DNA of 64,000 bases, from NCBI RefSeq assembly GCF_028532725.1, contig NZ_JAQKGU010000001.1, positions 1 through 64,000 of the forward strand, given 5' to 3'. This document shows positions 1-64,000 of this stretch, piece after piece. The position numbers and the translations under genes are program-made. The notes below the pieces were generated by a model. It was not told where the DNA came from. It did no database searches and saw nothing but the letters and a program-made list of their open reading frames with translations. The DNA comes from Desulfovibrio sp. Fe33. GTDB taxonomy: Bacteria > Desulfobacterota > Desulfovibrionia > Desulfovibrionales > Desulfovibrionaceae. Numbering within the stretch: the first letter of the stretch is position 1; each line of letters opens with the position of its first letter.

Positions 1-43
1 CGAACGCGAAATCGCCTGGGCCGACAAGCCCGAGCGCCAGTAG
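1..43 (+). CDS. tolQ: TolQ/ExbB-type proton channel, C-terminal end (partial)
   Basis: Only the last 13 codons are inside the window, ending [13 protein letters not shown] and a TAG at 41-43. The tail has no diagnostic motif. The assignment rests on position: the gene ends 9 bases before a clear tolR, and tolQ-tolR order is the standard arrangement of the Tol-Pal inner-membrane motor. It could equally be called exbB. Confidence 0.6.
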
Positions 44-52
44 GAGTCGGTC

Positions 53-469
<417 letters not shown>

Positions 470-487
470 GGAACGGGACGAAACGAC

Positions 488-1954
488 ATGCAACGGACGC
501 TGAGCTGGGCACTCTCCATCCTTTTCCATGCCGTGGTGGCGGTCGGACTGCTTCATTCCGTGGACCTGCCCCCCCTGCCGCAGATTGAACTCATGGAGGT
601 GGAGCTGACCGACGTCCGGGAGCCGGAGCCGATCATCCCCATGCCCGCGCCCGCTCCCGCTCCAGAGCCGCCCGCCGCCCAGCCGCCCCCGGACGAGCTT
701 CCGGCAGCCGCGCCCCTGCCCATGGACAAGACCGTGGTCCTGGACGACGCGCCGCCCGAACAGGCTCCAGCACCCGAACCCGAGACCGCCCCGGAGCCGG
801 AACCGGAGACCGAAGTGGTGGAAATCAGCCCGACCAAGACCCTGCCCCCCGAAAAGCCGGCCGAGGACGGACTGCCCGAAAAAATCTACGTCCGCAAGGA
901 CGCCACCGTGCACAGGGGGGCCGAAGCCCGCTTCGGCCGGGCCTTGATGGGCGACTACTTTTCCTACTCCTCGCAGGAGTTCTCCGGCCAGTTCCGAACC
1001 AAGGACGACCGGGTCATCTCCATCATCGACGCCCGCAACACCAAGTATGGGCGATTCCTGATCTACGACTCCAAAAACAAGACCCTGCGCCGACTGAAGC
1101 AGGCGTTCGGCAAATACGTCTACACCATCGGGCCCTCCGTCGACGCCGACGAACCCGTGACCGGCTCGGTCACCTTCCTGGCCAAGAACGACCGCATCGA
1201 ACGGTTCATCCTGGTCACGGACGAGGACCGCATCGCGCATTATCCGGTCAAGGTGCATGTGCGCGAGGAAGAACTTTCCTTCGACGGCCCGGCCGGACCG
1301 CTGGCGGCCCGTCTCTCCCGCCCGCCCTACGACGGGAATCATGCGGGCGTGGTGGTCGTCCACGGGCCGGAATGCGCCGATCCGGGCATGGTCCAGGCGT
1401 TCACCCGGACCCTGTCCATGCACGACCTGGCCGCCCTGACCTTCAGCCCGCGGGGATGCGCGGCCGAGCCGCCCGCCCCGGCAGGGTCCGGCGCACTGGC
1501 CGAAGACGCCGCGGCCGCCTACGGATTTCTCAAGGCCCACTCATCCATCGGCGCGGACAAGGCCGGGATATGGGGAGCCGGGCCGGGCGTGCCCGCCGCG
1601 CTCAGCGCCGCGATGCTGGCGAAGCCGGGTTTCCTGGTCTGTATGCTCACCGACGGGCTTGCTCCCGGCGACCTGCCGGACCCCAAGGCCCTTGCCCGCC
1701 TCGACCTGCCCGTGCTCTGGCTCGTCACCGGCCGCAAGACGGCCGAATGGCGGCCCCTCATCAAAACTCTCGAAGCCCTGCGCGACAAGGAAAAGCTCGC
1801 CTTCACCATCGTCGTGGCCCCGGCCAAGACGAGCCGGGAAGTTCTCGAAGCCGAGGGAGGGCAATCCTCCTGGGTTGAACAGGTGGCCGACGATCACGCC
1901 TCCCTGGCCGCGTCCTGGATAAGTAGCATCGGTCCGCCTCCGGCGGCGCAATAA
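488..1954 (+). CDS. TonB/TolA-like protein fused to a degenerate alpha/beta-hydrolase domain
   Basis: This 488-residue protein takes the place of TolA/TonB after tolQ-tolR. Residues about 5-24 form one N-terminal membrane helix. Residues about 45-125 are a Pro/Ala/Glu-rich periplasmic spacer of the TonB/TolA kind. Residues about 140-260 are a soluble beta-rich region I do not recognise. Residues about 265-485 resemble a dienelactone-hydrolase-like alpha/beta-hydrolase (VVVVHGPE oxyanion strand, GIWGAGPG nucleophile elbow, DDH near the C-terminus). The elbow Gly-X-Ser-X-Gly reads G363-A-G365-P-G, so the nucleophilic Ser appears to be Gly and catalysis is unlikely. No classical TonB or TolA C-terminal domain is evident. 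The operon position suggests it couples the TolQR motor to a periplasmic target, possibly by binding rather than hydrolysis; that is inference. Confidence 0.75.
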   Translation: MQRTLSWALSILFHAVVAVGLLHSVDLPPLPQIELMEVELTDVREPEPIIPMPAPAPAPEPPAAQPPPDELPAAAPLPMDKTVVLDDAPPEQAPAPEPETAPEPEPETEVVEISPTKTLPPEKPAEDGLPEKIYVRKDATVHRGAEARFGRALMGDYFSYSSQEFSGQFRTKDDRVISIIDARNTKYGRFLIYDSKNKTLRRLKQAFGKYVYTIGPSVDADEPVTGSVTFLAKNDRIERFILVTDEDRIAHYPVKVHVREEELSFDGPAGPLAARLSRPPYDGNHAGVVVVHGPECADPGMVQAFTRTLSMHDLAALTFSPRGCAAEPPAPAGSGALAEDAAAAYGFLKAHSSIGADKAGIWGAGPGVPAALSAAMLAKPGFLVCMLTDGLAPGDLPDPKALARLDLPVLWLVTGRKTAEWRPLIKTLEALRDKEKLAFTIVVAPAKTSREVLEAEGGQSSWVEQVADDHASLAASWISSIGPPPAAQ

Positions 1955-2004
1955 CCGGCCGCGCCTTCCATTCGGTTTGCGAATACGTTAAGATATATTC
2001 AGCG

Positions 2005-4911
2005 TTGAGGCCATGCCCGCCACACTCAGCAACCGGACGCCCAGTGAAGACCGACCGCGAACCTATACCTCGCCCCGACACGGAAACCCGCGAACGGTTG
2101 CTCGACTTCACTCCCGGCATGTTCCGCCGCCTGGTGGAAGCCTCCGGCATGGCGGTCTCGGTCCACGACAAGAACCTCTTTCCCGTATGGGGCAACAAAG
2201 CCTACGCCCGGCTCTGGGGCTACTCCATCGAGGAAATCCTGGACAACCGCCTGGACCAGAAACACATCCTTCCCGCTGAGACCCTGGACCTCTATTGGAA
2301 CGTGGTCCTGCCCACGGTCAGGCAAGGCAAACGGTGGGAAGGCGAATACGTCATCCGCTCCAAGGACGGGACTCTGCGTTCGGTCAAGGGATGGTTCGAT
2401 CCCGTCACCGACGATTCCGGAGAAATCACCCACGTCATCTCCATCAAACAGGACCTGTCCGACCTTATCCGCATCCGCGAGGCCCTCGGCACGGCACAGA
2501 AGAGCCTGAAATTCATATCCGAAAGCACCAGCGACATCTTTTTCCGTCTTAACCTGCACACCGGCCTATACGATTACCTCAGCCCTTCCGTAGTGCGGTT
2601 TTCCGGCTATTCCGTGCAGGAATATCAGGACAATCCGCTGCTCCTCTGGCACATCGTCCACCCGGACTGGCGCGACTATCTGGACGAGGTCATGGAGGAA
2701 CTGCTCGAAGGCAGGGTCCGCGCCGAATACGTGTTTCAATTCATTCACAAATCAGGCGAAGTCCGCTGGGCCAGCCAGCGGCACATCCTGCTTCGGGACA
2801 AACACGGCCATCCCGTGGCCGTGGAAGGCATCGCCACGGACATCACCGCGCGCAAACGCGCCGAGGAGCGTCTGCGCGCCAGCGAGGAAAAATACCGTTT
2901 CCTGGCCGAGAACACCGCCGACGCCATCTGGACCATGGACGACGACTACCGCATGATCTACGCCACGCCGTCCATCAAAGACATCAGCGGCTATACCCCG
3001 GAGGAAGTGCAGGGACGCCAGATCAGGGAACTGGTCGCCGAGGATTCGATCTCCAGGCTGGAAGAGGCGCTGGCCCGGCGCAAGGACGCCGAAAACGAGG
3101 GAAACTTCACCATGGTCAGCAGCCTTGAGCTGGAGCACCTCCATAAAAACGGCCAGACCTTCTGGGCCGAGACCGTGATAAAACGGCTGCTCGACGACTC
3201 GGGCCGCCCCATCGGATTCCAGGGCGTGTCCAGGGACGTCACCATCCGCCGGGAAGCCGGGGCCGCCGTGGAGGCCAGCGAAGCCCGCTTCCGCACCCTG
3301 TTCGAGGACTCCCCCATTTCCCTCTGGGAAGAGGACCTGACCCGGCTCAAGTTCTACCTGGACGAACTCAAGGAGCAAGGCGTCACCGACTTCCGGAGTT
3401 ACTTCTACGAAAATCCCGAATCGTTGGCCAAGTGCGCCTCCCTGGTCACAGTGGTGGACGTGAACAAGGCCACCCTGCCCCTGCTCGGCGCGCACTCCAA
3501 AGAGGAGCTGTTGGGCAACCTGGATAAGGTCCTGACCGACAGTTCCATGGCCGCTTTCACCGAAGAAATCATCATGCTCACCGAAGGCGGCCGGGAATAC
3601 TGCGGCGAGAGCACCAACCGCACCCTGGACGGGGACACCATCTGGGTCATGGTCCACTTCTACGTCCCGGACGAATACCAGGACACCCTCTCCCGCGTCA
3701 TCGTCTCGCTGCTGGACGTGACCCCGAGACGACGGGCCGAAGAGGCCCTCATGGACTCGGAGGAACGCTACCGCGTGCTGGCCGAGAACTCGCAGGAAGG
3801 GGTCATCGTCATGCAGAACGGTTCGGTCCGCTACGTCAACAGGTCCATGAGACGCATTACCGGCTACACGGCCGACGAACTCGAAAAGCTGAATTTCGCG
3901 GACATGGTCCATCCCGACGACCGGAACGAAAACACCCCGAGGCTCGCCCGGATGGGAATGGGCAAGGACAAGACCCCGCTGGGCTTCTTCCGCATAGTGA
4001 CCAAGAACGGCGGGACCAAATGGATCAACATGAACGTCAAGCCCATCATGTGGGGCGGGCGCGAAGCGTTGATGTTCATCCTTACCGACATCACCCGCTA
4101 CAAAGCCCTGGAATCGGAACTGCTCATCGCCCACGCCCAGATGGAAAACCGGGTCCGCAAACGCACGGCGGAGCTGTCCAAGGCTAACGTCCGTCTCAAG
4201 GCCGTGGCCGAGGAGCGCGGCCAGGCCCAGGAACGCATCCAGGCGCTCACCCAGCAGCTCATCCGCGTGCAGGAAGACGAACGCCAGCGCATCGCCCGCG
4301 ACCTGCACGACAACGTGGCCCAGGACCTGTCCTCGATCATGCTCAAGATGGAGACCCTGTTCGACGGCCATCCCGGTGCCGATCCGGAACTGACCGGACG
4401 GGGCCGGGCCGTGACGGAAGTCCTGCGCCACACCATCGCATCGGTCCGGGAAATCGCCTACGGCCTGCGTCCCCCGGCGCTGGACCAGCTCGGTTTGGTC
4501 CAGGCCCTGGATAATTTATGCCATGAGGCGGGAAGCCGATATGGGTTCGACGTTGACTTTTTTGCCACAGGAATCGAGAATATTTCCTTGGACTTCGACG
4601 TGGAAATCAATCTCTACCGAATGGTCCAGGAAGCCGTCAGAAACATCTGCCGCCATGCCCGGGCGACCCGGGCAGTGATCCGGCTGGTCAAGAGCCACCC
4701 GGACATCCTCATCCGCATCGAGGACAATGGCCGGGGATTCTTAATGAGGGAAAGCCTGGCCAAGGCCGACGCGGAAAAACGCATGGGCCTTCGAAGCATG
4801 GAGGAGAGAGCCCGCCTTATCGGCGGCTCCATGGAGATCCAGACCCTGACCGGAACCGGCACGCGCATCCTCTTCAAGGTTCCGATCGAAAGCGCGAGGA
4901 GACACGGTTAG
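2005..4911 (+). CDS. Multi-PAS sensor histidine kinase (NarX/DegS type)
   Basis: A roughly 968-residue soluble sensor kinase without obvious membrane helices. Tandem PAS/PAC modules fill about residues 30-700 (repeated ending patterns such as DITARKRAEERL, DVTIRREAGAAV, DITRYKALESEL). A short coiled coil leads to a HisKA_3 dimerisation domain with the phosphoacceptor in ARDLHDNVAQDL (His768 from the first possible start). The C-terminal HATPase_c has IEDNGRGF and the final G-box region. HisKA_3 kinases pair with NarL/FixJ regulators, and one follows directly. The start is uncertain: TTG at 2005 or the in-frame GTG at 2044; neither has a convincing ribosome site. The signal is unknown. Confidence 0.85.
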   Translation: MRPCPPHSATGRPVKTDREPIPRPDTETRERLLDFTPGMFRRLVEASGMAVSVHDKNLFPVWGNKAYARLWGYSIEEILDNRLDQKHILPAETLDLYWNVVLPTVRQGKRWEGEYVIRSKDGTLRSVKGWFDPVTDDSGEITHVISIKQDLSDLIRIREALGTAQKSLKFISESTSDIFFRLNLHTGLYDYLSPSVVRFSGYSVQEYQDNPLLLWHIVHPDWRDYLDEVMEELLEGRVRAEYVFQFIHKSGEVRWASQRHILLRDKHGHPVAVEGIATDITARKRAEERLRASEEKYRFLAENTADAIWTMDDDYRMIYATPSIKDISGYTPEEVQGRQIRELVAEDSISRLEEALARRKDAENEGNFTMVSSLELEHLHKNGQTFWAETVIKRLLDDSGRPIGFQGVSRDVTIRREAGAAVEASEARFRTLFEDSPISLWEEDLTRLKFYLDELKEQGVTDFRSYFYENPESLAKCASLVTVVDVNKATLPLLGAHSKEELLGNLDKVLTDSSMAAFTEEIIMLTEGGREYCGESTNRTLDGDTIWVMVHFYVPDEYQDTLSRVIVSLLDVTPRRRAEEALMDSEERYRVLAENSQEGVIVMQNGSVRYVNRSMRRITGYTADELEKLNFADMVHPDDRNENTPRLARMGMGKDKTPLGFFRIVTKNGGTKWINMNVKPIMWGGREALMFILTDITRYKALESELLIAHAQMENRVRKRTAELSKANVRLKAVAEERGQAQERIQALTQQLIRVQEDERQRIARDLHDNVAQDLSSIMLKMETLFDGHPGADPELTGRGRAVTEVLRHTIASVREIAYGLRPPALDQLGLVQALDNLCHEAGSRYGFDVDFFATGIENISLDFDVEINLYRMVQEAVRNICRHARATRAVIRLVKSHPDILIRIEDNGRGFLMRESLAKADAEKRMGLRSMEERARLIGGSMEIQTLTGTGTRILFKVPIESARRHG

Positions 4912-4912
4912 C

Positions 4913-5593
4913 ATGGGAACAAATATCATGGACATCATGATCGTCGACGACCACCCCCTCTTCCGGGAGGGGCTCAAAACCATCATCAGCAGAGACCAGC
5001 ATTTCGCGGTCTGCGCCGAAGCGGGCTCCGGCGGCGAGGGCATAGCCCTGGCGCGGACCAACAGGCCCGACATCGTCCTGGTGGACATCTCCATGCCCGA
5101 CAAGAGCGGCATCCAGATGATCCGCGAGCTCAAGGACGAACTGCCCCAGACCCGATTCGTCATCATTTCCATGCATTCCGAGGCCGACTACATCATCGAG
5201 GCCTTCCGTGCCGGCGCCACCGCTTACATCATCAAGGAATCCGCAGCGGGGCAGCTCATCAAGGGCCTCCATACCGTTGCCAAGGGGAACATCTTCCTGG
5301 ATGGGGCCCTGTCTCAGGAGGTGGTCTTCAAACTGCTCCAGACCAAGGACGACGCCGACGACGGACAGAACGACCCTTATTCCACACTAACCCCCCGCGA
5401 ACAGGAAGTCATGCGTATGCTCGCCGAGGGGCTCACCGCCAAGGGCATGGCCGAGCAACTGTTCATCAGCCCCAAGACCGTGGAGAACCACCGCACCAAC
5501 CTCATGAAAAAGCTCGGGCTCAAGAACTCGGTGGAGCTGGTCCGGTACGCCGCCCGGCTGGGACTCATCAACATCGAGACCTGGGCCATCTGA
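4913..5593 (+). CDS. NarL/FixJ-family response regulator
   Basis: A 226-residue regulator with an N-terminal receiver domain (acidic pair D12-D13, phosphoacceptor D58 in IVLVDISMPD, Lys in YIIKES) and a C-terminal LuxR-type helix-turn-helix from about residue 155 (LTPREQEVMRMLAEGL, then SPKTVENHRTNLMKKL). It begins one base after the stop of the upstream histidine kinase, so the two are translationally linked and are almost certainly a cognate pair. A second in-frame ATG at 4928 would give a more typical receiver start. The target genes are not evident. Confidence 0.92.
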   Translation: MGTNIMDIMIVDDHPLFREGLKTIISRDQHFAVCAEAGSGGEGIALARTNRPDIVLVDISMPDKSGIQMIRELKDELPQTRFVIISMHSEADYIIEAFRAGATAYIIKESAAGQLIKGLHTVAKGNIFLDGALSQEVVFKLLQTKDDADDGQNDPYSTLTPREQEVMRMLAEGLTAKGMAEQLFISPKTVENHRTNLMKKLGLKNSVELVRYAARLGLINIETWAI

Positions 5594-5616
5594 CGTCTCC
5601 CCCCTGTAAACGCGAA

Positions 5617-5650
5617 GGCCCCCGGCGACCGAAGTCGCCGGGGGCCTTTT
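5617..5650 (+). terminator. Rho-independent terminator after the two-component operon
   Basis: A perfect 13-bp GC-rich stem (5617-5629 with 5634-5646) closes a CGAA loop and is followed by TTTT. It lies 23 bases after the response-regulator stop. The opposite strand (end of the hsp20 pair) could share the hairpin but lacks a good T-run. Confidence 0.9.
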
Positions 5651-5672
5651 ATTAGGGGAATGGCTGATGGAA

Positions 5673-6041
5673 TTACTGCGCTTCGATGGTGATCCGTTTG
5701 GGTTGGACCTTCTCCAGCTTGGGCAGGAAGAGTTCCAGGACCCCGTTCTCCACGGAAGCCTTGATGCGTTCCCGGTCCACGATGTCGGAGATGGACACGG
5801 AGCGAACATACTCGCACTCGCCGAACTGCATCTCCACGAACTTCTCGCCGACCGCCTGGCACTGGCTCGAACGGCCCGTTACGGTCAGCTCGTCCTCTTC
5901 CAGGTCGATGGACATGTCTTCCTTGCTCACGCCGGGCATATCCATGAATATATGGAAGCCGTCCTCGCGCTCCAGGATGTCCGTGGCCGGACGGAAGCGG
6001 GTCAGCTCCTTGCGTTCCTCTTTCTTCACGACTTCACTCAT
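5673..6041 (-). CDS. Hsp20/alpha-crystallin small heat shock protein
   Basis: A 122-residue small heat shock protein made almost entirely of an alpha-crystallin beta-sandwich. It shows the usual elements: MDMPGVSKEDMSIDLEEDEL in the first half and the ENGVLELFLPK motif (family A-x-x-x-n-G-v-L pattern) near residue 100, followed by the C-terminal PKRITIEAQ strand. Such proteins hold unfolded clients in the cytoplasm without ATP. It lies 13 bases downstream of a second hsp20, so the two form an operon of paralogues that may co-assemble. A GGAGGGTGTC ribosome site precedes the ATG. Confidence 0.93.
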   Translation of the reverse strand: MSEVVKKEERKELTRFRPATDILEREDGFHIFMDMPGVSKEDMSIDLEEDELTVTGRSSQCQAVGEKFVEMQFGECEYVRSVSISDIVDRERIKASVENGVLELFLPKLEKVQPKRITIEAQ

Positions 6042-6054
6042 GACACCCTCCTTG

Positions 6055-6468
6055 TTAGGCGACGTCGATGCTGATGGTGCGCGGCTTGACCTCTTCGGAC
6101 TTGGGCAGGGTCACGGTCAGGACACCGTCCTTCATGGCGGCGGTCACTCTTTCCCTGTCCACCGGCACGCCAATGTTGATAACTCTGTGGAAAACACCAC
6201 TCGGACGCTCCTGCCTATAGAATTTGCCTTCCGGAGCGGTCCGCTCTCCCTTGATGACCAGCGTCTTGTCGGTGAGGGTCAGTTCCACATCGTCAATGGT
6301 CACTCCGGGCACTTCGGCGCGGACGTAAATGTTCTCGTCGTCGTTGCTCAAATTGAGCGGGGGGTAGGCCAGACGTCGGTCGTCGCCCATGGGGGATCGC
6401 AAGAACTCTTCAAAAACACGATCCAACCTGGACGGGAAATTATACAGCGTATTGAAATCGATAACCAT
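6055..6468 (-). CDS. Hsp20/alpha-crystallin small heat shock protein
   Basis: A 137-residue Hsp20 protein: N-terminal arm (VIDFNTLYNFPSRLDRVFEEF), alpha-crystallin domain with RAEVPGVTIDDVELTLTD and KDGVLTVTLPK, and a C-terminal PRTISIDVA strand. A GTG nine bases upstream overlaps the strong AGGAGGT itself, so the ATG at 6468, six to seven bases after that site, is the true start. It is the first gene of the two-gene hsp20 operon and has a candidate promoter about 35-60 bases upstream. Confidence 0.93.
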   Translation of the reverse strand: MVIDFNTLYNFPSRLDRVFEEFLRSPMGDDRRLAYPPLNLSNDDENIYVRAEVPGVTIDDVELTLTDKTLVIKGERTAPEGKFYRQERPSGVFHRVINIGVPVDRERVTAAMKDGVLTVTLPKSEEVKPRTISIDVA

Positions 6469-6498
6469 GAACGGCACCTCCTTTTCTTTGTACGCGAA

Positions 6499-6528
6499 CT
6501 AAATAGGCACGTTTCCATGGCCGTCAAG
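6499..6528 (-). promoter_or_regulatory. Candidate promoter of the hsp20 operon
   Basis: Reading the minus strand, CTTGACG (complement of 6522-6528) is followed, 15-16 bases later, by CCTATTTAG (complement of 6499-6507). It fits a housekeeping promoter (TTGACG, 16 bases, TATTTA) and partly a heat-shock sigma-32 promoter (CTTGA, CCNNATNT-like). No CIRCE inverted repeat is seen. The motif alone cannot decide between the sigma factors. Confidence 0.45.
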
Positions 6529-6639
6529 CCTGCCTGTGGAAAAAAATTTATTCCACCCCCCGTTTTTCTCTTTTAGCACCTTCCGAGACGCCCTCGCCCG
6601 CGGCATTTTGGCCGTGGCGGGGACGGGGGATTGTGTGGT

Positions 6640-7782
6640 ATGGACCCGGTCATGAGAACAATAATCCTGAACATATCATCATTCCTCGTTGTCTTGGGGC
6701 TCCTGGCGGCCTGCGGCCAGGAAACGCCCGTGGCCGTGAAAAAAGGCGCGGGGTACGAACCCGCGGCAACGGCCGTGGCGGAACGGGCGGTGCTGCCCAG
6801 GCTGTTCGACGCCGTGGGCACGGTGCAGGCCAAGACGGACATCCGCGTGGAGGCCCAGGTCACGGGAAGGGTGCTCGAAGTGCTTGTCCGGCCCGGCGAC
6901 CGGGTGAACAAGGGCGACAAACTGCTGGTGCTGGACAGCCGCGCCTCGGAAACCCGGCTGGACCGTTCCCGGCAGGCGGTTTCCTCCGCCAGGAGCATGG
7001 CCGCCCAGGCGCGTGACGCCCTGGCTTCCGCCAGGGCCGCGCACACCAAGGCTGAATCAACCTACCGGCGCATGAATCAGCTCTTCGAACAGAAAGTGGT
7101 CACGGCCGAGGAAGTGGAAAAGGCCGAAGCCGCCTACCTCCAGGCCAAAGCCGCCCTGAATCAGGCCGAACAGGGCGTGGCAGCCGCCGAAGCGCGCGCC
7201 CGCGAAGCGGACAAAGTGGTCCAGGAGGCCGAAATTTCCCTGGGATACACGACCATCACCGCCCAGGAGCCGGGAGAGGTGGCCAAACGCCTGGTGGAGC
7301 CGGGCGACCTGGCTTTCCCCAACAAGGAACTGCTCACCCTGCACACCGGGGGCTCCATGCACCTTGAGGCCATGGTCCGCGAAGCGCTCATCGGCCGCAT
7401 CAAACTCGGCGACAACATGTCCGTGGTCATCACGGCGCTCAACGACAAGGAGCCGCTGACCGGAGTGGTCCAGGAGATCGAGCCCCTGGCCGACCCCGTG
7501 ACCCGCTCCTTCCTGGTCAAGGTCCGGCTGCCGGACCGGCCCGGCCTGTACCCCGGCATGTTCGGCAGACTGCTGGTGCCCCTGGGCGACCGGGAAACCG
7601 TGCTGGTTCCCTCGGCGGCGGTCCGCCGAGTGGGCCAGCTCGAAACGGTCATGGTCAAATCCGGCGACGCGTGGCAGCCGGTCTACGTGCGCACCGGCGA
7701 GACCTTCGGCGGCAAGACCGAAATCCTGTCCGGCCTGTCCGGCGGCGAAACCTTGGGCCTGTCCCGGGAGGGTAGCCGCTGA
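6640..7782 (+). CDS. RND efflux periplasmic adaptor (membrane fusion protein), lipoprotein
   Basis: A roughly 380-residue HlyD/AcrA-type adaptor. The N-terminus carries a lipoprotein signal ending LGLLAAC, so it is predicted to be anchored in the inner membrane. A lipoyl-like half motif (VRPGDRVNKGDKLLVLD), a long alpha-hairpin (about residues 90-185, rich in Ala/Glu/Gln) and a beta-barrel domain follow. It bridges the RND pump to an outer-membrane channel. The stop overlaps the start of the pump gene by one base. ATG 6640 (nine bases after GGGGGA) or ATG 6652 are both possible starts. No outer-membrane factor gene is present here. Confidence 0.9.
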   Translation: MDPVMRTIILNISSFLVVLGLLAACGQETPVAVKKGAGYEPAATAVAERAVLPRLFDAVGTVQAKTDIRVEAQVTGRVLEVLVRPGDRVNKGDKLLVLDSRASETRLDRSRQAVSSARSMAAQARDALASARAAHTKAESTYRRMNQLFEQKVVTAEEVEKAEAAYLQAKAALNQAEQGVAAAEARAREADKVVQEAEISLGYTTITAQEPGEVAKRLVEPGDLAFPNKELLTLHTGGSMHLEAMVREALIGRIKLGDNMSVVITALNDKEPLTGVVQEIEPLADPVTRSFLVKVRLPDRPGLYPGMFGRLLVPLGDRETVLVPSAAVRRVGQLETVMVKSGDAWQPVYVRTGETFGGKTEILSGLSGGETLGLSREGSR

Positions 7783-10700
7783 TGCAGCCCGATCAATCCA
7801 GGGTCCGGGGATTTCTGCCGTCCTTCGTCCGCTATTTCCTGACCTCGCAGATGTCCGTCATCCTCGCGCTGGCCTCGCTGCTCGTGGGCGCGGCGGCCAT
7901 CATGGTCACACCGCGCGAGGAAGAGCCCCAAATCGTGGTGCCCATGGCCGACGTTCTCGTCCAGGTGCCAGGAGCGTCCGCCGAGGAGGTGGAAAAGCTC
8001 GTGACCACCCCTCTGGAACGGCTGCTCTGGCAGATCGACGGGGTGGAATACGTCTATTCGACGTCGAGCAAGGACCAGACCGCCGTCACCGTGCGCTTCC
8101 ATGTGGGCGAAGACCGCGAGGACTCGCTCATCAAGCTCCACAACACCATTCTCAAGAACCAGGACATGGCTCCCTCCATCGTGGCGGGCTGGGTGGTCAA
8201 GCCGGTGGAGATCGACGACGTTCCCATCGTCACCCTGACCCTGCACGCCGAACACGGCTTCGAGGACCGCTATTCCGACTTCGACCTGCGGCGCATGGCC
8301 GAGGAACTTTTCCACCGGCTGGCCGAGGTCGAGGACGTTTCGCGCGTGACCCTGCATTCGGGCCGTTCCCGTGAGGTCCGCGTGGAGCTGCATCCCGACC
8401 GCATGGCCGGATTCCACGTCTCGCCCCAGGAAATATACCAGGCCCTCAAGGGCGCGGACAGTTCCCTTTCCGCAGGCCATTTCGTCTCCGGAGACGGCGA
8501 CACCCAACTGGTCAGCCAGTCCTTTCTCCTGTCCGCCGAAGACGCGGCCTCCCTGGTGGTGGGCGTGTTCGACCACAGGCCGGTCTACCTGCGCGACGTG
8601 GCCGACGTGATCGACGGCCCGGCCGAACCGGCCAGCTATTCGCGCATCGGCTTTTCAGACCTGTACATGGCCGAGCTCGGCCGCGGCCCCGAACAGGCAT
8701 CCCGGCCCGCCGTGACCCTCGGCCTGTCCAAAAAGAAAGGCGTCAACGCCGTGGGCGTGGCCGACGCGGTCATCGAACGCGCCCGCCAGCTCGAACGGGA
8801 CGTCCTGCCCGAAGGCGTGACCATGACCGTGACCCGTGACTACGGAGCCACCGCCCACGGCAAGGTCAACGACCTGCTCTCCTCGCTGCTTTTCGCCATC
8901 GTCACCGTCATCGCCCTGCTGGCCTTCACCCTGGGCTGGCGCGAGGCCCTGGTGGTGGCCCTGGCCGTGCCCATGAGCTTCTCGCTGGCCTTGTTCGTGA
9001 ATTATCTCTTCGGCTACACCATCAACAGGGTGACGCTCTTCGCCCTCATCCTTTCCCTCGGCCTGGTGGTGGACGATCCCATCACCAACGTGGACAACAT
9101 CCAGCGGCATATCCGCATGGGATTGCGCGACCCGCTGGAGGCCACCCTGGCCGCCGTCAAGGAAGTCCTGCCTCCGGTCATCCTGTCCACCCTGGCCATC
9201 ATCGTCTCCTTCGCGCCCCTCTTCTTCATCACCGGCATGATGGGGCCGTACATGGCTCCCATGGCCGCCAACGTGCCTTTGACCGTGACCTTCTCCACCC
9301 TGGCCGCGCTGACCGTGGTCCCGTGGATGGCCTACCTGCTGCTGCGCAACCGGAAATACAAGAAATCCGCATCCGGCGGAGAATCCGAAAGCAAGGCGGG
9401 CACGCGGCTGCTGCGTTGGTACGGAGCGATCATCTCCCCGTTCCTGAGCCGGGCGCGCAACCGCTGGCTACTCCTGCTCGGCATCCTGACCGGCCTCGGA
9501 CTGTGCGGCGTGCTGGTGCTCATGCGGCTGGTGCCGCTCAAGATGCTGCCCTTCGACAACAAGAACGAATTCCAGATCCTTGTGGACATGCCCGAAGGAA
9601 CCACCCTGGAACGGACGGACCGCACCGTACGCGATTTCGAAGCCTATCTCCGCACCGTGCCGGAAGTGACCGACTTCATCACCTATGCGGGCGAGCCTTC
9701 CCCCATGGACTTCAACGGCATGGTCCGCCACTACTACTGGCGCGAACAGCCCAACCTCGCGGACATCCGCGTCAACCTCAGGGACAAGTCCGAACGCGAC
9801 ATGCAGTCCCACGCCATCGGGCTGCGCCTGCGCAACGACCTGCAAGCCATCGCCGACCGGAACGGCGTGCGCATGAAACTCATCGAAGTTCCGCCCGGAC
9901 CGCCGGTCATAGCCACGCTCACCGCCGAAATATACGGCCGACCCGGCATGGCCTACCAGGACATCATCGACGGCGCGCGCCATGTGGAATCAGTCATGGG
10001 CGAATTGCCCGGCCTGGTTGACCGGGACGACTCCTCCGAAACCGACCGAGTCATGTACGACTTCGTCCTGGACAAGGAAAAAGCCGCGCTGCACGGCGTT
10101 ACCACCGCGGCGGTGGTCGATACCCTGCGCCTGGCCCTGTCCGGCTCCGCACCGGCCAACGTCCACCTGCCCCACGAACGCCAGTCCCTGCCCGTGCGCC
10201 TAGTCCTGCCCATGCGGCTGCGCACCGGCCCGGATTCATTGAGCGAACTGCGCATGAAGACCGCCTCCGGCGCCATGGTGCCCCTGGCGGAACTCGGCGC
10301 TTTCCGCAAGGTCCCGGCCGAACAGCCCATCTACCACAAGAACCTCAAGCGCGTGGCCTACGTCTATGCCGAAACCGCGGGCGTGCCGCCCGGCGAAGCC
10401 GTCATCGACCTCCAGTCCATGCTCAGAAAAGACCCCATTCAGCCCGGACTCACCACCCAATGGGCGGGAGAGGGCGAATGGAAGATCACCCTCGACGTCT
10501 TCCGGGACCTGGGCCTGGCCTTTGGCGCGGCGCTGGTCGGCATCTTCATCCTGCTCGTCGGGCAGACCGGCTCCTTTGTCATGCCCGCCCTGATAATGTC
10601 CGCCATCCCCCTCACCCTGCTCGGCATCCTGCCGGGATTCTGGCTGCTCAACCTCGCGGCGGGCGGAACCGTGGGCGGATTCAACGACCCGGTCTTCTTC

Positions 10701-11039
10701 ACCGCAACATCCATGATCGGCATGATCGCCCTGGGCGGCATCGTCATCCGCAACTCACTGGTGCTCATAGAATTCATCCAGGGCGAAACCGCAAACGGCG
10801 TCCCCCTCAGGGAGGCCATCGTCCGGTCCGGCGCAGTGCGCATGAGACCCATCGTGCTCACCGCCCTGACCACCGCGCTGGGCGCATGGCCCATCACCCT
10901 GGACCCCATATTCTCGGGGCTTGCCTGGGCCTTGATCTTCGGGCTCATAGCCTCGACCCTGTTCACGCTGGTGGTCGTGCCGAGCGGCTATTACGCAATG
11001 TATGGCGGAAACAATAAGGAAGAGAAGGACAAACCGTAG
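7782..11039 (+). CDS. RND-family efflux transporter permease (AcrB/MdtB-like)
   Basis: A 1085-residue inner-membrane pump of the AcrB superfamily. It has the expected two-fold plan: a first helix near residue 25-45, a large periplasmic loop, a helix bundle at about 360-530, a second loop and a final bundle from about 905 to 1075. The proton-relay Asp pair lies in the TM4-like segment LGLVVDDPITNVDN. The N-terminus (FVRYFLTSQMSVI) is typical of RND pumps annotated for drug or metal export, but the substrate cannot be read from sequence. It overlaps the adaptor stop (TGATG). Confidence 0.93.
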   Translation: MQPDQSRVRGFLPSFVRYFLTSQMSVILALASLLVGAAAIMVTPREEEPQIVVPMADVLVQVPGASAEEVEKLVTTPLERLLWQIDGVEYVYSTSSKDQTAVTVRFHVGEDREDSLIKLHNTILKNQDMAPSIVAGWVVKPVEIDDVPIVTLTLHAEHGFEDRYSDFDLRRMAEELFHRLAEVEDVSRVTLHSGRSREVRVELHPDRMAGFHVSPQEIYQALKGADSSLSAGHFVSGDGDTQLVSQSFLLSAEDAASLVVGVFDHRPVYLRDVADVIDGPAEPASYSRIGFSDLYMAELGRGPEQASRPAVTLGLSKKKGVNAVGVADAVIERARQLERDVLPEGVTMTVTRDYGATAHGKVNDLLSSLLFAIVTVIALLAFTLGWREALVVALAVPMSFSLALFVNYLFGYTINRVTLFALILSLGLVVDDPITNVDNIQRHIRMGLRDPLEATLAAVKEVLPPVILSTLAIIVSFAPLFFITGMMGPYMAPMAANVPLTVTFSTLAALTVVPWMAYLLLRNRKYKKSASGGESESKAGTRLLRWYGAIISPFLSRARNRWLLLLGILTGLGLCGVLVLMRLVPLKMLPFDNKNEFQILVDMPEGTTLERTDRTVRDFEAYLRTVPEVTDFITYAGEPSPMDFNGMVRHYYWREQPNLADIRVNLRDKSERDMQSHAIGLRLRNDLQAIADRNGVRMKLIEVPPGPPVIATLTAEIYGRPGMAYQDIIDGARHVESVMGELPGLVDRDDSSETDRVMYDFVLDKEKAALHGVTTAAVVDTLRLALSGSAPANVHLPHERQSLPVRLVLPMRLRTGPDSLSELRMKTASGAMVPLAELGAFRKVPAEQPIYHKNLKRVAYVYAETAGVPPGEAVIDLQSMLRKDPIQPGLTTQWAGEGEWKITLDVFRDLGLAFGAALVGIFILLVGQTGSFVMPALIMSAIPLTLLGILPGFWLLNLAAGGTVGGFNDPVFFTATSMIGMIALGGIVIRNSLVLIEFIQGETANGVPLREAIVRSGAVRMRPIVLTALTTALGAWPITLDPIFSGLAWALIFGLIASTLFTLVVVPSGYYAMYGGNNKEEKDKP

Positions 11040-11110
11040 ACGGGGAATACCCCCGGCAGCCCATCGCCGAGACATCCCCAACCCAACCCAACTTCCCGCC
11101 CCCGCAACTC

Positions 11111-11225
11111 CGCGAAGCGGCGAAAAAAAGTTTTGGAGAGTCCAGAGAACCTTTTTCAAAAGGTTCTCTGGCGGGTCCAGGGCAGCGCCCTGGCCGTCGG
11201 AGACGCCCGGCCGGCGAGGCCCCTC
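11111..11225. repeat. Intergenic palindromic repeat, copy A
   Basis: Between the RND gene and the convergent U32 gene. It starts with CGCGAAGCGGCGAAAAAAAG and contains a perfect 14-bp inverted repeat (11142-11155 with 11158-11171, AAAAGGTTCTCTGG arm) and a smaller palindrome CCAGGGCAGCGCCCTGG at 11177-11193. The first module recurs at 53290 and the second at about 55674, so this is one member of a dispersed family. It probably doubles as a bidirectional terminator for the convergent genes. Confidence 0.75.
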
Positions 11226-11232
11226 CTCCAAG

Positions 11233-12630
11233 CTAGTCGATTCGGTTCATATCCCAGGGCTTGCGCAGAAACAGGCCGTTCTTGATATCCGGGTGATCGC
11301 AGATGAGGATGGCGCGTTGGCCGGGGTGAGAGACATCTATACCCTGGCCTTTTTCGTCCACAAGGCCGTAATCGTTGGCGGCGATTGCGGGGCGGAGCAG
11401 ACCGGGCACGAGGATTTCAACGCCTTGCGATGCGTCCCAGCGGGCCTTGGTCTGGACGAGCCAGCGGCCGGAGGCCAGCGGAGCGAGGACGCGGGCCAGG
11501 ACGGGACGTTTTTCGGTGTCGTCCGGCGGCAGGGCGATTGCGCCCCGGTTGGCCGGATCGAAGAACCCGGTGGTCAGGGGCCGGGAGGCGGCGTTGACCA
11601 ACTCGTCGAGATATATTTCGGGCTGGAAACGTCCATTGGCCGCATGGGTGAGGGCGGTCTTGTAGGCGTCCACCACCTGGGCGAGGTAGGCTGAACTTTT
11701 GGTGCGGCCTTCAATCTTGAGGGAAGCGACCTTCATGCGCCGGAACCACTCGATGTAGTGGAGCAGACAAAGGTCCTCGGCGGCGAAGAACTTGGTCCAA
11801 GCGTCGGTATCCAGGGCGGCGGACAGGGCGCGGTCGGCCGGGGGCTGGGAGGCGGGGCCGTCCTTATCCGGTGAGGAGAACGCGAAATCCTCGGGCGCGT
11901 CGAAGGTGAATTCCTCGGTCAGTCCGGCGGAATATTCGCGGATTTCCCAAAGGTTTTCGCCGGGCCGGGTACGCTCCTCGAAGGAGATGGACGTGGGCCG
12001 GTACTCGTATCGGCAAGGATGAGAGCATTGCCCGAGGTTCCCGGGCCGGTCGTTGAGCAGCGCGGACATGTAGCAGCGTCCGGACACGGCCATGCACATG
12101 GCCCCGTGCATGAAGACCTCAAGCTCCATGGTGGGCATCTGCTTGCGGCAGGCGTCGAGCATCTCCGCCAGCTCGGCGGAACGCAGCTCGCGGGCCACGT
12201 TGACGCGCTTGGCCCCGTTTTCCTGCCAGAAACGCACGGCCTCCGCATTGGAGGTGTTGGCCTGGGTGGAGATGTGCACAGGAATTTCGGGAAGCTCACG
12301 CCGCAGCAGCCGGATAACGCCGGGGTCGGCGGCGATGACCGCGTCGGGCCGAAGCTCGCCGAGAAAATCGATCTGCTCGCGCAAGGCTTTCATGTGGGAC
12401 TGGCGCGGGTAGACGTTGAGGGTGTAGTAGACCTTGACCCCGGCCCGATGCGCGCGCTGGATGGCCTGTTCAAGGGCCTGACGGTCGAACCCGCCCGCTC
12501 CGGCGCGCAGGTTGAGACCTTCGCCGCCCAGATAGACGGCATCCGCGCCATAGAGGATGGCGGTCTCGAGTTTTTCCATGTTGCCTGCGGGGGCGAGCAG
12601 TTCCGGTATGAACGGGCTGGTGTCTGGCAT
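11233..12630 (-). CDS. Peptidase U32-family protein (TrhP/RlhA-like RNA hydroxylation protein)
   Basis: A 465-residue protein with a U32 fold. The N-terminal (beta/alpha) part begins PELLAPAGNMEKLETAILYG; the U32 signature region EVFMHGAMCMAVSGRCYMS and the downstream Cys residues (GQCSHPCRYEY) are intact. The C-terminal third (ARVLAPLASGRWLVQTKARW) looks like the barrel found in the YegQ/TrhP branch. In characterised bacteria, members hydroxylate tRNA uridine-34 or 23S rRNA, using prephenate and possibly an Fe-S cluster; older annotation calls them collagenases. The ATG at 12630 is chosen because sequence upstream in frame has no family similarity. Confidence 0.85.
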   Translation of the reverse strand: MPDTSPFIPELLAPAGNMEKLETAILYGADAVYLGGEGLNLRAGAGGFDRQALEQAIQRAHRAGVKVYYTLNVYPRQSHMKALREQIDFLGELRPDAVIAADPGVIRLLRRELPEIPVHISTQANTSNAEAVRFWQENGAKRVNVARELRSAELAEMLDACRKQMPTMELEVFMHGAMCMAVSGRCYMSALLNDRPGNLGQCSHPCRYEYRPTSISFEERTRPGENLWEIREYSAGLTEEFTFDAPEDFAFSSPDKDGPASQPPADRALSAALDTDAWTKFFAAEDLCLLHYIEWFRRMKVASLKIEGRTKSSAYLAQVVDAYKTALTHAANGRFQPEIYLDELVNAASRPLTTGFFDPANRGAIALPPDDTEKRPVLARVLAPLASGRWLVQTKARWDASQGVEILVPGLLRPAIAANDYGLVDEKGQGIDVSHPGQRAILICDHPDIKNGLFLRKPWDMNRID

Positions 12631-12725
12631 GGGCGCAAAGTACCTGATGGGGATTCGTTTCGCCAAGGGGAATGTTGAGCCGGGCCTGTTCCGATACGCG
12701 CCCGGCGGAAGGGGGAAAGGCCGCC

Positions 12726-13586
12726 CTAGACGGGCAGCCCCTTGGACCGGCGATATTCCTTCATTTTTTCGAGGAGATCGTAGGGAAGATTTAGATTGCC
12801 CCGGCCCACGCCGAGCTTGATATCCGGCTTGTTGGCGCCGTGGAAGTCCGAGCCGCCGCTCTTGAGCAGTCCGAGCCGGTCGGCCATTTCGCCGTACGCC
12901 TTGGTGTCGGCCTCGGAATGTTCGGAATAGTAGACCTCCATGCCGTCCAGGCCGAGATCCTTGAGACGGCGGATAACCTTCTCGGTCTCCGGGTAGTTCA
13001 GCCTCAAGGCGAACGGGTGGGCCAGAATGGAGGTGGCCCCTATATCGTTGAGGATGGAAAGCGCCCGCTCGGGAGTGAGCTTGCGCTTGGGCACGTAGGC
13101 CCTCCCGTTGTCGCCGACCCATACACGAAAGGCTTCATCCATGGACGAACACACGCCCAACGCCATCAGCTCCTGGGCGAAATGCGGACGGCCGATGGTT
13201 CCCGTGGCGCGAGCGGCCACGGCTTCATAGGTAATGTTCACGCCGAGGGTGCGCAGCTTGTCCACGATCTTGTGGTTGCGTTCGGCCCGGCCCTCGATGA
13301 CCCAATCCAGCGCCTTTTGCAGTTCGTCGGCCCTTTCCGGCAGCCACAGGGCGACCACGTGAATCCAGCCCGCGCCCTCCGGCGATTCCAGGCTCAGTTC
13401 CGTGCCGGGAATGACCTCGACCCCGAACCGCCTGCCCGCCTCCATGGCCTCGGCCACGCCCTGGAAGGTATCGTGATCGGTCACGGCGATGGCGTCCAGG
13501 CCGCTGTCGGCAGCCAGCCGAATCAGTTCCGTGGGCGTCAGCGTCCCGTCCGATGCCGTGGTATGCGTATGCAGATCTATGCTCAT
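12726..13586 (-). CDS. PHP-domain phosphoesterase (RNase AM/TrpH-like)
   Basis: A 286-residue PHP protein. It opens with the metal-binding SIDLHTHTTASDGTLTP motif, continues with IAVTDHDTF and PGTELS, and ends with the conserved LLKSGGSDFHG. This set of His/Asp residues forms the trinuclear metal site of PHP phosphoesterases such as E. coli YciV/RNase AM, which removes nucleotides from 5' ends of RNA or hydrolyses 3',5'-bisphosphates. The ATG at 13586 follows AGGAAAG; a longer frame upstream lacks PHP features. It is divergent from the Trm112-like gene and upstream of the U32 gene. Confidence 0.9.
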   Translation of the reverse strand: MSIDLHTHTTASDGTLTPTELIRLAADSGLDAIAVTDHDTFQGVAEAMEAGRRFGVEVIPGTELSLESPEGAGWIHVVALWLPERADELQKALDWVIEGRAERNHKIVDKLRTLGVNITYEAVAARATGTIGRPHFAQELMALGVCSSMDEAFRVWVGDNGRAYVPKRKLTPERALSILNDIGATSILAHPFALRLNYPETEKVIRRLKDLGLDGMEVYYSEHSEADTKAYGEMADRLGLLKSGGSDFHGANKPDIKLGVGRGNLNLPYDLLEKMKEYRRSKGLPV

Positions 13587-13719
13587 GGCAGTGCTTTCCT
13601 GTTTGATTTCCGGTTGCGCAAATGGGAACGGTACAGTCTCTCCGTCCTGAGGTAAAGGGCGGGTGGTTGCCAATTCCCTTCACCGCGGCTATTCTCCCCC
13701 ACATCCAAAGGAGAACGCC

Positions 13720-13908
13720 ATGCCCCTCGAAAAAGAACTGCTCGACATCCTGGCCTGCCCCAAGTGCAAAGGCGCGCTGACGCTCACGCCCGCCGGGGAC
13801 GGCCTCGCCTGCCCCGCCTGCGGGGTGGTCTATCCGGTCAAGGACGACATTCCCATCATGCTCGTGGACCATGCCGTCCCCGAAAAGGACTGGACCGGCT
13901 CCAAGTAG
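13720..13908 (+). CDS. Trm112-like zinc-binding protein (UPF0434/YcaR family)
   Basis: A 62-residue protein with two zinc-type knuckles, CPKC at residues 13-16 and CPAC about 20 residues later, followed by the family hallmark YPVKDDIPIML. It is of normal length for YcaR/Trm112-like proteins, which act as small partners or stabilisers of methyltransferases in some systems; the partner here is not evident. AAAGGAG lies six bases before the ATG at 13720. Confidence 0.93.
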   Translation: MPLEKELLDILACPKCKGALTLTPAGDGLACPACGVVYPVKDDIPIMLVDHAVPEKDWTGSK

Positions 13909-13935
13909 CCGCGCCCGAGCGAGCCACCTGCAAAA

Positions 13936-13971
13936 GCGCGCCCTCCCGACGTTGGGAGCGGCGCGTTTTTT
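13936..13971 (+). terminator. Terminator after the Trm112-like gene
   Basis: A GC-rich hairpin (CGCGCC plus CTCCC pairing with GGGAG plus GGCGCG, one bulged C) is followed by six T residues. It starts 28 bases after the stop codon. Confidence 0.85.
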
Positions 13972-14282
13972 AGTGGCGCGTCACCCTCCCCACGGAAAAA
14001 AGGCGCAAAAAAAGTGCGCTGACCGGATTTCCCGGCGGTCCCTGGCCTGGTCGGCCTCGGGGGTCCATGCGCACACTATGCTTTGCGGGAGCGCGACTCG
14101 GTTCGCTGTTTTATGGTTTCGAGAGCTTTAACGGGTGGAATCCTCCTTTGCGGTTGCCTGCCATATATCTCATGGGTCAATCCCTTGCGGGCGTATCCCT
14201 TATGGCCATCTTTGGCACTATTAAGATAAGCACCCGGACCGATTTGTCCAGAGGGGCAACAGCCGAAATCGACCGTCGAGGG
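13972..14282. other. Gene-free interval between converging genes
   Basis: About 310 bases between the Trm112-like terminator and the 3' end of the split-ATPase operon. No supported coding frame, RNA gene or strong hairpin is visible. Confidence 0.5.
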
Positions 14283-14948
14283 CTATTTGACGCGCTTGAC
14301 CACGGCCCCGGCCTCGCGGTCGGGAACCAATTCGAAGATACGGTCGGCCGACCCTGCGAAGAGGTCGAGGGGATGATGACTGATGACCAGAAGCTGGATT
14401 TCCAGGCGGGCGGCGATCTCCTGGATCAGCTTCATGAATTTGGGGATGAGGCCGGGTTTGAGCCAGCAATCCTGCTCGTCGAGGACGAGGAAGGGCCGAT
14501 GGCCCGACTCGGGCAACTGGGACAGGGCGATAAGCCGCAGGCCCACCGAAAGGATGTTGCAGACCGAACCGCCCTGGCCGGTCATGATGTCCTCGATCTC
14601 GTCCTCGCGGCCCTGGTTGCGGATCAGGAAATGGATCTGGAGCCGGTTGTTCTTGACCTCCCGCTCGGTGACGACCACCCGGTCCTGGCCGAGAATCTCG
14701 CGGATGGCGTGGGTCAGGTTGGCCTCCACCTCGTCGAGGATGCGGCCGAACAGCGCGGTGGACAACTCCTCAAGGGTGTCGCGCGCCCTGGGGGCCAAGT
14801 CCAGGAATTCCCGCACCCCGCCGAGCTCACGGCGCACACGGCCGTGTTCCGCGTGCAACTGCTCGCCAAGGGCGGACAGCCGATGCAGACGGCCCTCGGC
14901 CCGGCGGCGCTCCAGGCGCAGCTCCCTGAGATCGTCGGACAGGCTCAC
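14283..14948 (-). CDS. C-terminal half of a split Rad50/SbcC-type SMC ATPase
   Basis: A 221-residue protein with the C-terminal features of an SMC/Rad50 ATPase and no Walker A. Residues 1-65 are coiled coil. A diverged ABC signature lies at 124-129 (GQGGSV). Walker B is FLVLDEQD with D157-E158, and the H-loop is LVISHHP (H191/H192). It is the last gene of a four-gene overlapping set; its Walker A partner is encoded 1.3 kb upstream. The GTG at 14948 immediately follows the stop of the preceding gene, with GGAGGG eight bases upstream, so translation is coupled. The head domain should be complete only when this chain meets the N-terminal half. Confidence 0.85.
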   Translation of the reverse strand: MSLSDDLRELRLERRRAEGRLHRLSALGEQLHAEHGRVRRELGGVREFLDLAPRARDTLEELSTALFGRILDEVEANLTHAIREILGQDRVVVTEREVKNNRLQIHFLIRNQGREDEIEDIMTGQGGSVCNILSVGLRLIALSQLPESGHRPFLVLDEQDCWLKPGLIPKFMKLIQEIAARLEIQLLVISHHPLDLFAGSADRIFELVPDREAGAVVKRVK

Positions 14949-15269
14949 CTAGTCGCCCTCCACCGCGTTTTCCACTTGGGCGAGATCGGCCTGAATCTGT
15001 TGGACATGCTTGCGGTATGTGTCGACAACCTCTTCGTTTTGTTGCCGTTTTTCTTCAAGAAGCTGTTGCAGCTCCTTGAGGTCGCTGGTTCCGTATTCGG
15101 CTTCGGCCTGCTTTTTCAGGGTCTCCAACTGATGGGTAAGCTGGGCCACGGCCTCTTCGGTGCGCACCTTGCGGTCCCGCAACTGCTCGTATTGACGGCG
15201 CAGGTCGTTGAGTTCCCGCTCCACGCGGGCGTCCCGTGCCGTTCCGTTTTGGTTGGCGTCGTTATTCAC
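14949..15269 (-). CDS. Small coiled-coil protein of the split SMC-nuclease operon
   Basis: A 106-residue, highly charged protein that is almost all heptad-like coiled coil from residue 15 to 100 (Leu/Val spacing in ELNDLRRQYEQLRDRKVRTE and later helices). No catalytic motif is seen. It overlaps the nuclease gene by 8 bases (GTGAATAA) and abuts the C-terminal ATPase half without a gap. A plausible role is to supply or stabilise the returning strand of the SMC coiled coil that is missing from the short C-terminal half; this is inference. I do not recognise a family. Confidence 0.75.
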   Translation of the reverse strand: MNNDANQNGTARDARVERELNDLRRQYEQLRDRKVRTEEAVAQLTHQLETLKKQAEAEYGTSDLKELQQLLEEKRQQNEEVVDTYRKHVQQIQADLAQVENAVEGD

Positions 15270-16221
15270 CGCTTATGACCTCCTCGTAGAGTTCCCAGAT
15301 GAGCTTGCCTTCCGGGGTTTCGCTGCTCAGATTTTCGGTCAGGAACTGCTTCAGGCCCGTGCCCTCGTGGGTACGCTGCCAAGCCAGCCGTTCCAGCCCC
15401 TTGATAAAATTGGATTCGCCTTCAAGCTCCTGCTCCTCGGGGGGCAACTCCTGGTCCGGGAAAACCCGGTCGAAGGCGAGGTGCGGAACCACCCACTTTT
15501 CCAGCTCCACGCAGCCGGGCGTCCAGATGGCGGCGGAAGGCTCCCGGGCCATGGACCGGCGGGTGAAGGTCAGTCGGGTGATGTTGCCGGGGTTGGCCCA
15601 GATGGTCCCCCCTTTGGTCACCGTAGCCTGCGGCCGGTGAATATGGCCGTTGATGACCCAGTCGATGCCCGGCAACTCCTTGATGGAATACGCCTTGTCG
15701 ATGAACTCGGGGAAACGAATGTTGTGGTGGGTCAGCCAGATAACGGTGTCCGGGTCGTCCTCGCGGCGTTCGTAGGACTTGGGCAGAGGCGCGCCGTCCG
15801 GGCTGGCGCAGACCAGAACCGGACCGTCGTCCGTGTCTAGGACGAACTGTGGCCCCTCCTCTTTCATGAGCCGAACCGCGCCCGCCGTCTCCAGCACCGC
15901 CAGGGACACGTCGTCCGTGAACCGCGACTGGTACTTGTCGTGGTTGCCCACGAGGACGTGTACGGTCCTGTCGCCCTTGCGGGAGCCGAAGAGCCGGATA
16001 AGCTCCACGAGCATCCTGTTGGAATTGTCGCGGGGCCAATGAAAAAGGTCGCCGAGCAGAACCGGAGCCATGGACAGTTCGTCGGCCCGCTCCAGACAGG
16101 CGGCCAGCTTGGCCAGAATCTGGTCGAGATACCCCTCCAGCCGCTGGCCCGGCGGATGATCCGCCAAGTGGGGATCGGCCACCAGAAACAACCCCTTGGC
16201 GCGGATATGCTCAAGACTCAT
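15262..16221 (-). CDS. SbcD/Mre11-like metallophosphoesterase
   Basis: A 319-residue calcineurin-like phosphoesterase with every metal-binding motif of the Mre11/SbcD family: D16-x-H18 (VADPHLAD), G57-D58 (LLGDLF), GNHD at 92-95, H165/H166 (WLTHHN) and GHIH at 192-195. The C-terminal 100 residues (from about 215) do not clearly match the SbcD cap but may hold an ATPase-binding segment. It sits between the two halves of an SMC ATPase, overlapping the N-terminal half by 11 bases and the coiled-coil gene by 8. It is predicted to be the nuclease of a Rad50-Mre11-type complex. Confidence 0.88.
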   Translation of the reverse strand: MSLEHIRAKGLFLVADPHLADHPPGQRLEGYLDQILAKLAACLERADELSMAPVLLGDLFHWPRDNSNRMLVELIRLFGSRKGDRTVHVLVGNHDKYQSRFTDDVSLAVLETAGAVRLMKEEGPQFVLDTDDGPVLVCASPDGAPLPKSYERREDDPDTVIWLTHHNIRFPEFIDKAYSIKELPGIDWVINGHIHRPQATVTKGGTIWANPGNITRLTFTRRSMAREPSAAIWTPGCVELEKWVVPHLAFDRVFPDQELPPEEQELEGESNFIKGLERLAWQRTHEGTGLKQFLTENLSSETPEGKLIWELYEEVISGE

Positions 16222-17569
16222 GGCGGCACCCGTGATCCAGGAAGTTGTCGGTGGTCAGGTCGCCGCCGCAGACAGGACAGCAGCCCACGGCCTTGATGCG
16301 TTCGTCCATGGCGGCCACAACGGCCGACAAGTCCTTTTCCAGGCCGTCCAGTTCGGTCCGCTTCAGCAAAAATTGTTCTTCCAGGCCGCCGAGTTGCGAC
16401 ACGGCTTCATCGAGTCTTTTCAAAGGCTGCGGCGCGGGCGGCTCGGCAATGCCTCCCAGGATTTCCGTCAGGCGGGTGAAACGGGCGGACCGGGCGCGCA
16501 GGATGAGCAGGTCATCCACCACGGCGGCCAATCCCCCGGCGTCCGCGGGTTCCGGCGGTTCGGACAGGCTGGTCATAACCGCCCTACGGGACAAGGCCGC
16601 GCGGAGGATATCCCCGGTGTCGTCCAGCTCCCGGATAAGGCGATGCAGGGGGGCGGCTTCCTCGGCCCGGGGCGGCGCGTCGAGTTCGGCCAATGCTCCG
16701 GCCGTGCGGCCCGCGCGGCCAAGCTGCGCTTCCACCGAAGCCATGGACCCGATATGCCGTCCGAGACGGCCCACATCCTCGACTTCGGGCGGGGCCAGGA
16801 CTCCCTGGAGAGCCGCGCCTGCGGACCGTTCGCGGGAAAGCCGTCCGTCCAGGGCGCGGAACTCGGCCAGAGCCGCTTCCAGGGCAGGGACCTCCTGTTC
16901 CAGGCGGGCCGCAGTGCGGTCCAGCTCCTCGATTCCGTCCATGCGCAGCGTCAACTCCGGCAGGGGGGCAAGCCGGTCGAGGTCGGCAGCGACGCGCGCA
17001 ACCTGCCCCTCCAAGCCCTTTTCCTCCCGTTTGGCGTCGCGCACCCGCATCTTGAGCACGTTCTGCATGGCCAGCAGGTGGGCGGATTCGGTGGATGCGG
17101 CGAAAAACTCGGCCATGACCGAATCGGGCTGGTTGAGCAGGAACACGGGGTCGCGCTGGTTGCCCAGGTGCACGTCCACCAAGTCCTTCCGTGTCTCAAG
17201 CTCCACCGGATCGAGCCGCAGGGCCCGGGCCACGTCCTCGGGCACCTTGCCCTGAAGCTTGTGGTACTCCTCCGGCTCTTCCGCTCCCGGCGCCCACAGC
17301 TCGTATTTGGCCCACCGCTTGGTGCGCACCCAGGCCACCCGGGTGCCGTCGTCCACCTCGACCTCCACGCGGGCTTCCTTGGCCCCGTGCCGGATGTACA
17401 GGGCGGGGTTGGGGCTGCGCGCCGGATTGGTCGCCAGACAGCGCAGCGCCTCCACCACGGCGGATTTGCCGGTGTTGTTGGAACCGGTCAGGATGGTCAC
17501 GCCAGGCCCGAGCTCAAGCTCGGTATGCTCGTGAGCCATGAAGTTATCGATAATGATCCTGTTAATCAT
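16211..17569 (-). CDS. N-terminal half of a split Rad50/SbcC-type SMC ATPase with terminal zinc hook
   Basis: A 452-residue protein that begins like Rad50/RecF-type ATPases (MINRIIIDNFMAHEHTELEL) with Walker A GSNNTGKS at 29-36 and a Q-loop-like segment (FLLNQPDSVMAEFF) near 145. A long Ala/Glu/Leu-rich coiled coil fills about 180-425. The chain then reaches a CPVC zinc hook at 431-434 and ends only 18 residues later. In normal Rad50 the hook is mid-chain and the second coil, signature and Walker B follow. Here those parts are encoded by separate downstream genes. It starts 29 bases after the C_GCAxxG gene and is probably in the same transcript. Confidence 0.87.
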   Translation of the reverse strand: MINRIIIDNFMAHEHTELELGPGVTILTGSNNTGKSAVVEALRCLATNPARSPNPALYIRHGAKEARVEVEVDDGTRVAWVRTKRWAKYELWAPGAEEPEEYHKLQGKVPEDVARALRLDPVELETRKDLVDVHLGNQRDPVFLLNQPDSVMAEFFAASTESAHLLAMQNVLKMRVRDAKREEKGLEGQVARVAADLDRLAPLPELTLRMDGIEELDRTAARLEQEVPALEAALAEFRALDGRLSRERSAGAALQGVLAPPEVEDVGRLGRHIGSMASVEAQLGRAGRTAGALAELDAPPRAEEAAPLHRLIRELDDTGDILRAALSRRAVMTSLSEPPEPADAGGLAAVVDDLLILRARSARFTRLTEILGGIAEPPAPQPLKRLDEAVSQLGGLEEQFLLKRTELDGLEKDLSAVVAAMDERIKAVGCCPVCGGDLTTDNFLDHGCRHES

Positions 17570-17598
17570 ACCATCCAGTAATCACGTTATCTTCCGCT

Positions 17599-18114
17599 TT
17601 ACGATGCTTCAGCGCAAACGACCGTAAGCCCCGCGCCCGCTTCGGCGCATTCCTCTTCGGGAAGGTAGCCCTGTTCACGAAGAATGGAAAGGGCGGTCTC
17701 CGCCCCGAACTCCACGATGGTCCGGCAATATTCCCGCACATTGTCCTGGCGGAAACGGACCATGTCGTCCTGATCGTTGAAATCGCACCGGATCAATTCA
17801 TAGCAGTTGGACGAACCGAACCGCTGATGAAACCGGGTATAAAACTCTTGGACCAGGGCATAACACGCCTCGTGGTCCTCGCTCATCTCGCTGCGCCCGA
17901 CGTACAGGCCCAGCCCCATCACCGCACCGGCAACCACCCCGCACGGGCCGCGGGAACGCGACATGCCGCTGCAAAACCCCGTCACCGCGCGGACCAGATC
18001 CCGGTAATCCCGTCCCCCCGCATCGGCGATCACCCTGGCCACGGTCTCCCCGCAAAGAAACTTGTTCTCGCCGAACAGCTCGGCGACCCTGTTCTCCACA
18101 AACCCCTTCGTCAT
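17599..18114 (-). CDS. C_GCAxxG_C_C family protein
   Basis: A 171-residue cysteine-rich protein of the C_GCAxxG_C_C type. Visible are the hallmark segment FCSGMSRSRGPCGVVAGAVMGLGL, followed by spaced Cys residues (SNCYELIRCD and EYCRTI). Family members are often near redox or metal genes; the biochemical role is unknown, though bound Fe-S or metal is plausible. The ATG abuts the stop of the methyltransferase gene (TAGATG on the minus strand), so it belongs to the murJ operon. Confidence 0.8.
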   Translation of the reverse strand: MTKGFVENRVAELFGENKFLCGETVARVIADAGGRDYRDLVRAVTGFCSGMSRSRGPCGVVAGAVMGLGLYVGRSEMSEDHEACYALVQEFYTRFHQRFGSSNCYELIRCDFNDQDDMVRFRQDNVREYCRTIVEFGAETALSILREQGYLPEEECAEAGAGLTVVCAEAS

Positions 18115-18876
18115 CTATTCGCTCTCTTTGGAATTGCAGACCAAAAATGGGCAAAACTCCAACGCCTGGCGGCTCAACCCGGAGTTTCGCCCCGTTCCCT
18201 CATGCAGTATCAGCGGTGGTTCGACATGCAGTCCGGGCGAGGCCGCCTTGACCGCCTCCACAAGCGCAATGCGAGGCTCCTGGTCCACCTTGCCGTGCAC
18301 CAGCCTCAAGCGCTTCGGGGTCAATCCGGCCTCGGCCAGATCGGCCAGGAGCTCGGGCAACCGTTCGGGCAGATGCACAAAGGCGAACCTTCCGCGAGTC
18401 TTGAGGGCCACCGACGCGCACCGGGCGAACCCATAAAAGGAGCCCGCCGCCTCGAACCGGGCCGTTTTCCGCTCCTCCCCGCGACTCTCCCGGCCTTTGC
18501 CGAGCTTGCGGTAGGGCGGATTGGCCACCACGAAATCCACCACCTTGTCCGGCCGCCAATCGGACACGTCACCCTGCTCTATCTCCATTTTTTCAGCAAG
18601 ATGCAGATTGGCCGCGTTTTCCCTGGCCGCTTTTGCGGCAAGCGGATTCAATTCCACTCCGGTGATGGTTGCGCCGGGCTGCCGCAGGAGCACTCCAAGG
18701 CCCACCACGCCGCAGCCGCACCCCAGGTCCAGGCCTGCCTGTCCACGGTTGACGTGGGCGAAGCAGGCCAGCAGCAGCGAATCCATGGAAAAGCGATAGC
18801 CCCCTTCAGGCTGGACCAGGCCGCGCGGAAAATACTCGCGCCGCTCAAGAATGGCGTTGGCGTCCGAAGCGGTCAT
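18115..18876 (-). CDS. tRNA1(Val) A37 N6-methyltransferase-like protein (TrmN6/YfiC family)
   Basis: A 253-residue SAM-dependent methyltransferase. Motif I is GLDLGCGCGVVGLG and motif IV is VVANPPYRKLG, the N-x-P-P-Y of amino-methyltransferases acting on adenine. The N-terminus (REYFPRGLVQPEGGYRFSMDSLLLA) is typical of the YfiC/TrmN6 branch that modifies tRNA A37. The ATG at 18876 overlaps the murJ stop by four bases (ATGA), which fixes the start against a longer frame lacking family similarity. The substrate is inferred from family. Confidence 0.88.
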   Translation of the reverse strand: MTASDANAILERREYFPRGLVQPEGGYRFSMDSLLLACFAHVNRGQAGLDLGCGCGVVGLGVLLRQPGATITGVELNPLAAKAARENAANLHLAEKMEIEQGDVSDWRPDKVVDFVVANPPYRKLGKGRESRGEERKTARFEAAGSFYGFARCASVALKTRGRFAFVHLPERLPELLADLAEAGLTPKRLRLVHGKVDQEPRIALVEAVKAASPGLHVEPPLILHEGTGRNSGLSRQALEFCPFLVCNSKESE

Positions 18877-20426
18877 TTGCTCCCCGCCAGCTTGCGCCGC
18901 AGCCGCGACCGGAACATGTCCGCGAACAGGCGGGCCTCCTTCAGCCCCAGGGCCAACGCCAGAAACATGTAGACCGCGACCCAGGCCGGAATGAGCAGAA
19001 CCCACCACGGCTGCCAGCCCGCGCTGTAATACGCGCCCCCGCCGATCAGGGCCGAAACAAGAAAGATGCGCGCGGCCGTCCACAGGGGCAGGAGGGAAGC
19101 GCCGCGCCTGCGGACGAGCAGGACGTAGAGCAGGACGAAATTGAGCAGCGAGGACGCGCTCACGGCAAGGGCCAGCCCCACATGGGCAAAAGGCTGCATG
19201 AGCGCCACGCCCAGTCCGACGTTGGCCGCGAGGCAGAGCACCGCGATCTTGACCGGGGTGCGCGTATCCTCCAGGGCGTAGAACCCGGCCACCAGGGGGC
19301 GCGACAAGGCAATGAACGGCAGCCCCACGGAGTAGGCCACCAGCGCGTGCGCCGTGGCCGTCACGGCCTCGGCGGAGAAGGCTCCGCGCTCGAAGAGCAG
19401 GCCGATGACCGGAGATGCCAGCCCTATGAGTCCGGCGGCGGCGGGCAGGCTGATGAACAGCGTCAGCCCGAGAGAGGCGGACATGGCCTCGTCGAACTCA
19501 CCCATCTCGCCCCTGGCGGCCAGCCTCGACAGGGACGGCAGGGCCGCCGTGCTGATGGCAATGCCGAACACCCCCAGCGGGAACTGGACCAGCCGGTCGG
19601 CGTAATACAGATAGGACACCGAACCCACGGGCAGGAACGAGGCCAAAAGGGTGCCGAGCAGAATGTTCAACTGGTATACGGCCGCGCCGAACACCGTGGG
19701 GAGCATGAGCATACCCATGCGCGCCACCCCCCGGTTGCGCCAGGACCACGGCCCGCGCCAGGAGAAGCCGGTCCGCGAGAGAAACGGCTGCTGAAGCAGC
19801 CATTGCGCCGCCCCGCCGACGAGCACGCCGTAAGCCATGCAATAGGCCACGTTCAACCCGGCCAGATAGCCGAACAGGGCCGCGCCGATCAGGGCCAGGT
19901 TCAGGGCCACCGGGGCGAGGGCCGGGGCAAGGAAATGATTGCGGGAGTTGAGGATGCCCATGCACAGAGCCACCCCGCAGATGAGCACAACGTAGGGGAA
20001 ACAAATGCGCACCAGATCCACGGTGACGGCGAACTGCTCGTAATTGCTCAGGAATCCCGGGGCAATGGCCATGGTCAGAGGACGGGCCAGCAGTTCAACC
20101 ACCACGGTGATGCCGACGAGGATCACGGCCAGCCAGATCGCGGCGGACCGCGCCATGGCCTGGGCGGCCTCCTCCCCCTCCTCCTCCAAAAGCCGCGAGT
20201 GGATGGGGATGAAGGCCATGGTCAGCGACCCCTCGCCGAAAAGCCGCCGCAGCAGATTCGGGATGCGAAAGGCCACGAAAAAGGCGTCGGCGAACAACCC
20301 CGCGCCCAGAGCAAAGGCCACGATAATGTCCCTGACAAACCCCAGGATACGCGAAACCAGGGTTGCGCCCGCCACCACCGCCGCGTTCCGGGCTATGCGC
20401 CTGCCGTGATCGCTCACTTGGTCCAC
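18873..20426 (-). CDS. murJ: Lipid II flippase MurJ
   Basis: A 517-residue MATE-like integral membrane protein with about 13-14 predicted helices. The N-terminus [32 protein letters not shown] and the following [26 protein letters not shown] contain the conserved Arg residues of the MurJ cavity. It flips the peptidoglycan precursor lipid II across the inner membrane. It heads a probable operon with the tRNA methyltransferase, C_GCAxxG protein and split SMC-nuclease genes, linked by a 4-base overlap. Length is normal. Confidence 0.95.
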
Positions 20427-20593
20427 CGTCCCGTATCGCTTTGCCGCTGTTCGTTTTTTTGCACAGGGTAATCTCTAGAAAAATTTTAGAAAACGATGGT
20501 TCTCGCCAAGATTGCGAACACGGTTATCCACAACTGTTCCCGCATCGCCGCGGGCGGCCCGCCTCTCCGTACACTGTGCGGACGGCGTCGGAC

Positions 20594-21412
20594 TCACCGC
20601 CGCCGCTGGCAGGAAGGGCAAAAGGTGGACGTTCGGCCCGCCACGGTCACGGCCCGCAACGTTTCGCCGCACCGTTTGCACGGCTTGCCCTTGCGCCCAT
20701 AGACGTTGAAGCTGTTCTGGAACGCCCCGGCATCGCCATGCGCGTTCACATAGTCCGAAATGGAACTGCCGTTTTCCGCGATGGCCTGCCTGAGCACGGC
20801 CTGCAACTCGGTAAACAGCCGCACCGCCCCGGCGCGCCCCACCCGGCTGCCCCGGGTTTCGGGATGGATCCCCGCGCGAAACAGGGACTCGTCGGCATAG
20901 ATATTTCCGACACCGGCCACGACCGACTGATTCAGCAACAACGCCTTGATGGCGCAATTCCTTTTCACCACCCGTTCGGCCAGGACCTCGGGCGCGGTCT
21001 CAAGCGGCTCAGGCCCGACCTTCAGCAGGAAATCCCACCGCTCCAGCTCGCCCGCCGGGAAACAGCGCACGTAACCGAACTTGCGGATGTCCGCGAAGGA
21101 CAAAAGCGACCCGTCGCTCAAAAAGAACAGAATCCGGTCGTGCTTCTCCACGCCGCGTCTCGGTCCGTGCACGACCCGGCCGGTCATCTTCAAATGAAAG
21201 GCCAGGGTCGAACCGTCGTCCAAATCGGCCAGCAAAACCTTGGCCCGACGCCGCACACGCTCGATCACACGGCCCAACACCTTGGGCGCCAGCGTCTCGG
21301 CCGGCTCGCTCAAGCGCGTCAGGCCGGGCACCTCCACGGACTCGATCCTCAGACCGGCGACATCGGCGTTCAAGCCGCGCGCAATCACTTCCACTTCAGG
21401 CAATTCCGGCAT
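20594..21412 (-). CDS. mutM: Formamidopyrimidine-DNA glycosylase
   Basis: A 272-residue Fpg/MutM. It starts with MPELPEVE, where the processed Pro2 and Glu3 are the catalytic nucleophile and acid. The helix-two-turn-helix near VAGVGNIYADESLFRAGIHP is intact, and the C-terminal zinc finger has four Cys (CKRCGE and CPSC). It removes 8-oxoguanine and formamidopyrimidines and nicks the abasic site. A longer upstream frame is rejected because the N-terminal Pro must be residue 2. It is about 165 bases upstream of murJ on the same strand. Confidence 0.96.
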   Translation of the reverse strand: MPELPEVEVIARGLNADVAGLRIESVEVPGLTRLSEPAETLAPKVLGRVIERVRRRAKVLLADLDDGSTLAFHLKMTGRVVHGPRRGVEKHDRILFFLSDGSLLSFADIRKFGYVRCFPAGELERWDFLLKVGPEPLETAPEVLAERVVKRNCAIKALLLNQSVVAGVGNIYADESLFRAGIHPETRGSRVGRAGAVRLFTELQAVLRQAIAENGSSISDYVNAHGDAGAFQNSFNVYGRKGKPCKRCGETLRAVTVAGRTSTFCPSCQRRR

Positions 21413-21594
21413 GGTTTGGTGAGTACCCGAAATCCGTCCGGGTGAAAAGCGTCCGCCGCGCCGGCGATGCGGCGGAAGGACCTCGACGGATAGGCCGGGG
21501 CGCACCCCGGACCCAGCCAGAGAACTATGAAAAGGGGGCTATTCGTTTAACTCCTTGAGGAGGAAAATCAGGTGTTGAAGGCCGCTTCGCGGCA

Positions 21595-21680
21595 ATAGTC
21601 GGATGATTTCGCCTCCGGCGGGCAAGGGCTCGCACCCTTGCATCCCTTGTAAGCGTCTTCGGCGAAGGGATTTTTTTATG
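21595..21680. repeat. Intergenic palindromic repeat, copy B (variant)
   Basis: Upstream of mutM and downstream of the DUF6125-like gene. It holds TCGCCTCCGGCGGGCAAGGG, a CAAGGG/CCCTTG stem (21625-21642 region) and an ATCCCTT/AAGGGAT stem followed by seven T residues. The CCTCCGGCGG module also occurs in the repeats at 55.7 and 57.7 kb. The T-run hairpin could terminate plus-strand transcription. Confidence 0.5.
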
Positions 21681-21697
21681 CGGCCGGTTGTCGGCGT

Positions 21698-22411
21698 CTA
21701 TTCTTCGGCCAAGGTGAAGCGCCAGGCGCAGGCCCATTCTTCGGGATGGGGATCGGGCGGGCACCCGATGCAGTCACAACGCAGGCGGGGATCGATCTCC
21801 CGCGCAAAGGCGGTATATTCGGCGATTCCGCCGGACTTGCAGGGGTAATCGTCGAGGCCGCGCCGTTTGCGCGCGGTCTGCACCCGGCATTCGTTCATGC
21901 GGAAAGTCAGGGTAGTCTCGGTTTCATCGATGAACTCCCACTTGTTGAGGCGGCCATACATGCGTGCGGCGAGCCCGGCCTTGAGCGCGGAAATGCCGCC
22001 GCGCCCGGGGAGATGAAGGATGGCTTTGGCGCGGCGGGCCTCCAGGGGCGCGAACCGGGTCCAACAGGTGTCGTTGACCCGTTTTGCCGCATCCATCCCC
22101 GCCAGCCGTTCCACGGACTGGAACCAGACCCCGTCCACAGCCAGCCAGCCCGTGCGCAGGGCCTGCGCCGCCCGATCCAGCATAGCAGGGTCCATCCCGG
22201 CCAGCAGTCCGTCCGACTCCCGCCCCAGGGCGCGTTCGAGCTTGCCCTTCAGGACCGCCCGGAGGCGGTCTCCGGCCTCGGCTTCGGCGTCCAGGGCAGC
22301 CTCCAGCCCGAGCTGGTGCACGCTTTCGGCCAGCCACAGCCCATAGTGCGCCGCCAACTGCCGGATGATTTCCGCCAGAGCCTCGACCTTGTCCGCATTC
22401 GTCTCGTTCAC
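21698..22411 (-). CDS. Conserved cysteine-rich protein, DUF6125-like
   Basis: A 237-residue cytoplasmic protein without signal peptide. The N-terminal half is helical (ALAEIIRQLAAHYGLWLAES). The C-terminal part contains the Cys motif RCDCIGCPPDPHP plus upstream Cys residues (ECRVQTAR, YPCKSGG), which suggests a metal site. It resembles uncharacterised proteins annotated DUF6125 in Desulfovibrio relatives; I recall this from memory and it is not certain. The GTG at 22411 is preceded by GGGAGG at a good distance, so it is preferred to the longer frame. Function unknown. Confidence 0.65.
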   Translation of the reverse strand: MNETNADKVEALAEIIRQLAAHYGLWLAESVHQLGLEAALDAEAEAGDRLRAVLKGKLERALGRESDGLLAGMDPAMLDRAAQALRTGWLAVDGVWFQSVERLAGMDAAKRVNDTCWTRFAPLEARRAKAILHLPGRGGISALKAGLAARMYGRLNKWEFIDETETTLTFRMNECRVQTARKRRGLDDYPCKSGGIAEYTAFAREIDPRLRCDCIGCPPDPHPEEWACAWRFTLAEE

Positions 22412-22474
22412 GACAGCCTCCCGATTTGCCTCAGCACTACACGGTAACGGCCCCATGAGGCAAGGGACGCGGGG

Positions 22475-22951
22475 CTAGAGGCAGAAGGCTTCGAGAAAAG
22501 CGGTCTCATCGGCCGGGGACGCGCTTACCCACCAGACAAGATCGCCCGAGTACCAGATGAGATGCACCTGCCCCATGCCGGTGAAACGATAGACGGCCGT
22601 GTCGCCGTGATTGATCCTGCCGGGATTCTGGAAGGGCGATTGCGGATTTTCGAACATTTTGTGAACCATGAGCCCGGTCTGACGGCGCGCCTCGGCTTCG
22701 GAGGAGACCCGCGACACCCAGACCTCGGCGGGCCGCTCGTCGCCGCGGGCGTAACGCGCGACGCCGCTTGCCTCGGCTTCGAGAGCCTTGCCGTGCAGCC
22801 GGTCCACCTCGGCCTGCGCATCTTGGCCTGTGGCCAACTGCACGCGAGGCATGTCGCCCACGGCGTCGGGGAACAGCCCGGACAAGTCCCCGGCCAGGGC
22901 GGGAGCGGCCAAAAGGAACAGACAGAACAGTGCGGGAAGAATACGGCGCAT
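22475..22951 (-). CDS. Secreted hypothetical protein
   Basis: A 158-residue protein with a clear signal peptide (MRRILPALFCLFLLAAPALA). The mature part has no Cys pairs or known motif; it ends in an aromatic-rich strand region (LIWYSGDLVWWVSAS). The start codon immediately follows the stop of the ChaN-like gene, so the two are translationally coupled and likely work together in the envelope. No function can be named. Confidence 0.7.
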   Translation of the reverse strand: MRRILPALFCLFLLAAPALAGDLSGLFPDAVGDMPRVQLATGQDAQAEVDRLHGKALEAEASGVARYARGDERPAEVWVSRVSSEAEARRQTGLMVHKMFENPQSPFQNPGRINHGDTAVYRFTGMGQVHLIWYSGDLVWWVSASPADETAFLEAFCL

Positions 22952-24193
22952 CTACTTCGCCTCCGTTTTCGGGTTCTCGGGAGCGGCCTTGGGCCTGGGC
23001 CCGGACTTGCCGAGCCTGCCCATGTCCACGGCGAACGTCGTGTCGCCGCGCCGGACGTTGAACACCAGCGGCTCGTCCGCGTCATGCGCCTTGGTCCCGG
23101 CCAGGTGCAGGTTGAACAGTCCCTCAAGGACGACGCCCGACGCTTCAATCAGCAGATCGCCGGGCCGCAACCCGGCCCTGTCCGCACGCGAGCCGCGGGC
23201 CACGGATTCCACCAGGATGCCGTCGGGCTGCGCCGCCAGGGTCATGCCCATGCGCGAACGATAGGTGTCGGGCGAATAAAAGAACAGATTTCCGGCCTCG
23301 GAGTCGAATTCGCCGCCGCGCCATGGCATGACGGTCAGGATACGCGCCGCCGGGTCGAACCAGCGAATGCGCTTGGCGATGCCCCAGCCGTACTCCACGT
23401 GCCCGGCCCCGGCCACCACCAGCACGGGCCAGTCGTATTGCCTGCGCAGCCGCACCGCTTCGGCGGCCATCTTGGAATCCCAGATGGACTGGACGAGATG
23501 AAACCGCTCGCGCTCCCCGGAGTCGTTCGCGTCCTTGTCCCTGTGCAGGGTCATGACAGCGTCCAGAAAGGCCCGCTGATCCGTGGCGGGCGGCACGATC
23601 TCCACGGGCAGCAGCCCCTTTTCGGCGTCGGTCAGGCCGTCCAGCCCTTCCTTCGAAATCTTGCGGGTCACGGAGGAAGGCGCGTTCAGCCCGGCCACCG
23701 GCACGCCGTTGCGTTTGGCGATGGCGAAGAGGCCGCGGAACAACCCGAAATCATAACCCCAATTCCCGGACCATTCCAACTCGGCGGGCAGGGCGTCCAG
23801 ATCCACCTGGCCCTTGCTGAAGTCGTCCAGCTCCTGCTGTTTGTCCACGGCCACCATCTCCAGACCGAGGGACAGGCCGTCGCCGTTTCCCGACAGGGCT
23901 TCGAGCAGGGCCTGCTGCACCTTGTGGTCAACGGGGTTGCGGTGCCCCTCGCCGATGAGGATGTAGTCGTACTTTCGGGCCTCGGCAACGACCTCCGCAA
24001 GGGACATCGGAGAGCCCGTGTTGGAAATGAAGTCGCCCTTCTGCGGCAGAAAGGTCACGGAAAGCGGCGGCGTCATCGCGTTCGACGGGGTGCCTGGCGC
24101 GGTCCGCACGCAGGCCCCCAGGGCCAGGAGCAGGCCGGACAGGCAGAGGCACAGGACGCGGGCCGACCTGATTCGTTGGACTTTCTCGATCAT
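22952..24193 (-). CDS. ChaN-family lipoprotein with C-terminal PDZ domain
   Basis: A 413-residue lipoprotein (signal with LLLALGAC lipobox). Residues about 65-300 match the ChaN/cofactor-haem-binding fold: YDYILIGEGHRNPVDHK, the DFGLFRGLF and WDSKMAAE helices, and VLVVAGAGHVEYGWGI. About 315-400 is a PDZ domain (GILVESVARGSRADRAGLRPGD). ChaN homologues bind haem or iron at the outer membrane in Campylobacter; the PDZ suggests protein contact. ATG 24193 has GAGGAGATC directly upstream. It is followed without gap by a secreted protein gene. Confidence 0.85.
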   Translation of the reverse strand: MIEKVQRIRSARVLCLCLSGLLLALGACVRTAPGTPSNAMTPPLSVTFLPQKGDFISNTGSPMSLAEVVAEARKYDYILIGEGHRNPVDHKVQQALLEALSGNGDGLSLGLEMVAVDKQQELDDFSKGQVDLDALPAELEWSGNWGYDFGLFRGLFAIAKRNGVPVAGLNAPSSVTRKISKEGLDGLTDAEKGLLPVEIVPPATDQRAFLDAVMTLHRDKDANDSGERERFHLVQSIWDSKMAAEAVRLRRQYDWPVLVVAGAGHVEYGWGIAKRIRWFDPAARILTVMPWRGGEFDSEAGNLFFYSPDTYRSRMGMTLAAQPDGILVESVARGSRADRAGLRPGDLLIEASGVVLEGLFNLHLAGTKAHDADEPLVFNVRRGDTTFAVDMGRLGKSGPRPKAAPENPKTEAK

Positions 24194-24391
24194 GATCTCC
24201 TCATTGCTTGTCGGATTCGACGCACCGGACGGCCATGGCCGGGTTGATTCCCGTCCGTTCTCCACCGGCCGGGGCGCGGCTTGAGCCGTCCCGCCCCGCG
24301 CTGCGCGGTCATGGATTTCATGACCGCACCTATACGCGCCCCGGGCACGGCAGGCAACCAACTGCAAAAGCCCGCACTTCCCTGCCGTCGG

Positions 24392-25027
24392 CTACAGCAC
24401 GATTCCCACGGCCCGGCAGGGCGACCCTTCGCCGTCCAGGACTTTCAGGGGCAGGCAGCAGAAAATGAAGCTTTCCAAGGGCAAGTCGCCGAGGGCGGCC
24501 AGATTCTCGACGACGGCCAGCCCATGATTGAAGAGTACGTGGTGAGCGGGCAGATCCGTCGAATTCACCGGGTCGGGCGAAGGGGTATCCATGCCCACCC
24601 CCTTGAGGCCGAGCCCACCCAGGAACTTGGCGGCGGTTTCGCTCAGGACCGGATAGTCCCGGTAATAGCATTCGGTATTCCAACGGCTGTCCCAGCCGGT
24701 ACGAAGCAGAGCGAAGTCAATCCCTTCCATGGAAGCCAGGGGTGCGAGGTCCGCCGGACCGATCACCGGGCCGTCAAGCCGGGTCAGGTCCACGACGGCT
24801 CCCCATCCGGTAAAGTTGTCCGGGCCGAGCCAGTCCAAGGTCGGCGCGTCGACAAACAGATGGGCAGGCACGTCCACATGGGTTCCGGCGTGGCTGGGAA
24901 GGGTCAGGGAAGTCTGGGCGAAGCCGTGCTTCTTGATGAAATGGGTGCGCCGCACATTGGGCGACTCGTCTCCGGGGTAGACGGGCATTCCGGTCCGGAT
25001 GGCGTGGCTTAAATCAATTGTCTGCAT
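24392..25027 (-). CDS. Cyclase/kynurenine formamidase-like metal hydrolase
   Basis: A 211-residue protein of the cyclase family, with the metal-binding motif HAGTHVDVPAH at about residues 46-56 and a second set of conserved residues around HHVLFNHG. The family includes bacterial kynurenine formamidase (KynB) and isatin hydrolase, which cleave amide bonds with Zn or Mn. No tryptophan-degradation genes are near, so the substrate is unknown. ATG 25027 follows GGAGGGG. It is 11 bases after the Dus gene and probably co-transcribed. Confidence 0.85.
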   Translation of the reverse strand: MQTIDLSHAIRTGMPVYPGDESPNVRRTHFIKKHGFAQTSLTLPSHAGTHVDVPAHLFVDAPTLDWLGPDNFTGWGAVVDLTRLDGPVIGPADLAPLASMEGIDFALLRTGWDSRWNTECYYRDYPVLSETAAKFLGGLGLKGVGMDTPSPDPVNSTDLPAHHVLFNHGLAVVENLAALGDLPLESFIFCCLPLKVLDGEGSPCRAVGIVL

Positions 25028-25038
25028 GGTCCCCTCCA

Positions 25039-26085
25039 TCAGATGTTGTAGAGACTCAGGTTGGGTTGTTTGGCAAGTTGCAGGCCGGGCCGAATATGCT
25101 CCCGGACCACGGATCGTATTTCATCCATGGACTTGGCCTTGAGGAACCAGGACTGCAACGCGTGGCCGAAAGTGAAATTGGCCGCGAAATAAATGGTGAA
25201 CAGCTTGTAGCGCTTGAGCGCGCGGACCGGGTCGAAATGACGGTCCAGGGCATCGGCCATGCGCATGGCATAGTCGCGGAAAACGGTCTCGGGCTGAGCG
25301 ATGTTCGAGGTCCATTCGGCAAACAGCCACGGCCGGGCGATGGCCATACGGCCGATGGAGACGCCCGCGCAGCCCGTGGTTTCGAGCATGTTCAGGCAGT
25401 CTGCCGAAGTAATCACGTCGCCGTTGCCGAAGACCGGGATGGACACCGCTTCCGCGACGGATTTGATGTGCCCGCGCACGGGACGGCGGGTGCGCTTGTC
25501 CGGGGCCACGCGCGGATGGAAGACCAGGCAGTCCACGCCCGCGTCCTCGAACCGGCGGGCGAGCCGCACGGCGGGTTCGATGTCCGGGGTCCAGCCCGTG
25601 CGGAACTTGACGAACAGGGGAATGGAGATGGCCCTGCGCACGGCCTCGACGACGCGCAGGGCCGCGTCGGGGTCCTTCAGCAGGGCCGCGCCCGCGTTCT
25701 TCTTGACGATGCCGGATACGGAACAGCCCATATTGATGTCGAAGCCAAAGAAGCCGCAGTCCTCCACGCGCCGGGCGGCCGGAACCATCTCCTCCGGCGT
25801 GGCGCCCGCCACCTGGCAGACCAGACGCGGCAGTTCCTCATCGCGCCAGCGGAAGACCGGCGAAATACGCGGGTTCTCGGTGGGCACGCTCTTGGCTCCG
25901 CACATTTCGGTGAACATGAGACCGCATCCGCCGTATCCGTCCAGCACCTCGCGATAGGCCACATGGCCCAGTCCGGCGAGAGGCGCAAGCCAAAGGCGGC
26001 TGGACACGGTTTTGCCGCCGATCTCCAGCGGCCGGTCGAGCCGCCGGGACAAGTCTTTTTCGAGGGTTTCTTCGATCGTGTGCAT
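25039..26085 (-). CDS. tRNA-dihydrouridine synthase family protein
   Basis: A 348-residue FMN-dependent TIM-barrel enzyme. It opens with SSRLWLAPLAGLGHVAYREV, carries the catalytic Cys in DINMGCSVSGIVKKNAGAALL, FVKFRTGW for FMN binding, and VFGNGDVITSADC and GVSIGRMAIARPWLF. These are the Dus landmarks; the usual Pro after the catalytic Cys is Ser here, a mild variant. It reduces uridines in the tRNA D-loop with NADPH. ATG 26085 is preferred to a TTG 12 codons upstream. Which Dus subfamily is not clear. Confidence 0.88.
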   Translation of the reverse strand: MHTIEETLEKDLSRRLDRPLEIGGKTVSSRLWLAPLAGLGHVAYREVLDGYGGCGLMFTEMCGAKSVPTENPRISPVFRWRDEELPRLVCQVAGATPEEMVPAARRVEDCGFFGFDINMGCSVSGIVKKNAGAALLKDPDAALRVVEAVRRAISIPLFVKFRTGWTPDIEPAVRLARRFEDAGVDCLVFHPRVAPDKRTRRPVRGHIKSVAEAVSIPVFGNGDVITSADCLNMLETTGCAGVSIGRMAIARPWLFAEWTSNIAQPETVFRDYAMRMADALDRHFDPVRALKRYKLFTIYFAANFTFGHALQSWFLKAKSMDEIRSVVREHIRPGLQLAKQPNLSLYNI

Positions 26086-26340
26086 CACGCCCGAATCTGC
26101 CTGGATTGGGGACCCTGTCAAGTTGCTTTTTTATACCTCTCGGCTGTTTTTTCCTGACATTCTTCAACAAAACCGGGTGTTGACGAAAACCCGTGCTAGT
26201 TTTGCACATCCGGCCCGGAGGTCCCGCCCCCGGCCCGGGACCGGAGGCGAACGGTTCGCCCCGCGGCCCGCGGACACCCGACGGCGGACGCAGCCCGGAC
26301 ACCCGGCCTGTTCAACCTAGCAACGGACAAGGAGAAACCA

Positions 26341-27174
26341 ATGTCCACAACTGTCAGCAACGCCTTTGTCACCCAGTACGTCGAGATGGTGCACCAGGCC
26401 TATCAGGCCCAGGGCTCCAAAATGCGCCAGACCGTGCGCCTCCAGACCGACGTGGAAGGATCCAAGTGCGTCTTCCAGAAGGTCGGCAAAGGCGCGGCCG
26501 GAAGAAAGACCCGCCACGGCAACGTGCCGCTCATGAACCTCAACCATTCCAACGTGTCCTGCACCCTGTCCGACTGGTACGCCGCCGAGTACATCGACAA
26601 GCTCGACGAGCTCAAGGACAAGAGCGACGAAAAGCAGGTGGCCGCCAACGCGGGCGCCTGGGCCTTGGGCCGCAAGATCGACGAACTGCTCATCACCAAG
26701 CTGGGCGGCGCGTCCAACGTGGTGGCCCAGGCCTCCTCGGGCCTGACCAAGGACAAGATCCTCCGGGCCTTCGGAACCCTCAACTCCAACGACGTGCCGG
26801 ACGACGGCCACCGCTTCGCCGTGGTCGGCCCGCACCAGTGGAACGAGCTGCTGAACATCCAGGAGTTCAAGTCCAGCGACTACGCGGGCGAACAGTACGC
26901 CTGGCTCAAGGGCACCGAGTCCCGCACCTGGCTGGGCATCACCTGGATGTTCCATACCGGCCTGCCGCTCGACGAAGCGGGAATGCGCAAATGCTACGTC
27001 TACCACCGCAACGCCGCGGGCCTGGCCGAAGGCCAGAAGGTCCAGGCGTTCGTGGACTGGGTGCCGGAAAAGGCCGCCCACCTGGTGGACCACATGCTCT
27101 CGGCCGGAGCCTGCCTCATCGACCCGGACGGCGTGGTCGAAATCCAGTGCGACGACGACGCGGCCATCGAATAG
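26341..27174 (+). CDS. Phage major capsid protein (isolated)
   Basis: A 277-residue protein strongly resembling tailed-phage capsid proteins of about 280 residues found in proteobacterial prophages: N-terminus [20 protein letters not shown], the [16 protein letters not shown] loop, an acidic [15 protein letters not shown] segment and a conserved [14 protein letters not shown] strand. No protease, portal, terminase, tail or integrase gene is nearby; the neighbours are Dus and an MBL hydrolase. GC is high, like the chromosome, so it is not a fresh insertion. AAGGAGA precedes the ATG. It is either a conserved remnant or a domesticated shell protein. Confidence 0.8.
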
Positions 27175-27208
27175 CCCGCAGCCAACCCACAACAAGGAGA
27201 TACCAACC

Positions 27209-27454
27209 ATGGCATACATCAGCGAAGACATGCGGCTCATGGGCGGAGTGCCCGGCCAGCAGTTGTTCATCTACCGTTCCGAGGACGACGCGGCCGAGGT
27301 GGCCGCCTCCGGCTACTTCGACAAGGCGGCGGAGGACTACAACCTGGAGACCGGCGACATCGTCATCGCCTGCACCGGCGCGAACCGGGCCGCGGCCATC
27401 GACCTGATGGTGGCCGCCAACTCGGGCGGCACGGTCACCGTGACCTCCGCGTAG
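27209..27454 (+). CDS. Small phage-associated protein paired with the capsid gene
   Basis: An 81-residue protein ([26 protein letters not shown], ending GGTVTVTSA) 34 bases after the capsid gene with its own AAGGAGAT. It has no signal peptide. The short beta-rich sequence would suit a head-decoration or head-completion protein, but that is inferred only from its position. A terminator follows 48 bases later, making a tight two-gene unit. Confidence 0.7.
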
Positions 27455-27502
27455 CCGAAATCAGGCAGCGCGAAACATCCAGGGGGCATCCCCCGCAGAC
27501 AC

Positions 27503-27526
27503 GGGCCTCCTTCGGGAGGCCCTTTT
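27503..27526 (+). terminator. Terminator of the capsid gene pair
   Basis: A perfect 8-bp stem (GGGCCTCC/GGAGGCCC) with a TTCG tetraloop, followed by TTTT. It lies 48 bases after the small gene and shows the pair is an independent transcription unit. Confidence 0.92.
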
Positions 27527-27579
27527 CGGTTTCGGAAGCAGCCCTTCTGAACAGGCTGAAGAGTAAGGGGAATCCGGCC

Positions 27580-28416
27580 CTAGAACGTCAGGGTCAGGCC
27601 CGAGCCGACTTCCCTGACCGGGCATTTCGCGGCCAGGCCGATCTTAGCGGCCAGGTCGGTGCAGTGGCAGCACCACAGCCCTTCCAGGTCCAGGCCCGCC
27701 AGGTAGTCCGCCGTGGGGGCCAGCCGTTCGGGTCCGGCCTTCTGCAAATGGAAGCCGCCCAGGACGGCGCGCACCCGGTCCACGCCCGTGACCCTCCGGG
27801 CCTGCTCCACGGTGTTGCAGATGCCGGAATGGGCGCAACCCGCGATGACCACCAGGCCGGTATCCGTGACATACGCCAGGGCCGTGTCGTCCGGGAGGTC
27901 GTCCGGCACGTAGCCGTCTTCCTCCAAGCGCTCGCCCAGGGTGGACCTCGGCTCGAAGTCCATGACCCGCTCGATCTCGCCCAGGGTCGTCAGGGAGTCC
28001 GACAGCCTGACGGGCTCCCGCGAAAGGGTCAGATCAAACAGCCTGGACAGCCGGTCCTCTCCAATCAGCATCCCCAGTTCCGGCACCACGGCCTTGCGCT
28101 TGGACAGCAGCGCCTTGGGGTGCGCGACCAGCCCGGGACGGCCGTGCGGCCTCCGGTTGACCGCCGCCTGAAAATACTGGCGGACCAGCATGTCCAGCCC
28201 CCAGGTATGGTCGAAATGACCGTGGGAAAGGGCTATCCAGTCCAGACGCAGCAGGTCGATGCCCTTGCGTCCGGCGTTGACCAGAAAGGCGTCCGAATAC
28301 CCGGTGTCGAACAGCACCCGCCGCCCGTCGGCCTCGATAAACATGGAGAGTCCGGCCTCGGCCATGAACTGGCTGCCCACCAACGCATTGTTGTCCACCA
28401 GAAAAGTCAGTTCCAC
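27580..28416 (-). CDS. MBL-fold metallo-hydrolase
   Basis: A 278-residue metallo-beta-lactamase-fold protein with the metal motif SHGHFDHTWGLD (about residues 63-74), a later VIAGCAHSGICNTVEQA and the final HLQKA region. The CAHSG motif and overall layout match the branch annotated as 7,8-dihydropterin-6-methyl-4-(beta-D-ribofuranosyl)-aminobenzene-5'-phosphate synthase-like in archaea and sulfate reducers; real substrates of bacterial members are unknown. It is divergent from the thermonuclease gene with a 61-base gap. Confidence 0.85.
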   Translation of the reverse strand: MELTFLVDNNALVGSQFMAEAGLSMFIEADGRRVLFDTGYSDAFLVNAGRKGIDLLRLDWIALSHGHFDHTWGLDMLVRQYFQAAVNRRPHGRPGLVAHPKALLSKRKAVVPELGMLIGEDRLSRLFDLTLSREPVRLSDSLTTLGEIERVMDFEPRSTLGERLEEDGYVPDDLPDDTALAYVTDTGLVVIAGCAHSGICNTVEQARRVTGVDRVRAVLGGFHLQKAGPERLAPTADYLAGLDLEGLWCCHCTDLAAKIGLAAKCPVREVGSGLTLTF

Positions 28417-28477
28417 GGGTAGCCTCCGGGGTTGCGATGTACTGGAATGATGCAGTGAAAGAGTCTATGCTCAACGC

Positions 28478-28993
28478 ATGTTTCGCCGCAACTCCCATTT
28501 CCTCCTTTCGCTGCTCGTCCCGACCTTCCTCTTCGCCTGCTTTTCCTCCGGGGCCTTGGCCGCCGACATCTCCGTACGCTTCCTGAACGTCCTCGACGGC
28601 GACTCCCTGCGCGTGGAATACCGGGGCGACGCCCTTGAAGTGCGCCTCATCGGCGTGGACGCGCCTGAATACAGGCAGGAGTTCAGCCGCAAGGCCAGGG
28701 AGTTCTCCCTTCGTTTCTGCCACCGCAAGACCCTGCGCCTGGAGTTCGACAGGCAGCGCCGGGACCGGTATGGCCGCACCCTGGCCTACGTGTACGACGG
28801 CGAACGGATGCTCAACGAGGAGATCGTGCGCGCGGGTCTGGCCATCCCCGTCAAGATCAAGCCGAACGCCCGCCACTATTCCCGCTTCAAGCTGGCCGAA
28901 AAGGAAGCCCGTGCGAAACGGCACGGCTTCTGGAGAAAGGGAGGGCTCGACATGACCCCTGCCCAGTGGCGCAAGACCCATCCGAAACGATAG
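28478..28993 (+). CDS. Secreted thermonuclease (SNase-family)
   Basis: A 171-residue staphylococcal-nuclease-fold protein with a signal peptide (LLVPTFLFACFSSGALAA). The catalytic set is present: VLDGDSLRV for calcium, Arg and Glu in VRLIGVDAPEYRQ, and Arg in RDRYGRTLAYV. It is predicted to hydrolyse DNA or RNA in the periplasm or outside. It is a single gene, divergent from the MBL gene. The C-terminal WRKTHPKR tail is basic. Confidence 0.9.
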   Translation: MFRRNSHFLLSLLVPTFLFACFSSGALAADISVRFLNVLDGDSLRVEYRGDALEVRLIGVDAPEYRQEFSRKAREFSLRFCHRKTLRLEFDRQRRDRYGRTLAYVYDGERMLNEEIVRAGLAIPVKIKPNARHYSRFKLAEKEARAKRHGFWRKGGLDMTPAQWRKTHPKR

Positions 28994-29014
28994 GGGCGGC
29001 GCTTCGGGTCTCTG

Positions 29015-30319
29015 CTAAACCTTTTTCAGGACAGGCAGGGTGAATATGAACGTGCTGCCGGTCCCCACCCTGCTCTCGACCCAGATGCGCCCGCCGTGTC
29101 CCTCCACGATGTGCTTGCAGATGGCCAGACCGAGACCGGTGCCCGCCGGACGGTCGCTCTGACACTGGCCCGCCTGGGTGAATTCCTCAAAAATGGATTC
29201 GAAGCATTCCGGATGAATGCCGACGCCGGTGTCGGCCACGCTGATGCGCAGGCTGCCGTCGACGGCGCACGCCGCGCAGGAGACGCTGCCGTTCGAGGTG
29301 AATTTAACCGCGTTGGAAAAAAGGTTGACCATTACCTGCATGAGCCTGCCCGCGTCACCCTCGACCATGGGCAGTTCCGGCTCGATGTCCAGCCGCAGGG
29401 GAAGCCCCGAAGCATCGAACAGGGACGAGGTGGCCTCCACGGTCCTGTTGATGAACTCCTCGGGATGAATAGGGGCCATGGCGTACTCGACGCGTTGGGC
29501 CTCCATCTTGGCCAGGTCGAGGACGTCATTGATGAGCAGGGTAAGCCGCCGCCCCTCGCTGGCGATGATCTCGAGATTCTTGCGGACCATCGCCATCTCG
29601 TTTTTCAAATCCTGGTCCGCAAAGGCCTCGATGGCCGGAAAGATCGAGTTGCCGAGCTTCTTGCCGGTGATCTTGGCGAAGCCGAGCACGGCGGTCAGCG
29701 GAGTTCGCAGCTCATGGGAAACGGTGGACAAAAATTCGGACTTGGCCCGGTTGGCGCGGTCCAGCTCCCGGGTCCGTTCGCGAACGCGGTTTTCAAGCTG
29801 GTCGTGACTACGCTTGAGGGCGCGCTCGTTCTGCTTCCGCTCGCTGATGTCCCTGGCCACGATGATGGCCTGGCGCTTGTCCCGGAAGGAAACCAGGCTG
29901 AGGGTCAGGTCCACCGGAACGGGCGGCCTGTCCGGATCGACCGGGCTGAAGAATTCGGTTTCCAGACACAGCATTCTGGTATTGTTGTGAAAGAGATTGT
30001 TGGCGAAGCGTCCTATGTGGAGCGGCAGGATATCGCTGAAGCGCACGCCGCGGAGCCGGTCCGAATCGCAGCCGAGCAGGGAGTCGGCCGAACCCGAGAC
30101 ATCCAGGATGATCCCGGTGTCCGCGTCCACCACGAGGATGGCGTCGTTGACCCGGTCCAGCAGGGCGCGAAAATGCTCAAGCTCGTCCAGCCTGCTCCTG
30201 AGCTCCGGGTAATAGCTCTTGCTGATGGACCGCCTGCCCAGGCCGATGAGCTTCTCGCGTTCTTCGGCCCGTTCCGGCTCCGGGTCAGCGGCTCTGCCTG
30301 AAAATTTCGATGAGGTCAT
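29015..30319 (-). CDS. PAS-domain sensor histidine kinase
   Basis: A 434-residue soluble kinase. One PAS domain (about 45-160: [21 protein letters not shown]) is followed by a short coiled coil, HisKA with the phosphoacceptor in [14 protein letters not shown], and HATPase_c ([28 protein letters not shown]). No receiver domain or adjacent regulator gene is present. Its start overlaps the end of the alcohol dehydrogenase gene by 35 bases, so the kinase is probably produced from the same transcript. The signal is unknown. Confidence 0.88.
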
Positions 30320-31454
30320 CTGTCGAGGGTTGTTTGGGGTTGGTCAACATGCACACGTCAGCCAAGGCGTTGCGGGCCAGCAGGGGCAGGTCCTCCGGCT
30401 TGATGCCCAGCCCGGCAAGGGTCTCGTTCACGCCCACATCCCGCTTAAGCGCCCGGACCGCGTCCAAGGTACGCGCCCGCACCTCCCCGGACGGGGCGTC
30501 GGGGGGAATGTCCGCGCCCAGCGCTACGCCCATGCAGCGGTATTTCTCAGGCTCGGCGTCGAAATTATAGTCGATCACGCGGTCCAGGAGAATGGCGTTG
30601 CACAGGCCGTGTGGCAGGTCAAGCAGGCCGCCCAGGCTGTGGGCCATGGCGTGCACCGCGCCGAGAATGGCGTTGGAGAAGGCCAGCCCCGCATAGGTGG
30701 ACGCGAGCATCATGCCCGTGCGCGCGAGCATGTCGTCGGGGCGCTCCACCGCCGCCCGCAGGTGCGTCCTGATGAGCCGCATGGATTCCAGGGCGTTGAG
30801 GTCGGTGACGGCCGAGGACGCGTTGGAGACGTAGGCTTCCGCCGCATGGGTCAGGGCGTCCAGGCCGGTGTGGGCGGTAAGATGCCCGTCCATGGTCACG
30901 GTGAGCCTCGGGTCGATGAGCGCCACGTCCGGCACCATGGTCTTGGAGACTATGGCGATCTTGATCTTTCGGTCTTGGTCGCTGATGATGCAGAACTGGG
31001 AAACGTCTGCGGCGGTTCCGGCCGTGGTGGGGATGCAGATGAGCGGCGGTCCCGGACGGTCCACATTGTCCACGCCCTCGAATTCGAGCACATGGCGGTC
31101 ATTGGTGCAGACGATGCCGATGGCCTTGGCGCAGTCCATGGGCGAACCGCCGCCCACGGCCACGATGGCGTCGCACCCCTCGCGCCGGTAGACCTCGGCG
31201 CCTTCCATGACCTCTTCGTGCCGGGGGTTGGGGGAAACGCCGGTGAATACGACGCAGTTCACGCCTTCCCGGGTCAGGGAATCCACTATCCGGCCGGTCC
31301 AGCCTATGGACTCAAGAATCGGGCCGCTGACCACCAGCGTCTTCTGGGCGGACAGGTTGGCGGCGTATTGGCCCGCAAGCATGGCCGCGCCGTCGCCGAA
31401 GACGAACTCCGGGGCCACGAACTTCCGCAATTCGGAATGATTCCCGCCGGGCAT
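30285..31454 (-). CDS. Iron-containing alcohol dehydrogenase
   Basis: A 389-residue group III ADH. NAD-binding VAVGGGSPMDCAKAI, the downstream PTTAGTAADVSQF and the metal-ligand helix GAVHAMAHSLGGLLDLPHGLCNA are all visible. It reduces or oxidises short alcohols with NAD(P)H; Desulfovibrio relatives use such enzymes in ethanol metabolism. ATG 31454, six bases after GAGGAGG, is chosen over a codon 21 bases upstream. It overlaps a histidine kinase gene at its 3' end. Confidence 0.92.
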   Translation of the reverse strand: MPGGNHSELRKFVAPEFVFGDGAAMLAGQYAANLSAQKTLVVSGPILESIGWTGRIVDSLTREGVNCVVFTGVSPNPRHEEVMEGAEVYRREGCDAIVAVGGGSPMDCAKAIGIVCTNDRHVLEFEGVDNVDRPGPPLICIPTTAGTAADVSQFCIISDQDRKIKIAIVSKTMVPDVALIDPRLTVTMDGHLTAHTGLDALTHAAEAYVSNASSAVTDLNALESMRLIRTHLRAAVERPDDMLARTGMMLASTYAGLAFSNAILGAVHAMAHSLGGLLDLPHGLCNAILLDRVIDYNFDAEPEKYRCMGVALGADIPPDAPSGEVRARTLDAVRALKRDVGVNETLAGLGIKPEDLPLLARNALADVCMLTNPKQPSTDDLIEIFRQSR

Positions 31455-31548
31455 ATTCTGCCTCCTCGCCGCCAAAGAGAGCGCGTACCAGGGTGATGGC
31501 GAAACGAATTGTCCGCCAACTATTGGAAGGATAGAGGCACGGGGCTTA

Positions 31549-34500
31549 TTAGTCCATGACTTTCATGAGGTTCCCGACTTCGTCGCGGAACAACTTGAAA
31601 GCGGCCTCCGCATCGCCTTCGCCGCCGCAGGCGGAAACCAGCGAGGACGCGGCCAAAGCCGCCGCGTTCGCGCCTATGGCCGTGCAGACGGAACGGGCCG
31701 TGCCGGCCAGTTCGAGGGCCTTGGCCGCCGCGCCGGAGCCGAGAGCCTGGCCCAGTTCGTCGAGCAGGAGGTTGAGCTCGGTCCGTGCCGTCACCAGGAA
31801 ATCAACGAAGATGGCCGCGTCCACGCCCAGGTGCTCCATGGCGGAATCCGGCGTCCAGGGCGGCAGCGCATCCAGGGATTCGGTCCCGGCCGGGTCGGCC
31901 CCGGACGCGGGAGGCGGCGGGGCGGGAACGGCCCCGATAAGCCGGTTGATGATTACGGACAGCTCGTGGAAGTCCACGGGTTTCGCCACATAGTCGTCCA
32001 TGCCCGCATCAAGGCTCTTGTCGCGAAATTCCTTCAAGGCGTGGGCCGTGACCCCGATGATCGGGATATTCGGGTCCGGGATCGGTCCGCCCGGCACCGC
32101 GGAGCGGATGGCCTTGGTGGTGGAGATGCCGTCCAAAACCGGCATTTCGATGTCCATGAGAATAAGGTCGAAGGGCTCGCGCTTGAGCAGGTCCAGGACT
32201 TCGAGGCCGGTCTTGGCCACGGCGTAGGTGTAGCCCAGGTCCTCCAGCTTGAGGGTGGTGACCATGACGTTGACGTCGTTGTCCTCGGCCACCAGCACGC
32301 GCACGGGGCGGGACGGAGGCTCGGGCCGCCGGGTATCCTCCACGGGCAGAGGACATGAGAAGCCCGGCTCGAACCAGGCCGTAAAGGAGAAAGTGCTGCC
32401 CTTGCCCACGGTGGAATCCACCTTAATGGCCCCGCCCATGAGGGTGATGAGCTGCTTGCATATGGCCAGCCCCAGGCCCGTGCCGCCGAAGGCGCGGGTG
32501 GTCTGGGAGAAGCTCTGGAAGATGGATTCAAGGAACTCCCGGGGGATGCCGATGCCCGTATCCTCCACGGCGAAGGTCACGCCCACGGTCCGTTCTTCGT
32601 CCGGGCCGGGCCCGAGGGCGGGCCGGACGCGGATGGAAATGGCCCCCCGATGGGTGAACTTCACGGCGTTACCCGCCAGGTTGACGAGCACCTGCCTCAG
32701 GGACAGGGGATCGCCCTTGACGCAGCCCGGCACGCCCTCGTCTATTTCGAGGACCATGTCCAGCCCCTTCTGCCGGGCCTGCACCTCAAGCCCCTTGATG
32801 GTCGTGCGCACGTGGAAGGGCAGGTCGAAGTCCACGTGGTCCAGCTCAAGCTTGCGCGCCTCGATCTTGGACAGGTCGAGGATGTCGTTGATGATGGAAA
32901 GGAGGTGCTGGGCCGAGTCCTTGACCGTCCTGAGATAGTCGCGCTGATCGTCGGTCAGGTTGGTCTGGAGGGTGATCTCCGTCATGCCCACGATGGCGTT
33001 CATGGGGGTGCGTATCTCGTGGCTCATGGCTGCCAGGAACTCCGATTTGGCGCGGTTGGCAGCCTCGGCGTCCTCGCGGGTGCGCAGCAGGTCCTCCTGC
33101 GCCTTGCGGTTCTCGGTGACGTCGTCCCAGGCCCAGATGACGCCCTTGGACAGGTCGCCGGGGTCCACGGTCTTGGCGTACATGCGGCACCACACCGTGG
33201 AACCGCTCTTGCTCCGGAACGCCTGCTCCGTGTTGAATTCCCCGCGTTCCGTCAGGGCGGTCTTGGCCGCCAGGGCGAAATCGTCCTCGGTCTGGTAATG
33301 GCCGAGCAGCAGGTTCAGGGTGTTGTCGCGGATGTCTTCCGGCGTATAGCCGAAGATTTCCGCGCCCCGCCGGTTGATGGTCACGATCTTGCGGCCCACG
33401 GTCATGGCGATGCCCATGAGGGAGTTTTCCAGGATGGCCTCGAACTTGACCAGGTTCTGACGGATGGCGTTCTCGGACTCCTTGCGGGCCGAAATGTCGC
33501 GGATGTTGGCCAGGATGGCCGTCTCGCCCCGGTAGGTGATGCGGGACAGGTGAACCTCCACGTCGAACTCCCGGCCGTCCCGATAGCGCCGCGCGCGCCA
33601 TTCCAGGTGGTGCGCCTTGCCTTCGAGGACCTCGCGCAGGGTGGCGGCCATGAACCGCAGGGGAGTGCTCTTGCTGGAAAGGTCCCGGGCCAGGGACACG
33701 CCCGCCGGGTCCATGCCCTCCAGGCCGAACATCTCGATCATCCGCTGGTTGACTTCGAGAATGCGTCCCTTGCCGTCGTGGATGATGATGGCGTCGTAGG
33801 AAAAATCGAAAATGGTCCGCATGACCTCTTCGGACGCCCGCAGTTCGCTGGTGCGCTCCTTGACCCGCTCCTCCAGAGTCCGCTGGGCCGTGCGCAGCTC
33901 CTTTTCGGCGCGTCGCCTGCGCGAGATATTCAGGATCAGGGCGAGAATTATCAGGAATTGCAACGCGCCGAAGGTGACGGCGACCAGGAACAGGGAGGAA
34001 TGTTCGCGATAAAAGGAATCGGGCCGGTTGACGACCGTGCTTCCCTCCGGCAGCCCCGCCAGCTTGATGCCGAACCGCTTGAGCTGGTCGTAATCGAACT
34101 TCGGGCTGACCGAGCTGCCCCGCAGGACGGGAATCTCGCCGGGCGGGCGGCCGGACAGCACGTGGAGGGCGATCTGGGCCATGGCCTGCCCCTGGTCGCG
34201 GCCGTTGGCCAACATGCCGCCCACAATGCCGTGTCCCAGGTCCGCATCGACGATGCCGTAGACAGGCACCTTGGCGCGAGCCGAAACGGCCTGGGCCACC
34301 TCGTCCCTGCCGTAATACCGCCCCTCGCAGTCCTTGTTGAAGGCGGCCAGCAGAACCACGGCATCCTTCGGCAGCCTTTCCACCTGCCTGAGGACCCCGG
34401 GCAGCCCCTCGTCGTCGCAGAACTCCACGGCCACGGCCGGACCGAGACCGAAGAGCTGATCTTCGATGGCGTTGCGCACAGCCTTGCCCGTGCAGGAAAA

Positions 34501-35043
34501 ATCGTTGACCACGAACACGGTCTTGACGCCCGGATGAAGGCGCAGGGCGCAGTCGATGGTCTGCCGCATATCCAGAATCTCGGCCACGCCCGTAAACAGG
34601 GGATGGTCACGGATCTGATCGGGCTGAAAGAAATTCACCCCGCCGAAAACAACCGGCACGCCGGGAAAGAGTTTGTCATGATGGCGGCGCAGGAAATCAA
34701 AAGCCGCATTATCCGTGGCCAGAATCAAATCAAGTCCCGCATCCCTGTACTTGTGGGCGTAGACGTTCAGCAATTGGCGCTCGTAGATGTCATTGAACGC
34801 CACCCGCTTGGTGTCCATGTACTCCCTGTGCAGGGTGATGCCCGTTTCACGGGGGCGCAGGACGTCCACGAGGCCGTCGCAGACCTCGTCGCTCCAGAGG
34901 AACCCCTGATGGTAGGAATTGAGCAGGAGAATATTACTCGACCGGGCGGCGCGTCCGGTCGCGGGCGCGAGCAGGACCGCCAGCGCCAGGAAGGCGAGCA
35001 GGAGGGGGCCACGGGCCCGGCATGGGCGAATCAGTCTCTTCAT
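31549..35043 (-). CDS. Hybrid sensor histidine kinase with periplasmic binding domain, receiver and degenerate Hpt
   Basis: A 1164-residue membrane sensor. After a signal/membrane start, residues about 35-345 form a periplasmic ABC-substrate-binding-like domain (SSNILLLNSYHQGFLWSDEV). A membrane helix at about 358-378 (FGALQFLIILALILNI) leads to two PAS domains, HisKA (FLAAMSHEIRTPMNAI), HATPase_c ([20 protein letters not shown]) and a receiver with the phosphoacceptor in FDLILMDIEMPVLDG. The last 100 residues have an Hpt-like helical fold, but the expected phospho-His in A-H-T-L-K is A-G-T-A-R (Gly at about 1114). The output route is therefore unclear. No partner gene is adjacent. Confidence 0.9.
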   Translation of the reverse strand: MKRLIRPCRARGPLLLAFLALAVLLAPATGRAARSSNILLLNSYHQGFLWSDEVCDGLVDVLRPRETGITLHREYMDTKRVAFNDIYERQLLNVYAHKYRDAGLDLILATDNAAFDFLRRHHDKLFPGVPVVFGGVNFFQPDQIRDHPLFTGVAEILDMRQTIDCALRLHPGVKTVFVVNDFSCTGKAVRNAIEDQLFGLGPAVAVEFCDDEGLPGVLRQVERLPKDAVVLLAAFNKDCEGRYYGRDEVAQAVSARAKVPVYGIVDADLGHGIVGGMLANGRDQGQAMAQIALHVLSGRPPGEIPVLRGSSVSPKFDYDQLKRFGIKLAGLPEGSTVVNRPDSFYREHSSLFLVAVTFGALQFLIILALILNISRRRRAEKELRTAQRTLEERVKERTSELRASEEVMRTIFDFSYDAIIIHDGKGRILEVNQRMIEMFGLEGMDPAGVSLARDLSSKSTPLRFMAATLREVLEGKAHHLEWRARRYRDGREFDVEVHLSRITYRGETAILANIRDISARKESENAIRQNLVKFEAILENSLMGIAMTVGRKIVTINRRGAEIFGYTPEDIRDNTLNLLLGHYQTEDDFALAAKTALTERGEFNTEQAFRSKSGSTVWCRMYAKTVDPGDLSKGVIWAWDDVTENRKAQEDLLRTREDAEAANRAKSEFLAAMSHEIRTPMNAIVGMTEITLQTNLTDDQRDYLRTVKDSAQHLLSIINDILDLSKIEARKLELDHVDFDLPFHVRTTIKGLEVQARQKGLDMVLEIDEGVPGCVKGDPLSLRQVLVNLAGNAVKFTHRGAISIRVRPALGPGPDEERTVGVTFAVEDTGIGIPREFLESIFQSFSQTTRAFGGTGLGLAICKQLITLMGGAIKVDSTVGKGSTFSFTAWFEPGFSCPLPVEDTRRPEPPSRPVRVLVAEDNDVNVMVTTLKLEDLGYTYAVAKTGLEVLDLLKREPFDLILMDIEMPVLDGISTTKAIRSAVPGGPIPDPNIPIIGVTAHALKEFRDKSLDAGMDDYVAKPVDFHELSVIINRLIGAVPAPPPPASGADPAGTESLDALPPWTPDSAMEHLGVDAAIFVDFLVTARTELNLLLDELGQALGSGAAAKALELAGTARSVCTAIGANAAALAASSLVSACGGEGDAEAAFKLFRDEVGNLMKVMD

Positions 35044-35277
35044 GACAATCCCTGCACCAAAAAGAATCGTCCGTTGTCTAACAAATACGCGGGAATTAAT
35101 AAAGTCGGCGGAGGCGGGTCAGGCCGTATATTCATAAATTTATAACGCCGAAGACGTGTGACTTAAATTCGACTATAGTTCGCTTTATGATGGGGAATGC
35201 CTTCTCCGCGAATCGGCCCCGCCAGCCTTTTCGATTTTCGTTTTCCCGGCCTCTTTTTTTACATCTTTCCCCTGTTT

Positions 35278-35291
35278 TTGACTCAAGTCAT
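35278..35291 (+). promoter_or_regulatory. CRP/FNR-type palindrome upstream of hcp
   Basis: TTGACTCAAGTCAT has half-sites TTGAC and GTCAT around a 4-base spacer, close to the FNR form TTGAT-N4-ATCAA. It lies 72-85 bases before the hcp start. hcp in Desulfovibrio is known to be controlled by a Crp/Fnr-family regulator (HcpR), so this is a reasonable operator candidate. Binding is inferred. Confidence 0.5.
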
Positions 35292-35292
35292 A

Positions 35293-35333
35293 CCTTGTTG
35301 CCGCCGCCCGCCCTACAAACGGAGGCAACAAGG
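35293..35333 (+). repeat. 10-bp inverted repeat in the hcp leader
   Basis: CCTTGTTGCC at 35293-35302 and GGCAACAAGG at 35324-35333 are perfect inverted copies separated by 21 bases. It sits two bases after the FNR-like palindrome and 29 bases before the hcp ATG. It could fold in the mRNA leader or bind a dimeric protein. Confidence 0.6.
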
Positions 35334-35362
35334 ACTTTTCATCGAAACAAAGGAGCGACACC

Positions 35363-36970
35363 ATGTTTTGTTATCAATGTGAACAGACGGCCAAGGGCGG
35401 CTGCACCAAGATCGGCGTGTGCGGCAAAACCGATTCCACAGCCTCTCTCCAGGACCTACTCCTCCACTTCACCAAGGGCCTTTCCCAGGTGGCCATGGCC
35501 GCCCGCGAACAGGGCATCGAGGACGCGGAGGTCAACCGCTTCACCGTGAAGGCGATCTTCTCCACCCTGACCAACGTGAATTTCGACGACGCCCGTTTCG
35601 TCAAGCTCATCAATGAATGCGCGGCCCTGCGCGACAGGCTCAAGGCCAAAGTCCCCGGCGTCGAATTCGACGGCCCGGCGGTCCTCATGCCCGCCCTCGA
35701 CCTCCCTGGCCTCGTGGCCCAGGGACGTGAATTCGGCGTCGACAACGACCCCGAGCCCAACCCCGACATCAAGTCCCTCAAGCACACCCTGACCTACGGC
35801 CTCAAGGGCGTGGCGGCCTACGCCGACCATGCGGCCATCCTCGGCAAGGAGGACAACGAGCTCTACGCCAAGATTCAGGCCCTGCTGGCCGCCACCCTGG
35901 CCACCGACCTGACTCTGGAGCAGGCCATTGAAGCCGGGCTCGAATGCGGCCGCATCAACATCCGGGCCATGGAGCTTCTGGACGACGCCAACACCTCCGC
36001 CTACGGGCACCCGGTTCCCACCGCGGTCAAGCTTGGACCCACGGCGGGCAAGGCCATCCTCGTCTCCGGCCACGACCTCAAGGACCTGGAGACTCTGCTC
36101 AAGCAAACCGAGAACATGGGCATCAGCATTTACACCCACGGTGAAATGCTCCCCTGCCACGGCTACCCCGAACTGCACAAATACCCGCACCTGGCCGGTC
36201 ATTACGGCACCGCATGGCAAAACCAGAAAAAGGAATTCGCCGAATTCCCCGGCGCCATCCTGATGACCACGAACTGCATCCAGGACCCCAAGAACTACAT
36301 CGACAACATCTTCACCACCGGCCTGGTGGGCTGGCCCGGCGCGGTCCACGTCAGCAACGAGGACTTCACCCCGGTCATCGAACGGGCCCTGGCCATGCCG
36401 GGCTTTGACGCGGACGTCGACAAGGGGTCGGTCCTGACCGGCTTCGCCCGCAACGCGGTCCTGTCCGTGGCCGACAAGGTCATCGAGGCGGTCAAGGCGG
36501 GCGACATCCGCCACTTCTTCCTGGTCGGCGGCTGCGACGGCGCCAAGCCCGGCCGCAACTACTACACCGAATTCGTGGAGCAGGCCCCGGCCGACACCGT
36601 CATCCTGACGCTGGCCTGCGGCAAGTTCCGCTTCTTCGACAAGCAGCTCGGCGACATCGGCGGCATCCCGCGCCTGCTGGACATCGGCCAGTGCAACGAC
36701 GCCTACTCCGCCGTGCAGATCGCCCTGGCTCTGGCCAAGGCCTTCGACTGCGGCGTCAACGACCTGCCCCTGTCCCTGGTGCTCTCCTGGTACGAACAGA
36801 AGGCCGTGGCCATCCTGCTCTCCCTGCTCGCCCTGGGCATCCGGAACATCAAGCTCGGCCCCTCCCTGCCGTCCTTCATAACCCCCAACGTTCTCAATTA
36901 CCTGGTCGGCAACTACAACATCGCCCCCATCACCACTCCCGAAGCAGACCTGGCCGAAATCCTCGGCTAA
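35363..36970 (+). CDS. hcp: Hydroxylamine reductase (hybrid-cluster protein, class I)
   Basis: A 535-residue Hcp. The N-terminal MFCYQCEQTAKGGCTKIGVC has the C-X2-C-X7-C-X5-C spacing of class I enzymes from strict anaerobes, which hold a [4Fe-4S] cluster. The hybrid-cluster ligands are visible in HGEMLPCHGYPE, TTNCIQDP, VGGCDGAKPGRNYY and ALACGKFRF-like segments. It acts in the cytoplasm on hydroxylamine and nitric oxide in nitrosative-stress defence. AAAGGAG precedes the ATG. A strong terminator follows, so it is monocistronic; no hcr reductase is adjacent. Confidence 0.97.
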   Translation: MFCYQCEQTAKGGCTKIGVCGKTDSTASLQDLLLHFTKGLSQVAMAAREQGIEDAEVNRFTVKAIFSTLTNVNFDDARFVKLINECAALRDRLKAKVPGVEFDGPAVLMPALDLPGLVAQGREFGVDNDPEPNPDIKSLKHTLTYGLKGVAAYADHAAILGKEDNELYAKIQALLAATLATDLTLEQAIEAGLECGRINIRAMELLDDANTSAYGHPVPTAVKLGPTAGKAILVSGHDLKDLETLLKQTENMGISIYTHGEMLPCHGYPELHKYPHLAGHYGTAWQNQKKEFAEFPGAILMTTNCIQDPKNYIDNIFTTGLVGWPGAVHVSNEDFTPVIERALAMPGFDADVDKGSVLTGFARNAVLSVADKVIEAVKAGDIRHFFLVGGCDGAKPGRNYYTEFVEQAPADTVILTLACGKFRFFDKQLGDIGGIPRLLDIGQCNDAYSAVQIALALAKAFDCGVNDLPLSLVLSWYEQKAVAILLSLLALGIRNIKLGPSLPSFITPNVLNYLVGNYNIAPITTPEADLAEILG

Positions 36971-36982
36971 ACGCCATTTCGA

Positions 36983-37021
36983 TCCGGCCCGGCAGCGAAA
37001 GCAGCCGGGCCGGACGTTTTT
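36983..37021 (+). terminator. Terminator of hcp
   Basis: An 11-bp stem TCCGGCCCGGC/GCCGGGCCGGA around a 10-base loop, then CG and TTTTT. It begins 12 bases after the hcp stop. Confidence 0.93.
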
Positions 37022-37218
37022 CGGGCCGGTCTCCGGCCATCCCGCCTCCTCACTTACGCGGCTGCCTGTCGGGCCGCCCCCCCCTGTGAACCGATTTTCC
37101 ACAGCCACATGCCATCTTTTTTCGCTCATTTTGTGCAAATTCGCGAAAATTTGAGACCATTTGCATTTTTACCGGAAATGGGTGAGACGTTGCGCAGAGC
37201 CTAATAAAGGGAGGGAAA

Positions 37219-38457
37219 ATGGCCGACAGGCGACTCGAAGGCCGCGACGACGCCGTACTGGCGATTCTCAAGGTCACGGATGAAGTCAACCAACTCAAGG
37301 ACGTTGACACCATTCTGGACAAGATTCTCCAGGAATCCAGACAATTTTCCGGAGCGGATGCCGGATCCATCTATCTTGTTGAGGATGACCGGCTCATCTT
37401 CAGCTACGTCCAGAACGACACGCTCTTCAAGGCCGAAGCGGCCAACGCCGCGCTGTACCAGAACTTCGCCATACCCATCAGCGAACAGTCCATCGTGGGC
37501 TACGTGGCCAAGACACGGCAAAGCCTGGCCGTGGACGACGCCTACGAACTGGCCCCGACCCTGCCCTATTCCCTGAACAAATCCTTCGACGAGAAGTCCG
37601 GCTTCCGAACCACCAGCATGTTGGCCATCCCCCTGATCGCCCAGGAAAGCAGGCTTGTCGGGGTCATGCAGCTCATCAACGCCAAGAACGAATCCGGCGC
37701 GGTGGTCCCCTTCTCGGAGGAGGCCCGGACCTATATTCCCATCTTCTGCAACAACGCCTCCGTGGCCATCGAACGCGGCATCATGAACCGCGAACTGATT
37801 CTGCGCATGATGCAGATGGCCGAGCTGCGCGACCCCTCCGAGACCGGGGCGCACGTCCAGCGCGTGGGGGCGTACTGCGCCGAGATATACGCCACCTGGG
37901 CCGCCCGCCGGGGGCACGGAGCCAAGGATATCAAGCGCACCCGCGACAATCTCCGGCTGGCCGCCATGCTCCACGACGTGGGCAAGGTCGGCATTTCCGA
38001 CACCATCCTCAAGAAACCCGCCAAGCTCACCGACCGCGAGTACGACGTCATAAAATGGCACACCATCTACGGGGCGCGGCTCTTCAGGAACCAGACCTCC
38101 GAGCTTGACCGCATGTCCATGGACATCGCCCTGTACCACCACGAGCGATGGGCGGGCAGCGGCTATCCCTCCATTCCCCGGGACCAGATCTGGACCGACG
38201 ACCTTCAAATGGGATGCGCGCCCCTGAACGGCGAGGCCATCCCCCTGTCCGCGCGCATCTGCGCCGTGGCCGACGTGTATGACGCGCTGGCCTCGCCCCG
38301 GTCCTACAAGGACCCGCACACGGACGACCAGTGCGTGGAAACGTTGGAAAGGGGAGCCGGGACCCACTTCGATCCCGAGGTGGTGGAAATCTTCATGGAA
38401 ATTTTCGACGTCATCAAGGCCATCCGCAACAAGTGGGCGGACTCTCCGGGAAGGTAG
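37219..38457 (+). CDS. GAF and HD-GYP domain cyclic-di-GMP phosphodiesterase
   Basis: A 412-residue signalling protein. A GAF sensor domain covers about residues 28-185 (GADAGSIYLVEDDRLIFSYV to SRLVGVMQLINAKN). HD-GYP follows: AAMLHDVGKVGISD and YHHERWAGSGYPSIP, with an intact GYP and metal ligands. A short insert sits after the GYP (about residues 325-345). It is predicted to degrade cyclic di-GMP in response to a GAF ligand. GGGAGG precedes the ATG. The next gene starts four bases after its stop. Confidence 0.92.
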   Translation: MADRRLEGRDDAVLAILKVTDEVNQLKDVDTILDKILQESRQFSGADAGSIYLVEDDRLIFSYVQNDTLFKAEAANAALYQNFAIPISEQSIVGYVAKTRQSLAVDDAYELAPTLPYSLNKSFDEKSGFRTTSMLAIPLIAQESRLVGVMQLINAKNESGAVVPFSEEARTYIPIFCNNASVAIERGIMNRELILRMMQMAELRDPSETGAHVQRVGAYCAEIYATWAARRGHGAKDIKRTRDNLRLAAMLHDVGKVGISDTILKKPAKLTDREYDVIKWHTIYGARLFRNQTSELDRMSMDIALYHHERWAGSGYPSIPRDQIWTDDLQMGCAPLNGEAIPLSARICAVADVYDALASPRSYKDPHTDDQCVETLERGAGTHFDPEVVEIFMEIFDVIKAIRNKWADSPGR

Positions 38458-38461
38458 ACGC

Positions 38462-39373
38462 ATGTCGGAAGCCGAACCGGACCTATACGACTTCACGAAC
38501 CCCGAGGACGCGGAAAGTGTCCTGCGCGAGACCGAAGACCTCATGCGGGAGCTTTCCCCCGGACAGGACTGGACCGTCTTCCGCCGCGCTTTCGACGATG
38601 TGGAACGGCTCTTTTCCGGCCGCTATCCCGGCTACCGGGCGAGCAACACCCCATACCACGACTTCGAGCACACCTGCGCCGTGGTCCTTGCGGCGGCCCG
38701 CCTGATCTACGGGGCGGCGGCCGGCGGCGAGGCCTGCGCCGACGACGACCGCCTCAGGGGACTCCTGGCAGCGCTGTTCCACGACGTGGGCCTCATCCAG
38801 GAAGCGAGCGATACCCGGGGGACCGGGGCCAAATACCTGTTGGGGCACGAGGAACGGTCCATCAGGTTCATGCGGAACAACCTGGCAAAATTTCTCCCCG
38901 CGCAAGACATCGCCGACATCGCCGACTGCATCCGCAGCACCATCCTGTCGATGCCCCCCTCCGAGATTCCGTTCCGATCCGAAGCCATGCGCAGAATGGG
39001 CCAGTTCGTGGGCAGCGCGGACATCCTGGCCCAGATCGCCGACCGCCGCTATCCGGAGAAGCTGCTCCTGCTCTTCGAGGAATTCCGGGAAGCCCGGCTC
39101 TTCGACTACGACACCGCGTTCGACCTGGCGCTCCGTACCAGGTCTTTCTACCGGGACGTCGCCCGCAAGCGCCTGGACGAGGCGCTCGGGGGCGTGGATC
39201 GTTTCATTATCAATTACTTCCAAATGCGATTAAAAGTAGATAAGGACCTGTACTGGAAGGCCATTGATCGCAATTTGGCCTTCCTGGACAAGATTCTGGC
39301 CGAATGCGTCGAGGACATGGATGCATTTCCGGCAAAACTCCGTCTCAACCGCGTTCGAAAGCCCACATGCTAA
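38462..39373 (+). CDS. HD-superfamily phosphohydrolase
   Basis: A 303-residue protein with an HD metal-site layout: NTPYHDFEHTCAVVLAA (first His ligands), ALFHDVGLIQEAS (HD pair) and HEERSIRFM. This order resembles cyclic-nucleotide phosphodiesterases more than HD-GYP, and there is no GYP motif. The ATG at 38462 follows the stop of the GAF-HD-GYP gene by four bases, so they are co-expressed. Substrate unknown; a cyclic nucleotide is likely from context. Confidence 0.8.
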   Translation: MSEAEPDLYDFTNPEDAESVLRETEDLMRELSPGQDWTVFRRAFDDVERLFSGRYPGYRASNTPYHDFEHTCAVVLAAARLIYGAAAGGEACADDDRLRGLLAALFHDVGLIQEASDTRGTGAKYLLGHEERSIRFMRNNLAKFLPAQDIADIADCIRSTILSMPPSEIPFRSEAMRRMGQFVGSADILAQIADRRYPEKLLLLFEEFREARLFDYDTAFDLALRTRSFYRDVARKRLDEALGGVDRFIINYFQMRLKVDKDLYWKAIDRNLAFLDKILAECVEDMDAFPAKLRLNRVRKPTC

Positions 39374-39421
39374 CGTCCACGGTCCATCTTGAATTCGGAC
39401 TGCGTGAGGAGATTATTTATA

Positions 39422-40672
39422 ATGCGTGCCAAACCTCAAACCTTTGAGACCATGTTCATCGCCCGTCAACCCGTCTTCAGGCAGGACGAATCCGTCTGGG
39501 GGTACGAGCTGCTTTTCCGTTCCGGCCGCAACGACGTAGCCGTCATCAACGACGAGTCGCAGGCCACGGCCTCGGTCATCGCCGACGGCCTGACCCTGGC
39601 CACGGAAGGCATGAGCCAGGATACCCGCGTGCTCATCAATTTCCCGGAAAAACTGCTTGGCGAAGACGCCGGGTTCGCCCTGCCCAAGGACCGCTGTGTA
39701 ATCGAGATCCTGGAACACGTCCGGCCCGACGAGAAGGTTCTGGCCGCCGCCAGGAGGCTCAAGGACGCGGGCTACACCGTGGCTGTGGACGATTTTCTCG
39801 GCCAGGAGGAACTCCGCCCGTTCGTGGAACTGGCCGACATCGTCAAACTCGACATCCTGGCTTTGGGAGCCGACCCCGCGCGCATCAGGAAAACCCTCGC
39901 CACGCTGCCCCGGCACGTGACCACCCTCGCCGAAAAGGTCGAGGACAACAAAACCTTCCGGCTGCTGCGCGACATGGGCTTCTCCCTGTTCCAGGGATTC
40001 TTCTTCAGCCGTCCTGAGATCATTCCCGGACGCAAGCTCACCGCCGTCGAGACCACCAAACTCCAGATTCTCGGCGAGCTGGCCAAGCCGGACTTCGAAC
40101 CCGCGCGGCTGGCGGCCATCCTTCAGTCCGACCCGAACCTGACCTACCGCCTCTTCCGCTTCATCAACTCGGCGGGATTCGGCCTGTCCACCAAGATATC
40201 CTCGGCGAAACGGGCCATCGACATGATGGGCATGATCCGCGCCAAGCAGTGGCTTCGCAGCGTCGTCATCGCCGATCTCAACCCGTCGCCCAGGGCAGGC
40301 GAACTCGCCTATCTGGCCGTGCACAGGGCAAAATTCCTGGAATCCGTCTGTTCCGGGTCCAACAAGTCCGAGTGCGAGGCGGACACCCTGTTCATGATCG
40401 GCCTCTTCTCGCTGCTCGACGCCATGCTCGGCATGAACATGCGCGACGTCCTCAAGTCCCTTCCCCTGGAGGAACAGGTGGTTTCGGCCCTGAACGGCAC
40501 CGGGGACCTCGCCGAACTCCTCCTCCTGGCCAAAAGCTATGAACGCGGCCAGTGGACCGAGACCGCGCAATACCTGAAAAAGCTCTCCCTGAACGCCTTC
40601 AATACGGAACTGCTCTACATTCAGTCGCGCAACTGGACCCAGAAGGCCCTCGGATACTCCAAGTCGGAGTAA
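39422..40672 (+). CDS. EAL-HDOD (YuxH-family) signalling protein
   Basis: A 416-residue protein with an EAL-like N-terminal domain (about 5-205) and a C-terminal HDOD domain (about 205-400). EAL landmarks are mostly kept (GYELLFR in place of EAL, INFPEKLL, VIEILE, AVDDFLG, KLD, AEKVE, FQGFFFSRP), so c-di-GMP binding is possible; activity is uncertain because YuxH-type EALs are often degenerate. HDOD landmarks are ILQSDPNLTYRLFRFINSAGFG. GAGGAG lies ten bases before the ATG at 39422. Confidence 0.88.
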   Translation: MRAKPQTFETMFIARQPVFRQDESVWGYELLFRSGRNDVAVINDESQATASVIADGLTLATEGMSQDTRVLINFPEKLLGEDAGFALPKDRCVIEILEHVRPDEKVLAAARRLKDAGYTVAVDDFLGQEELRPFVELADIVKLDILALGADPARIRKTLATLPRHVTTLAEKVEDNKTFRLLRDMGFSLFQGFFFSRPEIIPGRKLTAVETTKLQILGELAKPDFEPARLAAILQSDPNLTYRLFRFINSAGFGLSTKISSAKRAIDMMGMIRAKQWLRSVVIADLNPSPRAGELAYLAVHRAKFLESVCSGSNKSECEADTLFMIGLFSLLDAMLGMNMRDVLKSLPLEEQVVSALNGTGDLAELLLLAKSYERGQWTETAQYLKKLSLNAFNTELLYIQSRNWTQKALGYSKSE

Positions 40673-40774
40673 CCCCGCCCGGCACCAGGAAAGGCCCCGC
40701 GATTGGCTTAGACATTCGCGGGGAAATGTGTCACTCCGGGGCGCGTAAAGGGATTGCATTCAAGGAGCGGGACC

Positions 40775-41614
40775 ATGCGGAACAAGGCGAAATTGCCCAT
40801 CGGCGTATTCGATTCGGGCGTGGGCGGATTGACCGTGCTCAAAGCATTGCGCGAGCGTATGCCCTGCGAGGATGTCCTTTACCTCGGCGACACGGCGCGG
40901 CTGCCATACGGCACCAAGTCGCCCCAGACCGTTGCCCGCTACGGCGTGCAGTGCGGAGGGGAGCTGACGCGGCGCGGCATCAAGCTGCTCGTCGTGGCCT
41001 GCAACACGGCCTCGGCCGTGGCCCTCGACGCCCTGCGCGAGGCCAATCCCGGCGTGCCCGTCATCGGCGTGGTCGAACCCGGCGCGCGCGCCGCCTGCGC
41101 CGCCACGAGCAACCAGGCCGTCGCCGTCATCGCCACGGAATCCACCATCGCGGGCGGCGCATACCAGCGCGCCATCCACTCCATTCGGCCCGAAGCCCGC
41201 ATCCTCGGCCACGCCTGTCCCCTGTTCGTGTCCCTGGCCGAAGAAGGCTGGACCGAAGGACAGATTCCCGAAGCCGTGGCCGCCCGCTACCTCGACCCCA
41301 TCTTCAAGCCCGCGTCCGGCACGGAACACCCCGTCATCCCCGATACGCTCGTTCTCGGCTGCACGCACTTTCCCCTTCTCGCGCAGGCCATCCGCCGTGT
41401 GGTCCCGGATCGAACCACTATCGTGGACTCCGCTGCCACCACCGCCGAGACAGTCTATGCGGAACTCGGCCGCCTCGGCCTTGCCCGGCCCGAAAACGGC
41501 TGCGGCGGAACCACCTACCTGACCACCGACGACGCCGCGCGCTTCGCCCGCACCGGCTCCCGCTTCCTGGGCACGCCCATAGCGGAACGGGACGTCCTGC
41601 TGATCGACCTGTAA
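40775..41614 (+). CDS. murI: Glutamate racemase
   Basis: A 279-residue cofactor-independent racemase that supplies D-glutamate for peptidoglycan. The N-terminus IGVFDSGVGGLTVLKAL and the two catalytic cysteines in VACNTASA and LGCTHFPLL are intact. The ATG at 40775 has AAGGAG eight bases upstream; a start seven codons earlier has none. It is a single gene between signalling genes. Confidence 0.96.
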   Translation: MRNKAKLPIGVFDSGVGGLTVLKALRERMPCEDVLYLGDTARLPYGTKSPQTVARYGVQCGGELTRRGIKLLVVACNTASAVALDALREANPGVPVIGVVEPGARAACAATSNQAVAVIATESTIAGGAYQRAIHSIRPEARILGHACPLFVSLAEEGWTEGQIPEAVAARYLDPIFKPASGTEHPVIPDTLVLGCTHFPLLAQAIRRVVPDRTTIVDSAATTAETVYAELGRLGLARPENGCGGTTYLTTDDAARFARTGSRFLGTPIAERDVLLIDL

Positions 41615-41742
41615 GACGCGGCCCAGACCTCCAGGTTCCGAGACCGGCCGCTCACTCCGCGCTCGACAGCGCCGGTCGTACGCGACCGAAGGATATTTTC
41701 AAGGGTGAGAATGGACGGGAGGGAATATCCCGCCCGGTCCGG

Positions 41743-42504
41743 CTAGAACCGCAACAGATAGCGGCGGGCTATGGTATTGTAGGAACCGTCCTTGAGCATC
41801 TTGCCGAGCGCCCCTTCCAGGGCCTGGGCGACCTGGTCCTTGTTTTCGAGGCCAGAGGCGCGTGAGAGGACGATGAAGGCGGGTTTTCCCGCCAGAAGCT
41901 TCCTTGGAAGATAGACCACGGAACTGGTCAGGCCCATGTCCTTGAGGCGGTAGTAGGTCACGTCGATGTTCCCGGCGAAGGCGTCGATTTCACCGCCGAG
42001 AAGCCCCGCGATAATACCGCGCAGATCTGGGTATTCCTTGACTATCATGTCGCCCTTGGCGCGGGCCGCGGCGAATTCCGGGCCAAGATCCAGCCCGGCG
42101 GCCACGCCGATGACCTTGCCCGCCAGATCATCGTAGGAATTGAAGGCGAACCGGTTGCCCACCTTGGCGAAGAGCACATAGTCGCTGTGATGGATCGGGA
42201 CGCCGTCCAGGAACAGAACGTACCGCTCGCGCTCCGGGCTGCGGAACAACGCCACGACCCCGTCGCAACTCCCGTCTCCGGCCATTTCCAGGGCTGTTTT
42301 CAGCGGTTTCATGCCAATTTCTATGTCGATCCCGGCGCGGCGGGCGGCCTCGTTGAGAACGTCCACATCGATGCCCGAAGGCGCTCCGTTCACGACCATG
42401 GAATAGGGCGCGAAATCCGCGTCGGCGACGAAACGGAGGGGCGCACCTGCCCAGGCGGTCGAAGCAAGGAGTAAAAGCAGGCAGGCTGACAGACATTTTT
42501 TCAT
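41743..42504 (-). CDS. Periplasmic amino-acid-type solute-binding protein
   Basis: A 253-residue family-3 solute-binding protein with a signal peptide (MKKCLSACLLLLLASTAWA). The fold is indicated by LRFVADADFAPYSMVVNGAPSGIDVDVLNEAAR, RSPERERYVLF, LAGKVIGVAAG and a C-terminal LEGALGKMLKDGSYNTI. No ABC permease or ATPase lies nearby, so it may serve an orphan sensor role or a remote transporter. The ligand is unknown. Confidence 0.88.
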   Translation of the reverse strand: MKKCLSACLLLLLASTAWAGAPLRFVADADFAPYSMVVNGAPSGIDVDVLNEAARRAGIDIEIGMKPLKTALEMAGDGSCDGVVALFRSPERERYVLFLDGVPIHHSDYVLFAKVGNRFAFNSYDDLAGKVIGVAAGLDLGPEFAAARAKGDMIVKEYPDLRGIIAGLLGGEIDAFAGNIDVTYYRLKDMGLTSSVVYLPRKLLAGKPAFIVLSRASGLENKDQVAQALEGALGKMLKDGSYNTIARRYLLRF

Positions 42505-42701
42505 GGGCGGTCTCCTGAGATTGACAGATGTAGATTACTCTATCTTTTTCCACTGTTTTCCACAAGAACCAGGTGAATCATTATCTGTTTCACCGAATTA
42601 TGGAGAATGTCACAGAATGGATCGCTCATATGAGCAAGGGTTGCCCCCAATCTTCTAGATAATCTCCTGATTTTTACTAGCATTCGGTGGATGATTAATA
42701 T

Positions 42702-43694
42702 ATGAATCCGGGAATGGATACGAATCCTCGAGCCGCTCGGCCGGTATCCTACTTTCCCGTATCCCCGGTGATGCTCTTTCCGGAGGCTTTGGGGAACTTT
42801 TCAGTCTACCTCTGGCAAGGTGGGGACTTCGTTCTTTACACCTCTTCCGGCCAGAGATTCACCACCCGCCACCGCCTGACCCTGCACAAGAACGGGGTCA
42901 AGGAAGTGTACGTCCAGGGCTCGGAGCGCGACGAGTACGAAAAGTATATCGAACGCAACCTCGGACGGATACTGCTGGACGAGACCCTGCCCATCGAGGC
43001 GCGGTCGAAAATTTTCTTCGAAGCCACGACCGTGGTGCTCCAGGACGTATTCGACCGCAAGTTGCCGAGCGCCCTGCGGGCCAGGCACTTCGACCGCATC
43101 ACGGACATCGTGCGCAACTCCATCAAGTTCCTGGCCAAGGACAACTCGCTGTCCGCGGTGGCCCCGTTCATCTCCCACGATTACAAGACCTACACCCACT
43201 GTATGCACGTATTCGTGTATTCCGTGGCCCTGTTCCAGACCTACGACATGACCGAGAGCGAGGTCTTCGAATACGGGCTGGGCGCGTTGCTGCACGACGT
43301 GGGCAAGGCCAAGATTCCCAAACGCATCCTGAACAAGCGGGGGCCGCTGACCACGGCGGAGCGGGAAATCATCAAGGAACACCCGGTGCACGGCGTATCC
43401 ATGTGCGCGCACCTGCCCATGACCCAGAACACGATCAACTGCATCCTGTTCCACCATGAGGCACTGGACGGGTCGGGCTACCCGGCGGGAATAAAGGGTG
43501 ACAACGTCCCCATGCCTGTCCGCATCATCTCCCTTTCCGACATCTACGACGCCCTGACCACCGACCGTCCCTACGCCGAAGCCATGCAGCCTTACGAAGC
43601 CCTCTCCCTCATCCGAAACGAAATGCGCGAAAACGTCGACATGAACGTCTTCAAACGATTCGTCGCGGTCCTCAGCGGGGCCGAAATCATCTAA
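42702..43694 (+). CDS. HD-GYP domain cyclic-di-GMP phosphodiesterase
   Basis: A 330-residue protein with an N-terminal DUF3391-like region (about 15-90: NFSVYLWQGGDFVLYTSSGQRF) and a complete HD-GYP domain: GALLHDVGKAKIP, HPVHGVSM, FHHEALDGSGYPAGIKGD and SLSDIYDALTTDRPY. It should hydrolyse c-di-GMP. It is transcribed divergently from the solute-binding protein with about 197 bases between them. The start has no strong ribosome site; the second Met (codon 5) is also possible. Confidence 0.9.
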   Translation: MNPGMDTNPRAARPVSYFPVSPVMLFPEALGNFSVYLWQGGDFVLYTSSGQRFTTRHRLTLHKNGVKEVYVQGSERDEYEKYIERNLGRILLDETLPIEARSKIFFEATTVVLQDVFDRKLPSALRARHFDRITDIVRNSIKFLAKDNSLSAVAPFISHDYKTYTHCMHVFVYSVALFQTYDMTESEVFEYGLGALLHDVGKAKIPKRILNKRGPLTTAEREIIKEHPVHGVSMCAHLPMTQNTINCILFHHEALDGSGYPAGIKGDNVPMPVRIISLSDIYDALTTDRPYAEAMQPYEALSLIRNEMRENVDMNVFKRFVAVLSGAEII

Positions 43695-43976
43695 TCCCCC
43701 AGGGCGGCGAGCCGCTTTTCTCCCGGCCAATCCGTCCGACAGGGGATCGGAACCTTACCTCTTTCCTCCACACCTCAAAGGAATACGCCCGAAAAGAATG
43801 GCTAGCCATCTGTTCGGGTTACGACGCAACGACCTGGAATTGCGGCCTCCAATCCGCCGCGCCGTCCTTTCGAGGGATCAAGCCCTCCGCTTCCAACCGC
43901 CCCCCTTCCAGCGCCGCATGTCCCGGCAGACAGCGCAAACCATCCGGGAGGACCGTGGGACGTGGAGCCGGAGGCA
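43695..43976. other. Gene-free interval between convergent genes
   Basis: About 280 bases after the HD-GYP stop and before the MltD terminator. No credible coding frame, RNA or repeat is seen. Confidence 0.5.
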
Positions 43977-44014
43977 CAAAAAAGCCCCTGCAGGCATGTA
44001 CCTGCAGGGGCTTT
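43976..44014 (-). terminator. Terminator of the MltD-like gene
   Basis: A perfect 14-bp stem AAAGCCCCTGCAGG/CCTGCAGGGGCTTT (43981-43994 with 44001-44014) around a 6-base loop. On the minus strand it is followed by a T-run, matching the gene that ends at 44031. Confidence 0.93.
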
Positions 44015-44030
44015 CCATCGGATTTTCTGA

Positions 44031-45659
44031 TTACTGGACGTAGACCTTGAGTTTCTGGCCCGCGTAGATGGTGGTCTTGGCGCTGATGGAATTCCAGTGG
44101 CAGAGGTCGGACACCTTGACGCCGAACTTGCGGGAGATGGAATAGAGATTGTCTCCCCTGCGCACCTTGTAATGGACGACCTCGGTCTTGACCTTCACGG
44201 CGTCCTTGACGGCCTGCTTGGTGGCCGCGCTGGAGCTGTTGGGGATATAGAGCTTCTGGCCGACCTTGAGGCGGCTGGAACTCAGCCCGTTGGACTTCCT
44301 GAGCGTGGTCACGGTGGTGTTGAAGGACTGGGCGATGGACCACAGGGTATCGCCGGAACGGACCACGTAATTGCCGCGTTTGGCGGCGATGGCGCGAGTC
44401 TGCGCCTCGGACGAGGAAGCGGGCGCGGGCGCTGAGGCGGTCGACGACCCGCGGGAGCCGTGGCCCGGAACCATGACGTATTGGCCGGGACGCAGGGTGT
44501 TGGAGCGGGTGTTGTTGACGCTCTTGAGCACGTTGATGGGCACGCCGTAGCGGCGGGAAATGATCCACCAGGAGTCGCCGGACCGTACGCGATGGCGGGT
44601 GTAGCCCGCATACGGCTGGGCGCCGGGCTCGGACAGGTAGGCGACCATCTTGTCGGCCTTGTCCGAAGGCAGGTAGGCGGTGGCCTCCATGTGCGGCGGG
44701 CTGACCTGGCGGCGGAAGGCCGGGTTCAGGTCGTGGAAGTCGTTCCAGGTCATGCCGCCTGCCCGCGCCAGGGCGAGCAGGTCGGTGCCGCCGGGCACCT
44801 TGACCGGAACGATCTCAAGCTCCATGTCCCAGGACACGGGCTCGAAGCCCAGGGTGTCCAGGTTCTGGAAAATCTTGGAAATGGCGATGAACTTGGGCAC
44901 GTAGTGCCGGGTTTCCAGCTTCAGGCGATTGCGTCCGGAGAGCTTGCGGTTCTTCTCGGTCAACTCGAAGAAATCGTCGCAATTGGCCTGTTTCAGGGCG
45001 CGCGAGATCTTGCCTTCGCCCGCGTTGTAGGCGGCAAGGGCCAGATACCAGTCGCCGAACTTGTCGTACAGGTCGCGAAGATGGCGGGCCGCGGCGTCCG
45101 TGGCCTTGTAGGGATCGCGGCGTTCGTCGATCCACCAGTCGGACTTGAGCCCGTACAAACTGCCCGTGCCGCGCATGAACTGCCACATTCCGCCCGCACC
45201 GGCCCAGGAATAGGCCCGGACGTTGTAGCCGGATTCGACGAACGGAAGCAGGACCAGGTCCTGGGGCAGACCGTACTGGGTGAAGACCCGGCGCACATAG
45301 GGCAGATAGGGCTGAGAGCGTTTCAGCCAACGCTCCATGGTCTTGCGCGCCTTGTGGTTGTAGTAGGTGAAGAAGAGCTCGACTTCCTCGTTCTCGTGGG
45401 GCTCAAGGTCGAACAGCAGGCCGAAACGCTGATTGAGCACGGCCTGCTCGGTCTGGGTCAAATCCTCGTCGGGGGCCACTTCGGGAGCGGCCTCGATTTC
45501 GGGTTCGAGGGCCTCGGCATCTTCAGGCACGAGGTTTTCCGCGACCTGTTCCTCCACGGGCAGGGCCGTCTCAGGGGTCGTCTTGGTGGAACAACCCGCG
45601 GCCAGGCTCGCGATGAGCAATCCCATCACGAGTAAATATGCACAGTTGAAAACTCTCAA
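44031..45659 (-). CDS. mltD: Membrane-bound lytic transglycosylase with LysM repeats (MltD-like)
   Basis: A roughly 542-residue lipoprotein (LLIASLAAGC). The SLT domain shows the catalytic Glu in LPFVESGYN, then GGMWQFM, and LALAAYNAGEGKI. Three LysM repeats follow in the C-terminal third (HRVRSGDSWWIISRRYGV, YVVRSGDTLWSIAQSF, YKVRRGDNLYSISRKFG). It cleaves peptidoglycan with 1,6-anhydro ends. I choose the TTG at 45659 because GGAGG lies five bases upstream and it gives a compact signal peptide; a GTG 21 bases upstream has no ribosome site. Confidence 0.92.
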   Translation of the reverse strand: MRVFNCAYLLVMGLLIASLAAGCSTKTTPETALPVEEQVAENLVPEDAEALEPEIEAAPEVAPDEDLTQTEQAVLNQRFGLLFDLEPHENEEVELFFTYYNHKARKTMERWLKRSQPYLPYVRRVFTQYGLPQDLVLLPFVESGYNVRAYSWAGAGGMWQFMRGTGSLYGLKSDWWIDERRDPYKATDAAARHLRDLYDKFGDWYLALAAYNAGEGKISRALKQANCDDFFELTEKNRKLSGRNRLKLETRHYVPKFIAISKIFQNLDTLGFEPVSWDMELEIVPVKVPGGTDLLALARAGGMTWNDFHDLNPAFRRQVSPPHMEATAYLPSDKADKMVAYLSEPGAQPYAGYTRHRVRSGDSWWIISRRYGVPINVLKSVNNTRSNTLRPGQYVMVPGHGSRGSSTASAPAPASSSEAQTRAIAAKRGNYVVRSGDTLWSIAQSFNTTVTTLRKSNGLSSSRLKVGQKLYIPNSSSAATKQAVKDAVKVKTEVVHYKVRRGDNLYSISRKFGVKVSDLCHWNSISAKTTIYAGQKLKVYVQ

Positions 45660-45862
45660 GCGATCCTCCGAGTTCGGCACACCATTACCAGATAAGTCCG
45701 GCTTTGAAAAGTCTAGAAAAAATCTTGATTGCCGGAAGTGCGAGACTTCCAGCTAGCCCAGCTTGCCTTGGATTGCAATAGGAGCGATAAACGCCTACTA
45801 GACCCCCTTGCCAAAGGCAACCATGTGCAACTTTTTGCCGTGTTTATCACAAGGAATCGATA

Positions 45863-46624
45863 ATGCAAGATCATGGCCGGGATAAAAAGGATTCGAAAAT
45901 CTACATAGTTGGCAACAAGCCGGTCAAGGAGCTTCTACAGGATTCTCCACAAAGAGTGGACTTCGTCGCCTTCCGTAAGGGACGGCGCGACCAGGCGATG
46001 GAAGAAATTCTCGACATTTGCCGTGCCGCCCAGGTGCCCTACAAGTCGGTCTCGGCCCAGGAATTGGACTACATGTTCCGCGGCAACCACCAGGGTGTGG
46101 CCGCCCGGTGCGCGGCCCTGGAGTACACGCCGCTGGAACGGCTCCTCGAACAGGCGAGCGAAGCGCCGCTGCCCCTCGTCGTGGCCCTGGACCAGGTGCA
46201 GGACACCGGCAACGTCGGCGTTCTCGCCCGCACCGTCCACGCGCTCGGCGGGGCCGGGCTCATCGTCTGCCAGCATCACGGCGCCTATCTCGGGGCCGGA
46301 GCCGTGCGCTCTTCGGCCGGAGCCCTGAACAAGCTCCCCGTGGCCAAGGTCGGCAACATGGCCAACGCCATGAAGGATTGCGTCAACTACGACTTCACCC
46401 TCTACTGCGCCCGCATGACGTCCGACTCCGACAACGTCTACACCGCGGAGCTGCGCACCCCGGCCGTGCTCATTCTCGGCAACGAAGAAAAAGGCATCCG
46501 CCCCGGAGTCGCCAAATTCGCCGACCACAGCCTCCACATTCCCTTCCTCAGGGAATTCGACTCCCTGAACGTGGCCCAGGCGGGAGCCATCATCGTTTCG
46601 GAATTCGCCCGTCGATTGGGCTAG
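45863..46624 (+). CDS. rlmB: TrmH-family 23S rRNA (guanosine-2'-O-)methyltransferase, RlmB-like
   Basis: A 253-residue SPOUT methyltransferase with a small N-terminal substrate-binding domain (IYIVGNKPVKELLQ, FRGNHQGVAARCA) and a C-terminal knot: LDQVQDTGNVGVLARTVHALG, VLILGNEEKGIRPGV and SLNVAQAGAIIV. The usual N-x-S-V-A is N-V-A-Q-A, a small variation. RlmB methylates G2251 in the P-loop of 23S rRNA. AAGGA precedes the ATG at a normal distance. Confidence 0.88.
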   Translation: MQDHGRDKKDSKIYIVGNKPVKELLQDSPQRVDFVAFRKGRRDQAMEEILDICRAAQVPYKSVSAQELDYMFRGNHQGVAARCAALEYTPLERLLEQASEAPLPLVVALDQVQDTGNVGVLARTVHALGGAGLIVCQHHGAYLGAGAVRSSAGALNKLPVAKVGNMANAMKDCVNYDFTLYCARMTSDSDNVYTAELRTPAVLILGNEEKGIRPGVAKFADHSLHIPFLREFDSLNVAQAGAIIVSEFARRLG

Positions 46625-46643
46625 AAGCGCGACGAAACCGATC

Positions 46644-46663
46644 GGAACGCCCGCGGGCGTTCC
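46644..46663. terminator. Palindrome between convergent genes
   Basis: A perfect 20-base palindrome GGAACGCCCGCGGGCGTTCC between the 3' ends of rlmB and the HDOD gene. It has no T-run, so termination is only suggested by position. Confidence 0.4.
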
Positions 46664-46681
46664 CCGGTCCGGCGGAACGGC

Positions 46682-47899
46682 TTAGAGGAACGCGTCCAGA
46701 ACGACGTCGATCTGCGCCGAGTACTGTCCCACGGCCTCGAACAGGGCTTCCGGCTCAAGACCCAGAATATCCCAGGCCTCTTCGTCCAGCCCGGGCATGA
46801 CGTATACGCCGCCCCGGGCTATGCCCACGGCGTTGGCCAGATTATCGGCCACGTGAATTATGGCCGGATCGAGAGGATTGGGGTACCCCATGGGGTCGTG
46901 GTGGTAGTCGATCATGACGGAGAGGCTTTCGGGAAACCCCCAGGATTCCAGGAGAGGCTTGCCTATGTCGGTGTGGCGGAGCCCCAGGACCGACAGCTCG
47001 GCCTCCACCATGGGAAGGCAGTTCTCGCGGGCGAAAAGCATGGCCTCGGTGGCCGCGTAGGGCAGTTTCTTGAACAGGATCAGACGGCCGACGTCGTGCA
47101 GCAGGCCGCCGATGAAGAACCGCTCGGGAGAGAGGCCGCTCTGCGTCCCGGCAAACAGGCGGGCAAAGATGCCGCAGGAGATGGAATGCCGCCAGAAGGC
47201 CTGCATGTCCACGAGTTCCGGCGGGATATCCTTGAAATAGTTGATGGCCGAGACGCCCAGGGCCAGGGTGGACAATTCCTTTGCGCCCACCAGGGCCACG
47301 GCCCGGCTGATGGAGTCTATGCCCCGGGGAAAACCGTAAAGGGGCGAGTTGACGAGCTTGAGGAGCTTGGCGGACAGGCTCAAGTCGGTGCTCACCACCT
47401 TGGCGATGCGGTCGGCCGAGGCGGATTCGTCCTCAAGGATTTCCTTGATCCGAAAAAATATGTCCGGGAACCCGGCAAGCTCTGTCTCATGCCGGACGAT
47501 GGCCTCGGGCGTGACCAGCCCCCTGACGAACAGGTCCTCCACATGCTCCAGATTGGCGGCCCTTCGTTCAGCCGGGTCCGGAAGCCGTCGCCCCTCGGCC
47601 ACGGCCACCGCGGTCAGCTCCAGGGCGATGCGGAACATGGCGGCGACCGCCGGGTGATCCGGGTTCACGTAGAGGAAGAATTCACGGACGTAGTCCTCCA
47701 CGGCCTGGAGGTCGGCCTCGGACAGCACGGAAGGCATGGGGAGCACCTCGACCTCCTCCACCCCCGCACGGCGTAGGAGCCTTATATGGCGGTCCGCCAG
47801 TTCGACGCCGCCCTTAAGGAGCAGTCTGCCGTCCCCGGCGATCAGGTCGGAGGCCAGGACCATGCCCGCCTTCAATTCGTCAATGCTCTTCCTGGTCAC
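46682..47899 (-). CDS. HDOD domain signalling protein
   Basis: A 405-residue protein. Residues about 1-60 form an N-terminal regulatory part (KSIDELKAGMVLASDLIAGDGRLLLKGGVELADRHI) like that in front of HD-GYP proteins. An HDOD domain fills about 145-350 (KVVSTDLSLSAKLLKLVNSPLYGF, FIGGLLHDVGRLILFK). It retains an HD pair. The GTG at 47899, eight bases after GGGAGGA, fixes the start. Such proteins relay signals to motility, biofilm or stress regulators; the partner is unknown. Confidence 0.87.
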   Translation of the reverse strand: MTRKSIDELKAGMVLASDLIAGDGRLLLKGGVELADRHIRLLRRAGVEEVEVLPMPSVLSEADLQAVEDYVREFFLYVNPDHPAVAAMFRIALELTAVAVAEGRRLPDPAERRAANLEHVEDLFVRGLVTPEAIVRHETELAGFPDIFFRIKEILEDESASADRIAKVVSTDLSLSAKLLKLVNSPLYGFPRGIDSISRAVALVGAKELSTLALGVSAINYFKDIPPELVDMQAFWRHSISCGIFARLFAGTQSGLSPERFFIGGLLHDVGRLILFKKLPYAATEAMLFARENCLPMVEAELSVLGLRHTDIGKPLLESWGFPESLSVMIDYHHDPMGYPNPLDPAIIHVADNLANAVGIARGGVYVMPGLDEEAWDILGLEPEALFEAVGQYSAQIDVVLDAFL

Positions 47900-48178
47900 A
47901 ACGGCATCCTCCCGGAGCGCACAATACTCCTCCCGTTTATACGCTATCGCACCCGTATTGTGAACAGGCTTGGGCAAACGGGCTGTCTCGTGCAGGATTT
48001 CGGATGGGCCGGACATCGGCGCGGCGGGGCATATCCCAGGACAACCCCGCGCAGGCAATGAAGATACCTTATCTGCCCGCCCGACGCCCTTTCGAGACCA
48101 CGACCGAAATTCGCCGTGGCATTACACCACAAGCGCGAATCGAGGCCATGATTTCCTGGCGATTATAACGGGTCGCGC

Positions 48179-49264
48179 CTAATCGTCGCGATAGGTTCGG
48201 ACCGGCTCCACGCCGCAAAGGGCCCGCGAGGCTCCTTCGGCCAGGGCGAACATCTCCACCTCGCCCGGAACCACTTCCACCGGAGCGAGAAAACCCGCCT
48301 GGCGGGACAGTTCCTCGACCAGGGGACGACTCCGGGAGAGACCGCCGGTCAGGACCACGGCGGCCAGATCGAGGCAGCCCTCGTCGTCGACAAGACAGGG
48401 AGCCATGGAGACGATGTGCCGGGCGATGCCGTACGTCATGGCCCGGAAGACCAGCCCGGCGTGCTCGTCGCCCCGCTCCATGCGGGCCAGGACCTCGCGC
48501 GGGTCATTGGTGCCGAGATGGGCGGTCAGCCCGCCCCGGCTGAGGATGGTTTGGCGCAGCTCGTCATAACCGCGCTCCCCGCTGTGAACCATATCGAGGA
48601 CAGGCACCAGGGGCAGCCCTCCGGTGCGTTCCGGCGTGAACGGCCCTTCGCCGTCCAGGGCGTTGATGACGTCCACCACGCGGCCACGGCGGTGCGCGCC
48701 GATGGAGACGCCGCCGCCCATGTGGCAGACGATGAAATTCGCGGTCTCGTATTCCACCCCCAGCCGCCCGGCCACGATACGGGCCACCCCGCGCTGGTTC
48801 AAGGCGTGGAAGATGCTCCGGCGTTCCAGCCCAGGCAGCCCGGTCAGCCTGGCCCGGTCCATCATCTCGTCAGTGACCACCGGGTCCACCACATAGGCGG
48901 GCACATTCCACTGCCGGGACAGCGCCAACGCTAGAAGCCCGCCCAGGTTGCACGCGTGCTCTCCGTAACGGGCTTCGAACAGATGGGCGGCCATGGCGTC
49001 CGACACCGCATACACGCCGCCCTCCAGCGGACGCAGCAGGCCGCCGCGCGCGGCCACCGCGCGAATGCGCTTCGGGTCCGTGCCGGTCTTGCCCAGGAAC
49101 TCGGCCACGACGCGCATCCGGAAATCGAACTGGTCCGCCACGCGGGCGAAGCCCGCCAAATCCGCGCGCGAATGTTGCAGCTCCTCGGCGGCGAGGATGC
49201 CGCCGTCCTGAAACAGGGCCACCTTGGTGGACGTGGACCCGGGGTTGATGACGAGAATGCTCAT
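48179..49264 (-). CDS. buk: Butyrate kinase family (branched-chain acid kinase)
   Basis: A 361-residue ASKHA acid kinase. The N-terminus MSILVINPGSTSTKVALFQ, the VCHMGGGVSIGAHRRGR phosphate loop, LDGEGPFTPERTG and VLTGGLSRSRPLVEELS are characteristic of butyrate kinase. It converts acyl-phosphate and ADP to the acid and ATP. It overlaps the ptb gene by four bases (ATGA), so the pair acts in sequence to recover ATP from acyl-CoA. Confidence 0.93.
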   Translation of the reverse strand: MSILVINPGSTSTKVALFQDGGILAAEELQHSRADLAGFARVADQFDFRMRVVAEFLGKTGTDPKRIRAVAARGGLLRPLEGGVYAVSDAMAAHLFEARYGEHACNLGGLLALALSRQWNVPAYVVDPVVTDEMMDRARLTGLPGLERRSIFHALNQRGVARIVAGRLGVEYETANFIVCHMGGGVSIGAHRRGRVVDVINALDGEGPFTPERTGGLPLVPVLDMVHSGERGYDELRQTILSRGGLTAHLGTNDPREVLARMERGDEHAGLVFRAMTYGIARHIVSMAPCLVDDEGCLDLAAVVLTGGLSRSRPLVEELSRQAGFLAPVEVVPGEVEMFALAEGASRALCGVEPVRTYRDD

Positions 49265-50205
49265 GCCCGGCTCCTGTGCGCCAGGACCGAGGCCAGGGCG
49301 ATGGAGTGAAACTTGCTCGCGTCCGAATCCCCTCGGGACGGGACCACCACCGGCACCCGGCTGCCCACCACCACGGCGGCCATTATGCAGCCGCACAGCG
49401 TGGAAAGGGACTTGTACAGGACGTTGCCCGCCTCTATGTCCGGGGTGACGAGAATATCCGCGTTCCCGGCCACTGGGCTCTCGAACCGCTTGGTGGCCGC
49501 GACCTCGCGGGACACCGCGATATCCAGGGAGAGCGGCCCGAGCACCAGGGCGTCGCCGAACATCCCCTGACGAGCCATTTTGGTCAGGATGTCACCGTCA
49601 AGGGTGGCGGGCATCGCCGGATAATTGATCTTCTCCGTGGCCGCGAGGATGGCCGCGCGCGGGGTCTTCATACCGAGCATCCGGGCCACGTCCAACGCGT
49701 TCTTGAGAATGTCCACCTTGCGTTGCAGAGTGGGGGAGATGTTGACGCCGGGATCGGTCATGAGCATGAGCCGCCCGTCCACCGGGGACTCGAAAACCGA
49801 CACGTGGCTCAGGATGCGCTCGCCGTGGGCCACCCCCGTCCGCCTGTCGAGAATGGCCTTGAGCAGCGTGGCCGTGGGCACGAGGCCCTTCATTATGAGC
49901 TGCGCCTCGCCCTCGCGGAAAAGCCGGACGGCCTCGCCCGCTGCGTCGGCGGGATCGGCGGCGGAGACCTGACGAAAGGGGGAAATATCGAGTCCCCGCT
50001 CCCCGGCCACACGCTCCGTCTCCTCCCTGTCGCCCACGAGGATCGGTTCGGCCAGCCCCCGCTCGTACGCCTCCAGCGCCGCACGGAGCACGAATCCTTC
50101 GGCGGGGCGGGCGATGGCGACTTTCGGCATGGCCCCGGAACGGGAGATATCCAGGGCGGCCTGCACCAATTCTTTCAAACAGGTTATGGGAGTGAAACCG
50201 GACAC
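49261..50205 (-). CDS. ptb: Phosphate butyryltransferase (phosphotransacylase)
   Basis: A 314-residue PTA/PTB-family enzyme, lacking the DRTGG and other domains of long Pta. It has VLVGDREETER-like, KGLVPTATLLKAILD, LMLMTDPGVNISPTL and VTPDIEAGNVLYKSL motifs. It converts acyl-CoA to acyl-phosphate. The GTG at 50205 directly follows the stop of the ilvH-like gene and its own stop overlaps buk, so translation is coupled across three genes. Confidence 0.92.
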   Translation of the reverse strand: MSGFTPITCLKELVQAALDISRSGAMPKVAIARPAEGFVLRAALEAYERGLAEPILVGDREETERVAGERGLDISPFRQVSAADPADAAGEAVRLFREGEAQLIMKGLVPTATLLKAILDRRTGVAHGERILSHVSVFESPVDGRLMLMTDPGVNISPTLQRKVDILKNALDVARMLGMKTPRAAILAATEKINYPAMPATLDGDILTKMARQGMFGDALVLGPLSLDIAVSREVAATKRFESPVAGNADILVTPDIEAGNVLYKSLSTLCGCIMAAVVVGSRVPVVVPSRGDSDASKFHSIALASVLAHRSRA

Positions 50206-50685
50206 CTACTCGTCCCCGCGCTTGAGGGCGATCATGCCGGACCGGCACATGGACTTGATTCCGTAGGGCGCGACCATCCTGATGAGTCCTTCCACACGAT
50301 TCTGGTCCCCGGACATCTCCACGGTGACGGTCTCCCGCCCCATGCCCACAACGTGGGCCCGGAAGACCTCGAAGACCTGCATGAGCTGGCCGGTCCTGGC
50401 CGGGTCCATGGCCACCTTTATCATGACCAGTTCACGGTCCACGAAATCGTTGCGGGAGAGATCGTCCAACTGGATGACCACATCCAGGGACTCCAGGTAG
50501 CGGCCTACCTTGTCTATGGCCTCGTCCTCGCCCTCCACACAGAGCACGATGCGGGACACCTGGGGATTTTCGGTCTCCCCGGCGGCCAGAGAGAGGATGT
50601 TGGCGTCATATTTGCCGCACTCCCGGGCCATCATGGCCAGGACGCCGGGTTCGTTGCGGCACAGGGCGGACAGGGTGCGTCTCAA
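50206..50685 (-). CDS. ilvH: Acetolactate synthase small-subunit-like ACT protein
   Basis: A 159-residue protein with an N-terminal ACT domain (LSALCRNEPGVLAMMARECGKYDANILSL) and a C-terminal IlvN-type ACT-like domain (RELVMIKVAMDPARTGQL to GRETVTVEMSG). In other bacteria it confers valine feedback on acetolactate synthase. The catalytic large subunit is not adjacent; instead ptb and buk follow without a gap. The TTG at 50685, seven bases after AAGGAG, is the best start. It may regulate acetolactate synthase at a distance or sense branched-chain amino acids for this operon. Confidence 0.85.
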   Translation of the reverse strand: MRRTLSALCRNEPGVLAMMARECGKYDANILSLAAGETENPQVSRIVLCVEGEDEAIDKVGRYLESLDVVIQLDDLSRNDFVDRELVMIKVAMDPARTGQLMQVFEVFRAHVVGMGRETVTVEMSGDQNRVEGLIRMVAPYGIKSMCRSGMIALKRGDE

Positions 50686-50820
50686 GGGCAATCTCCTTGG
50701 TTGCAGTTGGGATGCGGAACTTTTCGGACTCGGACACAATACCCAATACTCGGCCGGTTGCAAATCCCGCTATAACCTGTCACGCCCCCGCGCTTTGGGC
50801 TGGCCCCTCTTTCCCGGGCC

Positions 50821-52263
50821 GTGTATACTCCCCCCATCGTGATTCACTATCTCCGAGAAAAACGTTGGTTTTTCATCACCTTGGCCATACAGGCCGTCAT
50901 GCTTCTCCTGCCCGCCCCCGAAGGCGTGACGCCGGAAGGATGGCGCGTGCTCGTCATGACGGTGGGGGCGACCATTCTGTTCATCACCGAACCGATTCCC
51001 CTGCCCGCCGTGGCCCTGCTCATCGTCCTGGGCCAGGTCTTCCTGCTCGGCCTGGACTCCTCCCTGGTGGCCAAATCCCTGATGAAAGACTCGGTCCTGT
51101 TCATCATGGGCTCCCTCATGCTCGCCGTGGCGCTGGTCAAGCAAAAGCTGGACAAGCGGCTCGCCCTGCTCATCGTGCGGGTGACGGGTTCGAACACCTA
51201 TTCCATCGCCTTCGGCATCTCCATCTTCTCCGGCCTGCTCGCCTCGTTCATCGGCGAACACACCGTGGCCGCCATGATGCTGCCCGTGGCCCTGTCGCTG
51301 ATCCAACTGGCCACCGACGACCGAGACCAGCAACGCGCCCTGGCCGTACTCTTCCTGTTCTCCATCTCCTACGCCTGCGCCATGGCCGGAATCGGCACGC
51401 CGTCGGGCGGAGCGCGCAACGCCATCATGATCGACTACCTGCGGGATTTCTTCTACGTCCCGGGCGATCCGGCGACCCACAAGTATTCGGTTTCCTACCT
51501 GCAATGGATGATCTACGCCTACCCCATCTTCCTCATCCAGTTGCCGCTCATGCACTTCATCCTGCGCCGGACCTTCAAAACCGACATCCACGACCTCGGT
51601 CCCGCCGTGGAAAAGCTCAAGGAGCAGGTTGGCAGCGAAGGCGCGCTCACCGGCCGCCACTACGTGGCCATCCTCCTCTTCATCCTGACCCTGGTGGGCT
51701 GGGTGGGCTTTTCCTCCCGGTTCGGCATGGGCACCATCGCCATTCTCAGCGCGGTCCTTTTTCTGGTCACGGGGCTGGTCCGCTGGCAGGACCTCAACTC
51801 AGGGGTCAACTGGGGCGTGGTTCTGCTCTACGCCGCCGCCATCTCGCTGGGCGTGCAGATGCGCGACACGGGCGCGGCCGCCTGGGTGGCCGACCTGTTC
51901 ATGGGGGGGCTGGCTCCGTTCGGACTCGATTCGGGCCTCGGGCTTCTCGCCGCGGTCATGCTCCTGACCACCTTCATAACCAACACCATGAGCAACGGTG
52001 CCGCGGTGGCCGTGCTCGGCCCCATCGTGCTGACCATCGCCATCGGCACCGAAACCAACCCCATGGCCGTGGGCATGGTCACCGCCATATCCAGCGCGTT
52101 CGCCTACTTCACGGTCATCGGCACCCCGGCGTCGACCATCGTCTATTCCTCGGGCTACCTGCGCCCCTCGGATTTCATGAAAGTGGGGTGGCGCATTGCG
52201 CTCATGTCCTTTATCGTGCTCCTGACGGCATCCAAACTGTACTGGCCCCTCATCGGCTTGTAA
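50821..52263 (+). CDS. SLC13/DASS-family carboxylate:sodium symporter
   Basis: A roughly 480-residue membrane permease with about 11-12 helices. The two-fold inverted hairpin repeats of the DASS family are seen: the first clamp SFIGEHTVAAMMLPVAL with GIGTPSGGARN, and the second FITNTMSNGAAVAVLGP with VIGTPAST. Substrates are usually di- or tricarboxylates or sulfate. The GTG at 50821 overlaps a TATACT sequence that looks like a -10 box, so the GTG at 50839 may be the true start. The usp gene follows after 10 bases. Confidence 0.85.
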   Translation: MYTPPIVIHYLREKRWFFITLAIQAVMLLLPAPEGVTPEGWRVLVMTVGATILFITEPIPLPAVALLIVLGQVFLLGLDSSLVAKSLMKDSVLFIMGSLMLAVALVKQKLDKRLALLIVRVTGSNTYSIAFGISIFSGLLASFIGEHTVAAMMLPVALSLIQLATDDRDQQRALAVLFLFSISYACAMAGIGTPSGGARNAIMIDYLRDFFYVPGDPATHKYSVSYLQWMIYAYPIFLIQLPLMHFILRRTFKTDIHDLGPAVEKLKEQVGSEGALTGRHYVAILLFILTLVGWVGFSSRFGMGTIAILSAVLFLVTGLVRWQDLNSGVNWGVVLLYAAAISLGVQMRDTGAAAWVADLFMGGLAPFGLDSGLGLLAAVMLLTTFITNTMSNGAAVAVLGPIVLTIAIGTETNPMAVGMVTAISSAFAYFTVIGTPASTIVYSSGYLRPSDFMKVGWRIALMSFIVLLTASKLYWPLIGL

Positions 52264-52273
52264 GGAGTTGCCC

Positions 52274-53209
52274 ATGACCAGGGACGACGAAAAACTGAAA
52301 ATCCTCATCTGCATCGGCGGCGGCCCCGAGGCCTACGCCAGCCTGCGTTACGCCGTCCGCCTGAGCAAGGCCAACTGCGCCGACATTACCCTGCTTTACG
52401 TCCGCCCCCTGGACAGCGGCCTCAACTCCGGCGGCATGGAAGTGCGCGTGGCCCGCGAGAACGTCCTGGACTGGGGCCTGGAACTGCCCGGCCTTCGCCA
52501 GCTCAAGGCCGCCCGCGACATTCTGGTGGAGCTGGGCGAAATCGAGCCCGGCGCCCGCCGGGAATGGAAGCACAGCGAAATCAAGGGCGATCCGGCGGGC
52601 GAATACGTCCGCGACTATGAAAACCCCTGCGGCGGCATCGTCTCCCTCAGGCTGCGCACCGCCTCGGACGTGACCTCCGCCGTGGCCGACGAGGCCAAGC
52701 GGTTCAACGCCGACGTGATCGTCGTGGGCGCTTCGCCCGAACCCATGACCGGCCTCAGAAAGTTCTTCTCCCCCAAGCCCCTCGCCCTCAAGATCGCCGC
52801 CCACGCGCACTGCTCGGTCATCGTTGCCCGGCACCTCGAACCAGGCCGCAATCACCTGGTCTGCGTCCAGGACACCGACCAGTCCCGGGCCATGCTCCCC
52901 ATTGTCAGCCGGTACTTCCAGTCCAGCCACCATCCGCTCTCCATCCTGTCCGTGGCCCCCACCGAGGCGGACCTGCCCTCGGCCCAGAAGGCCGCGCAGG
53001 AGGCCGCGCAAATACTCGGCTCCCTCGGCACCACTCCGGCCGAAATCCTCGTAGAGGTGGGCGATCCGGTGGAGACCATCATCACCATCGGCTACGACTT
53101 CTCCCTCATCCTGGCCTCGGAATCCCTCAAACCATGGTTCGCCAAGGGATTCAGCGTGTCCCACGAAGTCGCGGAAAAAGCCCGCAACTCCGTCATGATC
53201 GTCAAATAG
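52274..53209 (+). CDS. Tandem universal stress protein (UspA-type)
   Basis: A 311-residue protein with two UspA-like halves. The first has KILICIGGGPEAYASLRYAV and ends with DVIVVGASPEPMTGLRKFFSP and HCSVIVARH; the second has NHLVCVQDTDQSRAMLPIVSRY and ILASESL...VMIVK. The ATP-loop G-x2-G-x9-GS is not clean, so ATP binding is uncertain. ATG 52274 has AAGGAG six bases upstream. Its 10-base spacing from the SLC13 gene marks an operon, similar to other transporter-Usp pairs. Confidence 0.87.
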   Translation: MTRDDEKLKILICIGGGPEAYASLRYAVRLSKANCADITLLYVRPLDSGLNSGGMEVRVARENVLDWGLELPGLRQLKAARDILVELGEIEPGARREWKHSEIKGDPAGEYVRDYENPCGGIVSLRLRTASDVTSAVADEAKRFNADVIVVGASPEPMTGLRKFFSPKPLALKIAAHAHCSVIVARHLEPGRNHLVCVQDTDQSRAMLPIVSRYFQSSHHPLSILSVAPTEADLPSAQKAAQEAAQILGSLGTTPAEILVEVGDPVETIITIGYDFSLILASESLKPWFAKGFSVSHEVAEKARNSVMIVK

Positions 53210-53289
53210 GCACCCCCAACAGCCGCCTCTATAAATCCCACTTTTTTCAATTCCATTCATCCCATCCGGCGTACTTCAACACTCGCCCC

Positions 53290-53388
53290 CGCGAAGCGGC
53301 CACAAAAAGTTTCGGAAGGGAGAGGAGATGGGGGGTCCGGGGGGAAGAGGAGAGGGAAAGCCCTTTTCAAAGGGTTTTGTGCAACCAG
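53290..53388. repeat. Intergenic palindromic repeat, copy C
   Basis: It begins CGCGAAGCGGCCACAAAAAG, nearly identical to the start of copy A at 11111, and contains CCCTTTTCAAAGGGTTTT, which also forms the tip of the large hairpin at 57.7 kb. Confidence 0.7.
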
Positions 53389-53432
53389 GAATATGGGTGA
53401 CACTTCTGCCTGGGAACATAGGTAACACTTTT
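53388..53432. repeat. Two 20-base direct repeats resembling insertion-sequence ends
   Basis: GGAATATGGGTGACACTTCT (from 53388) and GGAACATAGGTAACACTTTT (from 53413) match at 17 of 20 positions with a 25-base period. Sequences of the type GGGTGACAC/GGTAACAC are reminiscent of termini of DDE-integrase insertion sequences, but no transposase is present. It is listed as a probable IS-end remnant. Confidence 0.4.
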
Positions 53433-53848
53433 ACCGTTTCTGTCCCGGCTCCAGGAATCTGATCAGGCCCCCAGGCCGATAACGCAGAAAGGGCTTTTGC
53501 CGGTTGAACTAACAAGTTGGTTCAACCAGGCAACCTAAACCCACTCTTATGCGCATGGCTGCGTGTCTCGCCGGATGGATACCGGCACTGTTTTGGTACG
53601 TGATTCTTGCCATGCCGCCTTTGCTTGTGCTGTGACCACCGCAGGCGATGGCGAGGGGATAGGCGGAACCGACTCCGACTCAAGGAATGAAACTTGGCTT
53701 ATTCCTGGCGGACATCAAGAGACAACGATGGTTCCCTATAAAATATGGGAGGTTGTGCAGCAAATTGTGTCACAAACCAAGAAGCCGCCCCATCGAAGCC
53801 GACAGGACGGCTGTCTATTGGTCTTTGTCTCGATTGCGGGAAGAATCT

Positions 53849-54538
53849 CTATTGTGCCGCGCCATGCTCTATACGGGTCAGGCGCATATCCGCTTCTTCA
53901 ATCAGCCCTATGCCCGAGGCATATTTGCGTGGCACACAATACTTTCCCTTAACTGTAAGGACGGTCCGGGTCTTTCCGAACAATTTTTGTTTCTTGACCG
54001 ATACAATGTTGCAATCCGTGGAGACCTGTTCACCTGTATTAACCAGGGTTACAGGAATTCCCCACTGCGCACCGTCCACGTCCAGACGTATGAGCGGCGG
54101 GATGCTCCCTCCCTTTGACAAAGGGGCCTCCATCAGCCGAGTACCATCAATATATTGAATGTACTCACGAACAGTCTTTTGAACCCCGGCATCCGGTATG
54201 GTAGCCGTCACTTCTTCTTTTACCAGGCATCCGCCTTTGTCGTCTTTGCGTATTCCCGTAAGGGTCAAAGTCATCGGGCTGAACTGGAAAAGGTAATGGT
54301 AGACAGTACCCGGAGGTGGCCCCATGAAGTCTGCCGGACACAGCCCTTGGCCCGCCGCAACATTGGACGCGAAAAGGAACCCTACTGCACATGCGATCAG
54401 CAGGCTACGGCCCAGGCGGAGGGGGATGCCGGATTGTTTCTCCGGTCCAAGGGGTTGTGATAAGGTAATACTCACATTGTGACGGATCGTCCCCACCAAC
54501 CCAGCAAATGCCCTTATTCCACCTGACTTCATACTCAT
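53849..54538 (-). CDS. Exported hypothetical protein next to an RHS tip (possible immunity)
   Basis: A frame of up to 229 codons. The central part has a membrane or signal segment (SLLIACAVGFLFASNVAAG) followed by a roughly 165-residue domain with four Cys (GLCPADF, GGCLVKE, DCNIV, KYCVPRK) that probably form two disulfides. The first part overlaps the RHS gene, so the start is uncertain; a GTG at 54475 would give MSITLSQPL before the signal. Its position immediately after an RHS C-terminal tip suggests an immunity or accessory role, but it resembles no family I know. Confidence 0.55.
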   Translation of the reverse strand: MSMKSGGIRAFAGLVGTIRHNVSITLSQPLGPEKQSGIPLRLGRSLLIACAVGFLFASNVAAGQGLCPADFMGPPPGTVYHYLFQFSPMTLTLTGIRKDDKGGCLVKEEVTATIPDAGVQKTVREYIQYIDGTRLMEAPLSKGGSIPPLIRLDVDGAQWGIPVTLVNTGEQVSTDCNIVSVKKQKLFGKTRTVLTVKGKYCVPRKYASGIGLIEEADMRLTRIEHGAAQ

Positions 54539-55469
54539 AGCGCTTTCGGTTTTCCTTCAGTTCTTTTAGAATAGTTCGCTCACCCTCACAGATTCGCACT
54601 TTTGTTTTGGTCCTTTCTTCAAGGATGGCATATTTTTTGGACCACCGAACAGAAAGAGCCGCTCCAGTAATTGGGGAACTGAAAACCACATATTCATAGC
54701 CGAGCGTAGGCCCCGTCCATATGCATTCCCATTCACCAAACTCGAATCCTTCGCGGGCTTCCTTTGCTTCACATTTGCAATTGGGATGGGGCCGCAAGGA
54801 GTCAATGTCAGCCCCATCCGGGATGATCGTGCCATTGAGAGCCTGGCATTTTTCGCAAGCGTTTTCCTTCGCGCTCCAAATTTGTCTTGTTTTCCACTCG
54901 CCCTCTTTTCCCCAAAAAACGGAGAGCCAGAACGCTAATCCCATGGGGGCCACGCCATTGACCGGATCATCGAGACAGTAAGCGTACCAATCCGGGTCGC
55001 CACCCTGGTCTCCAAGAGGATCGGGCGCGGTCCAACGGTCCGTGAAGGTGTCGTAGTCGCGCCAGCCGAATCGGACAAAGCCGAGGTCCCGGTCATGCAG
55101 CCCCCCGGCAAACCCGATAGGGATGCGGAAGTCCGGGTTGGAGTCCGAGATGATACCGCCAAAGGGCTCGTACATGACTTCTTTTATCACATTATTATAG
55201 ATGTCTACAACCAGCCGCAATGAACCGACCTGATCGCTGAACAGGCCGAAAATCGTGCCGTCACTGCGCCGCATGGCAAAGGGGACACGCTCTCCGTCAT
55301 GGTAGATGAACTCAAAGCTGTGCTGCCCGTCATGGAAGCCAGCCATACGAAGCATGTCATGCCAGCGGTATGCCTCCACGGGGGCACCGTTACAAGACTT
55401 GACGGAGCGCAACCCGTTTTTGTCGTGGGTGTAGCGGTTGTTGTCCGCCGTCTGGAGCCAGTTGTCCAT
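54405..55469 (-). CDS. Orphan RHS C-terminal tip with MuF-like putative toxin domain
   Basis: The frame continues open upstream to 55604 without an ATG; the first ATG gives 354 residues. Residues about 50-178 are RHS-core sequence (FSDQVGSLRLVVDIYNNVIK, RFGWRDYDTFTDRWTAPDPLG, WYAYCLDDPVN). Full RHS proteins exceed 1000 residues, so this is a 5'-truncated end. The core normally closes with DPxGL, whose Asp cuts off the toxin; here it is APMGL at 174-178. The variable tip contains CEKC (205-208) and HPNCKC (228-233), a layout seen in Mu-F-like phage proteins and polymorphic toxins. It may be a pseudogene or a displaced orphan toxin module. Confidence 0.7.
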   Translation of the reverse strand: MDNWLQTADNNRYTHDKNGLRSVKSCNGAPVEAYRWHDMLRMAGFHDGQHSFEFIYHDGERVPFAMRRSDGTIFGLFSDQVGSLRLVVDIYNNVIKEVMYEPFGGIISDSNPDFRIPIGFAGGLHDRDLGFVRFGWRDYDTFTDRWTAPDPLGDQGGDPDWYAYCLDDPVNGVAPMGLAFWLSVFWGKEGEWKTRQIWSAKENACEKCQALNGTIIPDGADIDSLRPHPNCKCEAKEAREGFEFGEWECIWTGPTLGYEYVVFSSPITGAALSVRWSKKYAILEERTKTKVRICEGERTILKELKENRKRYEYEVRWNKGICWVGGDDPSQCEYYLITTPWTGETIRHPPPPGP

Positions 55470-55621
55470 GAGCGAATACTCAAAGTCCTGGTAATTGGTG
55501 TTCAGGTGCGGGGGATAGTCGCGGGAGCGGCGGTCCTCACGGTTATACCCGATGTCACAGACTGTGCGCCCATCACGCTTGGCCCGGGTCAGGCGGCCTG
55601 CCTACGCCTGCCGTCGTCACT

Positions 55622-55735
55622 CTACCCGAGCGAAGCGAGGGCGATGGGGGTGCAGGGGGCTTTGCTCCCTGCCGGGTCCAGGGCAGCGCCCTGGTCTCCC
55701 CGAAGGGGCCGCCGGAGGCATTTTCTGCCGCCCGT
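55622..55735. repeat. Intergenic palindromic repeat, copy D
   Basis: It starts CGAGCGAAGCGAGGGCGATG, then has a GCAGGGGGC/GCTCCCTGC stem, the 21-base string GGGTCCAGGGCAGCGCCCTGG shared with copy A (split here over positions 55675-55692) and GGCCGCCGGAGGCA, shared with the 57.7-kb hairpin. It lies exactly where the RHS frame is broken. Confidence 0.65.
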
Positions 55736-55757
55736 TCCGCCCTATCTCATCAAGCCG

Positions 55758-56402
55758 TTATTCGGCTTGCGGCAGGATGATTTCGGCTCCGTCCATGCGG
55801 ATGTCGCCGTTGTCGGCCATTTTGCGCAGGGTGCGTGACAGGGCTTCGGGGGTGATGCCGATGATTTTGGCGAGTTCGCGGTGGGAAAGATCAAGGGAGA
55901 CGCGGCCGTTGCGGTGCCGGCTTTCGAAGTAGGCCATGAGTCGGGACGGGACCTGCTTGAGGGACAGGGAGTCGATCATGTCCATGGCTTCTTTGAGTCG
56001 TCGGGACATGACCCGCATCATGGTCAGGAGGATGGTCGGATCTTCGCGGACGAGCCGTTCGAATTCGGGAGGTCGGATGAAAAGGACCCGGCTGTCTTCG
56101 AGTGCGCCGAGGTTGGCGGGCAGTTTGCCGTCGGAGAAGGAGGAGCAGAGGCAGAACGGTTCGCCCGGCCCGAACACGAATATGGTCTGCTCCTTGCCGT
56201 CTTCGGCGAGCTTGAAGAGCTTGACCTGGCCGGACAGGAGCACGTGCAGCCCCTGAGCGGAGTTGTCCTCGCTGAAGAACAGGGACTTCTTGGGAAAACG
56301 CAGGACTTCGGCGTGGGCGGCCAGCCGGTCGAGCTGGGACTCGTCGAGTTTGGCGAAGATCGGGAAAGCGCTGATTTCGTTCTTGAGGTCGAGTGGCTGC
56401 AT
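55758..56402 (-). CDS. Crp/Fnr-family transcriptional regulator
   Basis: A 214-residue regulator with a cyclic-nucleotide-binding-type beta-barrel (about 10-125), a dimer helix and a C-terminal winged helix (SHRELAKIIGITPEALSRTLRKM). The recognition helix carries E-A-L-S-R, the same E-x-x-S-R that FNR uses to read TTGAT. It lacks the N-terminal Cys cluster of FNR, so it is more like DNR/HcpR regulators, which sense nitric oxide or redox through haem or other ligands. A perfect FNR box lies 27 bases upstream, suggesting autoregulation and control of the divergent operon. Confidence 0.92.
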   Translation of the reverse strand: MQPLDLKNEISAFPIFAKLDESQLDRLAAHAEVLRFPKKSLFFSEDNSAQGLHVLLSGQVKLFKLAEDGKEQTIFVFGPGEPFCLCSSFSDGKLPANLGALEDSRVLFIRPPEFERLVREDPTILLTMMRVMSRRLKEAMDMIDSLSLKQVPSRLMAYFESRHRNGRVSLDLSHRELAKIIGITPEALSRTLRKMADNGDIRMDGAEIILPQAE

Positions 56403-56428
56403 GGAGACGTCCGAAAAAATGCTGAATG

Positions 56429-56442
56429 TTGATCGAGATCAA
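56429..56442. promoter_or_regulatory. Perfect FNR-type operator TTGATCGAGATCAA
   Basis: TTGAT-CGAG-ATCAA matches the FNR consensus at all ten defined positions. It is in the 102-base gap between the divergent crp/fnr-type gene and the zinc-ribbon/BASS operon. The regulator's E-x-x-S-R recognition helix agrees with this sequence, so it probably binds here. Confidence 0.75.
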
Positions 56443-56504
56443 TGCCGCCGGTCGGCCGTGCGCCTATCTTGGGGCCAGAACGACAAAAAGCGAGGAGGTC
56501 CCCC

Positions 56505-56723
56505 ATGAGCGCCACCATCCACTGCCCCTATTGCAATGCCGGTCGGGAAACGGGCGAGTTCGACAGCTACGCACCCTTCTACGTCAATTGCGGGGAATGT
56601 TCCAGGCGGTACATCGTCGAACCCGTGCGCAACGGCGTGGTTGTGTATCGCGACGGCGAAGCCCCCTGCTGCTCCGACCCGGATTGCCGCGAGACCGAGA
56701 TGGCCGGTTCGGGCCAGGAATAG
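56505..56723 (+). CDS. Small zinc-ribbon protein
   Basis: A 72-residue protein with two CxxC knuckles (HCPYC at 7-11 and NCGEC at 28-32) and a C-terminal CCSDPDC, giving up to seven Cys for metal. No catalytic domain exists. AGGAGG precedes the ATG at 56505, and the BASS transporter begins 22 bases after its stop, so they are co-expressed from the FNR-box promoter. Function unknown. Confidence 0.85.
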   Translation: MSATIHCPYCNAGRETGEFDSYAPFYVNCGECSRRYIVEPVRNGVVVYRDGEAPCCSDPDCRETEMAGSGQE

Positions 56724-56745
56724 CCCCTCGGCGAGGAGTTTTCCC

Positions 56746-57729
56746 ATGTTCAAGATATTGCAGAAACTTACCAAGAATCTGATCTATGCCATCCCCGCGA
56801 TGATGTTCGCCGGATTCGCCTACGGCCTGTGGGCGGATACCGGCTGGCTCAAGGGGGCCATCGTCCCGTTCACTTTTCTCATGGTCTATCCCATGATGGT
56901 CACCCTCAAGGTTCGCAAGGTTTTCGAGGGGGGCGACGCCAAGGCGCAAATCCTGACACAGCTCATAAATTTTGGGCTGACTCCCTTCCTGGCCTTCGGC
57001 GTCGGCCTCCTCTTCTTCCGCGATAATCCGTATATGGCCCTGGGGCTGCTTCTGGCCGGGCTGGTTCCCACCAGCGGCATGACCATTTCGTGGACCGGGT
57101 TCGCCAAAGGCAACATGTCGGCGGCGGTCAAGATGACCGTCATCGGCCTTGTCGCCGGTTCTCTGGCCACCCCGCTCTATGTCCAGGCCCTGATGGGAAC
57201 GGCCATCGAGATGCAGGTTTCGGCCGTATTCAAGCAGATTCTGTTCATCGTTTTCCTGCCCATGGCGCTCGGCTATTTGACCCAGCGGTTTCTGGTGAAG
57301 CGATACGGCCAGGAGCGGTTCCAGCGGGAGCTGGGGCCGAAATTTCCCGGCCTGTCCACCGTGGGCGTGCTCGGCATCGTTTTCGTGGCCCTGGCCCTCA
57401 AGGCGAAGACCATTGCGGCCGCCCCCGGCGTGCTGCTGGACATCCTCGTGCCGCTGGTGTTGCTCTATGGGGCCAATTTCCTGATATCCACTCTCGTGGG
57501 CCGGTCGCTGCTCCCGCGCGGCGACGCCATCGCCCTTGTCTACGGCTCGGTCATGCGCAACCTGTCCATCGCCCTGGCCATCGCCATCAACGCCTTCGGC
57601 GCGCAAGGCTCCGACGCGGCTCTGGTCATCGCCATGGCCTATATCATTCAGGTCCAGTCCGCCGCCTGGTACGTCCGGTTCACCCACAAGGTCTTCGGCC
57701 TGCCGGAAGAGCTCGCGCAACCGGCTTAA
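56746..57729 (+). CDS. Bile acid:sodium symporter family (BASS/ArsB-Acr3-like) permease
   Basis: A 327-residue permease with about ten helices. The N-terminus NLIYAIPAMMFAGFAYGL and the conserved GLVPTSGMTISWTGFAKGN crossover motif point to the BASS/ACR3 superfamily, as does NLSIALAIAINAFG near the C-terminus. It may export arsenite or import organic anions; no other ars gene is present. GAGGAG is upstream of ATG 56746. Confidence 0.85.
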   Translation: MFKILQKLTKNLIYAIPAMMFAGFAYGLWADTGWLKGAIVPFTFLMVYPMMVTLKVRKVFEGGDAKAQILTQLINFGLTPFLAFGVGLLFFRDNPYMALGLLLAGLVPTSGMTISWTGFAKGNMSAAVKMTVIGLVAGSLATPLYVQALMGTAIEMQVSAVFKQILFIVFLPMALGYLTQRFLVKRYGQERFQRELGPKFPGLSTVGVLGIVFVALALKAKTIAAAPGVLLDILVPLVLLYGANFLISTLVGRSLLPRGDAIALVYGSVMRNLSIALAIAINAFGAQGSDAALVIAMAYIIQVQSAAWYVRFTHKVFGLPEELAQPA

Positions 57730-57737
57730 GAGAAGGC

Positions 57738-57816
57738 GCCTCCGGCGGCCGGGGAAAGGAGAGGAAACAACCCTTTTCAAAGGGTTTTTCCTCTCCTTTC
57801 CCCGGCCGCCGGAGGC
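57738..57816. repeat. Long intergenic hairpin, palindromic repeat copy E
   Basis: A 79-base, near-perfect inverted repeat with arms of about 38 bases: GCCTCCGGCGGCCGGGGAAA and onward, pairing with its complement ending at 57816, with one bulged C and a tip of CCCTTTTCAAAGGG. It is the most complete member of the family. Confidence 0.9.
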
Positions 57817-57820
57817 AAAA

Positions 57821-57858
57821 AAAAGACCAGCCCGACAGTGATGCCGGGCTGGTCTTTT
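57821..57858. terminator. Bidirectional terminator between the BASS and PaaK-type genes
   Basis: An 11-bp stem AGACCAGCCCG/CGGGCTGGTCT (57824-57834 with 57845-57855) flanked by A-run and T-run, so it can terminate both convergent genes. Confidence 0.92.
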
Positions 57859-57877
57859 ATGTTGTGTCGATGGGCGT

Positions 57878-59143
57878 TTAGTCCCAGGTGCGCTTGTCTT
57901 CGATGGGCCGGATCTGCGGGGGCAGGGTTCCGGGGGCGAGGACCTTGAGGATGGGGCGCAGCTTGATCTTCTCGCGGAAGAGGTGGAGCAGCTCGTCCTC
58001 CTGGTTGAACTGGCCCGCCTCGATGGACAGGATCATTTCGTCGATGCCGCCGGGGTTGGTGACTTCGATCTGCCAGCGCTTGACCTCTTCGAACCGGGCC
58101 ATGACCTGCTCGACCTGGTGGGGGTAGACGAACATGCCCTTGATGCGGGCGGTGGTGTCTACGCGGCCGACGATGCCGCCCAGGCGCGGGGAGGTGCGGC
58201 CGCAGGCGCACGGAGCGCGGTCCAGGTAGCCGAGATCGCCGGTGGCGAGTCGGATGAGCGGGTAGGTGCGGTTGAAGGCGGTGACCACGATTTCGCCGAC
58301 TTCGCCGTCCTTGAGCGGAATGCCGGTGTCGGGATGGCAGATTTCGACGTAGGCGCGGTTGGACAGGTGCAGGCCGGACTTGTGGAAGCATTCGTAACCG
58401 ATGCAGCCCACGTCGGCGGTGCCGTAGCCCTGGCGCATGATGCAGTCGAACTTCTTTTCCAGGGTGGAGCGCATCTTTTCGGAGAATTTTTCGCCGGTGA
58501 CGAAGGCGACTTCGAGGAAGAGGTCCTTGCGCAGGGAGAGACCGGCCTCTTCGGCTTTCTGGGCCAGGTGCATGAGGTAGCTGGGCGTGCCGACGTAGCC
58601 GGTAACGCGGAGCTTCTGCATGATCTCGATCTGCGAGTTGGTGTTGCCCGGACCGGCGGGAACCACGGCGCAGGAAAGGTTGCGCAGGGGTTCTTCAAAC
58701 ATGAGGCCCGCGGGCGCCAGATGGTAGTTGAAGGTGATCTGGGCCAGGTCGCCGGAGCGGAAGCCCGCGGCGTAGAAGCCTTCGGTCCAGCCCCAATAGT
58801 CCTCGGAACGGTCTTCGGGGTCGAAGATCGGGCCGGGGGAAAGGAACACGCGCTGCAATTCGCCAAGGTCCTTGGTCAGCAGCCCGCCGAGGCGGGGACC
58901 CATGGACTGGAGGAAAATGAGTTCCTTTTTCTTTATGATGGGGATATGTTTGAGGTCGTTCAGCGTGCGGAATTTGTCCACGTTGAACTGTGCGCGGTCG
59001 AACCGCTTCTTTACGTCCTCGGAGTATCGATAGGCGTAGGAGAGCAGCTCTTTCAACTGCAACTGGCAATACTGCCTGCGTTCGGACTCGTCGAGGACCT
59101 CGCGGCGGGAGTAAATCCCTTCGGTGCGGTCTTTTCGTGTCAT
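57878..59143 (-). CDS. Phenylacetate-CoA ligase family (PaaK-type) protein
   Basis: A 421-residue adenylate-forming enzyme. It has the PaaK layout: N-terminal LLSYAYRYSEDVKKRFD, a region AGPGNTNSQIEIMQ, GTPSYLMHLAQKA, RQGYGTADVGCIGYEC and the A5-like DGEVGEIVVTAFNRTYPLIRLATGDLG followed by GRVDTTARIKGMFVYP. It activates an aryl or acyl acid to its CoA thioester. The phosphate-binding loop is less Ser/Thr-rich than in many members. ATG 59143 follows AAGGAG; a longer upstream frame is rejected. Confidence 0.87.
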   Translation of the reverse strand: MTRKDRTEGIYSRREVLDESERRQYCQLQLKELLSYAYRYSEDVKKRFDRAQFNVDKFRTLNDLKHIPIIKKKELIFLQSMGPRLGGLLTKDLGELQRVFLSPGPIFDPEDRSEDYWGWTEGFYAAGFRSGDLAQITFNYHLAPAGLMFEEPLRNLSCAVVPAGPGNTNSQIEIMQKLRVTGYVGTPSYLMHLAQKAEEAGLSLRKDLFLEVAFVTGEKFSEKMRSTLEKKFDCIMRQGYGTADVGCIGYECFHKSGLHLSNRAYVEICHPDTGIPLKDGEVGEIVVTAFNRTYPLIRLATGDLGYLDRAPCACGRTSPRLGGIVGRVDTTARIKGMFVYPHQVEQVMARFEEVKRWQIEVTNPGGIDEMILSIEAGQFNQEDELLHLFREKIKLRPILKVLAPGTLPPQIRPIEDKRTWD

Positions 59144-59293
59144 ATTTGTGCTCCTTGGTGGCTTAATTCCAATAACGGATGGGAGCGGGAATATAACACG
59201 GTAGATTTTTTTTGCAAGAAAAACTTTAAATTTGCAGAGATTCCGGCAAGTTGCAAGATAAATGTTAAAGAGGGACGAAGTTTCAAAATGTGC

Positions 59294-59320
59294 TTGACAC
59301 CGGAAAGCCAAATGGATACT
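59294..59320 (+). promoter_or_regulatory. Candidate promoter of the tRNA-Lys/tRNA-Glu genes
   Basis: TTGACA at 59294-59299 is followed 15 bases later by GATACT at 59315-59320, 22 bases before tRNA-Lys. The spacer is short, but the -35 match is perfect. Confidence 0.5.
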
Positions 59321-59342
59321 CATACGTTCCCTAACGGGTCGT

Positions 59343-59418
59343 TGGGTCGTTAACTCAGTTGGTAGAGTATCTGCCTTTTAAGCAGAGAGTCACTGGTTCG
59401 AGCCCAGTACGACCCACC
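59343..59418 (+). tRNA. tRNA-Lys (anticodon TTT)
   Basis: A 76-base cloverleaf. The acceptor stem GGGTCGT pairs with ACGACCC, the D-arm has AGTTGGTAG, the anticodon loop is CTTTTAA, and the T-arm is GGTTCGAGCCC-like. The 3' CCA is encoded. Confidence 0.97.
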
Positions 59419-59424
59419 ATAATG

Positions 59425-59500
59425 CGTCCCCATCGTCTAGTGGCCTAGGACTCCGGCCTCTCACGCCGGCAACAGGGGTTCAAACCCCCTTGGGGACGCC
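59425..59500 (+). tRNA. tRNA-Glu (anticodon CTC)
   Basis: A 76-base cloverleaf six bases after tRNA-Lys. The acceptor stem GTCCCCA pairs with TGGGGAC, the anticodon arm is CCGGCCTCTCACGCCGG and the T-arm has GGGGTTCAAACCCC. The CCA end is encoded. It marks the left edge of an AT-rich island and is a plausible integration site. Confidence 0.97.
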
Positions 59501-59510
59501 ACTGACAAAT

Positions 59511-59545
59511 CAACGGGTTACAGCGGAAGCTGTAGCCCGTTTTTT
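59511..59545 (+). terminator. Terminator after the tRNA pair
   Basis: AACGGGTTACAG pairs with CTGTAGCCCGTT (one G-U pair) around CGGAAG and is followed by T residues, ten bases past the tRNA-Glu CCA. Confidence 0.85.
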
Positions 59546-59584
59546 TGTCTGCGTGTAAAATTTCGTGTAAATTGGTGCTGAAAA

Positions 59585-59616
59585 GCCCCGGAGAGTATTC
59601 TCTTCGGGGCCTTTTT
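59585..59616 (+). terminator. Second hairpin-terminator before the deaminase gene
   Basis: An 11-bp stem GCCCCGGAGAG/CTCTTCGGGGC with loop TATT, followed by CTTTTT. It lies 104 bases before the deaminase start, downstream of the tRNA terminator, so it may end a short non-coding transcript of its own. Confidence 0.75.
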
Positions 59617-59719
59617 GCTTCTTTTCTTTTATAAATATGGATCGGCACCCTTGGCAACAACGATAAAATATAGAATTATGCGGCAAAATTTGATTACAAA
59701 GGAAGCCCAAGGAGTTCCG

Positions 59720-61258
59720 ATGGACAGCGCAATGAAACTTGACCAAGCAAGAAAAGGCAAAACCCAAAAGCCGTATGACAAAATCATTGATCGAGAAACT
59801 AATGAGTTGGTTATTGCTTTTTGTGGCGCTGCGGGGAGTGGGACTACAAAAATAGCAGAGAGATTAGGAAAAGAACTAGAAGAGCGCGAATACACCGTTC
59901 GCCACATCCAACTCAGCGCCATTATCAAACAGCACTCAACAAAAAGCATTCATGTAAATGATCATGCCGAACGTATCCAACTACTTCAACAAGAAGGAAC
60001 CGGTCTAAGGAGAAAATATGGAGAAGATGTCTTGGCAATGCTTGCTATCCAGGACATAAAGTTAGGTCGTGAGAAAACCCATCCATCTACTGGGATATTG
60101 AATGATCCAACAGAAAGGAGGTACGCGACGATAATTGATAGCCTCAAACATCCTCATGAAGAACGGCTTCTTAGAAAAGTATATGGCGATATGTTTTATT
60201 TATTTGGAGTGCTTTGTCCTGAAGATATTCGTATTCAGCGTCTACAGCACGAAAAAGGTATGAGCCCTTCAACAGCTCATACGATCATTGAAACGGACAA
60301 GTCAGAAGAAGAAAAAAAAGGACAGCAGCTACTCGACACAATTCATTTGTCCGATTTTTTCTTTCGAAACACCGACGTTGACAGCAAGGAAATAAAAGCA
60401 AGCCTTGTACGATTTGTAGATCTTATATTAGGTGCCAACACAATCACTCCCACCGTTGAAGAATACGGAATGGCGATAGCATATTGTTCATCCTTACGCT
60501 CAGGATGTATTTCAAGACAAGTCGGTGCTGCAATTATCAAGGAGGGGGACGTAATCGCGACAGGTAGGAATGATGTCCCTCGCTATGAAGGAGGCCTGTA
60601 TACAGCAACAGATTCTCCCGATGGGCGTTGTTTTAGATGGGGGACTGAAACCTGTAGAAATGACGTAAAAAAGAAAGTCATGAAACAAAAGATGCTTGAG
60701 TTAATTAATGAAAAACTTCCAGAAGAGAACGCGTTAACGGAAGAAAGGTTTAATAGGATTTGTAAGACTGTTGGCATTAATAATATTATTGAATATTCAA
60801 GAGCTATTCATGCCGAAATGGATGCACTAACTACTCTAGCTAGAACGGGAAGCTCTGGAGCCAAAGGCGCTACTCTCCTGTGCACCACATACCCTTGTCA
60901 CAATTGTGCGCGCCACATAGTCGCTGCGGGGATCAGTCGCGTCTTCTACATTGAACCATATGAGAAAAGCTTAGCAACAGAACTGCATAACGACTCCATC
61001 AGCACAGCCGACAAGCCATCTAACACGCCAAAAAAATTAGAAATTGTCGCATTTGAGGGAGTTGGTCCCACAAAATACTCAAGGCTTTTCCGACAAATGG
61101 ACCGCAAAAACGAGCAAACCTGTGGTGTAGAAGAAATAAATACCAGAAAATCTAAACCTTTTTTAGGACACTCCCTCGACCGGTTTACCGATTACGAAGC
61201 AAAAATTGTCGAGTATCTTACCGAAATCAAACTTGACCAAAAAAGGTTGCCCGACTAG
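59720..61258 (+). CDS. avcD: AvcD-type anti-phage dCTP deaminase
   Basis: A 512-residue two-domain protein. Residues about 28-240 form a P-loop kinase-like domain (VIAFCGAAGSGTTKIAERL; the loop reads GAAGSGTT with Thr where the Walker A Lys is expected). Residues about 245-415 are a zinc deaminase domain with H364-A-E366 (AIHAEMDAL) and C393/C396 (YPCHNCARHI). This matches antiviral dCTP deaminases (AvcD/DCD), which drain dCTP during phage infection. The ATG at 59720 has AAGGAG five bases upstream, preferred to earlier in-frame starts. The gene is clearly AT-richer than the chromosome and sits after tRNA-Glu with an integrase stub nearby. Confidence 0.88.
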   Translation: MDSAMKLDQARKGKTQKPYDKIIDRETNELVIAFCGAAGSGTTKIAERLGKELEEREYTVRHIQLSAIIKQHSTKSIHVNDHAERIQLLQQEGTGLRRKYGEDVLAMLAIQDIKLGREKTHPSTGILNDPTERRYATIIDSLKHPHEERLLRKVYGDMFYLFGVLCPEDIRIQRLQHEKGMSPSTAHTIIETDKSEEEKKGQQLLDTIHLSDFFFRNTDVDSKEIKASLVRFVDLILGANTITPTVEEYGMAIAYCSSLRSGCISRQVGAAIIKEGDVIATGRNDVPRYEGGLYTATDSPDGRCFRWGTETCRNDVKKKVMKQKMLELINEKLPEENALTEERFNRICKTVGINNIIEYSRAIHAEMDALTTLARTGSSGAKGATLLCTTYPCHNCARHIVAAGISRVFYIEPYEKSLATELHNDSISTADKPSNTPKKLEIVAFEGVGPTKYSRLFRQMDRKNEQTCGVEEINTRKSKPFLGHSLDRFTDYEAKIVEYLTEIKLDQKRLPD

Positions 61259-61347
61259 GAGGCGTACTTTCGGCGCGTGAAGAGAGTGGGCTTGTTTTTT
61301 TTATATTCATCACATAAATTGTGAAGGAATAAACAAGGGAGGAAGTC

Positions 61348-61572
61348 ATGGGTAAGCCGAGTAAGCAGGACGACCAGTACAGACTCCCACTCGACCCACC
61401 ATCGAATGGGTCAGGTGATCAAAATAGTCTGTCAATCTCGCGAAAAGCTCAAAACGAAAATAATTATTGCAAGGTATTCAGCTTTGCTTCTGCGATCCAA
61501 AAACGTGAGGATGAACGAGAGGGTGAAGTGCTTCAAAGAATTTTAGCCCACTCAGCGGCACTGGAGTGGTGA
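61348..61572 (+). CDS. Small unknown protein downstream of the deaminase
   Basis: A 74-residue hydrophilic protein (MGKPSKQDDQYRLPLDPPSN; later ASAIQKREDEREGEVLQRIL). It has a strong GGAGGAAG before the ATG and a terminator after it, so it is real and probably in one unit with avcD, 89 bases upstream. The first half looks disordered and the second half forms one helix. No family is recognised; an accessory or control role for the deaminase is possible. Confidence 0.7.
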   Translation: MGKPSKQDDQYRLPLDPPSNGSGDQNSLSISRKAQNENNYCKVFSFASAIQKREDEREGEVLQRILAHSAALEW

Positions 61573-61610
61573 GACCAATTCAACGCAGTATATTCAAATA
61601 AACTTCAATA

Positions 61611-61640
61611 AGGGTTATGGCTTTTGCTATAACCTTTTTT
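61611..61640 (+). terminator. Terminator of the deaminase operon
   Basis: GGTTATGGC pairs with GCTATAACC (one G-U) around TTTT and is followed by six T residues. Confidence 0.9.
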
Positions 61641-61653
61641 GTTCAGAAACAAT

Positions 61654-62676
61654 CTAATCGCCTTTCCGCTCAATCCCCTTCACCAACTCCTCAAAATCCC
61701 GCTCGGCTTCGATTTCAGCCTCTTCCAGCTCCCGTTGCCTACGAGCCTCATTAAACGCCTTGTACTCGCCATGGGCGTGCTTCTCGGCCTGCTTATGAGA
61801 GACCGTACCCGCGTTGGTCAGCACCTCCCATTCATTGAACTCAAGGAATTTATCGGCGATCTCAACCCACTGCTGCATGGTGATGCGTTGCCGCTTTTCG
61901 GCACGATCCTCGGCGTGATCCAGGAACATGGTCACCAGCCGGTCCAGCTTGGCGAGTTCATCTTGTTGTAAATAGTTCTTGGAAGTAACCACATCGCCTT
62001 TGCGGACGACATCCCCTTTGAAGCTCGTCAGGCCCATGTTGGGCTGGGCGGCGTCGGCCCGCGTCATCACGATTTCTGCGGCGGTCTTGCCGGTGATGGC
62101 GAAGAGCATCTTGTTCTGGATGGTTTTGAAAAAAGTCTGGGCGGTTTCTGAGTTGCCGTCATAGTCGGCGCTGGTCTGCGAGAACAGATCCCTGACCTTC
62201 TGGTAGAATCGTTTCTCCGAGGCCCGGATCGTCCGGATGCGCTCAAGCAGCTCATCGAAGTAATCCCAGCCGCCAGGATTCTTCAGCCGCTCGTCGTCCA
62301 TGGTGAAGCCTTTGACCATGTACTCCCGCAACCGTTCGGTAGCCCATCGACGGAATTGGACGCCCACGGACGAGCGGACGCGGTAGCCCACAGCAATGAT
62401 GGCATCCAGGCTGTAGTGCTTGGTCAGGTACTCTTTCCCGTCCGAAGCAGTTATTCGGAAATTCCTAACAACTGCCCCTTCAGCCAGCTCCCCGTCTGCG
62501 AACAGGTTCTTCAGGTGCTCGTTGATCGTGGGAATCGAAACCTGGAAGAGCTCAGCCATGAGCTTCTGGCTAAGCCAGGCCGTTTCATCCAAGAAGCGAA
62601 CCTCGACACGGATGTTTCCATCCGGGGCCGGAAAGATGTCTATTTGAGATTGCGGGGCAGGGGCGTTGTCACTCAT
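61654..62676 (-). CDS. RhuM-family virulence/accessory protein
   Basis: A 340-residue protein of the RhuM family: a phage-type DNA-binding N-terminus (ETAWLSQKLMAELFQVSIPTINEHLKNLF), then the family core (VVRNFRITASDGKEYLTKHYSLDAIIAVGYRVRSSVGVQFRRWA) and a helical C-terminus ending in a charged coiled coil. It was first noted in Salmonella pathogenicity island 3, and homologues are common on mobile islands; the biochemical role is unknown. AGAAGGA precedes the ATG. It converges on the deaminase operon. Confidence 0.88.
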   Translation of the reverse strand: MSDNAPAPQSQIDIFPAPDGNIRVEVRFLDETAWLSQKLMAELFQVSIPTINEHLKNLFADGELAEGAVVRNFRITASDGKEYLTKHYSLDAIIAVGYRVRSSVGVQFRRWATERLREYMVKGFTMDDERLKNPGGWDYFDELLERIRTIRASEKRFYQKVRDLFSQTSADYDGNSETAQTFFKTIQNKMLFAITGKTAAEIVMTRADAAQPNMGLTSFKGDVVRKGDVVTSKNYLQQDELAKLDRLVTMFLDHAEDRAEKRQRITMQQWVEIADKFLEFNEWEVLTNAGTVSHKQAEKHAHGEYKAFNEARRQRELEEAEIEAERDFEELVKGIERKGD

Positions 62677-62787
62677 GGGGCGTCCTTCTGATTTGATGAC
62701 CGAGCATAGTACAGGCTGCCATTCTCAACAAGTACGCGCGGGCGAAGGAAAAGTCCGAAAGCGTCCACATATGGGCTTTGTTGCATG

Positions 62788-62987
62788 TTAACCAAGCCCG
62801 TCTTTTAAGACGTTCTTGGTAATGCCCAGCCGGTGTATGTACCGCGTCGTGGTCATCAAGTTCTTGTGTCGAAGAATCGCTTGAATGGTGGGGATGTCCA
62901 CCCCCTCTTGCACAAGTATAGATGCCGTTACGTGCCGGATGGCATGGAAAGTAAAAGGCTCTCCCCTTGCTTTCGCACAGAATCTTT
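62788..62987 (-). pseudogene. C-terminal remnant of a tyrosine integrase
   Basis: A 65-codon frame on the minus strand ending TAA at 62788. It reads FHAIRHVTASIL, then VDIPTIQAILRHKNLMTTTRYIH, so the H-x-x-R, the later His and the nucleophilic Tyr of phage-type integrases are all present. An in-frame stop at about 62985-62987 cuts it off, and no N-terminal or core part is found upstream. It is the stub of the island's integrase. Confidence 0.85.
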
Positions 62988-63373
62988 ATGAGGTGTTGCC
63001 GCCGTCTGCGGCCGGAGTTGTTCTCGCGGTTGAAGACCCGTGGGGCATGGCTGGCGATAAATATGGGCTCCGCCCCCTGGGGGCTTGCCCTGTTTATGAT
63101 CGCGACGATCCTTCCCTAAAAGCGCCTTTGGGTGGGGAATATTGCCTTTTCCGTGGGGTATTCCGGCGATTTAGCCGGTTGGGGGGAAGTTCTGTTGTCG
63201 ACAGGTGGAATGAAAGGCCGGGAGCGGTGTTGTGAATCGGTCGGGGTGTGGCCTGGGGAATTTGTTTTCCGGAGGACAGGGCGGGGTAGACCCTGTCCTC
63301 CGGGCTCCCTTGCGAATTGGATCGGAGGGAAGCCGCTAGTGTCGGCCAGCCTGTATGGGGGGATTGAGCAGGG
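62988..63373. other. Gene-free interval with one long inverted repeat
   Basis: About 385 bases between the integrase stub and the LrgB gene. No gene is supported. It holds an inverted repeat CCGGAGGACAGGG/CCCTGTCCTCCGG (63269-63281 with 63291-63303) with no T-run, and GC-rich sequence that may be the site of an old deletion. Confidence 0.6.
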
Positions 63374-64000
63374 CTAGCTCAGGGCGGCGAAGATGGTTGC
63401 GCCGAAGACGTTGAGCATCCCGACGAGAATCATGAGAAGACCGGCCACGGAGCCTTCTTCGGCCCCGATTTCGTGCGCCTTGGCCGTGCCTGCGGCGTGG
63501 GCGGCCACGCCGAGCATGGCCCCTCGCGACAGGGGGGATCGCAGGGGGAGGCGGGCGACCATGAACTCGCCGAGGATGGAGCCGAGCACGCCGGTGATGA
63601 CCACGAAGACGGCGGTCAGGTCGGCCGTGCCGCCGATGTCGCGGGAAACGTCCATGGCGAACGGGGTGCTGATGGACCGCGGCAGCAGGCTAAGGCGCAG
63701 CGCCCCGTCGATGCCGAGCAGGGAGGCGAAGGCCCAGCTTGTCAGGATGGCCGTGGCCGTGCCCACCAACATGCCCGCGCCGAGTATGGCCCAGTAGCGG
63801 CGTATCAGTTGCCGCTGCTCGTAAATGGGAACAGCGAAGGCCACGGTGGCCGGGCCGAGAAGCACGATGAGCCAGCCCGTGGAATGGTAGTAGTCGCGAT
63901 AGGGAACGTGCAACGCCAGTACGACGCCGATGACCAGCAACGGGGTCAGGGCCAGGGGCATCTGCCACCAGCGTCCCCATCGCCGATAGACGCGTTTGAC
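63374..64000 (-). CDS. LrgB/CidB-family membrane protein (5' end outside window)
   Basis: At least 208 residues; the frame stays open to the window edge (…VYRRWGRWWQMPLALTPLL). It shows the LrgB signature: LVLLGPATVAFAVPIYEQ, LLPRSISTPFAMDVSRDIGG, GAMLGVAAHAAGTAKAHEIG and a final VGMLNVFGATIF. The family forms inner-membrane channels linked to murein hydrolase export or glycolate/pyruvate efflux. A partner LrgA gene would lie beyond the window. Confidence 0.92.
   Translation of the reverse strand, partial: VKRVYRRWGRWWQMPLALTPLLVIGVVLALHVPYRDYYHSTGWLIVLLGPATVAFAVPIYEQRQLIRRYWAILGAGMLVGTATAILTSWAFASLLGIDGALRLSLLPRSISTPFAMDVSRDIGGTADLTAVFVVITGVLGSILGEFMVARLPLRSPLSRGAMLGVAAHAAGTAKAHEIGAEEGSVAGLLMILVGMLNVFGATIFAALS

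Follow-up and report, generated by a model that had tools for sequence, protein, structure and literature searches.

We observed that a four-gene set on the minus strand of the analyzed window, 64,000 nucleotides of the Desulfovibrio sp. Fe33 genome, probably encodes the subunits of a single Mre11–Rad50-type complex in which Rad50 is made as two chains, a reading to which we assign a probability of roughly 0.8. The genes, here called N, M, K, and C, run from position 17569 to position 14283 in the window's ORF list and overlap successively by 11, 8, and 0 bases, exactly reproducing the four open reading frames and overlaps of the first-pass annotation. Neighboring genes encode MurJ (TIGR01695, 1.2e-132) and a methyltransferase of the TrmN type, whose match (3.5e-21) stays under the model's cut-off. 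The conservation of motifs in aligned relatives, together with a gene order that recurs across phyla, takes the observation beyond chance.

N (16211..17569, minus strand, 452 aa) consists of a Rad50 N-lobe, a helical arm, and a C-terminal CxxC hook. Its Walker A motif, GSNNTGKS (residues 29–36; 17462..17485, minus strand), reads GxNNxGKS in all 58 aligned N proteins, and its zinc-hook motif, CPVC (residues 431–434; 16268..16279, minus strand), stands 18 residues before the end of the protein; both motifs had been annotated. The two cysteines are invariant (58/58), and the first of them lies 18–46 residues from the C-terminus across the alignment. Pfam returned AAA_23 (9.3e-10) and Rad50_zn_hook (0.0064, below its cut-off) on N, which also matched the N-lobes of Rad50/SMC proteins and the Rad50 hook, its profile reaching the hook structures 6zff and 1l8d. 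Judged by its sequence, N carries the CxxC zinc hook of Mre11–Rad50/SbcCD, and zinc binding is predicted.

C (14283..14948, minus strand, 221 aa) is a long helix followed by a Rad50/SMC C-lobe. As annotated, it lacks Walker A and holds, all on the minus strand, a diverged signature, GQGGSV (residues 124–129; 14562..14579), with glutamine in place of serine, a Walker B motif, FLVLDE (residues 153–158; 14475..14492), and an H-loop, ISHH (residues 189–192; 14373..14384). GQGGSV is kept in 55 of 57 aligned C proteins, and its GG, the DE of Walker B, and SHH are kept in all 57. Pfam gave only a weak SMC_N match (0.0079), and profile comparison matched C to the Rad50 C-lobe. Furthermore, the predicted models of N and C match the complementary chains A and B of the P. 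furiosus Rad50 crystal 1f2u. The motifs thus place a Rad50 N-lobe with Walker A on one predicted chain and a C-lobe with signature, Walker B, and H-loop on the other, the same lobes as in Mre11–Rad50/SbcCD.

Could K and C supply the descending strand of an antiparallel coil, as the first-pass annotation implied? Residues 254–409 of N (16343..16810, minus strand) form four 39-residue arm units with L..L..PP-type motifs spaced 39 apart, and the predicted model has helices at residues 267–293, 306–333, 345–372, and 384–428. The arm ranges from 186 to 380 residues and varies in steps of 39, with 52 of the 58 N proteins falling within one residue of these steps; the motif was not seen in the nine Bacillota N proteins. 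Arm length showed no correlation with the length of K (r 0.03, n 39) or with that of the stretch of C preceding the signature (r 0.15, n 54). In the correlation set, the regex anchor was absent from 3 of the 58 proteins and judged displaced in 3, and the ladder was repeated with an alignment anchor in its place. The lack of correlation argues against a descending coil from K and C, and the proposed coil stands only in part: N carries the 39-residue ladder, and neither K nor C tracks the arm. A single chain with both lobes, an antiparallel coil, and the hook in mid-chain was not found in the set, as the genes are separate and the fused forms (below) are permuted.

M (15262..16221, minus strand, 319 aa) is an Mre11/SbcD-like metallophosphoesterase (Metallophos, 1.9e-8). 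Its GNHD motif (residues 92–95; 15937..15948, minus strand) is kept, with DxH, GD, and GHxH, in all 51 aligned M proteins, a motif set of the Mre11 type. When the M profile was compared with solved sequences, all six matches at E ≤ 0.1 were Mre11, SbcD, or "exonuclease, putative" (best E 8.9e-4), in agreement with the annotated placement of an Mre11-type nuclease gene between the Rad50 halves. Against TIGR00619, the curated SbcD model, M scored 13.2 bits (E 0.059), short of the cut-off of 77.65; none of the 51 M relatives matched SbcD at E ≤ 0.001, and a 100/100 branch parted the M of 39 split forms from four SbcD proteins. In one genome (G003), M occurs without N, K, or C within the 15 kb taken (L160).

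K (14949..15269, minus strand, 106 aa) is a small, probably helical protein whose YGTxD center is conserved in alignments A4 and A8. Pfam gave only weak matches on K itself, mostly to coiled-coil families, and no informative family was found over 45 members; the commonest match, Phage_scaffold (24/45, best 1.3e-8), was judged to reflect shared coiled-coil character. Relatives of K stand beside fused plasmid genes (E 2.7e-17, 3.1e-10, and 6.6e-7), and a weak one occurs in a phage (E 0.013). K is probably a small subunit of constant size and perhaps folds as a helical hairpin.

A genome scan left 80 loci, from Desulfobacterota, Planctomycetota, Sumerlaeota, and Clostridia, and 68 of them have N-M-K-C in this order on one strand; C is displaced from N-M-K in some loci. 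The annotation had called for a check of this order in Desulfovibrionales, where it is indeed conserved, with no gap exceeding 56 bases in 26 of 30 loci. Among the 60 loci with complete trimmed genes (starts script-chosen), N and M overlap in 54 and M and K in 52. From these 60, the window, and the Desulfovibrionales rows, 49 entered A5 and A6, 41 entered A7, and 35 entered A8; L097 and L123 were omitted because the N frame or start was uncertain, and other omissions were mostly near-duplicates. From loci L072 to L123, 27 of 52 entered one step of the analysis.

The suggestion that the set is lineage-specific is not supported: four or more phyla carry it, as do megaplasmids and a phage, and divergent split sets are present in Bacillota. 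In the three megaplasmids opened (Variovorax, Bosea, and Acidiphilium), a single chain consists of C followed by N and is flanked by K upstream and M downstream. This fused chain is a head-first circular permutation that places the hook at the end of the protein. A tblastn search with the Bosea chain found 21 plasmids, including its own, and 9 were covered over at least 80%. The C–N fusion is the best evidence that the two halves make one head, and the annotated division of Rad50 at its hook is supported by this natural fusion, by lobe and hook homology, and by the recurring order.

Viral contig scans for phage copies with the fused protein, A5, and A9 gave no match, and a scan with the phage N returned the same phage only. 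Searches of phage records by tblastn gave 6, 1, 4, and 4 records from four queries; the C of the window found no match in such records. N matched PHROG 16465 (exonuclease, 2.4e-22) and C matched PHROG 15167 (ATPase, 2.4e-7), and in phage vB_BboS-125, genes annotated as exonuclease and ATPase occupy the places of N and C.

The first-pass annotation had also asked whether ordinary sbcCD is absent where the set is present, and SbcD-family matches are mostly absent there. Such matches (E ≤ 1e-5) were found in 6 of 43 Desulfovibrionales genomes with M and in 94 of 107 without it (Fisher 5.6e-18, with genomes counted singly and kinship treated by the genus count only); by genus, they occurred in 4 of 12 with the set and 23 of 24 without (p 1.3e-4). 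With the curated SbcD cut-off alone, exclusion was weak (exceeded in 1/43 with M and 17/107 without), the remaining SbcD-family matches being SbcD-like and sub-threshold for the curated model. One genome (G115) carries both the split set and an SbcD over the cut-off. The set, which recurs in distant bacteria, usually occurs where the ordinary Mre11–Rad50 machine is undetected.

It is conceivable, if unlikely, that this Rad50-like complex serves a different purpose, for example to tether or condense DNA or to clip replication forks, with M regulatory rather than end-processing. The arm architecture and signature are unlike those of SbcC, M stands well apart from SbcD, its closer local match being to PdeM (2.6e-6, likewise below its cut-off), and an AddAB-like nuclease frame pair in this genome is available for resection. 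However, the Mre11-type metal-binding motifs of M are intact, its profile reaches Mre11/SbcD-type structures only, and the set and SbcD-family matches are nearly exclusive.

An SMC/ABC-type anti-phage or anti-plasmid defense role, as in Lamassu, Gabija, or Wadjet, rather than housekeeping repair, seems less likely still. At E ≤ 1, N hits 97 PADLOC ATPase models, led by AriA (1.1e-10) and GajA (2.1e-9), one LmuB model spans its residues 2–441 (2.9e-9), C matches mad3 (1.3e-5), and the distribution is patchy, with forms on megaplasmids and in phages. On the other hand, the majority of the top 25 PADLOC matches to N span just the P-loop region, M has no PADLOC match at E ≤ 1 and K only weak ones, and no PADLOC defense system was matched by all subunits. 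In Desulfovibrionales, the set replaces SbcD-family matches, and the Bacillota sets adjoin recA or HerA/NurA in 7 of 10 regions: the set adjoins both NurA- and HerA-like genes in four, adjoins a HerA-like gene alone in one, and lies between recA and rny in two (NurA was confirmed by Pfam in two of these regions, and HerA in three). NurA was found in none of 150 Desulfovibrionales genomes, including that of the window (control positive in 6/14), which rules out a HerA/NurA partner in this order and makes that context inapplicable to the window. No clear fifth gene was conserved across lineages in flanks of ~1.3 kb before N and up to 4 kb after C; two flank clusters, with 8 and 7 members, occur in Desulfovibrionaceae-type loci alone, and another of 8 loci spans three groups, the coding status of its longest member being doubtful. 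The annotated view that this may not be a defense island is supported, as M lacks PADLOC matches and no clear flank partner recurs.

A decayed or frameshifted one-chain sbcC with an inserted sbcD, suggested by the joint resemblance of the halves to one Rad50 and named in the first-pass annotation as a possible refutation in its frameshifted form, is hardly credible, because catalytic motifs and gene order are conserved across phyla, M would need to sit inside sbcC, no intact one-chain parent was seen at the same locus in sister genomes, and the C frames (222–453 aa in the other 19 Desulfobacterota genomes and 225–258 aa in 11 Planctomycetota) all fall below the length of the smallest fused chain opened (637 residues).

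How might a Rad50 divided in this way work? In the proposed two-chain complex, N and C would form one ABC ATPase head, two such heads would engage upon ATP binding, giving the assembly its presumed stoichiometry, and M would be placed at the heads. The arm would consist of 39-residue helical units, all of them in N, rather than of a two-strand coil, and the CxxC knuckle that ends it would pair with a second knuckle via zinc. Through ATP binding and hydrolysis, M would gain and lose access to DNA ends; in this way the complex, with M as an active nuclease and K in a putative helper role, may clip blocked or hairpin ends for RecA-dependent DNA-break repair, the job of SbcCD elsewhere.

Somewhat less firmly, we favor the wider view that the set represents an undescribed old Mre11–Rad50 branch, present in four or more bacterial phyla as well as on megaplasmids and in phages. 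In this branch, Rad50 would have been opened at its hook, a single-chain ladder of a variable number of 39-residue units would end in a zinc knuckle, and K would assist. Arm length would evolve in quantized steps without a returning coil, the branch would replace SbcCD in DNA-end processing, and the megaplasmid form would be a head-first, re-fused circular permutant. The continuous coil of Rad50, which carries the hook at its apex, is generally regarded as essential for hook–head signaling; a natural complex cut at the hook, with an arm that grows in 39-residue steps, would make the parts needed for this signaling directly testable. Such a complex might further account for the way in which some sulfate reducers and planctomycetes cope without a recognizable SbcD, and it would assign a function to genes of these four types, which public records list as hypothetical protein, AAA family ATPase, or metallophosphoesterase.

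The set shares ABC head lobes, a CxxC hook, a calcineurin-type nuclease, and gene linkage with SbcCD/Mre11–Rad50 (E. coli SbcC–SbcD and the archaeal and eukaryotic systems). It differs in having Rad50 as two chains, with the hook C-terminal on one, a 39-residue-unit arm in one chain, the extra subunit K, and a nuclease that falls short of the curated SbcD model. In the Rad50 fragments 1f2t/1f2u, N- and C-lobes likewise form one head as two chains; those chains we take to be the product of a laboratory-made cut, whereas the split here is natural. PHROG 16465 and PHROG 15167, for their part, are listed as separate phage families and not as halves of one Rad50. No description of a split or permuted Rad50 was found in the portion of matching open-licence PMC papers covered, and the accessible parts of PMC6375668 and PMC9960219 make no mention of a split Rad50. 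As far as the accessible text of PMC2288612 goes, the archaeal herA-mre11-rad50-nurA cluster resembles the Bacillota split sets that adjoin HerA and NurA, but Rad50 is split here, and NurA was not found in any of the 150 Desulfovibrionales genomes, that of the window included. Unusual architectures of the same two enzymes also appear in the Mre11/Rad50 fusions of bacteria, plasmids, and viruses (Yoshida 2011, PMC3175470), two of which, in the part of that paper available, are noted as lacking one P-loop segment of SbcC; there, Mre11 is joined to Rad50, whereas here Rad50 itself is divided, and its two ends meet in the plasmid fusions.

Rad50 appears to be made as two chains in the window, in a minus-strand operon of four ORFs: N (16211–17569), with the Rad50 N-lobe, arm and CxxC hook; M (15262–16221), an Mre11/SbcD-like phosphoesterase; K (14949–15269), a small, probably helical protein; and C (14283–14948), the Rad50 C-lobe. 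N and M overlap by 11 bases and M and K by 8 bases, while K and C abut. The first-pass annotation had described this as a Rad50 cut at its hook with the nuclease gene between the halves, and the four-gene layout and motifs that it listed are all present in the window ORFs. Homology to Pfam families is found in N (AAA_23) and M (Metallophos); K and C give little. Upstream of N lie genes for a C-GCAxxG-C-C protein, a TrmN-like methyltransferase and MurJ. A stretch of 29 bases separates the end of the C-GCAxxG-C-C family gene (17599–18114) from N, and the two may be co-transcribed.

The unit is conserved. Of 150 Desulfovibrionales genomes, 43 have a relative of M, the window's own among them, and the gene order proposed for survey is indeed kept there: N-M-K-C runs without a gap of more than 56 bases in 26 of the 30 fetched loci, K and C are separated by about 0.85–0.9 kb in three (L030, L033 and L039), and a contig end interrupts one. 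Looser arrangements were also seen, with C about 2 kb apart from the rest of the set in locus L161, 5.5 kb distant and on the opposite strand in L164 (12799–13638), and on a separate contig in L162/L163. Around the M relative of genome G003 (L160, 7115–8029), no N, K or C was found within the 15 kb taken; the same genome has an SbcD-like match elsewhere.

A C-profile scan of named genomes yielded 123 relatives, 80 of which were kept, many from metagenome-assembled genomes. These loci come from Desulfovibrionaceae, Syntrophobacteraceae, Desulfacinum, Desulfobacca, Desulfobacterales, many Planctomycetota, one Sumerlaeia and Clostridiales/Bacillota assemblies. N-M-K-C stands in order on one strand in 68; four have M-K-C with M truncated by the contig edge, and eight have C by itself, three of these at a contig start. 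In whole-genome sampling, C was present in 20/395 Desulfobacterota, 11/246 Planctomycetota and 13/249 Bacillota (the last with a broader profile and mostly weak scores), each count including the centre genome already known to carry C. Could these matches belong to complete one-chain Rad50 proteins? The frames that hold them are only 186–453 aa long, so no complete one-chain Rad50 is among them.

M, N and C occur together in nine of the ten Bacillota regions taken (M and C being short in L151); the remaining one, L147, is a contig of 4 kb on which C stands alone. In eight regions K's place is taken by a short frame, often under the profile threshold and named by position; the candidate in L156 is putative. 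The order is M-N-K-C in seven regions and M-N-C in L156; in L155 (6182–10059) it is N-K-x-C-M, where x is an additional gene and M closes the set, and this set looks to sit in a prophage. In L149 and L150 the set is flanked by recA and rny; it comes after NurA-like and HerA-like genes in L152, L153, L154 and L156, and after a HerA-like gene in L148. Pfam confirms NurA for L152 and L156, HerA for L148, L152 and L156, and RecA for L149; the other neighbours of these types were named by resemblance. Phage vB_BboS-125 has N, an AP2 gene, a K-like gene, C, one more gene and M; its M-like phosphoesterase frame (L004:9250–10230) has no feature in the record table. N-like and C-like matches are separate in OR553905.1 (Microbacterium phage) and LR745208.1 (uncultured 485-kb phage), which suggests a split Rad50 in further phages. 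In the M tree, 39 split-form sequences and four SbcD fall on either side of a fully supported branch; with one outgroup, this is compatible with a single origin but is no proof of it.

In the three plasmid records examined, from Variovorax, Bosea and Acidiphilium, K is followed by a single chain, C first and N second, and then by M. The Variovorax chain matches the broader N and C profiles at 1.6e-63 and 3.9e-34, and the hook of the permuted fusion lies near the extreme C-terminus. A tblastn search with the Bosea chain found 21 large plasmids including its own; all matches except itself are below 60% identity, and nine were covered to at least 80%. This natural fusion strongly suggests that C and N work as one head.

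The first-pass annotation proposed to look for an antiparallel coil joined at the hook; could K and C supply its returning strand? In the predicted model, N's arm consists, besides two long helices, of helices of ~28 residues, the last one longer, and Pro-Pro breaks part them at a motif spacing of 39 residues. In 58 N proteins, which are kin so that the steps are not independent events, the arm was measured from one alignment anchor to another; it is 224, 263, 302, 341 or 380 residues long in 48; four more (186, 262, 262 and 340) lie within one residue of this ladder, and six (226, 305, 310, 310, 334 and 349) lie off it. Of the 31 rows that do not belong to the window's family (L072 onward), 26 have arms within one residue of the ladder. 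K and C do not lengthen alongside the arm, so the arm is no ordinary coil with K plus C as the returning strand, and an antiparallel coil of that form is not supported. C's helix most likely pairs with no more than the initial portion of the arm, and the arm modules probably pack on one another or on a second N.

Within Desulfovibrionales, the set and SbcD-family matches nearly exclude each other. At E ≤ 1e-5, an SbcD-family match was found in 6/43 genomes with M versus 94/107 without it (Fisher 5.6e-18; 150 Desulfovibrionales), and at E ≤ 1e-7 in 3/43 versus 93/107; by genus, the counts are 4/12 versus 23/24 (table 4, 8, 23, 1; p 1.3e-4). As only 18 of the 100 matching genomes exceed the curated SbcD cut-off (TIGR00619), most matches can be called SbcD-like but not established as SbcD, and since 1 of the 18 has M and 17 do not, the contrast at this cut-off is weak. 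On the proposed check for an absence of ordinary sbcCD, an SbcD-family match was looked for in the window's own genome and none was found, and across the order such matches are mostly missing where M is present, with a weak contrast at the strict cut-off. In other groups, 27 set-bearing genomes were covered (out of 52 loci; genome completeness not stated); six of them have an SbcD-family match and one exceeds the curated cut-off. The window's genome also encodes a RecN-like protein that scores slightly too low for the RecN model, together with a TrlF-type ATPase and two paired AddAB-like nuclease frames. It further has an SMC-like ATPase of 809 residues in one chain (L006:688–3117), with a CPLC motif halfway along. 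The best named NCBIfam matches of this protein are RecF and ASRP (archaeal SMC-like protein), and it could be a Rad50-like ATPase of a different kind.

The homologies, the conservation of the unit, the natural fusion and the near-exclusion are computational results, and the main case depends neither on the strict SbcD count nor on the off-ladder arms. From these comparisons, we infer the assembly, activity and biological role of the set. N and C would form the ATPase head, M would be the nuclease, N's knuckle would serve as the zinc hook and K would be a structural subunit; together they may act as Mre11-Rad50 does, in end clipping and tethering. The open-licence full-text literature, among the matches listed, holds no description of a split or permuted Rad50. 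The nearest published work found deals with Mre11/Rad50 fusions (PMC3175470), jumbo-phage SbcCD (PMC7824862), bacterial recombination systems (PMC1193525), the archaeal herA cluster (PMC2288612) and divergent SMC proteins (PMC12153180). The split set would work like Mre11-Rad50 but differs from it in that its Rad50 is not a single chain, and its M falls outside the SbcD model.
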